DNA of 64,000 nucleotides, taken from the NCBI RefSeq assembly GCF_000004825.1, contig NW_008805077.1:372001-436000 (forward strand), written 5' to 3'. The notes beneath the pieces were generated by a model. That model was not told the DNA's origin and did not search any database. It saw nothing but the letters and a program-made list of their open reading frames with translations. Origin of the DNA: Heterostelium album PN500 (lineage: Eukaryota; Evosea; Eumycetozoa; Acytosteliales; Acytosteliaceae). Both the position numbers and the translations under genes were made by a program. Shown here one piece after another: positions 1-64,000 of the stretch; the first letter of the stretch is position 1; every line of letters starts with the position of its first letter.

Positions 1-1369
1 TTTTACCAATTAGTGGTTGCATTCCTTTTGTCGGACCTGTTCTTCAAGGTGTATTCTCTCTCTTCTGGAAGAGAGCTGCCGAATCCAATGTTATTACCAA
101 AGAAAAACTCAAAGAAGAGTTGGACAAACTAAGAAAGGAAATGATGGAAGCTGTTGCCGGAAAGATCAAAGATAGTGAAATCAAGCAATGGACTGAGATC
201 TGTGAAGCTTTCTTGAAAGGATTGAAGAAATCATGTAAAGTTCTTGGTACTCATATCAATGCTCTTAAACATCAATTTGCCGAAAAAAAATGTGCCGATG
301 AACAAGTTCAAGAAGCCGTCCGTATTGATTTGGCTTTGATCAGTGATAAAGCATTCTCACTACATGAATTCTGTGATTCCCCGGCATACCTTAAGTATAC
401 ACTTGGATACTATATTCAATCGCTTCAAATCTACACTGCTATCTTAACACTTCAAGATGTATGTACTAACTTTAATATAAAATATATGTTTTATTGAGAC
501 AATATCTAATAATTTAATTTATATTAACATAGGCATTCTGGTATCAATTGGGAATTAAACCAATTTTTGTTACTGGTAGACGAGCTACTGATACAATTGA
601 TGCCTTGCCATCATTTGCAGAGACTATGCATGAAGAAATAATGCCAGCACTCAAAAATATTGCCCGAGGTCTTACCGAAAATGTTCGTGAAGGAGCACAG
701 GCCAAAGGAGTCGATTTAACTACTCTCCATCTACTTTTAAAGAGTGATCGTTACCTTTATCCAGTGCCATTAGTTTTGGCACCCGTTGAAATACCACAAG
801 TAGCCAAGTGTCTTCGTGAGGTACAGGGTCCAATCTGTCCAGAATGCAAGGTACCAGAACGCGATGGAACCTTTATCTTTAGAATTGATTGTATAAATTT
901 CAGACCGGAAACATCCGCTGAAGATATCCGTGGTTATCGTAATATGTCTCATGTTGAAGAACCGATCACTGGTTGCAAAGGTACGATGTCAGGTATTCCC
1001 GCTGCTCTCACAGTTGTCCTTCCAAAAAAGAGAACCGTTCAAATTCGTTTCGTTGGTGAATATGATCAGACTTTTACTGATCTCCCAATTCAATGGACCA
1101 CAAATGAAGAGGCATACTATACTGCGATGATGCCATTCGGAGAAAATTATCGAAGAAACAACAAAACTATTCCTGCAATCAAGGAGGAAATGGGTATCTC
1201 ACAGGTTCCAGGAATGAGCTTGATGATAAATACAAATTCATTAAAGAGTGGAATGACCTACACTGAAAAGATGACTGATATCGAGAGACTTACCTTTGTC
1301 ACTGATAGATTTGATGATATGAAACGTCATGCAAAGATTTTGTTTATTGAATTAATCATTCAAGATTAA
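1..1369 (+). CDS. Cry delta-endotoxin N-domain-like protein, copy 1 (5' end outside window)
   Basis: Partial gene: the first 13 bases are the tail of intron 1, exon 2 is 14-458, intron 2 is 459-532, and exon 3 is 533-1369 with a stop. Exon 1 lies off the left edge. The protein is nearly identical to the complete copy at 7002-8652, with about 14 amino-acid differences over roughly 427 residues, and intron 2 and the 3' flank are also conserved, so the duplication is recent. Exon 2 encodes a Gly/Val-rich hydrophobic segment followed by Phe-Trp and long amphipathic helices. I recognise this layout from the helical pore-forming N-domain of Bacillus Cry proteins; this is an inference by eye. Exon 3 encodes a C-terminal half I cannot assign. 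Expression and toxicity cannot be judged. Confidence 0.7.
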
Positions 1370-1516
1370 AAGATAAACAAACACATCAGAGGAAATGAAT
1401 CTTTTGTATTCAAAAAAAAAAAAACTTTTACTTAAAATTTCTCAACAGTTAAATAAATCACTCTTTTTAATTCCTTCATCATTTTGTTGATATAAAAAGT
1501 TTTATCCTTTAAATTT

Positions 1517-1762
1517 TTATTCTATATTATCTACATTTTCATAAGATTTAGGTTGATAACATTGATTGGTATCAGTGCTATTATGAAGTGAAAATAGGTT
1601 GATACGATCAGTGTTGAATATTAAATATTTATCTCTATCGTTGTACCATCTCTTACAAACTAAACTGAAACAAATGATATCAATGTTATCATCTATATAA
1701 CTTATTATTTTATTTAATATTAAATGTGAAAGGTTTACTATTTTATTTGTTTGATTATTCAT
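1517..1762 (-). pseudogene. Chimeric remnant of an F-box/FNIP gene
   Basis: An 81-codon open frame that begins with the same F-box segment (start MNNQTNKIVNLSHLILNKII) as the intact neighbours. After about 68 residues it jumps directly to PKSYENVDN plus two residues, which is the extreme C-terminus of the gene at 8802-10668. The whole FNIP repeat region, roughly 500 codons, and the usual intron are missing. The 3' sequence up to about 1555 matches the region downstream of Cry-like copy 2, so the junction marks the edge of the Cry-like duplication. It could still encode a free F-box peptide, but more likely it is a recombination product without function. Confidence 0.7.
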
Positions 1763-2015
1763 TCTTTAGAATCTTTAAAATAAAATAAAAAAAATTTTGT
1801 TTTGAGAGATGTTAATCCCAAATTACAATATTTAAAAGATTAGTCATTAAAATCAGTATTATTTTCAAAATTCAATAACGATTTCTATTTATTTTTTTCA
1901 CAAAGATTATTGTTTCATTATTTCTAAATTGGAACGAAAAAAAATATTTGCACTATTTATTGTAACTGTACACTCTCCTAATCTTGTGATTTTAAATTAA
2001 TTTTATTAAATTATT

Positions 2016-3946
2016 TTATTCATTTCCTCTTAAAATTTGTTCAAATTTAGATTGATGAAATATTTTAGCGATTAAGTTTCCTTTGGGTGATATATCATTT
2101 TCAGAATACATTAAATAATAATTATCGTCCAACTTTCTAATTGTTTGTGTTTGATATGATTCAAATCTATGAATGATATTGGTGATTGATTTGATAGTTT
2201 CTGGAATGGTGTTATTGATTTTAGATAGGTTTCTAAAGACAAGAGTATTGAGTGTTGGTGGTATCAAATGTAAATCATCAAGAAAATTTTTTCCAATATC
2301 CATATATTCAATGGTGTTTGGTAGTTTAACTTTAGGAGCTCCATCTTTGAATGTTGGAAGACGCAGTTCTTTTAGTGAACATGTTTGATCGGTATTACCA
2401 AAATCAAATATATTCTCATTTGAACCAGATACTTCCATAAATAGGCTGATTGATCTAATTCCGGATGGCAAAGATATCGTTGATTCTCTTGGTTCACCAG
2501 ATATAAACAATGTATCGATCTTTATGTTTGATGGGATTGGAAGAATAATGTCATTTCCAAAATCAAATACTTCAAAGTAATATTGCTTAGTTTCTGGGAA
2601 TATTTCATCGACCTTAAATTGACAATTATCTAGGTGGAAGATTCTCAATGATGTTGGCATTGTTCCTTTCAATACGCTATCTTTACTTTGAAGTCTAAGA
2701 TCAAGAGACTCTAAAGTTCGTGGGAGGTAATTGGCGTTGAATACTGTGATATCTTGTCTATTGTATTTGGAAACATATATATCAAGTGATTGAAGATTGG
2801 AAAGAGATGATATTGCTTGTAACCATGAAATTGGTAAACATGATTTCATTAATACACTATCTTCCAAAGTTGTAGAATCGATTGTATATTGTAAATCATT
2901 ATTGAGTGGAGTATCGCACAGAGAAAAATGTTTAAGAGATGATGGTAATACACCTGGTTGAATTTCATATTGATAGCCATCCAGAGTAAATTTCTGTAAA
3001 CCATATGGAAGTACACCTGCTTGAATTTCATGCTTATATCCAAGAATTAATTCCAACAAACCACTTGGAAGTACACCTGGTCGAACTTCATATTGATAGC
3101 TGCTGAGATTAAGTTGCACAAACCATCTGGAAGTACACCTGGTGGAATTTCATATTCACAGCTGTCAAGATTAAGTTTATACAAACCATTTGGAAGTACA
3201 CCTGGCTGAATTACAAATTCATAGTTGGTTAGAGTAAGTTTGACCAATCCGTCTGGAAGTACACCTGGTGGAATCTCTTGTTCGATTGGAGCATTGAATT
3301 TTAGCACCTCTAATGAATTGGGAAGTAATCCTTTAACAAGTGGTTCATCGAAATCATATTTGAATCTAATTGATTTGATTGACTTTGGTAATCCATATTT
3401 CAATGTGCCGCAACCACCAAACTTTGTTACTGATTGTGATTCTGATAATAATCTATAGATATTCTCCTGAATATTCTCTGTATAATTATAGATTGTTGAA
3501 ACATTGCTGGGAATACTTTTGAGTTTTCTAGAATCATCTTCATAATTATACATTAAAACAGTTAGTCTAAAAAAATATGATAAGTATCAATAGAATATAT
3601 TAATCAATTGATGATACTTACCATAATGATAATCGTATTTCTGATATTGGTATAATGATTTACTTAAAACCAGTTTACAATTCATCTTTGATTGAATTGA
3701 TTTCAAAAAGATTTTATGATATGATGGTAATTTGAAATGCTCATTATTTTGATAGATATTAGTGTTTTTAAGTGCAAATAGGTTGATACGATCAGTGTTG
3801 AATATTAAATATTTATCTCTATGATTGTACCATCTCTTACAAACTAAACTGAAACAAATGATATCAATGTTATCATCTAAACAACTTATTATTTTATTTA
3901 ATATTAAATGTGAAAGATTTACTATTTTATCTGTTTGATTATTCAT
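2016..3946 (-). pseudogene. F-box/FNIP-repeat protein gene with a frameshift
   Basis: Exon 1 (3946-3622) encodes the F-box (start MNNQTDKIVNLSHLILNKII, core CFSLVCKRWYN). A phase-1 intron at about 3621-3538 (gtaagt..aag) is inferred from paralogues; using the in-frame acceptor gives continuity. Exon 2 encodes FNIP-type leucine-rich repeats with the recurring pattern PGVLPxGL.xLxL.xYxxEI, then the conserved C-terminal block ending in TIRKLDDNYYL. At about 3114 the frame breaks. Paralogous repeats have a two-codon tga/tat-aaa stretch before CTTAAT, while here one base is missing, so translation shifts and stops near 3047. Everything downstream (3119-2016) stays open in the restored frame, so the lesion is very recent or an assembly error. 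F-box proteins recruit substrates to SCF ubiquitin ligases through such repeats. Confidence 0.75.
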
Positions 3947-3958
3947 TATAACGATCAA

Positions 3959-4780
3959 AATAAATGATCATCCAAAAAAAAATAAAAAATTATTGTTTAT
4001 ATCCAACGAACATGCTCCCAATCACTTCCGCTTGTGCATCAAAAAAATTGTAAAAATAAAAAAATTCGAGATATATTATTTTTTCTGAGAAAAGTGTGAG
4101 ACCTTTCAAAAATCACTGATTTTTCATATCAAATAATCATTTTTCTTTTATTTATATTTGTTATTGTTCTTGAGCAAGAAAATAGTATACTATTAATAAT
4201 TTAGTCAATATTGCCGCAAACCCAATAGCTTGTATGTCAGTAATATCAGATTTATCAAGACTTTTTTTCTCTGTCAATTGGTTTGTCATCATCACCAGCT
4301 ATCATTTCAATAAGATATGATGTAGATAAGTAAAATCATATGATCGAATTATGGTGCTGATTCTTTGTATCATTTCAATTCCCTTCCACAAGACATGATT
4401 ACAAAAGATATCCTCTTTGATTGATCATCCAGTGTATATTGACTTTCAATGAATAATTTCTTATTTTTACTCATTTTATTCAAGAATTTGCGAAAATTTT
4501 TATTCATGAACACCAAGTCCTTCTGGAATAACTTAAAAAGATTAAAAAAAAATAACATCCCCCAACCATATTAACCCCTTTTTTTTTTATTAAGTGAACT
4601 TCATATCTGATAGTTTCGTTTTATTATTGTTTAAAATCATTTATTCATTTAATATAAATATAAACATGATTGTAATTAATAAAAATAATATAAATAGAAT
4701 AAATAAATTAAAATCAATATATATAAAACATTTCAATATCAAATAATTAATAATAATAACAATATTAATAATCAATAAAA
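3959..4780. other. Intergenic stretch, AT-rich
   Basis: This lies between the start of the minus-strand F-box gene and the start of the plus-strand glutathione-transferase-like gene, so it should contain two divergent promoters. T and A runs are frequent. A 62-codon minus frame at 4370-4558 has no recognisable motif, and I do not call it a gene. Confidence 0.6.
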
Positions 4781-5855
4781 ATGTCAAACAATAATAATAG
4801 TAATAATAATAATAATAATAAACCATTAGAATTCAATAGAGAAACAAGTAAATTTAGAAATTGGGTTAGAATAGGTAGTGATCGATTCCCACCGGAAGCA
4901 AATAGATACCATCTCTATGCAAACTATGGATGTCCTTGGGTCAATCGTGTGCTGATCGTTAGGAATCTCAAGGGATTGCAAGATGTCATCTCCGTTAGCA
5001 TTACAGAGCCGAGATTGTATGAGCGTGAAGGTTGGCCGTTCAATCCCGACTTTGATGAGTTCACCACTGACGACGCCGTCAACCATGCCAAGAACATACC
5101 GGAGATCTACCGACTATCGGATGCCACCTACCAAGGCAGATTCTCCGTACCGGTACTCTGGGACAAGAAGAACTCAGTCATCGTAAACAACGAATCGTCC
5201 GAGATCATCAGAATGCTAAACTCAGAGTTCAATCAATTCGCCAAGAATCCACAACTCGATTTGGTTCCATCGGATCTACAAGTGGAGATCGATCGAATAA
5301 ATGAACTGGTCTATGAGAATGTGAATAACGGGGTTTATAAATGTGGATTCTCACCAAGTCAAGAAGGATGTAAGTTAGTTAGTTAGTTACATTACTATAT
5401 ATATATATATATATATATATTGTTAGCTAAACTTATTAATCTATTCTTATTATCCTATTTATCTTTGATTAGATGACATTGCATTTGATAAACTATTCAA
5501 TACTTTGGATGAACTGGAAGAACGATTGGATACCAATAGATATTTAGTGGGTGATAGATTTACAGAGGCAGATGTTAGATTGTTTCCAACGCTAATTAGA
5601 TTCGATGCAGCTTACTACGTAGTATTCAAATGCAATTTGAAGAGAATACAAGACTATCCAAACCTTTTCAACTATCTCAAGGAACTCTATCAGATGCCAG
5701 CTTTACAATCTACAATCAACTTTAAACACATCAAAAACGGTTACTTCAAATCAAAGCCATCACTCAATCCAACTTTAATCGTAGCAAAGGGTCCAAGCAC
5801 CGATGTTCTCTTGGAACCACACAACAGAGATAGCAAGTTACCAATCAAAAAGTAG
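4781..5855 (+). CDS. Glutathionyl-hydroquinone reductase / omega-like glutathione transferase (ECM4/YqjG family)
   Basis: Two exons, 4781-5369 and 5473-5855, encode 323 residues. The phase-1 intron restores the motif EGYDIAFDKLF across the junction. After an Asn-rich start the protein has the family hallmark RYHLYANYGCPWVNR with the catalytic Cys at about residue 51, followed by RNLKGLQDVISVS, which matches the thioredoxin-like N-domain of glutathionyl-hydroquinone reductases. The second exon holds the helical C-domain (RYLVGDRFTEADVRLFPTL). Known enzymes of this family use glutathione to reduce glutathionyl-quinones through the active-site Cys, and act in the cytosol in quinone and xenobiotic detoxification. 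Length and motif order are normal. The start ATG has the A-rich context typical of dictyostelids. Confidence 0.9.
5395..5420 (+). repeat. (AT)n microsatellite in intron
   Basis: An uninterrupted alternating AT tract of about 25 bases inside the intron of the glutathione-transferase-like gene. It is likely to be length-variable. Confidence 0.9.
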
Positions 5856-6318
5856 AACTAATATATATATAAACATATGTTAAACATTCATCATGATTAT
5901 TATCATGAATCTGTAAATTTAATTATAACAATAACAACAATTATAAGAATAATAATAAAGATTTATTTATTCTTTCAATTTAATATTATCTTAATTTATT
6001 ATTTAATTAATTGAAATACTAATTAATCTTTCTCGTTATTCTTTCTTCTCCTTTTGAATCTTTTTCATTGAATTCTTTGTTCCTCTTGTTGTTTTGCAAT
6101 TAAAGAGTTGTTTATTCATTCTTTAAAGATCATAATTCAAAGTAGAAGATTTATTTTATTATATAATAAATTTACTATTTATATGATTATATAATTTATT
6201 CTTAATAATAATAGTATACAGATTTTCTAATATTCTTATTAAATGAATCAGTCATCGTGATAGCATCTCTTTTTGTTTAGATACTTTAAATTAATTGTGT
6301 TATTTGTTTAATTTGGGG

Positions 6319-6385
6319 GGACAGAAGCAAATTAAAAAAATTTGGGTGTTTGACCCCTAAATTTTAATTTTTTTCGACATTTCAT
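6319..6385 (+). repeat. Third, divergent copy of a dispersed palindromic repeat
   Basis: The stretch gcaaattaaaaaaatttggg, then a short gap and gacccctaaattttaatttt, resembles the core of the two repeat arms at 55081-55173 and 56050-56142. The orientation equals the right-hand arm. The match covers roughly 55 bases and is interrupted by several substitutions. Confidence 0.6.
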
Positions 6386-6617
6386 TTTATTGGTTGGGTT
6401 TTTTTTTTTGCAAAGCTTTTTTTGTAATCTCGCATTAATTGTGTAAAATTCACACCAAAACAGTGTCAAATTTTTTCATTTTTGGGGGAGGCATCAATGA
6501 AATTACACAATTTGACTCCTCTATTTTTTTTTTGTAAATGCACAAATCTCACCCATTGCAGAAATTTAATATTCATTTACTTTTTGAATTAATTAATTAA
6601 TTCAATGACAAAATTAG

Positions 6618-6726
6618 ATAAATTTGTAAATTGGTCATTAGAGGTTTAACACCAAACTAATTGTTTTTTCTATTTCTCAATAGAATAAATCATTTTAAAC
6701 CTCTAATGACCAATTTACAAATTTAT
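6618..6726. repeat. Perfect 32-nt inverted repeat with 45-nt spacer
   Basis: The arm 6618-6649 (ending cattagaggtttaa) is exactly reverse-complementary to 6695-6726 (starting ttaaacctctaatg). It could fold as a 32-bp hairpin with a 45-nt loop, or be the ends of a short deleted element. No coding capacity lies between the arms. Confidence 0.9.
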
Positions 6727-6929
6727 TTACTTTCCAAAGTGCTAACTTGAGAGGAGGACTAAACTTATTTTTTTTTTTTTTTTTGGGTAAAGTAACCTAC
6801 TTCATATTAGATATATATTAAAATTTTTATTTGATCTATAACCGCTCAAACACAAAAAGATTATTTTATATTTTTATTAATATTAAAATTGTTTTTTTTT
6901 TTCAAATTTTTTTAATCAATAAGAAAAAG

Positions 6930-6937
6930 TATAAATA
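6930..6937 (+). promoter_or_regulatory. Putative TATA box of Cry-like copy 2
   Basis: tataaata lies about 65 bases upstream of the ATG at 7002 in an A/T-rich region, in a typical dictyostelid arrangement. It is supported by sequence and position only. Confidence 0.4.
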
Positions 6938-7001
6938 ATTACAAGTGAAAGAAATTTAAATCATTTTTCTTTAAAAATTCAAAACACTAATCAAATACAA
7001 A

Positions 7002-8652
7002 ATGTCTGCTTCCTCAGTCCCTGGTACTGAAACCTACAACTCCACAACTCTTAGAGATCTTGCTGGAGGTGCTGGTGATAGAATCCTTGCCAAGCTAGAT
7101 GAAAATCCAATGAATATCATTCCAATCAATTTGATATGTGCTGCACTCGATATTAAAGATCCATTCGAGGTTATTGCTCATTTTGAACCTGACAAAGAGG
7201 ATGTTGGTATTATGGTGAATGCATGCATGTAAGTTAATTAAAAAACAATAATATTGTTTATAATCCCGATTAATAAAAATTATTGTTACTATATAGTGGT
7301 GTGATTCCTGTCGTTGGACCTATTCTTCAAGGTGTATTCTCTCTCTTCTGGAAGAGAGCTGCTGAATCCAATGTTATTACCAAAGAAAAACTCAAAGAAG
7401 AGTTGGACAAACTAAGAAAGGAAATGATGGAAGCTGTTGCCGGAAAGATCAAAGATAGTGAAATCAAGCAATGGACTGAGATCTGTGAAGCTTTCTTGAA
7501 AGGATTGAAGAAATCTTGTAAAGTTCTTGGTACTCATATCAATGCTCTTAAACATCAATTTGCCGAAAAAAAATGTGCCGATGAACAAGTTCAAGAAGCC
7601 GTCCGTATTGATTTGGCTTTGATCAGTGATAAAGCATTCTCACTTCATGAATTCTGTGATTCCCCGGCATACCTTAAGTATACACTTGGATACTATATTC
7701 AATCGCTTCAAATCTACACTGCTGTCTTAACACTACAAGAGGTATGTACTAACTTTAATATAAAATATATGTTTTATTGAGACAATATCTAATAATTTAA
7801 TTTATATTAATATAGGCATTCTGGTATCAATTGGGAATTAAACCAATTTTTGTTACTGGTAGACGAGCTACTGATACAATTGATGCCTTGCCATCATTTG
7901 CAGAGACTATGCATGAAGAAATAATGCCAGCACTCAAAAATATTGCCCGAGGTCTTACCGAAAATGTTCGTGAAGGAGCACAGGCCAAAGGAGTCGATTT
8001 AACTACTCTCCATCTACTTTTAAAGAGTGATCGTTACCTTTATCCAGTGCCATTAGTTTTGGCACCCGTTGAAATTCCACAAGTAGCCAAGAGTCTTCGT
8101 GAGGTACAGGGTCCAATCTGTCCAGAATGCAAGGTACCAGAACGCGATGGAACCTTTATCTTTAGAATTGATTGTATAAATTTCAGACCGGAAACATCCG
8201 CTGAAGATATCCGTGGTTATCGTAATATGTCTCATGTTGAAGAACCGATCACTGGTTGCAAAGGTACGATGTCAGGTATTCCCGCTGCTCTCACAGTTGT
8301 CCTTCCAAAAAAGAGAACCGTTCAAATTCGTTTCGTTGGTGAATATGATCAGACTTTTACTGATCTCCCAATTCAATGGAACACAAATGAAGAGGCATCC
8401 TATACTGCGATGATGCCATTCAGAGAAAATTATCGAAGAAACAACAAAACTATTCCTGCAATCAAGGAGGAAATGGGTATCTCACAGGTTCCAGGAATGA
8501 GCTTGATGATAGATACCGATTCATTTAAGAGTGGAATGACCTACACTGAAAAGATGACTGATATTGAGAGAGTAACCTTTGTCACTGATCCATTTGATGA
8601 TATGAAACGTCATGCAAAGATTTTGTTTATTGAATTAATCATTCAAGATTAA
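7002..8652 (+). CDS. Cry delta-endotoxin N-domain-like protein, copy 2 (complete)
   Basis: Three exons: 7002-7228, 7297-7741 and 7816-8652. Phases 2 and 0 agree, giving 502 residues. There is no signal peptide: the start MSASSVPGTETYNS is polar. Residues about 50-75 are mixed, and the exon 1/2 junction builds a hydrophobic Gly/Val-rich segment followed by FSLFW and then Lys/Glu-rich amphipathic helices. In Cry toxins the first helices of domain I have this look, and these helices insert into membranes. The C-terminal half contains two CxxC-like Cys (PICPEC) and a probably beta-rich end, but I cannot match it to Cry domains II/III. Bacterial-like genes with eukaryotic introns would imply an old transfer. 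Alternatives are a dictyostelid-specific helical protein or a lysin family. Function is not established. Confidence 0.75.
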
Positions 8653-8801
8653 AAGATAAACAAACACATCAGAGGAAATGAATCTTTTGTATTCAAAAAA
8701 ACAAAAACTTTTTCTTTAAATTTCTCAACAGTTAAATAAATCATGGTCACTCTTTTTAATTCCTTCATCATTTTGTTATAAAAGTTTTATCCTTTAAATT
8801 T

Positions 8802-10668
8802 TTATTCTGTATTATCTACATTTTCATAAGATTTAGGTTGGTTAAATAAGTTAAAGAGAGTTAATGAGTTTTCGCAAATCAATCGGACGTTTTGTTCGTT
8901 GTCAAATTCATTATATATTAAATAATAATTTTCATCCAACTTTCTAATAGTTTGCTTGCTATATGTTCCAAAATTACGAATTATTTTGGGTATTGATTTG
9001 AAAAAATTTGGATTGGTGATATCGATTTCACTTTGGTTTTCATTGCTATTAAAAGAAAGAGTATTGAGTGTTGATGGTATCAAATGTAATATATCATTGA
9101 GATCGTTGTCACCAATATGCAGTTGTTCAATGGTGTTTGGTATTTTAAATTTAGGAGTTCCATTCATGAATGTCGGAAGATGTAGTTCTCTTAATGAACA
9201 TGTTTGATCGGTAACGTTGTCGACATCACCAAAGTCGATAATCTTCTCGCCTGAATCATACAATCCTGTATAAAAGTAGATTGATTTCACACCATATGAT
9301 GGTAGAGATATAGTTGATTCTGTTATTTCTCCAGTTATGAACAATTCATCGATCTTTATGTTTGAAGGAATTCGAAGAATACTATTATTATCAATACCAA
9401 ATACTTCAAAGTGATATTGCTTAGTTTCTGGGAATATTTCATCGATAATAAATTGACATTCGTTAAGATGGATGTTTTTTAAGGATGCTGGCATTGTTCC
9501 TATCAATACGACACTTGTTATGCTAATTTCGAGTGATTCTAAAGTTGGTGGGAGGTATTTAAGATTGAATACATTGGATTCTTGATCGCGGTAGGAAAAA
9601 TAAATTTCAAGTGATTGAAGATTGAGAAGTGATGATATTGCTTGTAACCATGAAATTGGCACATAAGATTTCGTTATTACACTATCTTCCCATGTTGCAG
9701 ATTCGGCACTTATAAATGCTAGATCATCAATTTGCGTATATTCGTAGCACTTTAGAGACAAATATGTAAGAGTTGATGGGAGTACACATGGTCGAAGCTC
9801 ATGTGGATAGTCGTACAAAGATAATGATAACAAGCCAGCTGGAAGTATACCTGCTTGAATTTCATAGGGACTACCGTTTATAGTCAATGATAACAAACTA
9901 TTTGGAAGTACACCTGGTCGAATTTCATATTGATAGTTGATTAGAGTAAGTTCGAGCAAACCATCTGGAAGTACACCTGGTAGAATCTCTTGTTTGAAAA
10001 ATCTGTCAAAATCTAACACCTCTAATGAATCGGGAAGTGATCCTTTCTTAATGGGTTCATCAAATCCTCGGAAAGATAGTGATTTGATTGACTTTGGTAA
10101 TCCATATATCAATGTGCTGCATCCTTCCAACTTTGTTACTGATTGTGATTCCGATATTAATCTATAGAATTTCTCTAATTCATCTATTTCATCGGAAGAA
10201 TTAAATGTTATATAGATATTTGAAACCTTGCAGGGAATACTACCCTTTAGCTTTTCAAACTCATCTTTAAGTATGATAAAATTCAAATAGTTAGCCAAGT
10301 AATTATGATTTTCAAATGATTTTAAGATATTAATAATATTTACTATAATGATAATCGTAGTTTGGACATTGGTAAGTACTATAGCCAAAAACTAGTGTCA
10401 AATTAATCTTTGATTGAATTGAATTCATAAAGGTATTATAATATGATGGTAAGTTGAAATGTTTATTATTTTGATTGATATCAGAGGTATTATATGCAAA
10501 TAGACAGATATTATCAGTGTTGAACATTAAATATTTATCTCTATCGTTGTACCATCTCTTACAAACTAAACTGAAACAAATGATATCAATGTTATCATCT
10601 ATATAACTTATTATTTTATTTAATATTAAATGTGAAAGATTTACTATTTTATTTGTTTGATTATTCAT
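8802..10668 (-). CDS. F-box/FNIP-repeat protein
   Basis: Exon 1 is 10668-10344 (F-box, start MNNQTNKIVNLSHLILNKII). The intron is 10343-10265 (gtaaat..aag, phase 1), and exon 2 is 10264-8802, giving 595 residues. The F-box keeps the CFSLVCKRWYNDRDKYL core. Exon 2 has the linker SxSxSVTKLEGCSTL followed by about five FNIP-type repeats (PDGLLELTLINYQYEIRPGV and similar), a longer LRR-like middle region (SWLQAISSLLNLQSLEI) and the conserved C-terminal block TIRKLDENYYLIY. Its end differs from its relatives: after ENYYLIYNEFDN it diverges to NQPKSYENVDN, the tail shared with the remnant at 1517-1762. It probably recruits an unknown target to an SCF ubiquitin ligase. It sits head-to-tail behind Cry-like copy 2, about 150 bases away, and converges with it. 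Confidence 0.85.
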
Positions 10669-11223
10669 TTTATAAAATGATTAAAGTTAAGGTTTGTTAA
10701 TTTTGTTTTTTTCGTTTTACCATTAGATTTTTTATTGACAAAACATTTTTTTGACGAAAGAACTCAGAAAAGTTTGTTTTATCGTATTTTATTGTTTTAA
10801 ATTCAACATGTTGGTCAGATTTCACTATGTTTTTAAGATTTGATGTGTATGATCTGATGGTACTACATCTGATTCGGTTGTGCATAGATAGTGTCGCTGG
10901 ATTGTGGATCTCTAGGCAATACTTTGGTGGATAGCTTTGGACTCTCTTTGAATTAAGGTGATCTTGATGGCTCTGTAAGTGGTTTGTCTTAAAGAAATCT
11001 ACAAGTCTCTTTTAGTGTCTCTCATGATGATCATCTAAGCATTTCTTGTATTCCACTATGTGTTGGGGATATATGAGATGAATTTATTTTTGTTTGACAT
11101 CTTAAGAGTTGAAATGAAATAGGATTAGAATTAAAAAAATTAAAAGAATAAATTATTTTGATGAGGTTTGTTTAAAATTAAAAACAATGAGATATTTTAA
11201 AATTGAAATGTTAATTTATTTTA
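10669..11223. other. Spacer with a minus-strand coding remnant
   Basis: On the minus strand, 11010-10697 is open for about 105 codons without an ATG at its beginning (RLVDFFKTNHLQSHQDHL..., later ...TNFSEFFRQKNVL). The composition is richer in GC than the flanks, which suggests former coding sequence, but I recognise no domain. The rest is AT-rich. Confidence 0.3.
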
Positions 11224-12937
11224 TTATTTATTTTTAAGTATTTTTACAACTTTAATTGAGTCTAAAAACATTGATTTGTGGAATAGACTTGCAATGAATT
11301 GGTTACTTTGATGACCAAATACAATGTAATATTGATCATCAAGCTTTCGAATCGAACACTTATTATTATTGAAACCTTCATAAGTAATGTTGTCTATCAT
11401 TTTTGCTGTAGGAAATAAAAGTTGTGTCAATTGAATGTTTTTAACAGAGTCTGGGAGAATACCTTCTGGTATATTAATATCAGATCCTAGATCTCGAATG
11501 ATTAAATTATTCACAGAGTTTGGAATAATACCTGGGTGTGTGAAACTGTCCATATTGGTAACATTGAGTGTTTTCAACGATGATGGAAGTACTTCCTGAT
11601 TGAAAGAAAAGTCACACCAAATAGCAATCTCAAGCGTTTCAATACCATATGGAATGACTCTGATCTTTCCCAAACTCTCTGTATTTATCTGATCAATGAG
11701 AATCAATCTCTTGATATCCAAACCTTTAAGAGATTCCTGTTTGAATGCCCATACCACTAGACTTTCAAAATGATAAAGTGAGCGATCTGGGAACAATTGG
11801 TCAATGTCATACTCTGAATCGTCGAGACTAAGATGTCTGATTGAAGTAGGACAGGCCGATAGTACCTCTAGTGAACCGGATAAATCAAGTGTTGTCAGTG
11901 ATTTCGGTAGATCACCAAGATCTAAACAAGAAGCATGGCCAATTATCAAAAGGGATCTAAGATTTGTGAGTTGCTTTATTGAATTCATCCATAAAACAGG
12001 CGCATTAACAAGCCTAATAAGCGAATTTGGCAGTACGTTTGCATCGATATTAAAATCATTTCCATCATGAATGAATTCCTCTAGATTTGGTGGTAACGAT
12101 CCAACTTTGAGATAGTTTTCGGGTGCTAAACGCCAGATTTTAAGAATCTTTAATGATGCAGGTAATACTCCAGGTTCCAATATTTGATCGAGATTAGAAA
12201 TCTCGAGACACTCCAGTGTATCAGGTAACACACCTACTTCAATAACCTGATTGAAAATACCTACCAATTTCAGTGTCTTCAAGGTCGGTGGAAAACAACC
12301 TTTCAACAATGGTTCATTAAAATAATGCTCGAAAACTATTGAGGTGATATTCGCTGGTATTCCATACTTTAAAGTCTGAGGTGTGCACTTCTCAATGCTA
12401 GTTACATTTGATTTACTTATCAATTCATAAAGTCGAGCAAATAGCTTATCTGGGGCTTCGATTCTAGAGTCTAATTCTACATTAACAATATTTTGATCGA
12501 TTTCATTTATACTTTCAATTGAATCTTATAGAAATAGAGAAAATAAGTGAGTATAGTTGCAAATAATAATAATAATCAATAATAACTATCGGATTTTGTT
12601 AGTAAAGAATATAATTACCAATATCCATTATATGATCATAAAGACCATTATAGTTTTTTTCTGAATTGACGAGCAGGCTACACTGTTTCTTTTGGGAGAG
12701 TGATTCTGTTATTAAAGATCTATAGGAATTCAATGTGATTCTTGAACTATCTTTATCGATACAATATAATCTCTTTGTATCAAACAATAGATATCTATTT
12801 CTATTGTCAAACCATCTTTTACAAACTAAACTAAAACAAATCTTATCGATATTATCTGTTAAGTTATGAACTATGATAGATATTAGAATATGTGGAAGAT
12901 TTACTAATTTATGTGTTGAATTATTATTGTTTGACAT
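11224..12937 (-). CDS. F-box/FNIP-repeat protein (second subfamily)
   Basis: Exon 1 is 12937-12619, the intron 12618-12525 (phase 1), and exon 2 12524-11224, giving 539 residues. The N-terminus (MSNNNNSTHKLVNLPHILIS) differs from the MNNQT type, but the F-box core CFSLVCKRWFDNRNRYLLFDT is conserved. FNIP repeats follow (FNEPLLKGCFPPTLKTLKL, LPDTLECLEISNLDQ and similar). The central part contains SWLQ-equivalent WMNSIKQLTNLRSLLI, and the protein ends with IRKLDDQYYIVFGHQSNQFIASLFHKS. The intron sits at the same place and phase as in the other members, so the subfamilies share a common ancestor. Its closest relative in the window is 41838-43625. The presumed role is an SCF substrate receptor; the target is unknown. 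Confidence 0.85.
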
Positions 12938-13256
12938 CTTTAGAGATGAAATGAATGATGTGGGTGAATAATTTATAAATTTTACTACTCATTTCTGCAC
13001 AAATTTGAGAAAATTTTTAAAAAAATTAATATTGTTTTTTTTTGAAGCTAAGTTAATAATATCTGTAGATTTTAAGATAAAAATAAACAAAGTTATATTA
13101 AAATAGAATGTATCAATGCAATGGTATGTCGGGTTTAACATTATTTAAAAATTATGTTATTATTTAGAAAAGATGGTGCTAATATAGCACTTTTAATAGG
13201 AGGATACACAAGAATTAAGCAATATCATACGTGTAACACCTCAGAGGATTAGTCAA
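12938..13256. other. Spacer before the transposon island
   Basis: AT-rich DNA between the start of the F-box gene and the transposase remnant. It holds the minus-strand gene's promoter and the unrecognised 5' edge of the mobile-element remnant. No gene or clear terminal repeat is seen. Confidence 0.5.
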
Positions 13257-14238
13257 ATGAGCAGAGAAGAGAGGTTGATGGAAGCAATAAATGAAATTCA
13301 AAACGATACAGGTTTTACTCAAAAGGAGCTCTCTCAAAAGTATGGAGTTTCTGAAAGTGAGCTATCCAAGAAAAAAAATAACCTCTCCTTTAAGCCAAGA
13401 GGTAGATATCTCACCGAAGCAGAAGAATTAGAGATGATAAAGATGGTAGAAGAATCAAACACCACGTTCTCCAGATTCCTAAACGAGTAAAATGGGAACA
13501 TATGCAAATTCAAATTATGGTGTCATTATTGCTAATGAGTCAGGATATGTAAGTTGGCAACTTTTTATAACTTGATCCAAAGTTGTCTATTGCTATTATT
13601 AATATATCAATATTGATACATTGTATTATTATATATTATAGGTAACGCAAGAGATAAAGAAAGAATATGTCGAATGGCTTCTAGGACAATTTAAGAAAAC
13701 AGATAAAAAGCTGCTTTTAGTAGACAATCACATATCCAATTATTTCTTTGACGAAAAAAAACTTTGTGATGAGAATAATCTTATCATAATGACGTTCCCA
13801 TCAAACCTGACTCACATTCTCCAGCCTTTGGATTTAGTCCTATTTTCGTCATTCTCTCAACACCTATCGAATTTGCTCAGAGATGGGTTAAAGGACAATC
13901 CAAAGTTTAAAGTGAACGATAAACACTACCAAATGCTGGCTTATCATGCTTGGTCATCATCATTCAACTCATCCAATATAAGAATGTCTTGGATTAAGTC
14001 TGGTTTGTTCAATTGGATGGCACATGAATACTGCGACCCAATATTTCTTAAAAAGCCGAAAAATTCTATCTCAAAGGAAATCGCTATAGCCGGGAACAAA
14101 GAGATTGTTCCGGCAAATGCTCAAGCCATGACCCAAAAAGAACGGGCTATAGTAATGAGAGATAAAAAGCGCAAGGGTGCCATAATAACTTCCCAAGATA
14201 CACAGTATGTTCAACTTTTTTTTAAATCACCTCATTAA
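13257..14238 (+). mobile_element. Decayed pogo/Tigger-like DNA transposon (internally deleted transposase)
   Basis: The 77-codon frame 13257-13490 has a helix-turn-helix (GFTQKELSQKYGVSESELSKK) followed by the KKMVEE-like second DNA-binding part. From 13492 a second frame begins (MGTYANSNYGVIIANESGY), reaches a likely intron (gtaagt near 13539, acceptor ..ttatag at 13641) and continues to 14238. That part reads ESGYVTQEIKKEYVEWLL, then KKLLLVDNHISNYF with the second catalytic Asp, then FPSNLTHILQPLDLVLF, the hallmark of pogo-type DDE transposases. The segment with the first catalytic Asp is absent, so it is a non-autonomous relic. I see no terminal inverted repeats. Confidence 0.75.
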
Positions 14239-14252
14239 CCCTATTAATTGAA

Positions 14253-15180
14253 TCAAATTTTGACAGGGATATTATCAAAATAACCTATGAATGCTGAGTA
14301 ATACAATGAATCTTTGTCAGGCGAGCTTGAATTATAAGTTGGTTGTTCAGTTCCATCCAAAATCAAAACGTAAGGTATCTTGGGAGTCAAGAACAAATAA
14401 CCTGCTTCCTGTTGTCTTCTTTCAGGAGTCATCATAGATATCTCAGGAGAGAATAAATGATAAAGAAATTCTTGAATTTTCTTTCTATATCTATGGCCAG
14501 TAGATGGAGATATTCCAAAAATTGATGATAATAGAATCATATTAGGATAATGTCTAAAATGAAGAAATACTAAAAGAAGAGCATCTTCAGCAGGTAAAAC
14601 ATTCTGCTGCAGATGTACTTTTTCATATGACTCTAAAATAGAACAATAAACATGATATTCTATTCCAACTAATTCTTGAAATAAAGGCAATCTCTCAATT
14701 ACTGAACAATAAAATGATGAATTTCTTATAAATTATATTTTAATATATATAATTTATACATTACCCACTTTGTTTTCTTTTATAAGAACTTTTCTTAGCT
14801 TGTTTAGCAGCTGGTTTAGCAACTGTCTTTGAAGCAGCATTTTTCTTGGTGGCGGCAGATGGGGCAGGAGGGGGTGTGCTCTGAGTTTCTTCATCTTCAC
14901 CATCTTCTTCTTCTTCTTCTTCATCTTCATCTTCTCCATCAGCTGTCAATGAACGCGATCTAGACTCTGTATTTGTTCCTTTGGCTGACTTCTTTCCGGT
15001 GACATAATGTAATATAATATATCTAAGGCAATGATCTATATTACAGAAGTGTAACTTTTTCAAATGACCATCAACCTTTTCTTTTATATATATTCTTTTA
15101 CTTGGATCTCCATCTATCTGAGTTGCACATCCCACATAATTGGTCTTACCAATTATTCTTGAAATACCATCACAATTCAT
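14253..15180 (-). mobile_element. Harbinger/IS5-like transposase fragment, N-terminal half
   Basis: The frame 14690-14253 reads like the helix-turn-helix plus start of a DDE_Tnp_4 domain: FGISPSTGHRYRKKIQEFL, later PYVLILDGTEQPTYNSS with the first catalytic Asp, then DKDSLYYSAF. It stops where the catalytic core should continue. Upstream, 15180-14761 (start MNCDGISRIIGKTNYVGCAT) is an acidic/Lys-rich 139-residue frame with CNIDHC, probably the DNA-binding N-terminus of the same protein. I could not find a fully consistent splice between the two. The broken catalytic domain and the opposite-strand C-terminal piece at 15302-15471 indicate a rearranged dead element. Confidence 0.65.
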
Positions 15181-15301
15181 CTCATTACCAGGTTCTTGAC
15201 TCTCTTGATTATTATTATTTCTTTATACAATAGTATTATTAGTATTATGGTCAATAAATTTACTTAATAGTTGCCTTACTCTGTATTTATAATTCGAAAA
15301 G

Positions 15302-15471
15302 TTAACGTATGCAACCAAAATTGAAAATGTTATTGGAGATTTGAAAAATAGGTTTGATTGTCTCAGAGATCACCAGAGGATATCAAATAAAGATGAAGGT
15401 TTAGATGATCACCAACAACGATGGGTTATATGTGCAGGTATAAGAAATAAATATTTTCTCTCATTTTAACA
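15302..15471 (+). mobile_element. Harbinger-like transposase C-terminal fragment (inverted)
   Basis: The plus-strand frame LTYATKIENVIGDLKNRFDC, followed by LRDHQRI and QQRWVICAGIRN, matches the conserved C-terminal end of DDE_Tnp_4 transposases (IEN.fG.LKnRF). It lies in the opposite orientation to the N-terminal part at 14253-15180, which is consistent with inversion or with a second copy. Confidence 0.6.
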
Positions 15472-15604
15472 GCATTTATTTGAATTTGGTGTTTTTCGGT
15501 TGAGACATGAAAGTTTTTTCGGAAGATAAACAACAATGAGAGAAAATTTTTAATTATTCTCTAGAGAATTGTGAGAAGGAACACAATCTATTGCTGTGAT
15601 ATCT

Positions 15605-17052
15605 TAATTTACTGACATCCACCAATCTATTGCATCTTCAAGTCTGGTGCCGAATGATACATATTCGAGAGAGATAGTTGAAGTTTGTGTTTGGCTGTAA
15701 TGTAACTGTTCGAAAGGAATAATGGGGGCAAGCAATGAAGTTCACAATATATGGCAACTGGATAACTCATACAACCTTGAACGGCATAGTATATCGAACC
15801 AGAATCACCAGTACTAGGAAAGGGCATATTTGATTTGTAACAAACGGATACCAACATAGGACGCTCGACTCTAGTGATAAGAAGATGGTCAATATATTAA
15901 ACAATTTCACAAAAAATTGATACTTACACGTCGTCGTCTTCTGTTGGATGCTCGAACCAAGAGGTCCTTGTGTTTATCAAGGACCCTCTAGAACGTCCGG
16001 TTGTTTGGACTAACTTTTCGATACATGTACCAGGACGAAAGCTTTTGACAGGCCGACTCCAGTATCGACCCTGTTCCATGGAGTCTATTTAATATTCTTC
16101 CCAGTATTCGATGAATGAGTCGGGTTGATAATTTGTTGTCAAAAGATTCGAAAAAGAAGTCTCATTGCGCAGTGGTAAAAAAGTCAACATCAGCATACAT
16201 ACCATTAAGACCTCGGAATAGATTATAGTGGCCATTGACAAGTAGATTATTGGATACAACCATTGGAGAGTAGAAATCCTCCTATGGTCCCACCTACCAT
16301 GTCTCTCTGGTTCGGAATTGGTCAGAGAAGGTCCAAATCAATATCGTCATATGGTTTGGTTAAAAGGGCTAATAGAGAACAAACGGGCCACTATTAATCC
16401 TCCGTAGTATTCAAAAACACTCTTAATGCTATCGACAGGTGGTAAATCTTTTAGTTCGTCGTCGTCGCGGCGGGCTTTGCAAAATCCATCCCAAAAGTCT
16501 GAAGCTGGAAGGAGTCCAAACAACAAGACCTTCTGGGCTCCATTAGTAATAGAGATTTGAAATACTTTCAGCTTCTCGGTCAGGACCTTAGTGATCTTCG
16601 GTAAAAGAGAGTCATGTAGGAGAAGCCTTTGGAATATTATCCTCTGTTTAGTTTTAGTTTTGGACTGGATATCCAACCCTCTGAAGGAATTCTCAAGATC
16701 CTCCGTCTCAGTACTTGTAAAATATCTACGATCATCGGCGCAGATATACTTTAGGTGAAATGTGCTTTGTTGAAATTTGTCTAAAATCTGGCGGACTCTT
16801 GCTACTGTTGTTGGTGTTGGTGTTGGTGTTGGTGTTGGTGTTGGTGTTGGTGTTGGTGTTGGTGTTGGTGTTGGTGTTGGTGTTGGTGTTGGTGTTGGTT
16901 CTGCTGCTGATGGCAGTTCTGTTGTGGGAGTGGTAGTTTGTATAATGCGTAATATCTCTTCCTTTGTGGCCGAGTCAAGGCTGAGGGCTCTTGGGGGGAT
17001 CCTTCCTCCAGCAACTGTAATAGCATTCTCAAATGCTTTACAGCATGCTTTC
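15605..17052 (-). pseudogene. Broken gene with trypsin-like serine-peptidase motifs and Pro-Thr repeat
   Basis: An open minus frame from 17052 to 16347 reads SKACCKAFENAITVAGGRIP, then ALSLDSATKEEIL, a long Pro-Thr repeat, then VARVRQILDKFQQSTFHLKY to SISPFNQTI and a stop. Downstream pieces in shifting frames read YSPMVVSNNLLVNGHYNLFRG and MYADVDFFTTAQ, then IEKLVQTTGRSRGSLIN. After a clean intron (gtaagt..actag, about 15930-15871) comes MPFPSTGDSGSIYYAVQGC. TTGR..G and GDSGS are the paired signatures of trypsin-fold peptidases, with Ser in GDSG, and YADVDFF could carry the Asp. The natural end GTRLEDAIDWW lies in another frame. At least three frame breaks make this a decayed gene. The GC is higher than in the surroundings. 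It may be an effector-like or retroelement-associated protein; family unknown. Confidence 0.5.
16811..16898. repeat. Hexanucleotide tandem repeat (ttggtg)n, Pro-Thr coding on minus strand
   Basis: About 14-15 perfect copies of a six-base unit. On the minus strand, in the frame continuous with its flanks, it encodes a Pro-Thr dipeptide repeat. The Gly-Val and His-Gln readings in other frames are shadows. Confidence 0.9.
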
Positions 17053-17632
17053 GATCATTGATACCAACATATTTGGAGTCCAATGCTGTGCACTATTGTT
17101 GAATGCTCTCTAAAGAAGTCTTGGAGCGGATCTGTATAGTGAAGTCTATGGTCTAGCAGCTAGTAAAGTTTATATGTGTTTGAAAGGGTCGAAGTGCAAC
17201 GATGGTTAGATAAACATAATTAAGAATTAGGAATTTTGGGAATGAGTAATGACTGACCAACACACTTCCTGGAGGGTAGTAACTGAAATGAAATCCAACA
17301 CCACACAATCCAACAACTAAAAAGTTACACAATGTGTTATTATTGGTTGGTTGTTGTTTTTTAATTTTTTTTAATTATATTTTATTTTTCCAAGTGGTAG
17401 TCATAAAGATGACAACATCTAAACAAATTAAATTATTTATTATTATTCAAAATAAAATATTAACAAATATAATTAACTAATGAAAGTAAAAAACTAAACT
17501 AATCAATTAATCTTATTTATTTATAAGATAAATTGTTTTTTCATTGTTATTTTATTGTTAATTGAGTGATAATAACAAGAATGACCAAAAACAAATAAAA
17601 ACAAGAGTCTGTTTTGAAAATGGGGTTTTTAT
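17053..17632. other. Spacer at the right edge of the accessory island
   Basis: 17053-17215 still has the higher GC of the decayed gene, with a minus-strand reading LLDHRLHYTDPLQDFFREHS, and may be its 5' part. From about 17330 the sequence is ordinary AT-rich spacer. No intact gene is visible. Confidence 0.4.
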
Positions 17633-20600
17633 TTACCATAGAGCTTTATCATATTTGGAAAGTGAATCGAAATAGTTTGAACGTTCTTTGGCATTTGCAA
17701 AACCTTTCGGTGCAGTTTTCTTTGCTGGCACTGGAGGTGGTAGTTGTGGTTGACGTTGACGTTGTTGTACTGGCTCATCAAAGTCTTTGTTGGATTTTGA
17801 TCGCTTCCATGGTGTGTCGTTATCAGTACTATCTAAATTGATGTTTGTTTCTTTTATGATTCTCTTCTTTAGTAGTGAAGCTGGAGTTTCTGGTGATTGA
17901 CTTTGTCTGGTATGTCTATTGATCGGTGTTTTAATTGATGTTTTAGTTGATTGAGATTTGACTGGTGTTTGTGAGATTTGATTGAAAACATCGATCTCAT
18001 CAAATATATCTTGATTTAATTGTAAACTTGCTGGTTTATCTTCAACAAAACTAGTATCTGTATTTTGAGCTAAAACTTTCGATTCTTTCTCTTCCTCTTC
18101 TTCATTTTCTTTATCATTTTCAACTTCATAATAATCTCCCCCTCCACCACCTGATTCCTGTTGGGAATTGATTGATTCATGGCTTGAGCTCGAACTACTA
18201 CTAGATTGTGAACCTGATTGAGATTCGGAATCTGATTCCGACTCTGATTCTCGATTAGACTTTGATCGAGATTTTAATTCTACATCTGACGACTCTGATT
18301 CAGACTCTGAACTATCACTAGAACCAGAGACAGATATTGATTCATTGTCAGAGTCAGAACCTGATTCATTGTCAGCGTCAGAAGCGGATACATCAGAGTC
18401 TTTAACTCCATCTGATTGCTCTGACTCTCCAGACTTGTCTTTTTGAATTTCGCTAACCTCTTCATTATCGCTCACTGTCGGGAAATCACCAAACGATTCA
18501 AAATCACTATGATCTTGTGCTTCTTGTGACGGTTGTACAGCTTCATCCTCTGTCAAATCGTCATCTCTTTCTTGGTCATTCTGATCTTTGTTCTCTTCAT
18601 CTAATTTCTGATCCTGTATTATTGCTTCTTCACTATTATTATTATTATTATTATCATTATCACTATCTATATCCATTCCATTATTTCTATCTTCCTGATC
18701 CTCTTGATCCTCTTCCTGATCCATCTGATCTTCTTTACGTTCTTCTTCACTATGTTCATGCTCTTGTTCTTCTTCTTGACGCTCTTCTTCCTGTTGCTCT
18801 TCCTCTAGATGTTCTTCTCCTTCTCCTTCTTCATTATCAATGTGTTGGTCATCATGTTCTGGTACACCAATATATCTGTCCGGTACCCATGGATCTTTAA
18901 AATAACAATTAATTAATATTAAACTTTAAATTGAAAATTTGAATAATAATAATATTCATACCATTTTCTTTTAAATACTGTTCAGTTTCATCTGATATAA
19001 TATATTCATCGATGTCAAGTTGTAGAGAATCTGCATTGGTATTACTTCTTTTGAAATATTTTAAAACGTAATTCGATGGATATGATGTAGCAAAGAAACA
19101 ACTTGGATTAACTCTAAATAAATAGTAATTAATTAATGATTAATTAGTTTTAGGAAAACAAAAAACAATTTATAGTATTATTATTATTATTATTATTATT
19201 TATTTATTTATCTATAACCTAATTTACATACCTTGTAAGCAATGATAATATTTTATTATGTTTATTGGCGGGTCTTAAGCTATTATAGTTTTCAACAGAT
19301 ACTAAATGACCGATATACTCTGCATCATCGATATAGATATTAAACTCTGAGAATGTTTCGTTGGGGAATAGAATGAACTTTTTCAGCTTTAGAATACCAC
19401 CTATCAGATGATCAGGTACGAATGTCTGCAATCCAAACATAATATCGTGAATCAGCTTCGGTGAGATGATCGCACGTGTAAAATCAGTTCCATCCGAAAC
19501 AACGAAATTAACACCCTGTGGTACATTCGAGTGTATTTTAATATCTGATTGATCTGGTTGTTTTAACTATATAGTAATAATATATATTTAAAATAAATGT
19601 ATAAATTAATATTTTACAGATTATTATAATTTAAAATAAATAACGCTACTCTTGTTATTATTTGTATTAATGGATCTTCAGGTGATTCCTCATTTAATAT
19701 ACTATCGACAATCCATTTTTTTAAATTGGTTGACTTTGGTTGTTCTATCGGAATTTTAAATGGTATTTGCTTATTGTCGAATGACCTGTCATGTGTATTT
19801 TTGTGTTGTTGTTGTTGTTGTTGTTGACTAGAAGTATCTATATTGGTTGATTTTGATTCCTCTTCCTCGTTATTATCTCTATCATCATCACCTGTACCGA
19901 ATTCAAAATCATCTTTAAGTTTCTTTTCTTTATTTTCTTCTTTTTGTTGTTGTTCTTCTTCTGGTTGTTGCTGTTTTTGTTGCTCTTTTTGTTGTTCTTC
20001 TTCTTCTTTTTGTTTTTGCTGTTGTTCAACTTGTGATTGCGATTGTTGTGTAAAGACTGATTGTGAATTACTAGCACTTCTATTGATATCTCTTATCTGA
20101 CCACTGTTCTGAGTAGAAATTACTGTCTCTGTACTACTACTACTTAACTCTATGAATCTACTCAGTAATGTATTACTATTATTGTTATTATCTTGACTTT
20201 GACTTTGGATTTGTGATTGCGATTGCGATACTTGTTGTGATACCTGTTGTGATACCTGTGACGCTTGTGATGGTTGTGTAACAGTAGTATCGGAATGAAC
20301 GATAGGTGGCATTTGAGTTGATTGTGATTTACTATTGATTAAACTTTGATATTGAAAGTATTTCCTTTGTTGTTGTTCGTATTGTTGTTGTGTAACTTGA
20401 GAGTAGAGCGGTTGTTGACTTGACAGTTCAATGGTTTGCGAACCAAAACTTTCTGGTTTTTCATAGAAGTCATTGACCTCTATCTTATCATCTACTTCAG
20501 TGAATATATCTGTATTGGTTTGGGGTGGTTCGTTACTACTTTTAATAGTGTTATTACTACTTATGAACTGAGTCTCATCTTCATCACCCGAGAAGAAGTC

Positions 20601-20675
20601 ATCGTCCATCACATCGATATCAGATGATTTCTCTATACTAACATCTAACTTATCTTCTTCTTCTTCTTCTGACAT
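17633..20675 (-). CDS. Possible shelterin TPP1/ACD-like OB-fold protein
   Basis: Four exons, 20675-19650, 19566-19232, 19113-18962 and 18894-17633, join in frame to 924 residues. Residues 1-320 are acidic and Gln/Ser-rich. Residues about 320-500 form the candidate OB fold: LKKWIVDSILNEESPEDPLI, then across the junction to GVNFVVSDGTDFTRAIISP, GGILKLKKFILFP and EFNIYIDDAEYIG. The order W-I-x-x-x-I-L, L-x-V-S-D-G-T and L-K-K/L-x-x matches the OB fold of human TPP1 (ACD), where this domain recruits telomerase. Residues 505-924 begin DPWVPDRYIGVPEHDD and continue as a very acidic Ser/Glu/Asp region with a basic tail (NYFDSLSKYDKALW). The assignment rests on motif similarity only. Another OB-fold nuclear protein is possible. 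Confidence 0.6.
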
Positions 20676-20938
20676 ATTAAATAATTGAATTGAACAATCT
20701 AAATATCTAAAATAATAATAAAAAGAATATTTATATTTTAAAACAAATAGCTTGTCAAATCTGACAAAAAAGTAAGTTAAAATTTTTGGCGCACTCCAAT
20801 TTTAGTATTATGAAAAAAAAAACGAAATCTATGAAATAAGATATAAAAAGAAAATTGATTATAATCACGATCTTTGCATATGCAACAAACATCAACTAAT
20901 TATTATAATAAAGATTATTTAAAGTTGTTTAGTTAGTT

Positions 20939-22663
20939 ATGTATTCAATTGTCAGAAATAGAATATGTAGATTCTTTTATGGATTGAGTGGCGAGACAAC
21001 AAGAAATATTAGTAGTATAAACAATAATAATATTAATACTAGTAATAATAATAATAATAGCATTAAAATAGGTAGAAAATCAAAGAAACCATCAAATGTG
21101 TTTCATGGTAGAATAAGTGATTATAATAGTGAGTTACAGGGTATTGTAACTGCTGAGGATGTACAGGAGAGAAATAAAGATGGTAGTGCAATCATGACGA
21201 AACCAACCACCGTATTGAATTCGTTACTTGGTGAATATGTAGAGTTTAGAGTGTTTTCACGATATGGTGATCATTTCAATGAGGCAAGAGCATATCAGAT
21301 ACTGGAAAAGTCAGAGGATCGTGTAGACCACCCGAGATGTCAGCACTACGGATTGTGTACGGGTTGTCCACTTATGCATATGAAACATTCACATCAAATT
21401 CAACACAAGTATCAACAACTTGCCAAACTCTATAGAGATTCAGGAATCATTATCAATGATGATAGCAATCTGCTCGATTCAAATGTTATAAAAGATGAAA
21501 ATGGTGATACAAATGGTCAGTTTGGTTATAGACGAAGAGCAAGATTCTCTGTTAGATACGATCATCAAAGTAAGAGAGTGAACGTCGGATATAACAGTCC
21601 TTTGAAACCGAGTTTCCAAGTGAATGAATGTCCTATTCTTGTGGAGAGTGTACAAACGCTGCCTCTGAAACTGTCTGATCTCTTCACATCGTTCGAAGAC
21701 AAGCAAATCAGAGATAAACTTTCAATGGTAGAGTTAACGGTGGCAGACAACACAACTTCAATCATCATAAGACATCTTAAATCAATAGAGCAAATAGACA
21801 TTGAAAAAATAATAGAATTTGGAAAGAGTGAAAAGAATTTATCAATTTATCTACAAGTATGTTAATAATTTAATTTTAATTCTATCAGATATTTTATTAT
21901 TAATAATATTAATTAATTTAATTAATAAAGCCAAGTAATTTAGAATCAATTCAACAATTATATCCACAAAATGAAAAAGTAAAGCTTTACTATCTTAGTC
22001 ATGGCGATGACCAAAGAAAAATAGAAATTGGTCCTGCCGACTTTATACAGGTAAATAAACAGGTCAATAAATTAATGATCGATCAAGCAATTGAGTTTCT
22101 AGATTTAAATAAAAATGATTTTGTAAGTATAAATGATCATAGGTGATAGTTGATCAAATATTAACGAATCAATGAATCTATAGGTATATGATTTATTTTG
22201 TGGATCAGGCAATTTCACATTCCCAATTGCAAAGTATTGTCAACAGGTAGTGGCAATCGATTATGCATCCAATAGTCTAGCAAAACCGAATCTAGGTGAC
22301 AATGTTGTCAGTCTTAATTATAATCTATACGAATACTCCATTGATTACGACGCGAAATGTAATAAAATACTATTAGATCCACCAAGATCAGGGTATGTTT
22401 TATATAATATATATGTTAACAAAATTTTAAGTAGTTACTAAACATCTGATTTTATGATTTAAATTAGAGCTGAAAAAGTATGTAATGAAATGCCAGATAA
22501 TTTCGAAAGAATTGTTTATATATCGTGTGATCCAAGTGGATCACTGATACGAGACCTCAAGATATTAAAGAGTAAAGGTTATATTATAGAAAAGATAAAA
22601 CTAATTGAGATGTTTCCAAACACTACAAAGATAGAAGCAATAGTTTCGTTAACGAAGAAATAA
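20939..22663 (+). CDS. RNA (uracil-5-)-methyltransferase, TrmA/RlmCD/TRMT2 family
   Basis: Exons 20939-21856, 21931-22122, 22184-22392 and 22468-22663 encode 504 residues with consistent phases. The N-terminus (MYSIVRNRICRFFYGLSGET) is basic and Ser-rich, compatible with a mitochondrial presequence. Next come C134, C140 and C143 (HPRCQHYGLCTGC), the Fe-S cysteine cluster spacing of RlmD/RumA, then YRRRARFSV. The SAM-binding motif is VYDLFCGSGNFTFPIAKYC, followed by ILLDPPRSG. The catalytic-loop motif is VYISCDPSGSLIRDL and the end is MFPNTTKIEAIVSL. Known enzymes methylate U54 of tRNA or U in rRNA, using a Cys nucleophile and SAM. Whether this one acts on mitochondrial tRNA or rRNA is unknown. 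Confidence 0.92.
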
Positions 22664-22991
22664 AACAAAATAAACCAGTCACAACTACAAAAATTTTGTT
22701 ACTCTATTTTTTAACACTAATGATAAAAAAGTAAAATATGTTAACACACCCACACTTGTGTTGCATAGGATCATTTTATCTTTTAATTTTTACTTTTTTT
22801 ATTCTTTATTGACAAATTCATATAAATAAATATATATAGAAATTAAAATACAAGTTTTAGTAATCTTTGATTTTCATTTTTTATTTTATTTTTTTTACAA
22901 CTTTCCATATAATATTTAAACTTGATAGAAAATGTAATCATTATTTATGAATATATTTTTAGAAATATATATATAAATTTATTTATTAATT
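22664..22991. other. AT-rich spacer
   Basis: 328 bases between two plus-strand genes. It contains the 3' end of the methyltransferase and the T/A-rich promoter of the peroxidase gene (tatata tracts at 22965-22980). No gene is seen. Confidence 0.5.
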
Positions 22992-24059
22992 ATGAAAAAA
23001 TTATTCATTTTTATTTTTTTAATCTTTTTTATAGTTGTTTTGAAGGCAATTGATATCACTAGTGGTGATTGTACAGAAAAGTGTGAAGATATTAATACTT
23101 CAAAGTCAGCAGGTAACAATAAGAATAATAATCAAACAATGTCTATTCCACAGTCTGGTATTCTCTTGGAGCATTGCAAGTTTGGAATATTCATAGAGGC
23201 AATGGTGAATAACTGTAAGGATTACTCGGGTTTGAAAGATGGCTGCAAGAAATTTGTAAATAGTCTTGAATCTCTACAGAAAGAATATCCCAATGAGAAG
23301 TTGGGTTCGGTCATTTCTTTCAATCACAACGTATGGCGTAGTTTGGCTGGTAATGACAGTGCTCCAGAACTGAAGCCATTCCGACAGATAGGCACTGCAC
23401 CCGCTACACAACGTGACATGTTCATTCACATTCAATCTCTGCGTTTCGATATCAATTTCTCATTGGCGCTCGCTGCCATTAAAGCATTTGGAACTTCAAT
23501 CAAGGTAGCCGAGGAAATTCATGGATTCAGATGGGTGGATGAGCGTGATCTAAGTGGATTCATCGATGGAACTGAGAATCCAACCGGTGAGAAACGTCCA
23601 TTGTTCGGACTGCTTCCACAAACCGATAAAGATGCCATGGGTAGCTATGTGTTGGTGCAGCGATACGAACATGATTTGGAGAAATGGGGTAAGATCTCTG
23701 TGGAAGATCAGCAACAGATGATTGGAAGAACCAAGAAAGATAGCGTTGAGATCGATCCATCGAAAAGAAATACTACCTCACATGTTAGCAGGGTGGATCT
23801 CGAGGAGAATGGTGTCAGTTTGAAAATTATTAGACAAAGTCTTCCCTATGGAGATGCCAGTGGTGTACATGGTTTGTTTTTCATTGCATACAGTGCTAAA
23901 CTGCACAGCATTGAAAAGCAATTGGAATCAATGTTTGGTGTAACCGACGGTAAAATTGATGATATCATTACAGGACTAAGTAAACCGGTTACCGGCTCTT
24001 ACTATTTCGCTCCATCACTAACTAAATTGAAATCCATATTTAATAATGAACAAAATTAA
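22992..24059 (+). CDS. DyP-type heme peroxidase with signal-peptide-like N-terminus
   Basis: A single-exon gene of 355 residues. The DyP hallmarks are present: the GXXDG motif as GFIDGTENP at 189-197 (Asp192), the distal Arg candidate in KIIRQSLPYG, and the proximal heme-ligand His264 in TTSHVSRVDL. DyP enzymes use heme and H2O2 to oxidise dyes and aromatic substrates. Residues 1-20 (MKKLFIFIFLIFFIVVLKAI) are a strong hydrophobic signal. The family core starts near Met50 (MSIPQSGILLEHCKFG), so about 49 residues containing a signal and two Cys were added. This suggests a secreted or endosomal form. An alternative is translation from Met50, giving a cytosolic enzyme. Confidence 0.93.
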   Translation: MKKLFIFIFLIFFIVVLKAIDITSGDCTEKCEDINTSKSAGNNKNNNQTMSIPQSGILLEHCKFGIFIEAMVNNCKDYSGLKDGCKKFVNSLESLQKEYPNEKLGSVISFNHNVWRSLAGNDSAPELKPFRQIGTAPATQRDMFIHIQSLRFDINFSLALAAIKAFGTSIKVAEEIHGFRWVDERDLSGFIDGTENPTGEKRPLFGLLPQTDKDAMGSYVLVQRYEHDLEKWGKISVEDQQQMIGRTKKDSVEIDPSKRNTTSHVSRVDLEENGVSLKIIRQSLPYGDASGVHGLFFIAYSAKLHSIEKQLESMFGVTDGKIDDIITGLSKPVTGSYYFAPSLTKLKSIFNNEQN

Positions 24060-24133
24060 TAAAAGTACAGAAATTATTATTTTGATGCTTTAATTTATCG
24101 TCTAGAATAATTTATTTAATTTTTTAATATATT

Positions 24134-27100
24134 TTAATTTAGTGGAGTTACAATGTTGAATGAACCAGTTCCACCTCTTACAACTTGACCCAAAACGATT
24201 CTAGAGGATGGTGACTCACAAATATCACTGTCACCAAGGAGTGCAGCTTTCTGTAAAAATGAACATGTAGTCTCGAACGACATCTTTTGAAGTGGTGATG
24301 GATTGTTATCGAGACCGATACGATTGAGTGCACGGTATCCACCTTCGAATGTCATGTAGTCGGCGAGCAGTGTCAAATGACGCTTGTCAACTGTGATACC
24401 GTAAGCACCGAAAACACTGGTGATTTCACTGACGATCGCACTCTTGCAAGCTTCGACACCATAGGTATTGAGAACGTGATAGATATTGTTGGTGTAGATC
24501 TTGTTGATCTGGATCTTGTCTTGAATCAATGCGAGTTCCTCGAAATTGACACCTTCAGTTTGAATAGAGTATTCGGTCTTTCCACCTTGAGTCTTTTCAT
24601 TGATGAAACATCTCGAGATACCCTTGAATGATTTGATAATGAAATTGAGTGCAACCTGTTCGACAATGTTCAAAATCAACATCTTCTTGCTGTTTGATGG
24701 AACCGATACAGTGAATGAATAGCTTGTATAATTGAATGTCTTATCCTTTGATTCTACACGAGTGGTAGTTGATGTCTTTTCATTATCATCGTCTTCATTT
24801 GTATCTTCATTGTCATTGTTGTCTGCTGATTCTTCACCACTTGATTTATCGTCATCTTCGTCTTCATCTTCATCCTTATCTTCATCAGCTTCATCGTAAC
24901 TTGCCATTTGCTTCTTTCTATCCTTTTCTTTGGCGGAAGAAGAATCATTATCATTATCACGTGTTTGTCTCTTTCCTTTGTTGTTATCTGTTGTTGAATT
25001 CGATTGATTGTCATCATCACCATCGGCAGCAGCAGCACCAGATTGTTTATCATCATCTCCATCGGCGTCTTCAAACTCCTCACCAGAGTAATCTGATTTC
25101 ATCTTTTGACCTTGACCAATATCGATATTTCTCTGAGAGTTGGCACGTTTAACATTGGTTTGAACTTTCTTTATAAACAATTGGAAGATATCTGGCAGTT
25201 GTTTCTCGGTGATCTCCTTGATCTCCAACAGTTTCTTCAGACCTGGAATAAAGTTCAAAACGATATCGTAGCAACGATCGACACCACGCAACTGTTCGTG
25301 TACAGTTACACAATCGAGAACATCTGACATCTTCAACCATTCAATCTTCTTTGCCATCAATTCAGTTGCTTCCTTATTGGTTGGATCGGTAAGTACAATA
25401 TCCATCAACGGTGTCGATGGAACTCTTGAAGCAGTCTGGATAATCTCTCTGAGACGTGGGATACCAAGAGTTACGTTCGCTTCACCACGACCTGCCAAAT
25501 GGAATGTGTTCAAAGTCATCTGTGTCGATGGTTCACCAATGGATTGTGCGCACAACAAACCAACCGATTCACCGGGTGCAACAGTACAACGATTGTAATT
25601 CAACATCATCAACTGACGGAATTCACGCTCTGGAATCTTACCACTCTTATTCTTGGCAGTCTTTATCAATCCCAAGTTGTTGGCTGCAATATATTTATTC
25701 AACTCGTCCATGAATGACTCTGATGTGACACCGATATCGGTTACGTTGAACTTTGAAAGCACTGGATCTGGACGTTTGTCGGCTGGCAAAGAAGCAATCT
25801 TCTCATGATAATCAAGAATCTCCTTGACAGCCTTGCTATTCCAACGTTGCTCAATATCCTTGAGATCCTCGACAAAATGTGATTTGAATAGAGTGAAATT
25901 CTGAGCGATCATGTCGAAATTGAGGAGATACTGACGCTTGGTGATCTCCAATGAATCCTCACCATAGTTGAATTGTATTACCGATCCGTCAGAGTCACGA
26001 ACAGTGTTGTCATATTGCACGGTAAGACCTTCGAGATGCTTAATGATACAACGCTGCAAGTAACCGGAACGAGCAGTCTTTACGGCGGTATCGATCAAAC
26101 CTTCACGACCAGCCATACAATGGAAATAGTAATCCTGAGGACGAACACCCGTCAAGAAACGATCCATAATGAAACCACCGGCTCTTGCCGATGCATCGTA
26201 TGGCTCGTACGAGGGAAGTGTCTTACCGGACACCATACGTGGTACACGCTTACCTTCCAACTCCTGTTGTCCAAGCAGACACGAGACCTGTGAGAAATTG
26301 ACAACCGATCCTTTGGCACCAGAGTTGGTCATCAGCGAGAAGTTATTGTCTGGGAATGCTTTGAGTTGACCGCCTGGCAAGAGTGTATCGATAATCTTTG
26401 AGGTGTGTGAGTTTAGTGCTTTCTTGAGCATACCGTCGAGACGAGCGACCTCACGCTCCTCACGGAGAGCGTCCGCCATATACTTGGAGACGGCGACACG
26501 CTCGTAGCTTGGCTGGTCAGCAAACTTGGCAGCGACTTGCAAACCTTCCTTGTTGGCACGGTCCAAACACTCGGAACGGAAAGCATTCTCTTTGTTGTTG
26601 ATCAACAGATCATCGAGACCACAGGTGAAACCACGTGTCGACAGGTAATTGGTGAACATTCTACCGAGAAGTGTGAGAAGTTGACCTGCGATATCCGGGT
26701 GATACAACTCGTAGCAAGTATGAACCAAACCATTTCCAGTGGCACCGAAATGATTCTTATCGAGAATACCTACCAACATTTCATTCTCTCGGATAATCAC
26801 ATGAGAGTCACGCATCAACTCTGGACCGTGCTTACCCCACAACTTTGTTGAGATCTTTGACGAACCGGTAAAGTTGAGTGGTGCATAGCCAATTGTGAGG
26901 TGATCAAGAGCGGCTGAGATCAATTGCTTTCCTGACCAAAGTGGTTGTGGCTTCAAAATGCATGGTGGAGGTGTACGTATTGGATGCTTTGTATTGACTG
27001 ACCAACAACTGGCGTACAGTACCTTCTGGAATTCACCTTTGGTAAAGAGAGTATCACGTTTGGTGAGTAAAACACCGGTGAGAATATGATCTTGAATCAA

Positions 27101-29333
27101 ACCACGCAATGGAACACCTGCACGAGGTCCGAGATATTGGAAGTTGTTGGCTGCAATCTCACGGACTTCCGCTGCGGCAAGCAATGACTGTGGAAAATGT
27201 ATATTCATTTCGTCACCATCGAAATCGGCGTTATATGTGGAGCAATTGCAATAGTGCATACGAAGTGTCTTCTCGTTCTTACCGAGTACCTTAACACGAT
27301 GACCAGAGATACCTGGTTTGTGAAGAGTTGGCTGACGATTCGCCAGGACATAGTCTCCGCTCACCAAATGACGGTATACCTTCTTGATGGCACCGTGTGG
27401 TGCTTGTGGACGCACGGTCAACAGTGTCTTGGAGAGTGCGATTCTCTTCTCCGGTGTCTCTTTCTCGAGGTTAATTATATTACCGAGTTCGTCCTCAATG
27501 AAATTGGCACCCGGATAGACGTCGGCACCGTTGATAACGGCCGCCGCCATCTCTTGGTAGTTGACGGGTGTCACTGGCTGTGGGAATGTCAACTTCTTGG
27601 CAAACAACTGTGGAACACCCATCTCGTTGGTTTCCAGCGAGATGTCCGGTGAGATAACGGTACGTGCAGCATAGTTGACACGCTTACCCATCATATTCTT
27701 ACGGAAGAGACCTTCTTTCTTCTCGAGTACCTGCTTCATACCGGCTGGCGCAGTGGCACCGACTGTGACAGCACGCGAATTGTCATAGATATTATTGATA
27801 TGGAATTGGAGCTCGCAAACATTGGTAACCATATTCTTGGCAGTGTCAGACTCGGACGATTCAATTTGCTTACGAATCAACTTGTTGGCGCGAAGTATTC
27901 CTTTGTAGTGAACGTTGGCACCGTGCTCAGTGGATTTACCACCGACGACATTGCAAGGACGATACTTGTTTGGAATGACAGGCAACGCAGTCAAGAAGAA
28001 CGATTCAATCGATGCTTCCTTAACAAATTCGACACCGGACTTCTTGCTCTTGAAGACTGGACGAACCGAACCAAACAACAGGTTGAGGATGTCGCATTCA
28101 CGCTTGAAGAGTTCGGCGATGTTCGATTGGAACTCCCATGGCGAGAACCATGTTCCGAATTGCGATTGTTGGTCGACCGAAGAGAAGTTGGTCTTGGCCT
28201 TCTTGAGGAGCGATGCATTGTGCTTACGGCACTTCTCATTGAGTGGCATGATAAAGACTTTGGAACGAGCAGCCTCACCGTTACGAATGGCTGGTGAGTA
28301 GGCATCGCAATTGGCGCAGCACATTGCACTGTTGGATCCAGTCGCCAGGAAATCACGAAGAATCTCACGACGAATCGATTCGAAATGAGTTACTTTACCT
28401 CCCTTCAACAAGAATTTAGAGTATTGAATATCGATATCCGACATTTCAACATCCATCTTATCGGCTTCCTCTTCTTCTTCTTTATCTGATTCACTTTCAT
28501 CTTCACTACTGCTGCTGCCACTGCTACTGCTACTGCTACTGCTTTCACTTTCACTACTATCACTATCGTTCTTTCCTTTTCCTTTTCCTTTACCCTTTCC
28601 TTTTCCTTTATCTTTTCCATTGTTTTTCTTTGAGTTTTTATCGGCGCTCTTACTCTTGACATCGTCGAGATCATCCAATTCCATGGCATCTTCGTTTCTA
28701 ACTTTTTTGCTGCTAGCCGATCTCTTTAACAAATGATTCTCTCTAACTTGTTTAGCTTTAACAATCTCTCCACTATATAACAATTCCAATTCTTGAATCA
28801 AAGAATCAATCTATAAAAAACAATAATAATAATAATTTAAAAATAAATGTTAACATTTTTTTCTAATTTGAAAATAAACATATCGAATCAATTTAATATA
28901 TATATATACATACAGTTGCTTTTCCATGTTTGAAACGATGACAATTCAAACAAGTATTTTGTAACAATTTAAATAGTACTTTGAACATGACTGGATTATA
29001 GGTTGGTACTGCCAATTCGATATGTCCATAATGACCAGGACAATCAACATGATGTAAATTACATGTTTGACATCTGTGTGTTTATTATTGGTAGTGTTAA
29101 TTAATGATTGAATTGATTATTAATAATTGTTGTCTTTATAATTACCTTTCGAAAGCTTCAGAAGTACCTAGAGCTTTATCGTAACAACCACCTGGTTGTG
29201 GATTACCAAGCAAATCGAATGTCTCGGGTTCGGTGATCTGCTTCTGTGACAACTTTCTAATTTCATCTGCTGTATAGAATGCAAAGGAAGCAGATGATAC
29301 TTCATTCTTAATTGATTGATATGCAGTTGACAT
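24134..29333 (-). CDS. rpa1: DNA-directed RNA polymerase I largest subunit (RPA1/A190)
   Basis: Three exons, 29333-29146, 29073-28914 and 28810-24134, encode 1674 residues. The clamp zinc site is formed from exons 1/2 (CQTCNLHHVDCPGHYGH, then NTCLNCHRFK). The catalytic Mg2+ motif NADFDGDEMNIHFPQ is at about residues 642-656, the bridge-helix/funnel region includes SGAKGSVVNFSQVSCLLGQQ, and the trigger-loop region is QMTLNTFHLAGRGEANVTLG. It is the core of Pol I, which transcribes pre-rRNA in the nucleolus. Pol I versus II: no CTD heptads, and the protein ends with the cleft region GSFNIVTPLN. Two large low-complexity insertions are visible: Lys/Gly then Ser/acidic at about residues 165-240 near the clamp, and Asp/Glu-rich at 24760-25095 in the jaw. 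Confidence 0.97.
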
Positions 29334-29857
29334 TGTTGTTGTTGTTGTTGTTTGTTATTGTTGATTTATTTATATATGAGTGATCGAATCTCTTAATTGA
29401 TGATTAATAATATAATATTATTATTTATTTTTTTGATATATATTTTAGTAATAAAGAATTACTCTTCTCGTCTAATCGAGAGTTCTCATCGACCACAAAA
29501 CAAACAAAACTAAATAAAATAATCAATGAATGTTTGATCGGTTTCGTCTCTGTTAAAAAAAAAAAAAAATCAAATAAATAAATAAAAATTCGAAAAAAAT
29601 AAATTTTTCAAAAAAAAAAACGAATAAAAAATTCATCATCTTTCCCAACACAATTTAGAAAGAACTTAACAAACATAATAATAACAAAAGAAGGTTGATT
29701 GATCATCAAGACATAGACATGATTGTGTGATTATTAAGAATAATAAATCAATGATGTTTTGTTTTTTTTTTTTTTATATAGATGTTTATTAATCAACAAT
29801 TTTAATTGGTGGTTGATTCTGTGAAAATATATGTAATTTTTGAATTGCCTAAACTGT
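29334..29857. other. Spacer with RPA1 promoter
   Basis: Two minus-strand genes flank this 524-bp spacer. It has A runs, a T tract at 29758-29776 and no gene. The region next to 29333 should hold the Pol I subunit gene promoter, but no clear TATA box stands out among the A/T runs. Confidence 0.5.
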
Positions 29858-30801
29858 TTATCCATATCTCTTTTGTAATTCCTATTTTTAGAATGATTTT
29901 TTTTTAAAATTAATTAAGCTAGTTGAAAGTTAATAGATTTATATAACGATGATTGATATTTACCTCTTTCTTTTTCTCAGCTGCTGTTTTCTCGCTTGAT
30001 TCATCAATGTCTATCTCCATTTGATTACTGTTATTATTATTATTGTTGTTGTTGTTGTTGTTATTGTTGATACCTTTTTTAATTGTTGTTGATGTTGATG
30101 TTGTAGATAATTTTACATTGTATTTTAGCTTTTGTTCTTCCTTCCACTGAGCGACAGCTTCCTCTATCAGCTTCTTCTCTACGTCTGCTTCGATCTCTAC
30201 GAGTACACCGTCCTCCTCGTCTCTGTAGCCGTAGTAGTCGGCATCGACCGCCTTGTGTAGATCAAACTTTGATCGTTTCGTAACTGGCAGCTCAGGTTTC
30301 TCCAGTAGCTCTTTGACGCCCGGTAGATTCTTTGCCTCACCGTAGTACTTGTAGAGACCGGTACCGGCTGGCTCACGACCATCGGCATCAAAGACACGCG
30401 GTGCCGTAGCAATAAAGTTTGGACCACCCAACTCAATGATTCTCTTCTCCCAATGGTGTTTCTCACGCACCAACTTATTGATCTCATCATTCAGATCTCT
30501 TATTCTAAATTCTCCTAATGATGCTACATCGATTTGATTTAAAGAAAAATAATAAGTTTAAATTCTACTACTTATTATTTATTAATATAAAATAAATTAA
30601 TGAAATGTACATACAATTTTGTATATCAGATATCTTCTTTGAAGTTTCTCTAACGATTTGATATCTCCATTTCTCCGCTTCTACAAGACTCTCACATAGA
30701 GAGGCAAGATGAGGTCTTCTCTTTTCGACTTTATCTTCATCACCTCTCATTCTGAGGAATCTATTTAGCATAGATTGTGCCTTTTCTTCATTTCTAGACA
30801 T
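29858..30801 (-). CDS. isy1: Pre-mRNA-splicing factor ISY1
   Basis: Exon 1 is 30801-30615 and exon 2 30523-29964. A short last exon at 29881-29858 (ending ELQKRYG, stop) is inferred from splice sites gtaaat..aaatag, for 256 residues in total. The start MSRNEEKAQSMLNRFLRM, the block EKRRPHLASLCESLVEAEKW and LGEFRIRDLNDEINKLVREK, with ELGGPNFIATAPRVFDADG, match ISY1 along its full length. ISY1 is a component of the Prp19-associated spliceosome and acts at the first catalytic step. An Asn-repeat and Ser/Thr stretch interrupts the C-terminal part. If the last exon is not used, translation runs to 29919 with a different tail (VNINHRYINLLTFN). Confidence 0.93.
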
Positions 30802-30872
30802 TTCTCTCTTTTAGTATAATATAATATAAATATATAACAATATGATTATCAATAATGATGTTTTATATTTGA

Positions 30873-30903
<31 letters not shown>

Positions 30904-31476
30904 CAAAAACTTTGAAGTCGACTTCAACGGGTGAATATCATTGTAGTTTTATCATCAATACAAACAAATAAATTTCCTTTAGTTCTTATTTAATAAATTG
31001 AAATTGTTTTTTTTTTAATTTTTCTAATTTATTAACATTCTAAATCCTCAATAATTAGTATATTAAATTTAATAATTATAATTTTATTTTTTTGATTGAA
31101 ATTTGGACCAAAATTTTTGAACAAATCTTCATTGATTTCAATCGTTGTGAACTGGATTCTTTTAAACAAATAATAATAACAAGATATTTTTTTTTTGGTT
31201 CTAAATCTTTAGATCCAAATATTTCCGAAATTGAAAATTGGGTGTTATTTAAAACCACAAAAATTTGTTGTGATTTTATTTTTGGTTTAATTTGCACAAG
31301 CCCTTCTAAAATTCCAATGCAATTTTCAAAAGAGAACAAATCAAACATTCATTTTACCCATTTTACACAATTGTGTTTTCATTTTCAACTTTTTTTTTTT
31401 TTTTTAACTTTCTATTTATATCTAAATTTCTTTATATCATATATAATAGTAACAATTTAACTATATATTTAATAAT
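30802..31476. other. Divergent promoter region between ISY1 and AIG1-like genes
   Basis: 675 bp between two divergently transcribed genes. It contains a 28-A tract at 30874-30901. A 122-codon plus frame at 31092-31460 has no motif and weak coding character, so I leave it out. Confidence 0.6.
30874..30901 (+). repeat. Poly-A tract (28 bases)
   Basis: An uninterrupted homopolymer located about 75 bases upstream of the ISY1 start on the other strand. Such tracts are common in dictyostelid promoters. Confidence 0.95.
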
Positions 31477-32378
31477 ATGAGTAACAATAGTAGTTTTAAA
31501 ACATCATTGTTATTTTATTTTCATTTAGCAACATTTGTTGCAATCTCTATCGGTATCATACAATTCTATGTATTCTACGTAGATCAAAAAATAAATGGTG
31601 GAAATCCACTTGGAATGTTGACATTCCTTACATTCTGGGGACAAGTAAGTCGACTTTAATATGAATAGTTTTTGAATGATTTAATATATCATCAATATTA
31701 ACAACAATATAATCAACTAACTACTCAAAGTTGATACATTTCTTTTACTTTTTTGTTGCTTTGGTTGTAGATTTATTCGATTTGAGTGGAAGTAACAGTG
31801 GTCACTTGTATTATAGTGTTTTGAAGTGTCGTGATTTGGTGTTCCGATCGACTGCATTCCCAGTGGGTATCATCATTAGTTCGATGTTCTGGGGAATCTA
31901 CCATTTCGATCAGGAGCTGATATTGCCGCGTCAATTTGAGATGTTGATGCCAGCCTACTTGAATCATCTCCAACACACACTGCCAGGCGTGGCAATGGTG
32001 TTGGAGATGGCGTTGGTCAACCACCAATACCACCGATTCTTGGTTCCAGTGATAGCCGGTGTTGCATCGACCGCCAACATCTACCAAGACATAACACAAC
32101 TCCTCTCATTCCTGATGAGTTACCTCGCGATCTTGGTGATCGCACGTTACATCCAAGGAGTATGGGTGTATCCGATCATCGAAGTGATTCCCACCCACTC
32201 AAAAGTAATCTTTATCTTTTCATCGTCCTGTTTCTTCACAGCGATCTATATCATTTCGCGACAGATCTCCAGATGGATTTGGGGTGGAGAGACCGAGTTC
32301 ATCGCACCAAAAGGTGTAATCAAGAGTTTTACAAACAACAACAATAATAATAATAATATATCAAAGAAAGTAAACTAA
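31477..32378 (+). CDS. AIG1/ADTRP-family integral membrane hydrolase
   Basis: Two exons, 31477-31644 and 31731-32378, give 271 residues after in-frame splicing (phase 0). Five to six hydrophobic segments follow. The catalytic pattern known from human AIG1/ADTRP, a Thr and a His that hydrolyse fatty-acid esters of hydroxy fatty acids, is matched by Thr49 in PLGMLTFLTF and by the LNHLQHT stretch (His135 or His138). The C-terminus is an Asn-rich tail with Lys. It is likely in the ER or another internal membrane. The family assignment is confident, the substrate is not known. Confidence 0.85.
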
Positions 32379-32639
32379 ATATAACTATTCTAAACAAAAC
32401 GAAAACAAAACAAAACAAATATGAAAAAGTAAGTAGTTTTACTTCTTCTTAACATAAAATTCACATATAATATAATAAATAAAAACTTGTAAATAAAAAT
32501 ATATAATTATAAATATCTTTTCTTAGATTTAGTTTTTAGCTTAAATAATTTTTAAAAAAAAAGAAAAAGTATTTGTTTTTATTATAATGATTTTATTTAT
32601 TTATTTATTTATTGATGATGATTATTTATCAAAGTTTGT

Positions 32640-32967
32640 TTATTTTCTTTGTTTTTTGAAATTACGTGGAGCTCTACGATCTCTTCCATTTCTCAAACCG
32701 GATTTGAAGGTTTCGTCTGGTTCTTCACCGACTTCCTGTCTGTACCACTCTTCATCATCGTCTTCCTCACCATCATCTTCATTTGCAAACTTCTTAATGT
32801 TCTTCTTGTCTTGGTTGTACTTTCTCTTTTTCTTTTCTTCGTCTTTCTTCTTCTTGTCTTCAACATTCTTGTTTTGTTCATCGATTCTTCTTTGTTTCTC
32901 GATCTTTTCATCTTGTTTCTTTATATTCAATTCTTCAATCTCTTGTTCAGTCTTTGAAACTTAATAA

Positions 32968-33003
<36 letters not shown>

Positions 33004-34282
33004 GTTGTTGTTATGTTAGTTAATTTGATTGTTACCAAGTAGGAATGTAATGTGATTGATGATAACTTACCAAATTTATGATATAAAACACCACCCTTAA
33101 ATAGATCATCTTCAACTTTAATTAGATCCAATGTCATTCTTGGACCGATCTCTTCAAGTTTGATTGCCTTTTGATTAGATTGTATAGTCTTTTTAGATTT
33201 TGTATCTAAAAACTTTGAATCAATATCGATCTTTCCTTCGTTTGCATCTTCGTAATCACTTTCACTCTCACCAGTTCCACCCAACACATAATCACTAATA
33301 TCATCCAACTTTGAAATATCCGGTACCTTTGATTGAATAACTCTCTTAATACTTTTACTAATACCTGTTTCAGCAACTCTATATATATATATAATTCATA
33401 AACTAATTAGCTTATTTTCTTATCATAACATATATAAATATAATTATTAGTAACTTACCTAATCTTATAATGTCTAAATTCAACAGTACCGTCTTCTTTA
33501 TTATAATTAAACAATACAATTCTTTTACATTTAGCAAGTTGTAACTAAATAATAGGTTTGTTAGTTATGTTATGTCTATTTTATGTTTGTTAAGAAATAC
33601 AAACAAACAAACAAACTATAAAGTTATACTTACAGTTAATACATTGATAGATGGGAATAAACCTTGTAACATCGTAGACATCATTTCGAGATGTGGTACA
33701 CCTTTGGTAAAGTTATTGAGTACAACGAGTGGTGCGGTTAGATAATCTAGACTGCTGGCGGTGCTCGATTTGATTTTCGCTTTGGTGACATCGGCAACCA
33801 GCGAATATTGATTGACTTTGAATGTGATGGTTGGTCCCTTTGGTGTTTTACCGATCGATACGTAGGTACCGATGTCGGTGTTGGAGAATGCCACCAAATG
33901 AGTGACACCGTACAACGATGCCACGTTAACGAAATCCTTGGTGGAGTTGGTCGGTGTCTCTTTCAGCTTGGCGGCGGTGTTTGGTTCCATCACCTTTCTA
34001 AAGTCTTGAACGAGCTGCTTCACCAGCTTATTGCAATCGCCTCTTCTAAATACAAATGATTTACTAACGCCTTGATCTTCCTCTTCATTCTCGAGTGTCG
34101 AGCTATTGTTATTTACTTCTTTCTTTGATTTCTTTCCACCCTAAAAACAACAAACATCGAGTTTGTAGAATATTAATATCATATCTCATTGTAAATATTA
34201 TTTTATTCTATATATTTCATACCTTTTTGAAAGATGAATTCTTCTTTCCTTTCTGATTTTTAAAATCTCTTTTACCTTTCAT
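32640..34282 (-). CDS. ppan: PPAN/SSF1 ribosome-biogenesis protein (Brix domain)
   Basis: Five exons (34282-34223, 34140-33634, 33544-33459, 33378-33071, 32959-32640) join to 426 residues. The Brix domain starts after a basic leader ([17 protein letters not shown]), with [20 protein letters not shown] and [13 protein letters not shown], then [38 protein letters not shown] and [15 protein letters not shown], all as in Peter Pan/Ssf1. The C-terminal domain ([20 protein letters not shown]) and a basic/acidic tail ending FKKQRK fit the family. PPAN is needed for 27S pre-rRNA processing and 60S subunit formation in the nucleolus. Confidence 0.95.
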
Positions 34283-34978
34283 TTTTACTATATTTGTGTG
34301 TATATATATAATTTAATATTCTAACAAAAATAACAAAAAAGAAAATTATTAATTGATCATTTCGTTCGTTTTTTATAAATTTTTTATTTTTAAATTTTAA
34401 TTTATTTTTTTGGGAATTATTTTTTTCAAAGAGAATGAATGATAATCCAAAATCAAGGTATGATTTTGATTAATGATATAATGATGTCTCAATCAAATCA
34501 AAATTGATATTAAAATCCTCACTTCCACTTAATTGGTTTTCTCTGTTTTATGGGAGGTTCTATAATTTAAAGTATCTTTTAAAGGCATATTAAATCTGAA
34601 TTAATAATGAGCGAGTTTATATATTGGTTGTGTGTTTTAAATAAATTTAATTTTATTGTTAAAATAATGTTATGATTGTTGTGAAAGTGATTGTAGAACT
34701 GATAATATTATTTGATGAAATTTAGCATAGTTCCATTTCTATGCTATTTCTTAATTCTATTGTTATGATTATTGCTATTATTATAGTTGTTATTGTTTCT
34801 TTTCTACAGCTGTGATATATATTATTTATCTAAATCAAAGTCACATTTAAAAAAAAATATTAATAAAGTCATTCTTTAATTCTTTGACTTAAAGCTTGTT
34901 GTAATACTATAATTAAGTTTAAAAAAAAGGTTAGTATACTAAATACATGCATAACGGTAGTTTAATAACTATATTTAT
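34283..34978. other. Spacer between two minus-strand genes
   Basis: The right side is the 3' flank of the secreted protein gene at 34979 and the left side the PPAN promoter. AT-rich with T/A tracts. I see no gene or structured element. Confidence 0.5.
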
Positions 34979-35461
34979 CTATAATAACACATACAAGAAA
35001 GCTAATACAGCCAAGAAAAAGGTGATAAAGAAAGATGGTGTCGATTGGATGGAATCGTTAGAGAATAGTGGTGGTGAGCAAGTGCATGTTGCCGATACTC
35101 TGTGTGTTGCCGGACAGACACTCTTAAACCATGGATCGGCGGTGGTCGGTGTGGTGGGTGGCAATGGACATTCACCGGCAGTATTGATACCATCGTTGTA
35201 CACACAAACACCTGATGACTTGTACGCCGAATCCTGACTGGTGATATTCAAATCGGAGCACCATGCACAACATGCACCCGCAGTAACACACGTTTCGAAA
35301 GTAGTTCCCAAACAATAGGTATATTTAGGATTCTCTAGAGAGTTTGAATCGGAACCAGATCCATCTTGTGCTTTTACAAAGTTATTCTTATCCAATGTAA
35401 TCACCAAAAGACCAACCATAAACAATGTTTTAAATGATAGATTTTTAACTGATATTTTCAT
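34979..35461 (-). CDS. Small secreted Cys-rich protein, probably GPI-anchored
   Basis: Single-exon gene, 160 residues. A hydrophobic signal at about residues 8-25 (TLFMVGLLVITL) precedes a Gly/Ser-rich spacer. The Cys pattern C..ETCVTAGACCAWC with later CVYN and CPLPP, CPATHR and CTC resembles a PSI/plexin-like disulfide domain. The C-terminus is a plain hydrophobic stretch (FFITFFLAVLAFLYVLL) with no basic tail, following SNDSIQS, as in GPI-anchor signals. This suggests a cell-surface protein. Family unknown. Confidence 0.75.
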   Translation of the reverse strand: MKISVKNLSFKTLFMVGLLVITLDKNNFVKAQDGSGSDSNSLENPKYTYCLGTTFETCVTAGACCAWCSDLNITSQDSAYKSSGVCVYNDGINTAGECPLPPTTPTTADPWFKSVCPATHRVSATCTCSPPLFSNDSIQSTPSFFITFFLAVLAFLYVLL

Positions 35462-35844
35462 TTTTCTTCTTCTTCTTCTTGTTATATATATATTTCTATT
35501 CTATTCTATTCTTAATCTAACTAACTACCAACTTAATCTAAATCACAATCTAAACTTGCTATTTATTTATCTATCTATCTATCTATTTACACAAATTATA
35601 TAATTTATTACTATTACTTATAAATACAAAATATAATATATTTTAAAAAAAACAACTGATTTATATAATGTCGTTACATATAAACTATATCAGCCTGGTA
35701 ATACAATCAATCGAAATTTTTGAAATTTTTTGTTTTTAACATTTTTTTTTATTTAATTTTCTTTTTTTTTGTTTTTTTTTTTTTTGTCATGTCTCTACGT
35801 GTTGTAATGTTGCAAAATTCAAAGAATTTAATTGTTGTTGTTAT
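35462..35844. other. AT-rich spacer
   Basis: Contains ctatctat and T tracts. It is the promoter of the gene to the left and the 3' flank of the gene to the right. No feature is recognised. Confidence 0.5.
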
Positions 35845-36762
35845 TTAAGATTGAACACCAAGTGGACCTAACATGTCAGGGTTCTGATGGTATTGAATCT
35901 CACGATGTTCTCTATAGCCATTCTTTGCTTTATAACGAATTTGGTTGATCTTATCGTAGCTGTTATGATAGAGACTGTTCCACTCGCGGAGTAAACGCAA
36001 TTTAGTTTCTTCAAATACCTTCAGACTCTCTTCGAGATCCTTCTTAAGTCGGTCTTTGTAGTCAAAGGTGGTACCGTACAGACTGGCGATGATGTTGTCT
36101 CTTTTCTCGTCGATGGTCACCTCCATTCGGTGGAAGAAGCTGCCAAGCGGTTGTTTGTTCTGATCCCAAGGATTCAATCCATGTGTTTCATGTACGAATT
36201 TAAAGTCGTTGTCTTGCGAGTGTCCACCGTGATGCAAATGAATACTATTGTCGGCAGTGTGTGGATGATGAACCGTTGGTGTATTTCTTATAATTGTCTC
36301 TTCATGACTATGATACATTGGTTGTTGTTGTTGATTAGCTGTTGATGTTGTGTCTAGTTTATCAGATTTAAAAGAATTCCACATGTCTAAAAACTTATGA
36401 TAGAGAATCGGACCGAAATGAATCGCTGAATTCATTGGTGGATCGGGTGTAGGTTGATAGAGACTACCGTATATACTATAGAGAAGCAGGGCAACTAGAA
36501 TGGGTGAGAGATAACGAACACTCTTTCTAATGAGTGTATCACCCTGTGAAATATTGGCGCGTGCAGCTCTTCTGTTGATACTTTCATCGGAGCCAACAAT
36601 AGTTCGGTTGGTTGTAGTGGTGGTTGTTGTCGTTGTGGTTGTTCTTCCATTGTTATTACTACTATTGTTGTTGCTGGGTGGAATGATAAATTCATTCTCC
36701 ACAATTCTCGAACTGCTTCCTCTCTCCTTCACAACATTTCTTTCCTTTGTTTTAGTTGACAT
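35845..36762 (-). CDS. Single-pass membrane protein of unknown function
   Basis: A single-exon frame of 305 residues. Residues 1-80 are polar, with Asn/Ser and a Thr tract (about residues 41-51). Residues 84-102 (YLSPILVALLLYSIYGSLY) form the only hydrophobic segment. The remainder is polar with a His-rich part and a Lys/Glu-rich C-terminal third (FDYKDRLKKDLEESLKVFEE) likely to form a coiled coil. No signal peptide, so probably a tail- or single-pass protein. I do not recognise a family. Confidence 0.7.
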   Translation of the reverse strand: MSTKTKERNVVKERGSSSRIVENEFIIPPSNNNSSNNNGRTTTTTTTTTTTNRTIVGSDESINRRAARANISQGDTLIRKSVRYLSPILVALLLYSIYGSLYQPTPDPPMNSAIHFGPILYHKFLDMWNSFKSDKLDTTSTANQQQQPMYHSHEETIIRNTPTVHHPHTADNSIHLHHGGHSQDNDFKFVHETHGLNPWDQNKQPLGSFFHRMEVTIDEKRDNIIASLYGTTFDYKDRLKKDLEESLKVFEETKLRLLREWNSLYHNSYDKINQIRYKAKNGYREHREIQYHQNPDMLGPLGVQS

Positions 36763-37687
36763 AACTACTACCCACTATCTAAATATATTATTTTAAATCT
36801 TTAGGTTAACCTAAACTAAAAAAACTAATACTAAACTACCTAAATCCAGTTATTCTACCAATTTTAATATTTTTAAAAAATAAATAATAATAATTAATAT
36901 AATTATATTTTAAAACAAAAAAAAATACATTTTAATTAAATTATTCTATTTTAAATATATATATACACAATATAATTTATCATTTTATCTTTTAAAGTGA
37001 GAAATTCATGATTAATCCAGATATTTTTATTCAAACCCTTTTATTTTATATTATAAAAAGTATACATAGTCCATTCCAATTCGATTATATATTTATACAC
37101 TTATGAAAATACAGTCTATAAAATTATATTTCCCCCCTCCTTTTTTTTTTTTTTTTTTTTTTATCGTGTGGTAATTTAAATAAAACACAAATTGTACTTA
37201 TTTATATCTAATTGAAGTTCTAAATTTTATACATATTCATAAATATATTTGATATTTACATTTTGTTTTAAAAATAACTCTTTTTTTTTTTTATTACTAA
37301 ATAATAAAAAAATTAAAATATAAATATATATAAATAAATATATATTTATTTGTCTATAAAAAAACTAAAAAAATAATAATAGATAAATTTATCTGGTATT
37401 CTAGATGTCATAGAAGTTTGTGTTGTTTCACAGTCGAGAGGAACATGAGCACCAGGTCAGAAATTTCGCCATACCAAAAACGAATTATATTTCATTTGCA
37501 ATGGGGGTGATGTTATATGATGTGGTATGATTTAAACATGTTGCCTTTTTAGTAAAAACAAGATATTATGAAAAATATTGTTGTTGTTGTTATCATTATT
37601 ATTATTATTTTGTTTAGTTCTTCGCACTTGAACTTATATAACATTTATTTTATTTAAAAGAAATGATTAAATTAATTAATTAATTAA
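36763..37687. other. Long spacer with one GC-richer island
   Basis: 925 bp with long T and A tracts. A GC-richer stretch of about 160 bases at 37385-37545 stands out and is listed separately. I see no coding frame. Confidence 0.6.
37385..37545. other. Candidate non-coding RNA locus (GC-richer island)
   Basis: In a spacer otherwise dominated by A and T, the segment tagatgtcatagaagtttg to gggggtgatgttatatgatg is balanced in composition and free of long A/T runs. It contains gtgatgt, similar to a box C, and several short self-complementary pieces. It has no open frame. A snRNA, snoRNA or other small RNA is possible, but I could not match it to a known family. Confidence 0.25.
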
Positions 37688-38465
37688 TTATAATATACTG
37701 TGATATAACTCTCGTAATTCTTTTGTTAATCTATGAATTGGAATACCTGTTACATTATAATAACATCCATTGATTGATTTTATAAATGATGTTGCTGCTA
37801 CCTCTTGAATTCCATATCCACCTGCTTTATCACTATAAATATGATATAGATTAATTAACTGTTGTTTTTTTTTAGATACTATACTTACAGTGGTTTATAA
37901 TTATCAACATAATAAGCAATTAATTCATCGCTGAGTGTATCGAATTCAACTTCTGTTGCTTCGTAGAATGATTTTGAAATCGATTGTTGGTTGTCGTTGT
38001 TTGTAACTATAAGATGTACACCTGTGTATACTATATGCTTACGACCACTCAGTCCTGCTAGCATCTCTTTAGCATTCTCTATTGATTTCGGTTTCTCTAG
38101 TATTGTATCACCCAATACAACGATACTATCGGCACCGATAATAATATTGGGCGTGTCGTTGGCAGCCTTTAACTTTTGATAGACATCCTCTGTTTTGTGT
38201 TTGGCTGTCGTCACAGCGTAGTCATATACATTCTCAAACTTTGATTTATCTAGATTCTCTTCGAACGTCGAAGGTACAACCTTAAACTGTAATCCCAATA
38301 GTTTTAAATACTCTACTCTTCTAGGTGAACCTTAAAAAAGATAACAGAATGTTAACATTAACACACAATGTTTGTTAGATTATAACATATGTTAACAAAA
38401 TGAATATTACCTGAAGCTAATACTATATTTAATTTATTTAACTTTTCTAATATATCTAATATCAT
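37688..38465 (-). CDS. Maf-like nucleoside triphosphate pyrophosphatase
   Basis: Three exons, 38465-38411, 38330-37889 and 37832-37688, encode 213 residues, normal for the family. Motifs are NIVLASGSPRRVEYLKLLGL (substrate-binding SPRR), FEENLDK, IIIGADSIVVLGDTILEKPK with the catalytic Asp, AKEMLAGLSGRKHIVYTGVH, and GYGIQEVAATSFIKSINGCY at the end. Maf proteins hydrolyse noncanonical or methylated NTPs such as dTTP, UTP or m5UTP, and prevent their incorporation. The two introns are phase 1 and 2, in frame. Confidence 0.95.
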
Positions 38466-38669
38466 TGTTTATAATGCTTTTAATATTAAATATCTTTAAT
38501 CTTAAAACAATATTTAGAAATCTTTAAATTCTAAAGAAAAAAGTAAAATAAAAACTTTAAAGTTTTGTTTATTTATTTAATGAATGTATGTACACTTTGA
38601 TTTATTATCAAAAAAAAAAAAGAATATCTTTTTTGTTGTTATTGTTATTGTTATTGTTGGTTGATGTTA

Positions 38670-39461
38670 TTATTGATGTTGTTGATTGCTTGATGATTTA
38701 AATATCGTTTCAAACAAAGAGTTTAGTAAACTATTGAATAGAGTACCGCCTTGGAATATCGATAACATCTTATAAACGATGAATGTAAGAGTTGCAATGA
38801 ATATATACTTTACAACCTTATAGACTGTATAATAAATAGATCTAAGACTACTTAGACTCTTTACCCATGGTAGGTATTTCTGTGTCATCAACATCAAGTC
38901 GTATTTCTCATTCAACCAACAAAGTGTTGCTGTAGGTATAAATCCTAAACCTGGTATCTACAGAGTAATTATTATTTTAAATCAATTCAAAATAATAATA
39001 ATAATATTGATTAATAAAAAGTTAAAAATCTAGTCATAATCTAATAATGACTAAAGTTAATTGATTTAACATTTTTTAAATGTTAAACAACTAACTTGAT
39101 GTATGCATACAGTTTCTTCAACAAAAGACAACATAACACCGAACGAACTACCGTAGAGTCGATAGATAAGATAGGAACTGATAGTAGGCCACATTGCAAA
39201 GCCAAACAACGGGATGAGTTGAGTATAGATACCGACGATATCTAAAACGATACTCATTAGTAGTCGTGGGAATGGCGCTGTTGGAATCGGAATACTTCGT
39301 AGGAATGGTAGTTTTGAGAAGAATCCCTCATTATGATCCCTGTACTTTGTTCCTGTTCCGAACCCACCTTTTACATTATTACTATTGGCATCCAAGTCAT
39401 CGATATCATCTGTCCACTGAGTGGTAGTGGTACCACCACCTGTATTTCTTCTGTATGACAT
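38670..39461 (-). CDS. Multi-pass membrane protein, unassigned
   Basis: Exons 39461-39111 and 38957-38670 encode 212 residues (phase-0 intron). After a polar, Gly/Asn-rich 70-residue N-terminus come hydrophobic segments RLLMSIVLDIVGIYTQLIPL, FGFAMWPTISSYLIYRLYGS and, across the junction, TIPGLGFIPTATLCWL, then a further one (YIFIATLTFIVYKML). The repeated Pro/Gly-bracketed segments suggest an organelle membrane protein. It resembles neither a transporter nor an enzyme I know. The C-terminus ends with a Gln/His-rich tail. Confidence 0.65.
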
Positions 39462-39821
39462 TGTAAATATATTTTATTTTTTGAAAAGCCAAAGAATAAT
39501 TATTTTTTTCAAATTATTTGTATGTTCATTTAGATCTGAATTCTCATTTTTTTTTTTCTTTTTTAGAAATGTTAATTTTTTAAAGAATCTTTTATTAAAA
39601 ACTATAAATAGTATTTATTTATTTAAGAAAAGAATTCCTAAAAAAATTAAATTAAGATAAAAATTTATTTGAATTTACTCTTTGTTATTTTGAAAAGATA
39701 GTTTTAATTTGTTGGTGTATTTTTAATTAATTAAATATACAAATATTTATTGAAATTATTAATTATTAAATTAAATTAAATTAAATATATCTTCATTCAA
39801 TTTTTTTTCCTAAATTTTATT
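39462..39821. other. AT-rich spacer
   Basis: Promoter of the membrane protein gene on the left, and 3' flank of the F-box gene on the right. Only A/T runs are seen. Confidence 0.5.
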
Positions 39822-41708
39822 TTATTCTATTTTTGTACCTAAGATTTGTTCAAGTTTAGAGTGATGAAATATTCTAGCAACTAAGTTTCCTGAATTTCCT
39901 TTGTTTTCATGGTTACCATATAATAAATAATAATATTCATCCAACTTTCTAATAGTTTGTGTGTAAATTAAACCAAATTTTCCTATGATATTGGTGATTG
40001 ATTTGATTGTATTTGGAATGGTGATATTGATTTTAGATTGATTTTTAAAGATAAGAGTTTTGACTGATGAAGGTACCAAATGTAATGTAGTATTGAGATT
40101 ATTCGTACCAAGGTCTAGCAATTCGATGGTGTTTGGTAGTTTAACTTGAGGAAATTCATCTTCGAAATCAAAAACAAAATGCAGTTCTCTTAATGAACAT
40201 GTTTGATCGGTAGCACCATCTCCACCAAAGTCCATTATCTTTTCTTTTGGATTTGTCCAATCAATTAAAAATCTGATTTTTCCAACACCAGATGGCAGTG
40301 TTATCTTTGGTTCGTTTGATTTTCCTCGAATTATAAATTCATCGATTGATACATTTGATGGAATTGGATGAATAATGTTATTTTCATATTCCATTGATTC
40401 CAAATGATATTGCTTAGTTTCTGGGAATATCTCATCGATCTTAAATTGACATTCGTCAATATCTATTTTTTTCAATGATGTTGGCATTATTCCTCCCATT
40501 GTTGTTCCTGGTACTATTAAACCGAATGATTTTAGACTTGATGGTAGGTAGTTGACATTGAATATTGTGGTATCATCACGATCATGATATGGAAAATAAA
40601 CAAAAAGTGATTGCAGATTGGAAAGTGATGATATTGCTTGTAGCCATGAAATTGGTAATAATGATTTGGCTGAATATTCTAAATCTTCTCGGTTTGGTGG
40701 TGGTATTGCAAGTTCGTCAGATGGGTTATAACTTTCAAAACATAAATATTCAAGTGACAATGGGAATACTCTTGGTTGAATTTCGTATTGATAGCAATCG
40801 CTACCCTCAAGAGAAAATTCTAGTAAACCATCTGGAAGTACATCTGGCTTAATCCCGAAATTATAGGAACCGAGAATACATTTGAGTAAGCCAACTGGAA
40901 GTACACCTGGTAGAATATCAAATTGAGAGCTGTGTAGAGAAAGTTTACGTAAACTAACTGGAAGTACACATGGTTGAATTACATATTGATATTTGTGTAG
41001 TGTAAGTTCTTGCAAACCATCTGGAAGCACACCTGGTAGAATCTCTTGTTTGAAATAACTGTCGCCAAAATCTAACACCTCTAAGGTGTTGGGAAGTGAT
41101 CCTTTAACAAGTGGTTCATTGAAATTGTGAAATGTAATTGATTTGATTGACTTTGGTAATCCATATTTCAATGTTCTGCATCCTTTCAACGTTGTTACTG
41201 ATTGTGATTCCGATATTAATCGATAGAGATACTCCATATCACCTTCAAAAAGAAAATTAATAGCAGTATTGATAATTGTAACATTACTGGGAATACTATT
41301 AATTTTTCTAACATCATCTATTAGAATGATAAAATTAAAATAGTTAGTTTCAAAACAAAATAATAATAAGTTTATCAATTGAAAATACTTACCAAAATGA
41401 TAATCGTAATGATGATAGTTTTTAGAACCAATAAATAGCGAATTATCTGACTTTGATTGAATTGATTTCATAAAGATATTATGATATGATGGTAAGTTGA
41501 AATGTTTATGATTTTGAATATCAGTGCTATTTAGTTTAAATAGGTGTATATTCTTAGTTTTGAATATTAAATATTTATCTCTATCGTTGAACCATCTCTT
41601 ACAAACTAAACTGAAACAAATGATATCAATGTTATCATCTATATAACTTATTATTTTATTTAATATTAAATGTGATAGATTTACTATTTTATTTGTTTGA
41701 TTATTCAT
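39822..41708 (-). CDS. F-box/FNIP-repeat protein with an in-frame intron
   Basis: The uninterrupted frame is 628 codons, but alignment with paralogues shows a likely intron at 41392-41318 (gtaagt..aatag, 75 nt, phase 1). It is divisible by three and has no stop, so unspliced reading inserts 25 residues. Spliced length is 603. F-box at residues 1-50 (ICFSLVCKRWFNDRDKYL), then the linker SESQSVTTLKGCRTLKYG, several FNIP repeats (FNEPLVKGSLPNTLEVLDF, ILPGVLPDGLQELTLHKYQY), the middle SWLQAISSLSNLQSLFV and the C-terminal TIRKLDEYYYLLYGNHENKG. A complete, probably functional substrate receptor for an SCF complex. Confidence 0.88.
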   Translation of the reverse strand: MNNQTNKIVNLSHLILNKIISYIDDNIDIICFSLVCKRWFNDRDKYLIFKTKNIHLFKLNSTDIQNHKHFNLPSYHNIFMKSIQSKSDNSLFIGSKNYHHYDYHFGKYFQLINLLLFCFETNYFNFIILIDDVRKINSIPSNVTIINTAINFLFEGDMEYLYRLISESQSVTTLKGCRTLKYGLPKSIKSITFHNFNEPLVKGSLPNTLEVLDFGDSYFKQEILPGVLPDGLQELTLHKYQYVIQPCVLPVSLRKLSLHSSQFDILPGVLPVGLLKCILGSYNFGIKPDVLPDGLLEFSLEGSDCYQYEIQPRVFPLSLEYLCFESYNPSDELAIPPPNREDLEYSAKSLLPISWLQAISSLSNLQSLFVYFPYHDRDDTTIFNVNYLPSSLKSFGLIVPGTTMGGIMPTSLKKIDIDECQFKIDEIFPETKQYHLESMEYENNIIHPIPSNVSIDEFIIRGKSNEPKITLPSGVGKIRFLIDWTNPKEKIMDFGGDGATDQTCSLRELHFVFDFEDEFPQVKLPNTIELLDLGTNNLNTTLHLVPSSVKTLIFKNQSKINITIPNTIKSITNIIGKFGLIYTQTIRKLDEYYYLLYGNHENKGNSGNLVARIFHHSKLEQILGTKIE

Positions 41709-41837
41709 TTTGTTAATATCTTAAATTATTATTAAGATCTTTATTTTTAAAAATGATCGAAAAAAAATTGGGAAGAAAAACAAAAAAAAAAAATCTTAAT
41801 TCTTTAAAGATTAAATGTTCATACTTGATAATCTTTT

Positions 41838-43625
41838 TTAATTAATTTGGTGATTTAAGTTTAAAGTTTGTTGTCTAATCGATCGATGATAAGAATCATT
41901 ATTGACTTTGATCCTTGGATTATGAATATTGGATTTAATATGATGTGATATGAAATTCCAAATTTGTGATTCATTAATAATTGCTGAGAGGTTGGGTGAG
42001 TGACCAAAGATTATAAATTGATTTCGATGTATTCTTCTTATAGAGATTTTCTCATGGTTACGACAAATGAGTACAAGCTTGTTGGGTATTCTATGCATCG
42101 GAAAACTAAAAGAGATTGATGATAAATATTGACTGTATTTTCTTGGAAATATTGTAGAATTATAGTTAATCACCAATTCCTCCAAAGCATCTGTAATGAT
42201 ATCTGGTGAAATCAATTTCTCAAAGCCATCTAGACTGTTAGAGCTATCGGAGGTGATAAACTTTTTCACCGTTGAAGGAATGGGTGTATTGAAAGCTGAT
42301 ACGTTCAACTCGATGCGCACTGATTCAACGCCATGCGGAATAGCTACGTGACATTGCTCTTCATCGTTGGCACCATGATCGATTTCCAAATGTTTTATAT
42401 CCAAACTGGCCAACGATTGTTCGAACTGTCCATCGATTTTCAAGAAATCCAAGTGGTATTGTGATCGATCCTTGAAGATCTCATCGACCTCATAAGTTGC
42501 ACCTTCAAGCGATAGATGTTTAATCGATGGCGGCATCGATCCAGCTAGCTCAGTGGTTGAATAAACACCGAGTCTAGTAAGAGTCATCGGTAAGTCACTG
42601 AGAGAGATCGTTTGGAAATCTTCATTGAAATCCCAATGCCAGAAGGTTAGCGATCGAATGTTTGGAAGTGAACGGACAGCTGGAATCCACGATAGAGGTA
42701 TATACTCAATGGTATGTAGAGTAGCCGGTAGTACTCCATCGCCGATAGGTGAATCGTATCCAGAGTATTCAAGTATTTCGAGATTTGGTGGAAACGTTCC
42801 AACGATTGGTTTGTATGTAAAAGCTGTTCCGTTGATTCTAAGCACTCTCAGAGATACCGGCAACACTCCAGGTTCCAACGGATGACTGAATCTGTAGCCC
42901 AACACCAATTTCTCAAGTGTATTGGGAAGTACAGCTGCTGTTATTGGTTGATTAAAATTAGATTTCAAGCCATTTCCTAGATAAAGTCTCTTTAACATTG
43001 GTGGAAGATAACCGGGTAGAAGTGGTTCATCAAAGTAACCAGAGAATGTTACAGATGTCAAGTTCGTAGGTAATCTAAATCTAATTGTAGGACAACCTTT
43101 AAACTTGACAATATTCGAATTTGATATCATCTTTAATAGACTCTCTACTTTTTGATGATCATCTTTAAAAGCATTTCTTGTTGTTTGATCACATAATATT
43201 AATTTATAAACATATAAACTAAAACCATTGATAGTTCTAAAACTTTCTAATAAAAAGAATATAAGTTAGTAAATAGAACTTACTAAATTGTATAATATAT
43301 ATAGATATTTACGTGGAGTTAAATGAAAATCATTTTCAAATCTATTATCACCAATAATAAGAGAACATTTACTCTTTGTATCGATTGATTTACTCATCAA
43401 TGATTGATATGATTTCAAATAAAAATGATCATTATCTTGCATATCAGTCACAAATAGACGATCAGTATTAAACGATAGATATCTTTCTCTTTCATTGAAC
43501 CATTTTCTACAAACAAAACTACAACATATTCTATCTATATTATCATCTAGGTAATTAATAATCTTTGATAATAGAATATGAGGTAGATTAACTAACATAT
43601 GTGAATCATTATTATTATTATACAT
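41838..43625 (-). CDS. F-box/FNIP-repeat protein (second subfamily)
   Basis: Exon 1 is 43625-43313 (F-box, MYNNNNDSHMLVNLPHILLS, core CCSFVCRKWFNERERYLSF), the intron 43312-43247 (phase 1, 66 nt), and exon 2 43246-41838, giving 573 residues. Repeats such as FDEPLLPGYLPPMLKRLYLG and LEPGVLPVSLRVLRI are followed by a block with LPNIRSLTFWHWDF and a C-terminal RIHRNQFIIFGHSPNLSAII. It is closest to the gene at 11224-12937. It is divergently oriented to the plus-strand gene starting at 43837, with only about 210 bases between them, so the promoters are shared or overlapping. Confidence 0.87.
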
Positions 43626-43836
43626 AAATAAATATAAAGAAATTTAATTTATTTAAAAAAGAAAAATATAATTTTAATGTAAAAAAAAAGTAATAAAAGG
43701 TTTAAAAGATTTTTTTAGAAAAAGAACTTCGTTACCGAATCAATCTTAAAAAGAAAAAAAAATCTTTTTTAAACTTTCATCAATTTTAATCTTTGTTAAA
43801 AATATTAGTCCTTTAAAAATTTTTTTTAAACAAATA

Positions 43837-45585
43837 ATGAATAATCAAACAAATAAAATAGTAAATCTATCACATTTAATATTAAATCAAATAATAAGTT
43901 ATGTGTATAAATATAGATGATAACATTGATCGCATTTGTTTCAGTTTAGTTTGTAAGAGATGGTACAATGATAGAGATAAATATTTAATATTCAACACTG
44001 ATAATATCAACCTATTTAAACTTAAAAACACTGTTATCTTTCAAAATTATAAACAATTCAACTTACCATCATATCATAATATCTTTATGAAATCAATTCA
44101 ATCAAAAACTAACTATACACTTTCTTATGGAGATTATAATAAATATTATAAAAACTACGATTATTATTATGGTAAATATCATAGGGAGACAATGGATTAT
44201 CAGATTGTTTTGAAACTAACTATTTTATTTTTATCATCCTTAAAGATCAAGTTGAAAATTTAAATAGTATTCCCAGTAATGTTTCAGATATCGATATTAC
44301 ATATTATCCACATATTAAAAATAGAGATAATGAATTCAAGAAACTCTATCGATTAATATCAGAATCACAATCAGTAACAAAGTTGAATGGATGCAGTACA
44401 TTGAAATATGGATTACCAAAGTCAATCAAATCTATTACATTTTACAATTTCAATGAACCACTTGTTAAAGGATCACTTCCCAATTCTTTGGAAGTGTTGG
44501 TTTTCGATATTTATTTTAAACAAGAGCTACTACCAGGTGTACTTCCAGATGGTTTGTTGTCATTGACTCTAAACAACTATCCACATGAAATTCAAGCAGG
44601 TGTATTTCCAGATGGTTTGTTGTCATTGACTCTAAACAACTATCAACATGAAATTCAAGCAGGTGTACTCCCATCAACTCTTAAATGTTTGACTCTCTTT
44701 GACGTTCCAGTTAAAGGTGTTTTACGATATTCAGATGAATCAATTTCTTGGGAAGATAGTGTAATAACGAAATGTTATATACCAATTTCATGGTTACAAG
44801 CAATATCATCTCTTGTCAGCCTTGAATCACTTGATATTTATATTTCAAAATACAACAAAGACGAAAATGTATTCAATCTTAAATACCTCCCACCAAACCT
44901 AAAATTTCTCGATATTACGATACCAAGTGTCATACTGAAAGGAACAATGCCAACTTCATTGAAAACACTCAATCTTGTTGATAGTAGATTTAATATCGAT
45001 GAAATATTCCCAGAGACATTGCAATATCACTTTGAATTTTTTGATTATGAAAATGATAGAATTCTTAATTTTCCATCAAATATAAAGATCGATCTATTGT
45101 TCATATCTGGAGAACTAAGAGAATCAACGATATCTCTTCCATCTGGAATTAGTTCAATCAACATATTTAGTGAATTATCAAATTCAAGTTCAAAGATAAT
45201 TGAATTTGGTGGAGATGAAGATACCGATCAAACATGTCCATTAACAGAACTTCGACTCCCAACATTCAAAAATGGAACTCCTAAATGTAAACTACCAAAC
45301 ACCATCCAACATCTGGATATTGGCAACAACATTATCAATGATATATTACATTTAATACCACCAACACTCAATACTCTTGAATTTAGCAAACTATCAAAAT
45401 TCAATACCATTCCAAGTACAATCAAATCAATCACCAATATCATTCGTAGATTTGACTCATTCACCAGACAAACTATTAGAAAGTTGGACGATAATTATTC
45501 TTTAGTCTGTGATGAAATTGATAATCAACAAAACTTCAAATTGGTTGGTGTTAACTCGATAGCCAAATTATCTTCTTGGTCTTAA
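43837..45585 (+). CDS. F-box/FNIP-repeat protein with disrupted 5' end
   Basis: The canonical start (43837, MNNQTNKIVNLSHLILNQII) runs into a stop after about 27 codons. Relative to paralogues, ten extra bases (gtgtataaat) lie at about 43903-43912, shifting the frame. An ATG at 43901 restores the frame, which gives a shorter F-box missing its first helix (MCINIDDNIDRICFSLVC). Exon 1 ends at 44171, the intron is 44172-44245 (phase 1), and exon 2 is 44246-45585. The FNIP region, the SWLQAISSLVSLESLDI block and TIRKLDDNYSLVCDE at the end are intact. Either the gene is decaying, starts at 43901 or the insertion is an error. Confidence 0.75.
44545..44670 (+). repeat. 63-nt tandem duplication encoding one FNIP repeat
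   Basis: 44545-44607 and 44608-44670 differ by one base in the core and a few at the end. Each encodes PDGLLSLTLNNYxHEIQAGV plus one residue. It is an almost perfect recent duplication of a single FNIP unit inside the F-box gene at 43837-45585. Confidence 0.9.
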
Positions 45586-45860
45586 AATCAATAATTAATG
45601 CAAATAATAATAACCAAAAAAATAAATAAAATGTGTAATTATACCTCATTTCAAAAAGTTTATAATGAACATAAAATTTAATAAAACAAACATATAATGA
45701 TATACAATTACAATACGAGTCTATTTATAAACGACTCAAATTCATTGAAAGATAATAATTTTATTCTTTAACAATTTTTGTTCTGCAGAATTTTAAAAAT
45801 TGATTGTTTGATTTTTTATTTTTTATTTTTTTTTGGATGATCATTTATTTTTATCATTTA

Positions 45861-47574
45861 ATGAATAATCAAACAGATAAAATAGTAAATCTATCACATT
45901 TAATATTAAATAAAATAATATGTTGTTTAGATGATAATATAGACAGATTTTGTTTCAGTTTAGTTTGTAAGAGATGGTACAAAGATAGAGATAAATATTT
46001 AATATTGAATCTTGATAATATCTTTATTAGAGGTGTTAATAACACTGATTTAAAAGAAAATAATGATAGTTTTAGATTACCTGCATATCATAATATCTTT
46101 ATGAAATCAATTCAATCAAAGACTAACTGTACACTCCTTATTGGTAAAAAACTAACATACCGATCAAGTTATGATTTTATTTTTGAAAGTAAGTTATTTA
46201 ATATGTAATACATTTTTTAAGAATTAGTAAAGTCTAACAAACATATTTGATAAATCTTTCTTAGATGCTCGAGATATCATTGCTATTCCATCTTATATAT
46301 CGACAGTAGCTGTTTTCACTCAACTTTCAGAGAGTGACAACCAATATCTATATCAAATGATGAGTGAATCACGATCAGTTACCGAATTAATTGGATATAG
46401 ATCATTGAAATATAAGATACCCAATACAATCACCAAGCTTTCAACTACTTTTAACTTTAATGAGCCGCTTGTTAAAGGATCACTTCCCAACACTCTACGA
46501 CATCTATTTCTAGATTCTGACATCAACAACGATTTTGAAGTAGGAGTATTTCCAGAGGGTATGACTAAAATTGAACTTATACACAATTTTCAATTCGAAT
46601 TGAAACCAGGAGTATTTCCATCGTCACTTAAAATCCTCATTCTTCCAAACTACCGATTTACACTCAAGCCTGGAGTACTTCCAAACAATCTATACAAACT
46701 CCGCTATTCTGGAGAGAAAACTACATTAGTGGAAGGAGTACTGCCAGAATCACTTAGAATATTGGATATTGCGTCAGCATATTGGCTTGAAGGTCCAGCT
46801 TCTGTCCTACCAGTAAATCTTGAACAACTTACACTAAATGACAAGTACTGTACCGATCTCTTACCAATCAACATCAAAACCCTACCACCCAAACTGAAAG
46901 TTCTCCACTTTCATAAATCATATCAATTAATAGGATCAATTCCCACATCTGTTAACGATCTTCATCTTGCAGAGTGTCAATTCGAATTCAATGAATTGTT
47001 TCCACCAACATTACAATATCACTTTAAACAATTCAAGTATTCCAATAGCGAAATACTTGCGATTCCACCAAATCTAAAGATAGATCGATTGGTAGTAGAA
47101 GGATCGTTCGCAAAACCAATTACATCACTTCCTTCAGGTATAGAATCGATCTACTTGGGAATGTCAATCCAGGGTGTTCCTTTTAGTGGTAATTTCATTC
47201 CAGCAACGGTGAGAGAGATAAGACTACCATATTCAGGAATGATGTTACCTACATTACCAAACACCATTGAATCTTTAGATTTAGGTGAAAACAATCTGGA
47301 AAGATCGATTAATATGATTCCACCTTCGGTAAAGACCCTTACCTTTTCTGAATCTACCAAAAAAGTTCAGCCTCCAGAACATTTCATCAAAAATTTTACC
47401 AATATAATTTATCAAAACTACTATGGGTATGGTGGATATAGAGTCAGAAAGTTAACAGACCAATTCTCTTTGGTCTATTTGGATTCAAATGAACAACTTT
47501 TTGTTCACATAGTCAATCAAAAAAAAATTGAGCGATTACTTCACCATCTGACTCATTTTAAATCAAAAGTTTAA
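45861..47574 (+). CDS. F-box/FNIP-repeat protein
   Basis: Exon 1 is 45861-46188 (F-box, MNNQTDKIVNLSHLILNKII, core FCFSLVCKRWYKDRDKYL), the intron 46189-46264 (phase 1), and exon 2 46265-47574, giving 545 residues. The repeats are more divergent from the other plus-strand gene (FNEPLVKGSLPNTLRHLFL, EVGVFPEGMTKIELI, FELKPGVFPSSLKILIL). The end is VRKLTDQFSLVYLDSNEQLF. It converges with the large minus-strand secreted protein gene; the stop codons are only about 57 bases apart. Intact, with F-box N-terminus and recruiting repeats. Confidence 0.88.
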
Positions 47575-47630
47575 TCGAATAAACAAATAATTAATAAATA
47601 TTAATCTCAAAAGCTTTATAGTTTATTTTA

Positions 47631-50600
47631 TTAGATATTCAAAAACAAAATCAATGATGCAACTACCAAAAATACATAGCTGAATGGGGTCAGTTGATTT
47701 GATTGATTATTAGGTGTTTCAGTTGGTGCTGAGCAGTCGATAATATTGAATGTTGCAGTTTTGATTGAACATCCAGTAGATTCTGTAATTTTGAATTGGT
47801 AGGAACCGTTTGATAGATTGGTAATGTTTGCTGAGTTTCCTCTTATTTCTTGGCCAACCAATGAATTGATTCCATTGGTAACATTATATAAACCGATTAC
47901 AAGTGGACCTTCGATTTCAGAAGTGGCGATAATGCTTGCTGTAGAACAAATCGATGATACTACTTGAGTTTCGATTAAATTGGATTGAACTTGGAAGTTC
48001 ATATTGACAAATTGTCTGCAGCTTCCTTCATGTACGAATGCCTTGACAGAATATTGACCAGCAGAGAACAAACTGGTGGCTGACTTTGTCTGAGTACCAT
48101 TGATAGAATATTCAACATTGGTAGTCTGTTGATTATTGATAAAAGTGGAAAGTGTTACAGATCCAAGGGTAGCAGAGCACTGATTGATTACTGATGCACG
48201 TACTATTGGTGAATTACTTCTGACATAGATATATTGGGAGGAACTACATGAAGTCGCCGAGTTCTTAACAGAGAGGATATCGTAAGGACCCGATGGAAGA
48301 TTGCTCCATTTTCCATTTACAGGTTGTGGATAATCGGTTATTGTTTCTTCGTTGTGAAGTATATAGCTCATTGTTGGATCTGGGTTGGTAATAGTGATTG
48401 TCGCATCACCACTGCCCGAACATGTTTCATTGGTGTAGGTGTATGTAATGGTTGGTGCTGATTCAACATTGGAACTTTCATAATAACCGTAGGAATATCT
48501 TCTTGTTGCTTTTGAAACATAATAAATATACAATCCAGCATAAGCATTAACTTGATTGTGTTCATCCAAGTTTCCATTGCTTGTTGTGATATAATAGGAA
48601 TCAACAACGTTTTGTGGAACTTGGAACTTGGTATCGAGCGATCCACATTTCTTAATCATTTGAATATCGAAATTGGGAGGAGGAAACGATGGTAATGATG
48701 AAATTAATGTGCAAAAATCATTGTAATTGACCTGCATGATTCCACTAAAGCCTGTGAAAAATGAATTTGACATAAATCGAGGGTAACTAAATTTTGAGCT
48801 CAAAATACCTGGTACCCGTGAATCTTCAATTCTAATATATGAACTAGTATTAAAATTGAAAGTACCATAGATCGATCCTGAATATAAATTGATATCTGAA
48901 TATGTCAGATCTATATAAAATAGAAAAGGTTAGTTTAAATGTTTTTCATCTAAAAAAATAAAAGAATTATTTTATCTTACCAATTTCAAGTTGTTCAAAA
49001 TCACCAGTAACATACCAACTACAAAAGTCTCCAGATTGAACATAATAGTTACTTTGACCATAAGGCTGATTAATCATTACTTGTATGCCAGGCATATAAT
49101 AAATATCGTTAATCTTGATATTTTGAATGGGGTTTCCTAATTGGTCAAAACCAGAGAATTTATAGATACCATCCGCTGGTCCACTACTAGGTTTGCAAGT
49201 TGCAGGTTGAACTACATCCATTTTGATTTGACCATCCGTTATAATTTTAACTTGTATGTTTCCAACTCCACATACAGAGTGATTAAATTTGATTAAATAC
49301 TCATCGTTTTCAAGTTTGTTGAAAGATCCATCGGTAGCGTTGGTTGAGTCGAAAACCAATTCTGAAAAATCCTGATAATTTGAAAATACAATGGATCCTG
49401 TTGGTTGGCCACAGTTTGATGAATTTTGGTGGGTAATTGTTGGAGTCAAATCTATATTACTTGTATGAGGAAGATCGACATTGAGAATGGTTGTACAACC
49501 TCCTTTGGCATTCTTATAGAAGAGCTCTACAACATGTTGACCACTTGGAATTTGATATGTTGCACTATTACTATTGATTGCAACTTTAATATTATCGATC
49601 CAAATAGTGTCCAAATCTAAAAGATTTACTGATTCCAATTGAATTGTTGCAAGTGAATATTTACAAACGGCTGGTGTCAAAATCTTATATGTTGTGGAAC
49701 TAATTGAATCTTAATCAATAAATTCAATAAATTCAATTAATAATTAATAATTTAAGAAATTGAATCTTTAATTGATAAAGAAAATTCTTACCATTAATAT
49801 AAAATTCATATTGAAGTTGAGGACAAACACCATAGGTAAATTGATGAGTGTAGGATTCACCAATATTAACATTATCTAAAGTTACATTCTGGATAATGAC
49901 TCCTTTGTTTACCAATTGCAAATTGACAGATACTTTTTCACTACAAGAAGTTGGGATCTGTGTCAATTGTTGATAGACTTCAAAGGATGAAGTGTCTGCA
50001 TTATTAAGTGGATTAACTATATCAAAAGAAGTATAGGAACAACCCGATTTCTCTTGGTATAAAAATGAAAGTGTATCGGAAGCAAATACATTGCTGTAGA
50101 CTCCATTTGTAGATGTATAATTGATATTAAGTCTTACATCTTGTAAGATTATATCTTTGAAAGATTGATAATTTTGAAGGACAACTGAATAGGTTCCAAG
50201 ACAATCGTTGGTGGTTGCGTCAATCGAATACAATGGTCTATTGGAATAACGGATATTGAAGTGATCTCCACACAATGGTTGAACAGAATAACCGGTATTG
50301 TATTTGAATTCCATTTGATTGAATTTTAGTGGAACTTGGTTGACTTGAATATCGGAAATATTTCCACCAGCATAATGGAATGTAATGGATCCATTTGATG
50401 AGCATGTTGGGTAGGTATCGATGGTGTAGGTGACGTTTGAACTGAAAGAAGGGATACTATAAGTGTAGGATTTGATATATTGACCTATTATTTGAACATT
50501 GATTGATGCTCTTTGGGCAACTGTCAAGATATCACCCAATTTGTAAACTACGCCATTAACTTGCACACCATAGTTGGCACCTGTGACATTGTAACCGAAA

Positions 50601-51508
50601 TCCAGTGAAATGTCTACAGTTCCAGTGGAACAATTTACCGAATGGATAGTAGTTTCAATACCTGGCGATGCAGATGGAGCGAATGTCATTATTTGAGTTC
50701 CGCAAGTCTCAGAGACAGCATAGAGTGTATATTGCTTTTGGTTTACCACTTCGAAAGAGTTGGAATCAATGGGATTAACAATTATTTTTTGGGAATCAAA
50801 TAATTGGAGTGAAGTAAATAGCTCGGAATTCAAGACCACCATAGTTAGATTCTTTCCAATTTCAGCTTCCTTATAACCGATAACAGGAACCAATGGATTC
50901 TGTGCCTCAAGTTTCAAATTAACTACGACGGATGATGTTGGTGACTTACTGAATTGAAGGAGATAGGCACCGTTAAGATTAACCAAATAGTTAAAGGTTG
51001 GTGTGTTTGAATATTTTATGTAGGTAGTTGGAACTTGGAAACTATCGATGGTGTAGGTCTTGATTTGCATAACAGTGTTGTTGGCAGCAGTGATTGTGGC
51101 GTTGGTATAGAGGCATATTGGCTGTACGATATCTACATTCGGAATGGTCAGAGTATCTGTGTTGGAGACAAGAGTACGATTACAAAGCACACCATTACTG
51201 TCACGGAATGTAAAGTAGAGATCGTAGGCATCGTTGACATAGAATCTAAGACGTGGATTACTTGTACCGTAGGCACTGAGAATCTTCTCGGCAATTGCAC
51301 CTTTAGTTTGACCAACACCACCCAAATCCAGGAGAGTGTCAGTTCTGTCAGCATAGACGAGTTCGACATACCAATATTTCGAAAACTTAGAAAAATAATA
51401 ATTTCCTTTAGGTGCATTCGATCCGCACTCTGCAGAATAAACAACACTATTTCCAATAAAAGTTAATAAATATAATACAAATAATAAATAAAATAATTTA
51501 GGAATCAT
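47631..51508 (-). CDS. Large secreted adhesin-like protein with SprB-like repeats
   Basis: Exons 51508-49792, 49709-48981 and 48910-47631 give 1241 residues (both introns phase 1). Signal peptide MIPKLFYLLFVLYLLTFIGN. The body is rich in Thr/Asn/Ser/Val with many single Cys spaced at domain intervals. The pattern CSGSGDATITITNPDPTMSY, NGKWSNLPSGPYDILSV and CSIKTATF repeats the SprB-like (C-x-G/S-x-A-x-I...L-x-x-G-x-Y-x-h-x-V) beta-sandwich seen in bacterial gliding adhesins; the match is by eye. The C-terminus (YVFLVVASLILFLNI) is a hydrophobic tail without basic residues, as in GPI-anchored proteins. Likely a cell-surface or matrix protein. Expression is unknown. Confidence 0.72.
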
Positions 51509-52020
51509 CTTTTCTTTTACTGTTTATTTAATAATCAAATGAGAAGAACGATGGTTTTTACTATGGTTGGACCAACGATCAGAATCCAAGTTATCAAAAG
51601 GAAAAAAAAAATCAAAAAATTATAATTTTAAGCTCAACGTTTGTTTTTTCAAGGAATTGATCAAAAAAAAATCTTTGAAGTTGATTTTTCACACGTCTAC
51701 ATGTCAAAAGATCTAATTTTATTTTTGGTTTTGCGGCAACCTTTGTAATCACAAAAAAAATGCTTTGATAGTTCATCTTTGATAGATAAATCAAAGATCT
51801 ATCGAGTTAAAAAAAAATATGTTAGGATGATTTTGCATTTTAACCCAAAATAAAATAGATTGAAATCAATAAAAATAAGAGCACCCAGAAGTTCACACTT
51901 TTTGCAATTTAATTTAAAATTGTAAAGAAAAAAAAAAAGTCAAAATTGTTTTGATCAGAAAAAAAAAAAAAAAAAGTAAAGTTAATTAAATTAAATACAT
52001 AGATTATATATAGATAGATA
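51509..52020. other. Divergent promoter region
   Basis: 512 bp between two divergent genes, the surface protein (minus) and UCHL5 (plus). Long A tracts occur near 51929-51974. A 60-codon minus frame at 51612-51794 has no motif, so I leave it out. Confidence 0.6.
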
Positions 52021-53426
52021 ATGAGTGATAGTGGTTGGTGTACAATTGAAAGTGATCCCGGTGTATTCACAGAACTCATCGAGAAAATCGGTGTAAAAGA
52101 TGTGCAGGTAGAAGAACTCTACATGTTAGAACCTTCAGAATTCAATAAAATAAAGTAAGTACTTACTTTGTTTAACAATTATTGATTTATAATAAACTAA
52201 CTAATAATTGTAACTTTTACTGTTATTTACTTACTTATTATATAGACCAATATATGGATTAATCTTTTTATTTAAATGGCAATCGACAACAGAAGACCGA
52301 ACACCAGCAGAGAATGAGAATCTATTCTTTGCCAATCAAGTGATCAACAATGCATGTGCTACTCAAGCGATTCTCTCGATTCTACTCAATAGTCCTGATA
52401 TTGATATCGGTGATGATCTTAATAATTTAAAACAATTCACTGCTGGTTTCCCACCAATGGTATGTTATTATATAATAAAATCTTTATTTTTTTATTTCTA
52501 TATATATACTTATTATATCTTTACTAAAAAGATGAAAGGAGAAGCTATTGGTGAATTAAATATTCTTAGAGATACACATAATAGTTTTGCAAGGTAAAAA
52601 GAAAAAAACATTCATTATTATACTTTTCAGATTAATTACTATAGTGATTGACTAATACTACTTTTTTAATGAATATGTATAGACCTGAACCATTTATATT
52701 TGGATCTAAACCAGCTAAAAAAGATGACGATGTATTCCATTTCATTAGTTATATTCCTTTTGAAGGAAAGATTTACGAGTTGGATGGTTTGAAAAAAGGT
52801 CCTTTCTGTTTGGGTGAATGTACCGACGATGATTGGCTTGAGAAAGTATCACCAATCATTCAACAAAGAATCGAAAAGTAACTATATAAATATAATCATT
52901 ATTGTAATATAATTAGTTTGTTGTTACTAATACGTTAAACCATTACTCTACTCCTATTATTATTATTAACAACTATAGATACAGTCAAACAGAGATTAGA
53001 TTCAATTTAATGGCAGTGATAAAGAATCGTCAGACAATCTACCGTGAACAACTAGCACATTTCGAGAAGAAGAAGAAAGCTATACTTTTGAGTCTCTCCA
53101 ATATCGATACCTCTGTAGAGTCGCAGATGGATATCGATAAGCCAGCTGCTGCTGGTGGTGCCGGTGCTGACCAAGAAGACTTCCAATTGCCGACCGACAA
53201 AGATCAGTTGGATGCACTGCTCTTGGAGTGTGAGACACACATCGATGAAATCAAGCACAACATCAGCTCGGAGCAAGAGAAGTTCAAACTCTGGAAGGAT
53301 GAGAACATCAGAAGAAAACACAACTACATCCCTTTGATTATCAATTTACTAAAGATACTGGCTGAAAAAGAAGAGTTGGTTCCACTGATTCAGAAGGCCA
53401 AAGAAAAAGAAAGTAAATCGAAATAA
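52021..53426 (+). CDS. uch2: Ubiquitin carboxyl-terminal hydrolase UCHL5/UCH37
   Basis: Five exons, 52021-52154, 52246-52459, 52532-52593, 52683-52877 and 52979-53426, encode 350 residues with consistent phases. The start [20 protein letters not shown] matches the UCH domain. Catalytic residues are Cys82 in [11 protein letters not shown], His156 in [12 protein letters not shown] and Asp171 in [10 protein letters not shown], with the spacing of human UCHL5 (88, 164, 179). The helical C-terminus ([18 protein letters not shown], then [13 protein letters not shown]) is the ULD region that binds the proteasome through ADRM1/RPN13 and the INO80 subunit NFRKB. It trims ubiquitin chains at the 19S particle. 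The symbol is taken from homologues and not certain. Confidence 0.96.
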
Positions 53427-53869
53427 AATCAGCAACCAAACCAATCCAACAAACAGAATACAGATTTAAACGATCCACATCTATCCATACACTTACTTCT
53501 ATATTTGTAAATAAAAGTATATAAATATATTAAAATTGATAATTCATAATAATTAAGAAATCTTAAATTAATTGTGTATAGATAAATGATCTTCATGGCC
53601 AAACAATTACAAAACGACAACTATATTTTAAAGCAATATCTCATAGACCACTCTATAAGAACTTAACAACTGCATGGGCGACACTGATTTGGTGAAAAGG
53701 CTATTAAAAGTAAGATAAACAGAGTACAACCTTATAGTGATTACTTATTGTATGTGATACAATAAATGTTTATTTGTTTTTTATTTAATTTAATTGTGAA
53801 TGCATTTAGAAATGCTTTAAAGCTTTTGAATTTGAGTGAGGCGATGATAGATGAAGAGTACTATTTTGG
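53427..53869. other. Spacer between two convergent genes
   Basis: Contains the 3' flanks of UCHL5 and of the secreted protein gene. AT-rich. Nothing else is recognised. Confidence 0.5.
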
Positions 53870-54493
53870 CTAGGATTCAATACATTCTGGACAAGGAGTG
53901 CCACTACAATCACAAACACCATTATTAAAATTGATGTCTCCAGATGGACAATAGTAGCACTCGTTTCCAATGCACATGGAGTTTGGTTCATCAGAGCATG
54001 AGGGCAGAGTAATCTTGGGAGGGATTCCTACTGTTCCGGAGGGCAATCCAACCTTTTTGATTCTTTGAGAATTACTGGTTGGACCATTTCCACCATAGAT
54101 CAAATAGATCTTCTGACCAGCAACATCGGGGTTGTAGGTGACTACAAGGACCATCGAGGTGTTTACGGTCTCAAAGTTGCAGGGGGGGATCCAAGTGTAT
54201 TGGAACCAACCACTGTTGATGGCGGTGACAAGGGATAAGTAGGAATAGCCATTCTGGAATTGCTCAAACTGACTTTCCTCCAAAAGCATCCCATTGAAGG
54301 GGAACGTTGTCGGGGAATAGTTTTCATCTGCACCGGCATACATGAATATGGAATCTTGGCTCGAGAACTCACCAGTGCATGAAATGGCGCTGTATCCTGT
54401 ACTTGAGGTGGGAAGGTAGCCCTGTACATTGCACCAGGCAATACAGGACGATATAGATGAAAAAAAAGTTAATACCAATAATAAGCTATTCAT
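53870..54493 (-). CDS. Small secreted Cys-rich protein
   Basis: Single-exon frame, 207 residues. A longer reading from 54550 adds a Met-less hydrophilic start; the ATG at 54493 (MNSLLLVLTFFSSISSCIAW) gives a clean signal peptide. The mature part has a beta-rich centre (SIFMYAGADENYSPTTFPF and SGWFQYTWIPPCNF) and a Cys-dense tail (CSDEPNSMCIGNECYYC, VCDCSGTPCPECIES). No transmembrane segment. Family unknown. Likely extracellular or in the endolysosomal lumen. Confidence 0.75.
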   Translation of the reverse strand: MNSLLLVLTFFSSISSCIAWCNVQGYLPTSSTGYSAISCTGEFSSQDSIFMYAGADENYSPTTFPFNGMLLEESQFEQFQNGYSYLSLVTAINSGWFQYTWIPPCNFETVNTSMVLVVTYNPDVAGQKIYLIYGGNGPTSNSQRIKKVGLPSGTVGIPPKITLPSCSDEPNSMCIGNECYYCPSGDINFNNGVCDCSGTPCPECIES

Positions 54494-55080
54494 TATATAT
54501 TTATAAGTTGTACTATTGTTAAATAAAGATATGTTTAAATAATAAGGCAAGCCTCTTTAAATAATAAAATAATCATTGTATTGGTCCACAAAAGATTTTA
54601 AAACATTGATATTTTGGCTTTTTCAATCAAAATGTGAACCAACTTGAAAAAACCATAAATAGACTAGATATTATTATATTTCTAGGAATGAAGAAGATTT
54701 TATTTGTTTATTTTATCGACACCAGTCCAGCAAAAAAGTATTTAACCACAACTCATCTCCTGATGATTCTTCGGATGGCGATTATATAGCACCCACCATT
54801 CCAATCAATTTTGGAAGTCCAATGGAAAATGATAATAATAACAACAAGAACAATAACAAGAATAATAATCAAAATACATCAACTATCATCATTTGTAGAC
54901 TGATGTTGATAAAATAAACAAAATACAAAACAAAACTTCCTCCCAACAACTTTCGCCTGCCCATTAATTTTAAAAAATGTAAAAATTAAAAATTAGTGGG
55001 GTTTATGTGATCAGAGAGGTTTTTTATATTATTCGATTTATGGTTATAAGCAAGAGCCAGTTTGTTTTGTCAATATATTG
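54494..55080. other. Spacer with a short coding remnant
   Basis: 54704-54918 on the plus strand is open without a start and reads RHQSSKKVFNHNSSPDDSSD, then GDYIAPTIPINFGSP, an Asn/Lys tract, and a stop. The Asn-repeat and Ser/Asp content look like dictyostelid coding sequence, probably a remnant. The rest is AT-rich, containing the promoter of the secreted protein gene. Confidence 0.3.
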
Positions 55081-55173
55081 AATTCAATTCAATGACAGAT
55101 GGAAAAAATTAAAATTTGGGCGTCAACCACTCAAATTTTTTTAATTTGTTTCTGTTTTTCCAAGGAATTAAAC
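55081..55173 (+). repeat. Dispersed palindromic repeat, left arm
   Basis: About 92 bases that match, as reverse complement, the arm at 56050-56142 with only a few differences. The core (aaaattaaaatttggg, gtcaaccactc, aaatttttttaattt) is itself an imperfect hairpin. The two arms enclose the membrane-protein gene at 55245-55766. Confidence 0.85.
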
Positions 55174-55244
55174 ATATTTTAAAATCTTTTGGAAGTCACA
55201 CTCTTGTATTATTAGTAAAGGCCTTAAGACAACTGATATTCAAA

Positions 55245-55766
55245 ATGAAACTTCTAATATTTCTATTATTTATCTCTTCAATAACAATATCTCTTTCATG
55301 CGATTTCAACAATTACAACGGTGAGTGGCTTTGCCTACCTTGTGGCGGTATATACTCTTGCACAGGCTCAGGTACATGTTTTGCCAACCCCAGTGACATT
55401 TCATCACAATGCAAGCTTCCGTCAGATGCCTCCGACTGGATGTGCTGCCAATCAGATACTTGTTCGATTTCTGGAACAGGTTTATGTACCTATACTCCAC
55501 CAACGACATCAACATCAACGTCAACAGAAGAACCTAGTTGTGATCATATACAATGTCCATTTTATCAAAGTTGTCAATGTGTCTGCGTTGGTTGTAGTGG
55601 AGTAGGACTTGGCTGCTTTGAGTGCAAGACTCAATCTTGGTTTATTGCTCTTATGGTAATTATTCCTATTGGGATTGTTATCCTTGCAATTGTTTTCATT
55701 GTTTTCAGATATAAAAAAGTGAGGAAAAGCCATGACTCAACAAAAGAACCACTAAACTCAAACTAA
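55245..55766 (+). CDS. Small Cys-rich type I membrane protein inside an inverted repeat
   Basis: 173 residues, single exon. The frame is open upstream to 55116 but without an ATG, so the start is at 55245 (MKLLIFLLFISSITISLSCD, a signal peptide). The ectodomain has about 18 Cys (GEWLCLPCGGIYSCTGSGTC, then QSCQCVCVGCSGVGLGCFEC), a short Thr/Ser-Pro linker, a transmembrane helix at about 132-154 (WFIALMVIIPIGIVILAIVF) and a basic tail (RYKKVRKSHDST). Predicted cell-surface or vesicle-membrane protein. No family is recognised. It lies between the two arms of an inverted repeat, so it may be a mobile or duplicated gene cassette. Confidence 0.78.
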   Translation: MKLLIFLLFISSITISLSCDFNNYNGEWLCLPCGGIYSCTGSGTCFANPSDISSQCKLPSDASDWMCCQSDTCSISGTGLCTYTPPTTSTSTSTEEPSCDHIQCPFYQSCQCVCVGCSGVGLGCFECKTQSWFIALMVIIPIGIVILAIVFIVFRYKKVRKSHDSTKEPLNSN

Positions 55767-56049
55767 AAATAAAGGAATTATTGTTTTCCCACCAAACAAC
55801 AACATTTATGTCTTAAATCGACATAAATAGATTAACAAGTAGTACAATTAAACAAGTTCTTTATATATATTTCAATGATATAGGAGGTGATATCATCTCA
55901 TCCAAATGTATTTTAGTGAAGAGTGAGTGGGTTAATTAATCTCTCTAGAAATTTAGTACATTTAAGAGGGTTTTGGACATTATGAATGAGGACATAGTTG
56001 CAAATTTGTTTTAATATTAATTTTAAATATCTATTAGAAACATTTTCAA

Positions 56050-56142
56050 GTTTAATTCCATGGAAAAAGAGAGGCAAATTAAAAAAATTTGAGTGGTTGA
56101 CCCCCAAATTTTAATTTTTTCCATCTGTCATTGAATGGAATT
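56050..56142 (-). repeat. Dispersed palindromic repeat, right arm
   Basis: Near-perfect reverse complement of 55081-55173. Same core and the same flanking motif ggaattaaac. A weaker third copy lies at 6319-6385. Confidence 0.85.
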
Positions 56143-56275
56143 AAACACATCATAAACCTCAGTGCACCACTTCAAAGAATCATAAACCTCTCGACATAAA
56201 GAAAAACTAAAGATATTATCTGCAATTATGCCGAAGCAAATTAATAATATTATTAAAAAAATATCTACTTGACCA

Positions 56276-56369
56276 AAATGAAATAGAGGTGCAACTTTGG
56301 GTGAAGAATTTGAAAAAAAAAACTTTTCAAAACTGATAAAAGGTGCAATGTTGCACCTTTATTTCATTT
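56276..56369. repeat. Hairpin repeat with 20-nt arms
   Basis: 56276-56295 (aaatgaaatagaggtgcaac) is complementary to 56350-56369 with one mismatch. Inside it, ggtgcaatgttgcacc at 56342-56357 is a short palindrome. No gene is nearby. It may be a remnant of a small mobile element. Confidence 0.6.
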
Positions 56370-58019
56370 GAAAGTTACTTTGTTCACATTACAAATAATT
56401 TGAACAGATAATATACAACTTTTCGAAGTTTAATTTTTTTATTAAAAATGATAATAACATTAGTAATAGTAATTTTAATATCAATATTACTAGTTTTATT
56501 AATTCTACTTTAATTTTATTGAGTAATGCTACACACATTAATGATAGGTAAATACTATTTGTTAAATACTATAACAGCCGCATTATTATTTTAACTTCAG
56601 TCTTGATTGGTTTATAGAGGTACAAATAGCGATAAATCACTAGAATCTCACTTGACTAATGATAAAGAAGTCAAGAGCTTTGATTTATTATATTTAATAT
56701 TCCTCATAGTAATGTTTTCTTAATTTATTTTCCTATCAACCATTTATAAAAGAAAGTTGGATGATGCAGAAGAAGATGAATATGAAGAGTACGCAGATGA
56801 AAGCAATGAAAATGTGGAGCCTGCAACAATAAAGAAAAGGAAATTTAAAAGCTAGCAAAGTATGGCAAAGGATAGAATAAGATCGAGTAAACAGCGTGAA
56901 ATGACAAAAGAAGCCTTTATCAACCTGAGTGAAAGAAATGAGAGACTAGAAAGAAAGCTAACGGAAAAAAAAGGATTGCAAGATATTTAACAACTAATAG
57001 AAAGACTTGGTCACTTTATAGATAGTTATGAGGAGGAGGGGTATTGACATAGAGAGTGATAGTCTTATATTAACTATAGACGAAGATGATGTCATTGCAG
57101 TTGACGGTGTTAGTGTAGTTGATATTGTTAGTAATAATGAGAACAATATTAATCCAAGAGCAGAGGTAAACCAATTGGTTGATAATTCTCTTGCTTTTAT
57201 CAATTGATAATTGTAATATGTTATTAGAAAATATCAAGATACATTTAAAGGTAGAGTGTATATTAATAGAATAAAACAATAGAATCTATATAAATTTATA
57301 TGTGTAGTCTTTGACAGAAAAAAGTGGAAAAAGAAAGAAATTTATAGCTCCATTGGTAAAAGGATTTTGTTATTTTACAATGGTATTATAATACATATAA
57401 ACATATAAATATAATACTTACAACTTTGATATAAAATTAGGAATTACTTTAGGAATAGTTTTGGTAGAAGGAATATAGATTTAATGAATGTAATAAAGTT
57501 TAGAGATATAATTTACAGTATAAGATTTAAAGATAATAATTTATTTGATTTACAATTTGTTAAAAATCAAATTAACCCCCACACCTGACTAGACGTAGCG
57601 AAAATAGTGTTCTGAAGTCGACACAAAAACAAAAAAATAGGTGAACAGCTGTGGTACTCTGTGTCAATTTTTTTTCGTTTTTCTCACTAGCTTTATTTGA
57701 CTTTTAACATTTGAATAGAATAATATTTGGAAATGCTGATTAATGTTGGGTAAATCATTAAATCCATAGTGGATTTCTATGGTATTTATACTGTTGGATT
57801 TCTTCGACCAGTGCAGTTGTCCAATCTCAGAAATCTATTCTTGATTAAGTAGAATAAAAAGAAAATAAATTTATTAACAAATAAAGTAAAATAATTAAAT
57901 TGAGAAAAGTTATTTGATAAATTGTTTGTGAAGTAGCTGTTGAACTAAATTAAAAATTTGTTGTATCTAAATAAATATTTGATATATATCTTATATGAGA
58001 ATTATTTTTATTGTTGATT

Positions 58020-59600
58020 CTATTTATTTCCGATAGAAACAGAGGCAGATCCACACCAGCTTCTATCTTTTCTGTCGTCTTGAAAGAATTGTTCCCATTT
58101 AGGTTGTTTTGTTTGATCTTGATCAATTGGGTATCTGAAATTGCCTTTTTCGCCACCAAACGAATAGATATAGCTGGAGGTGGATGACGCTCTATGATAA
58201 ACCAAAAAAGCGTTTGTATGCAACGGAGTTAATCTGGTTTGTTGTTTGGTTTCTACGTTTAGTTTGATGAATTGATCTACCGTGTGAATGTAGAAATTTC
58301 CATTGCTATCATGGCAAGCAGTGAATGCGACGATGTTTGTTTTATGAGGTTGATTTTGTTTCGGTTCATTATTATTCAAACCGTTGAAACTGGTCAAATC
58401 AAATTCATACATCCATGGTTTACCTCTGGAGATAGAGTAGAGTTTGCCACGGTAGATCATGGTCGATACCATCATCAGTTTCTCAGAGACGCCCGGAAAT
58501 GATACAATCTTCTCGAACGCCTTTGTGTTGATGTTGAATCGATCGATTCGATTGTTCCATGCACCACTCACCAGGTAGATGTGATCGTGACCGTCGTACG
58601 CCACGGAAATACTGCTGTCGCCCTCAATTCCATTCATAGCGCCGTTGAGATCAATCGATTTCGAGCCAACCGATACTCTACACCATTTGTTCTGATTTGC
58701 ATAACCACCGAATACATAGATGTATTCGCCGATTGGGACCATCGATTGGAAGGTATCACTGAATTGACGACTTAATTTCAGCTCTTCAATTGTGTTTTCC
58801 GATGTGTTGTGAAGCGTTGCTCCTTTAGAGTGTGTAGATAGAATATATCGAGTGTTCTTGGTAGTCACTTTAATTGATTTCGAGATGATCGATTCCAGTT
58901 GTGAGTAATCTAAATGATTAGCTGTAACTAGATAGTCTTCCCACAAGTTTTTATTATTATTGAATGTTGGCGTGTTGTGCTGAAGTATGCCAATATATTT
59001 TTGAATGATATCCAACATTGGAGTTGAATCTGGATTATTATTATTATTTATGTCTGGACTGAATATGTTATTTCTATTGTCGTTGACAAACGATTGTAGT
59101 GTTGAACTGGCTCCGATGGATTCAATGATTCGCGAAAGTGCAAATTGAGAAGTTGGCTCCGTTGACGCCGCCGATGATTCCTCATCGATAATCTCTTCGG
59201 CACTACATATTACGTTGGCTTTATTCACAAGGTAGCGCAACTCGGCAATGTCAATATTGATTTTCTTTTCGATCGCTTCCTTATCGGCGATGATCGGTCG
59301 CTTTAGCTTGAGTTCCAAACTAGCGAGGTAACCGTGTATGATTTCAAAGAAATCGGCTATCTCTTTCTCCTTTGACTCTAGCGATTGATGGCGTGTTGTC
59401 GATGATTTCAACGATAGCCAGAGTGACTCGATGATGCTGCTGAATCCCAGAGATACATCGGTCGTGTCTCTATTGAAAATATTGTTGAGCGAGTTTGTTA
59501 TCTTTTCGAAACTATCTAGCCGGTGATTAAGTGGTATGTGATTCAATACGCACGACGAACAAAGAAGCGTGTTGCAATCATAACAAATCGTAACACGCAA
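58020..59600 (-). CDS. B-box zinc-finger / kelch-like protein, 5' end unresolved
   Basis: A single reading frame of 526 codons that begins at a non-ATG codon. The reading continues upstream to about 59664 (KEGQYLRDSLKELYRNKLRV) before a stop, without an ATG. The N-terminus has a partial B-box-type zinc finger (VTICYDCNTLLCSSCVLNHI, then NHRL), followed by coiled-coil-like segments and C-terminal kelch-like repeats (YIYVFGGYANQNKWCRVSV, HIYLVSGAWNNRIDRFNINT, YIYSFGGEKGNFRYPI). Dictyostelids have a family of B-box plus kelch-like proteins of this kind. The absence of an ATG suggests an unfound upstream exon or a truncated copy. Confidence 0.65.
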   Translation of the reverse strand: MRVTICYDCNTLLCSSCVLNHIPLNHRLDSFEKITNSLNNIFNRDTTDVSLGFSSIIESLWLSLKSSTTRHQSLESKEKEIADFFEIIHGYLASLELKLKRPIIADKEAIEKKINIDIAELRYLVNKANVICSAEEIIDEESSAASTEPTSQFALSRIIESIGASSTLQSFVNDNRNNIFSPDINNNNNPDSTPMLDIIQKYIGILQHNTPTFNNNKNLWEDYLVTANHLDYSQLESIISKSIKVTTKNTRYILSTHSKGATLHNTSENTIEELKLSRQFSDTFQSMVPIGEYIYVFGGYANQNKWCRVSVGSKSIDLNGAMNGIEGDSSISVAYDGHDHIYLVSGAWNNRIDRFNINTKAFEKIVSFPGVSEKLMMVSTMIYRGKLYSISRGKPWMYEFDLTSFNGLNNNEPKQNQPHKTNIVAFTACHDSNGNFYIHTVDQFIKLNVETKQQTRLTPLHTNAFLVYHRASSTSSYIYSFGGEKGNFRYPIDQDQTKQPKWEQFFQDDRKDRSWCGSASVSIGNK

Positions 59601-60134
59601 CTTGTTCCTATATAATTCCTTTAAGCTATCACGTAAATATTGACCTTCTTTTTGTTTGACAACAATTTATCATTCCTAGAAAGTTTTTTTTTAACAAACT
59701 AATTTAATTAGTTATATGCAAATATAAATAATTTAACTTTAACAAATATATGTGTGTGATTGGTGTTTGATCTTTGCACGACACACATATATTATTTTTT
59801 TTTTTGCAACCTAAAAAATTACTTTCTCATTAAATTCTTTTTTGTAGATCATCAAAGTGTGGTCAAAAAGTTATTAAAAATTGACAATGCCAATACCAAT
59901 GAATCATAAATAATTAACTTTTTCTCTTTTTATACATTATTAGAATTCGATTCTACAGTTCACTTTTTTGGTGGTCCGATGATATTATGAGATTAATTAA
60001 AACTAAAGTTAAATTTATTTTTATTTTGAAAATTAAGCAAGTAGTTCAATAGAGGCGGCGGTGAATTCATTTCTTTAAAAAGGAAAAATAATTTATCACA
60101 AGATTTAGAGTTAGTAATAAATAAAAAATAGTAA
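59601..60134. other. Divergent promoter region
   Basis: Between the minus-strand kelch-like gene and the plus-strand repeat gene. The first 60 bases continue the open frame of the kelch-like gene. T/A tracts occur around 59790. No other gene. Confidence 0.5.
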
Positions 60135-61868
60135 ATGACAACAACAACTTTTAAGAGTATCCTAAACTCAATAGTTTTACAAAATAAGATATTTCAAAGC
60201 GTTAGAGATATTCATGATCAACTATTAGATAATAATAATTCGTTAAGATATGATTGGTATGATCTTGGATGTTTCCCTGAGCAATTGATCAAGTTTAATT
60301 ATATCGAAAGATATAAACTGATATTCAATACGTTAATTAGAGATAAAATCAATCATAGAAATAGTAATAAGAATTGTAAAAATAATGAAACAATCAAAAA
60401 ATTTAAACAATTATATATAGAATCATACAGAATAGCTTTGACCTCAACAAATTTAGAAGTAGTAGAGTTCATTCATAAGGTGCTACCACATGATATTGAT
60501 AACAGAGCATTATTTAGTCATACAAATCGTATTTCTCTTACTTTGATTGAATACTTTCATAATAATTGGGATAGATGGTTCATTTTACATGGATCTAGAT
60601 TTATGGATGCAGTGGCGCGTTGCAATCTCGATATAGTTAAGTTTCTCCATTATAATAGAAGTGAAGGTTGTTCTATCGATGCTATGAATAATGCGATAGG
60701 ATATGGTCAAACGGAAACAGTAAAGTTTTTGTATGAGAATCGGACTGAAGGATATTCTGATGAATCAGTTGAATTCGCTGCAATCGAAGGGCATCTTGAG
60801 ATTCTAAAGTATCTACAACAGAATCGAACCGATCAATTCTCTTTCTTTGATAGTATATTGGAGGATGTAGTAGAACAAGGTCATTTCCAAATGGTGAAAT
60901 GGCTCGTGGAGAATACAGATCAATCGATATCGGAATTCGAAATCAGTCTTGCAGCCAAGAATGGTGATTGCGAAATGGTTCGATATCTCTATGAGAACTC
61001 GAGTGCATCGACTACCAACTATGCTTTGGATAACGCTGCAGCTTCAGGTTCTTTGGAGACCGTTAGATACCTTCATGAAATTGGCAGTGAAGGATGTAGT
61101 AGTCGTGCCATGGACAGAGCAGCACGTAATCATCTTGATATTGTACAATTCCTTCACTACAATAGAACTGAAGGATGCACTGACATTGCAATGTTCAATG
61201 CTGCTCATCATGGTCGACTGGATATCGTGAAGTTTCTCAATGAAAATAGAACGGAAGGATGTCCATCCTCTGTGTTGGAACTAGTTGCAACCGAAGGACA
61301 TTTAGAAGTATTTCAATATCTGGTCGAGAATCGAAAGGAACTATTGCTTCCGGAAATAGTTGCTGAATATCAAACCATGGATCAATTTGCAAGCTATAAA
61401 GATACGTCCGCACTCCAATGGTGTAAAGATAACACTGAACTTTCATCGACACTCACTTCGGAATCCTATAATATTGCCATATTAGCCGGTAGACTTTCCA
61501 ATTTGAAATGGATTCATCAAAATACAACACTACCGTTTCCATACGATGCACTCGATATTGCTTGTACATGTAATGAAAGCAATCTTGAAATTGTTCAATA
61601 TCTCAATGATAACGGTGCATCGTGTTCTACCTATGCAATGGATAGGTCAACGAATCTATCAATCATATCCTTCTTACATTTCAATCGAACTGAAGGTTGT
61701 TCTTACATTGCAATGGAGAATGCCATCTCCAATGGTAATCTTCAAAGAATGAAATTCTTTGATCAAAATAGAACTGAACATCGAAATATTAACTATCAAC
61801 ATTTAAATGATAGAGATTCATTTGAGTATCTATCAAGATTAAAACTTATTAAGCAATATAATCTTTAA
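60135..61868 (+). CDS. Ankyrin-type repeat protein
   Basis: Single-exon frame of 577 residues. After an N-terminal 120-residue helical region come about a dozen ~30-residue repeats with the core GxLEIVxFLHxNRTEGCSxxAMxxAA, for example LDIVKFLHYNRSEGCSIDAM, LEILKYLQQNRTDQ, CEMVRYLYENSSAS and LDIVKFLNENRTEGC. This variant of the ankyrin repeat is found in many dictyostelid proteins and serves protein binding. No signal peptide, enzyme or other domain is visible. Function is unknown. It is convergent to GMP synthase, whose stop codon is about 60 bases away. Confidence 0.88.
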   Translation: MTTTTFKSILNSIVLQNKIFQSVRDIHDQLLDNNNSLRYDWYDLGCFPEQLIKFNYIERYKLIFNTLIRDKINHRNSNKNCKNNETIKKFKQLYIESYRIALTSTNLEVVEFIHKVLPHDIDNRALFSHTNRISLTLIEYFHNNWDRWFILHGSRFMDAVARCNLDIVKFLHYNRSEGCSIDAMNNAIGYGQTETVKFLYENRTEGYSDESVEFAAIEGHLEILKYLQQNRTDQFSFFDSILEDVVEQGHFQMVKWLVENTDQSISEFEISLAAKNGDCEMVRYLYENSSASTTNYALDNAAASGSLETVRYLHEIGSEGCSSRAMDRAARNHLDIVQFLHYNRTEGCTDIAMFNAAHHGRLDIVKFLNENRTEGCPSSVLELVATEGHLEVFQYLVENRKELLLPEIVAEYQTMDQFASYKDTSALQWCKDNTELSSTLTSESYNIAILAGRLSNLKWIHQNTTLPFPYDALDIACTCNESNLEIVQYLNDNGASCSTYAMDRSTNLSIISFLHFNRTEGCSYIAMENAISNGNLQRMKFFDQNRTEHRNINYQHLNDRDSFEYLSRLKLIKQYNL

Positions 61869-61929
61869 AATAAATGTATAGTTAACTATTCTTTTTTTTA
61901 ATGTTTTCTGTTTATTATATTTTATTTAT

Positions 61930-64000
61930 TTATTCCCATTCAGTTGTTCCTGGTGGTTTTGATGTTAGATCGAATACAACTCTGCTGATGTTTGGTGTTT
62001 TCGCTAGAATAGCATCGACCATCTCTCTTAAACATTCCTCTGGAATCTGTTGGTTGGGAACTGCTGGTACACCAGTCATAAAATCGTTGGTAATAAAAGT
62101 ACGAATGGCAATCGATCGCTTACCAGAGTTTTCAGTGTCGAAATCGATTGGGAATAAAATAATGGGTACCTGACTGAGTGTTCTAATCAGTTTGTATTTC
62201 TGGAGAATCTCATTGGCAATGGCATCGGCAATCTGTAGCTGTGAGATTGTATCGGGTTGCAAACGAGTGGTGGTGATCGAGCGGATCACTGGATTGGCAA
62301 CTGGCTCGCCAAATACATAGACGACACGATTGACATTGTGGCACAACTTGGGAATGATCTTTGCCAACTGGAACAACTCTGTCCAGTTTGGTGTCTGTTG
62401 AGTCAATCCTACCAAATAGGAATAGGTACGACCGTCTCCTTGTACTCCGACAGTCTGCACTGGCAACAACAATGGAGTGATTCCGCTTATGGCACGAACC
62501 TTCTCGTAGCACGACATGTCACGGAGTTGAGCATCGATCTTTCCTCTTGTGGCTTGGTCGAGAGTATCGGCGGCATTGCCAGTAACGATATAACTGAGAA
62601 CCTCTCTTGTGGTATCGAATTGTGCATCGACGTATGGCTTGTCTGAGCAGAGAATACGAATTGCCAAACCTGGACCAGGGAATGGTTGACGCCATACCAA
62701 ATCCTCAGACAATCCGAGATTCTTACCGAGCTCTCTGACTTCATCCTTGTGGTAATCACGCAGCGGCTCGACAACACGACCGGTTTCACGTAGCAATCTT
62801 ACTAGTTCTGTGTCGTTGTGATGTGTCTTGATGACGTCGGCAACACCGGAAACCGTCTTGGAGGAACTCTCAATGAGATCGGGACGCAGTGTTCCCTGAG
62901 CGAGATACACTTCGTTTGGATTCAAACCTAGCTTTCTAACTTCATCGTCTGCCACCTTCATAAAAGTATCACCAATGATCTTACGCTTCTCCTCTGGGTG
63001 TACGGTTATCTTGAGCTGCTCGGTCACTACACCCTTGATGGTGGTTGTCGAGTTGTAGAATGTCTGACTGGCGTCGACAACGATCAAACGCAAACCAAGT
63101 ACTTTCAGTGCTTGTTCGACACGTGCGCTCTCTTCGTGACGCATGAAACCATTATCGATGTGCAATGCGATGACACGCTCTGGTCCGATCGCCTTGGCAA
63201 TCAGAGCGGCACATACAGTCGAGTCTACACCACCGCTGACCAGTACCAACACCTTACCGTCACCAACAGTCTCACGGATATACTTGATAGCTTGATGTTC
63301 ACGATCGTCAAGAGTATAGTCAGCCTTACACTTGGCAATACGCAACAAGAAGTTCTTTAGAATCGACTTTCCATTCTCTGTCAAGTCGACCTCTGGATGG
63401 AATTGCAATCCATACATTCCACTGGCGACATTCTCGACACCAGCAATAACACCACCCTCACTAAGACAAATCTCAGTGAAACCCGGTGCAACTTGAGTAA
63501 CACTATCACCATGTGTCAACAAAACTCTTTCACTCTTTTCCAAACCATAAAACAATTCAGAATTACCTATATATAGGTATGGTAGATTGAAGGTATTGTT
63601 TTTAATATTAATAATTTTGTTTGAGTTGATAAAGTGTAGTGTTAATTCAATTCTTTTTATTAAACTATTAATAACAACTTACCTTTAATATGTATATTAT
63701 GTACACCATCTTCACGATGATCTTTCTTCTCTACTTTACCACCGAGTAGATGTGTCATCAGTTGCATTCCGTAGCAGATACCGAGGACTGGTACACCTAG
63801 TGATGGATCGAAAAGGAATGGGTCGTAGGCAGGTGCTTTTGCAGAGTAGACCGACTCTGGTCCACCAGAGATGATGATTGCACGTACATTACCTCTAGCC
63901 AACAACGGTGCCAGCTTGGTATCGAAAGGATGAATCTCAGAGGCTACACACAACTCTCTGACACGTCTGTCAATCACCTTACTATACTGTGATCCGGCAT
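61930..64000 (-). CDS. guaA: GMP synthase (glutamine-hydrolysing), 5' end outside window
   Basis: Exon at 64000-63683 continues off the right edge, the intron is 63682-63567, and the last exon is 63566-61930. The class-I glutamine amidotransferase domain begins GSQYSKVIDRRVREL, then IIISGGPESVYSAKAP and VLGICYGMQLMTHLLGGKVE with the nucleophile Cys, then YGLQFHPEVDLTENG with the catalytic His-Glu. The ATP-PPase domain has the PP-loop LVSGGVDSTV, followed by LHIDNGFMRHEES. The dimerisation/XMP-binding end is FDLTSKPPGTTEWE. It makes GMP from XMP, the last step of the pathway. The layout and sequence are those of the standard two-domain enzyme. Confidence 0.97.

What the first reader, a model, noticed from the sequence alone, without database searches (positions are those of the whole stretch)
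17633..20675. Candidate TPP1/ACD shelterin homologue in a dictyostelid
The exon junction places the motifs W-I..IL, VSDGT and LKKF in the order of the TPP1 OB fold, in a protein with long acidic and Gln-rich extensions. Telomere protection is poorly known in this group, so a homologue would be informative.
Basis: inference. Interest (0 to 1): 0.75.

Follow-up and report, generated by a model that had tools for sequence, protein, structure and literature searches.

The report
Likely amoeba telomere protein TPP1
A gene of a social amoeba encodes a protein that looks like TPP1, the partner that links the chromosome-end protein POT1 to telomerase in animals; if confirmed it would be a missing telomere-cap part in this group, but the sequence evidence alone is not conclusive.

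Summary
Window 20675-17633 (-) is a four-exon gene for 924 aa. Both in-frame splices at intron 1 (of 12 GT-AG pairs tested) join LKKWIVDSIL to VSDGT. TPP1 is the best single explanation but is not proven. Human TPP1 OB chains are the only PDB sequence matches at E up to 10 (E 1.4 and 0.55, weak). A profile of human plus 120 retrieved TPP1s gives 14.5 bits, against at most 5.9 for 5,000 shuffles, 5.8 for yeast Est3 and 2.8 for human RPA70N. Against it: Pfam's TPP1 model does not list the protein, Pfam's RPA70N model does (E 0.025-0.17, below cut-off), hhalign gives 18.5% probability, two word-filtered searches of 5.8 billion proteins found no relative, and the human TEL-patch acidic residues are absent. 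The genome supplies the setting: a POT1-like gene with three OB folds, a TERT without a detected TEN domain, (TAAGGG)n at five contig ends, and a separate RPA1 with its own RPA70N-like domain. A 2019 paper found no shelterin homologues in D. discoideum. Most likely this is a diverged TPP1 that binds POT1 and caps telomeres. I put TPP1 at about 0.6 and an RPA70N-type protein of other function at about 0.2.

The parts
17633..20675 (-). whole gene, four exons, 924 aa, TPP1-like candidate
   Evidence: spliced open frame; A+T of introns and exons
19650..20675 (-). exon 1 (aa 1-342): acidic and Q/N/S-rich extension, then the W-I helix and strand 1
   Evidence: helix and strand are inferred
19567..19649 (-). 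intron 1 (83 nt, phase 0), splits the proposed OB domain between strand 1 and strand 2; an alternative in-frame acceptor ends at 19516
   Evidence: 2 of 12 GT-AG pairs in frame; 89% A+T
19232..19566 (-). exon 2 (aa 343-454): strands 2-5 of the proposed OB fold
   Evidence: the ORF alone scores 4.7 bits to the TPP1 profile
18962..19113 (-). exon 3: end of the folded-looking segment; candidate POT1-binding region by position only
   Evidence: function inferred
17633..18894 (-). exon 4: long acidic/Ser-rich tail with a short C-terminal segment SNYFDSLSKYDKALW
19695..19724 (-). LKKWIVDSIL (aa 318-327), matches human TPP1 LRPWIRELIL (human L95, W98, I99, I103, L104)
19650..19673 (-). PLIQIITR (aa 335-342), proposed strand 1; resembles RPA70N (PILQVINI) more than TPP1
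19486..19500 (-). VSDGT (aa 365-369); followed by R373, as in TPP1 VSDGTHSVR
19363..19401 (-). GGILKLKKFILFP (aa 398-410), proposed strand 4 (or, by MAFFT and hhalign, TPP1's VDRF segment)
   Evidence: placement inferred
19309..19353 (-). FSEFNIYIDDAEYIG (aa 414-428), proposed strand 5
   Evidence: placement inferred

Best explanation
The gene encodes a diverged dictyostelid TPP1, of the TPP1/Tpz1/Est3/TEBP-beta kind. One OB fold (about aa 315-430) with an N-terminal W-I helix sits between long acidic and Q-rich arms. I infer that the segment after the OB fold binds the third OB fold of this organism's POT1, so that the pair caps the single-stranded G-rich (TAAGGG)n end. I also infer that the OB fold may touch telomerase, but not through the human acidic TEL patch, which is missing; TERT here shows no detected TEN domain, so any contact would be with another part of TERT. 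Shown: the open gene model, the sequence resemblance, and the presence of POT1-like and TERT genes and of the repeats. Inferred: the splices, the fold, POT1 binding, telomere localisation and any telomerase role.
For: Human TPP1 OB chains (4 distinct sequences) are the only matches at E up to 10 among 177,635 PDB sequences, aligned start to start. The pairwise score is 74 against a shuffle maximum of 47; the 120 retrieved TPP1s score 46-79. The profile of human plus those 120 gives 14.5 bits, against at most 5.9 in 5,000 shuffles, 5.1 in 763 six-frame ORFs, 5.8 for Est3, 2.8 for human RPA70N, 0.5 for this genome's RPA1 N-domain and below 0 for its three POT1 OBs. Segment totals: TPP1 88, human RPA70N 42, own RPA1 23. 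A POT1-like gene is present (PDB E 1.2e-4 for OB1-OB2 and 0.014 for OB3, best hits human POT1; Pfam 4.7e-6 and 1.5e-5, both just under the cut-offs). TERT is present. Telomere repeats lie at the ends of 5 of 39 contigs. RPA1 is a separate gene. A 12-sequence TPP1 profile retrieves no chain named Est3, Tpz1, p50 or TEBP from the PDB copy at E up to 10, so accepted remote members appear invisible to this kind of test; that those chains are in the copy was not checked.
Against: PDB E-values of 1.4 and 0.55 are not significant alone. Pfam TPP1 (PF10341) is not listed even at E 10, while Rep-A_N is (0.17, 0.057, 0.025 as the piece is trimmed); the trimming was mine. hhalign probability is 18.5%. 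No homologue was found in two word-filtered searches of 5.8 billion proteins, although that database holds eukaryotes. TEL-patch E168/E169/E171 align ungapped with G/L/T. Strands 1 and 4 fit RPA70N better, and against shuffles the helix is no better for TPP1 (p 0.006) than for RPA70N (p 0.004). The signal rests largely on the W-I helix plus VSDGT; exon 2 alone scores 4.7 bits. The splice is not confirmed by transcripts and the fold is not shown.
Confidence: 0.6

Rival explanations
1. An RPA70N-type OB protein with a different job (for example a checkpoint or repair adaptor), not a shelterin part. Its OB cleft would bind peptides from repair factors.
For: Pfam Rep-A_N is the only family listed for the domain (E 0.17, 0.057, 0.025, all under the cut-off). 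Strand 1 (PLIQII against PILQVI) and strand 4 score better with RPA70N, and the helix is as unusual against shuffles.
Against: Human RPA70N scores at noise in pairwise alignment (26 against a shuffle mean of 26.4). It is not among the PDB matches although 13 distinct RPA70N sequences are held. This genome's own RPA70N-like domain lies in RPA1 and is not similar (1.0 bit). The two RPA70N sequences compared lack the W and the T..R around SDG. No RPA DNA-binding domain was listed in the 221-aa segment scanned.
Confidence: 0.2
2. Another OB protein of the chromosome-end or repair machinery, for example a CST-type subunit.
For: OB-like pattern, a POT1-bearing genome, and no convincing Stn1 found with the human protein (best E 1.4).
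Against: No CST family is listed by Pfam for the domain; the architecture with one OB and long tails is not CST-like (recalled).
Confidence: 0.1
3. No OB fold; the motif match is chance in a poorly conserved, partly disordered protein.
For: Database-wide E-values near 1; pLDDT 41 for exon 2; no relatives found.
Against: Two independent libraries point to related OB domains over the same residues; the profile score is well above all controls.
Confidence: 0.1

Closest known systems
Human TPP1 (ACD), shelterin
   Same: W-I helix (L95, W98, I99, I103, L104 positions kept), VSDGT...R, order of segments, one OB-like segment with long tails, co-occurrence with POT1 and TERT
   Different: acidic TEL patch absent; 33 instead of 55 residues from VSDGT to LKKF/VDRF if those are equivalent; 314 aa low-complexity N-terminal arm; TIN2-binding and POT1-binding motifs not tested
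S. pombe Tpz1 and yeast Est3
   Same: same kind of OB fold by literature; TEL-patch chemistry differs from human there too (Tpz1 K75, R76, I77, R81: PMC4936895 passages; positively charged HpEst3: PMC7338525 passages)
   Different: no sequence match to S. cerevisiae Est3 (recalled sequence); Tpz1 sequence not at hand
RPA70 N-terminal domain (Pfam Rep-A_N)
   Same: helix, PxIQxI-like strand 1, SDG motif, strand-4 pattern
   Different: no W in the helix and no T and R around SDG in the two sequences compared; RPA1 exists separately
Ciliate TEBP-beta / p50
   Same: TPP1-type OB partners of a POT1/TEBP-alpha protein (recalled); mouse TPP1 itself matches Pfam TEBP_beta only at E 0.11
   Different: no Pfam TEBP_beta match for this protein

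Membership tests
TPP1/ACD | significant sequence membership (Pfam PF10341 over its cut-off) | tested here: not met
   not listed at E up to 10 (HMMER's filters drop most weak matches); mouse TPP1 scores 115 bits
TPP1/ACD | OB fold of TPP1 type | tested here: inconclusive
TPP1/ACD | N-terminal L..WI....L helix and VSDGT...R | tested here: met
   that these are family hallmarks rests on 120 retrieved TPP1s (mammals where named), wider use is recalled
TPP1/ACD | TEL-patch acidic loop (human E168, E169, E171) | tested here: not met
   ungapped alignment from VSDGT puts GLQTF opposite EEKEF; in the hhalign/MAFFT alignments no acidic trio appears there either; residues from PMC10055720 passages. Basic or hydrophobic in Tpz1, so not universal
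TPP1/ACD | POT1 present with a third OB fold | tested here: met
   (Pfam scores just under the cut-offs); by eye this OB3 lacks the resolvase-like insertion of human POT1
TPP1/ACD | binds POT1, localises to telomeres, recruits telomerase | not testable with these tools
   experiment needed
RPA70N (Rep-A_N) | Pfam Rep-A_N over its cut-off of 26.7 bits | tested here: not met
   12.3 to 15 bits
RPA70N (Rep-A_N) | N-terminal domain of an RPA1 with DNA-binding OB domains | tested here: not met
   RPA1 is at C3:503658 to about 505500 with its own N-domain; this protein shows one OB-like segment

The most novel reading that the evidence does not exclude
A true amoebozoan TPP1 that works with a telomerase lacking the TEN domain: the POT1-TPP1 cap would be older than the TEL-patch/TEN recruitment link, which was lost or never existed here.
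Probability: 0.3. Interest if true: 0.7.

Novelty: new member of a known kind. Interest (0 to 1): 0.5.

Why it matters
Telomere-cap proteins change fast, so their age is hard to trace. A 2019 study reported that it could not find D. discoideum homologues of the mammalian shelterin proteins, and proposed Myb proteins and a POT1-like protein as candidates (PMC6759168, passages). A TPP1 in a slime mould with canonical repeats, POT1 and TERT would put the POT1-TPP1 pair in Amoebozoa and give a genetically tractable system. It would also test whether TPP1 first served capping or telomerase recruitment.

Tried and rejected
Pfam families as exon-by-exon genome searches: TPP1 (PF10341), POT1 (PF02765) and Rep-A_N found nothing in the genome, and no control rang either; these say nothing about absence. 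A POT1-like gene was then found with the human protein (E 0.066, confirmed). The C3 hit of the OB query (E 0.094) lies in what looks by eye like an unrelated secreted or surface protein gene and was dropped. No paralogue was found in that search.

Two protein searches for relatives (regions 305-525 and 310-432) gave 393 and 56 candidates, none at E up to 1 and 10 respectively. No other dictyostelid genome could be reached.

Structure: exon 2 alone, pLDDT 41; no fold search was run on it because a low-confidence model gives meaningless matches. A second job with a TPP1 alignment was not run: alignment A1 was poor after the first half, and using TPP1 rows would be circular.

A first segment-by-segment comparison had RPA70N strand 4 out of register by one; it was redone with offsets of up to 3 allowed for all. 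My first claim that only one splice keeps the frame at intron 1 was wrong; one search found two.

Stn1 with the human protein: best E 1.4, not accepted.

Full report
WHAT IS THERE. The minus strand from 20675 to 17633 carries a four-exon gene with a single open frame of 924 aa. At intron 1, 12 GT-AG pairs between the helix and VSDGT were tested and 2 keep the frame open: 19649-19567 (83 nt), used here, and 19649-19516 (134 nt), which would drop 17 aa. The three introns are 88-90% A+T and the exons 63-72%. The protein has a compact, less biased middle (aa 311-520, 39% hydrophobic) between a Q/N/S-rich acidic arm (aa 1-310) and a very acidic tail (aa 521-924).

RESEMBLANCE TO TPP1. phmmer of the middle segment against 177,635 PDB sequences returns only four human TPP1 OB sequences at E up to 10: best E 1.4 for 221 aa and 0.55 for 124 aa, aligned from the W-I helix to just past VSDGT. 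Those values are not significant for a blind search. As a test of one named hypothesis they are strong: the Smith-Waterman score to human TPP1 is 74, against a shuffle mean of 24.8 and a maximum of 47 in 1,000. The 120 retrieved TPP1s (mammals where named) score 46-79, so the match is not a peculiarity of the human sequence; the four weakest, the only ones printed, keep L..WI....L and VSDGT...R. A profile of human plus those 120 gives 14.5 bits. Controls: best of 5,000 shuffles 5.9; best of 763 six-frame ORFs from the window and loci (overlapping loci counted more than once) 5.1; Est3 5.8; human RPA70N 2.8; own RPA1 N-domain 0.5; own POT1 OBs below 0. The exon 2 ORF by itself scores only 4.7 bits, so the claim leans on the splice that brings the W-I helix next to it. 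hhalign with the same profile gives a probability of only 18.5%.

THE RPA70N RIVAL. Pfam lists only Rep-A_N for the domain: E 0.17 for 221 aa, 0.057 for 133 aa, 0.025 for 73 aa, always below the cut-off. The pieces were trimmed by me, so the best value is flattered. Pfam's TPP1 model is not listed. Compared segment by segment, with offsets of up to 3 allowed, TPP1 scores higher in the helix (25 against 10), strands 2-3 (40 against 9) and strand 5 (11 against -3); RPA70N scores higher in strand 1 (16 against 8) and strand 4 (10 against 4; own RPA1 11). Against shuffles the helix is equally unusual for both (p 0.006 and 0.004). Totals are TPP1 88, human RPA70N 42, own RPA1 23. The segments were chosen by hand. 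TPP1 and RPA70N share the plan helix, strand, strand-SDG-strand, so a real TPP1 could touch both. The Rep-A_N model lists neither this genome's own RPA1 N-domain nor the human TPP1 stretch, so its score here is no artefact of a permissive model. I keep this rival at 0.2.

CALIBRATION. A profile of 12 of the 120 TPP1s (A2) retrieves 11 PDB sequences at E up to 10, all TPP1 or constructs holding it; no chain is named Est3, Tpz1, p50 or TEBP, although these are accepted relatives by structure (PMC7338525 passages for Est3; recalled for the others; their presence in the copy was not checked). Mouse TPP1 matches Pfam TEBP_beta only at E 0.11. Sequence methods are therefore weak in this family, and 14.5 bits is high for a distant member.

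SETTING. The genome (32.9 Mb, 39 contigs) has a POT1-like gene at about C4:298700-300650. Its first two OB folds match human POT1 at E 1.2e-4 and Pfam POT1 at 4.7e-6 (26.9 bits, cut-off 29); the third matches human POT1 at E 0.014 and Pfam OB_POT1A at 1.5e-5 (25.2 bits, cut-off 27), with a C-terminal IRYQIFDT like human ICYQIFDT and, by eye, no resolvase-like insertion. The Pfam POT1 model also matches an RPA70-like gene at 2.4e-5, so that model alone does not prove POT1; the PDB hits do more. TERT is at about C9:535646-538506 (RNA-binding domain 1.2e-11, over the cut-off; reverse transcriptase 2.9e-6, just under it). Its frame opens with a low-complexity arm, and Pfam lists no TEN domain in the four pieces scanned; this is weak evidence of absence, because TEN is divergent, the exons are unconfirmed, and I did not check whether Pfam holds a TEN model. 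All 42 overlapping matches to four and a half GGGTAA units lie within about 170 bases of the ends of five contigs (C3, C19, C30, C37, C38), G-rich strand outward, with none for the reversed pattern. PMC6759168 (passages) gives TAAGGG for P. pallidum and TTAGGG for D. fasciculatum, so the window is probably from P. pallidum or a close relative. Of ten contig ends fetched without selection for repeats, one shows them in the outermost bases printed.

HOW IT MOST LIKELY WORKS. Inferred: the OB fold and the segment after it form a POT1-TPP1 pair that caps the (TAAGGG)n overhang. In an ungapped alignment from VSDGT, human EEKEF (168-172) lies opposite GLQTF (aa 387-391), so the acidic trio is absent and F172 kept. 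In the hhalign and MAFFT alignments LKKF falls on TPP1 VDRF instead, and the acidic trio is absent there too. In fission yeast the corresponding residues are basic or hydrophobic (K75, R76, I77, R81; PMC4936895 passages), and HpEst3 is positively charged there (PMC7338525 passages), so loss of the acids does not exclude a telomerase role. With no TEN domain detected in TERT, the contact, if any, would be with another part of TERT.

PRIOR ART. PMC6759168 (passages) says the authors could not find D. discoideum homologues of mammalian shelterin, and names MybAA, MybL and a POT1-like protein as candidates. PMC6592521 on D. discoideum TERT holds none of the words shelterin, POT1 or TPP1. A full-text search for Dictyostelium with shelterin, TPP1 and POT1 gave 6 papers; none has a dictyostelid TPP1 in its title or abstract start, and one (PMC11206666, passages) says that telomerase-interacting partners in protists, D. 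discoideum among those named, are yet to be identified. A search for four or more of TPP1, Tpz1, Est3, TEBP, amoeba and protist gave 6 papers, none on topic by listing. Five other searches were seen as listings of at most 20 papers each and showed no dictyostelid TPP1. The library omits most subscription journals.

VERDICT. An apparently intact gene with a probable but unproven TPP1-type OB domain; a good candidate and worth a structure prediction with orthologues. TPP1 0.6, RPA70N-type other function 0.2, other OB 0.1, none 0.1.

Noticed in passing
G000 contigs C3, C19, C30, C37, C38 (ends): (TAAGGG)n telomere repeats at contig ends (42 of 42 overlapping matches); by eye the C3, C9 and C16 ends printed also carry a GCAACCCGGGGC-type satellite.
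   Followed up: partly
G000:C4:298700-300650 (L008): POT1-like gene with three OB folds and, by eye, no resolvase-like insertion.
   Followed up: partly
G000:C9:535646-538506 (L009): TERT with a low-complexity N-terminus and no TEN domain listed by Pfam.
   Followed up: partly
L012 / L015 (G000:C27 near 1,089,000): A second RPA70-like gene (REPA_OB_2 1.8e-6, POT1 model 2.4e-5); possible telomeric or repair RPA paralogue.
   Followed up: no
G000:C10:210442-210576: Best match to the human TRF telobox Myb (E 2.8e-5), with a second match in the same open frame next to it.
   Followed up: no
window 13642-14732: Two neighbouring transposon ORFs of different kinds: DDE_1 on + and HTH_Tnp_4 on -.
   Followed up: no
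window 533-1369 and 7816-8652: Near-identical duplicated ORFs; the second copy has no Pfam match at E 0.01, the first was not scanned.
   Followed up: no
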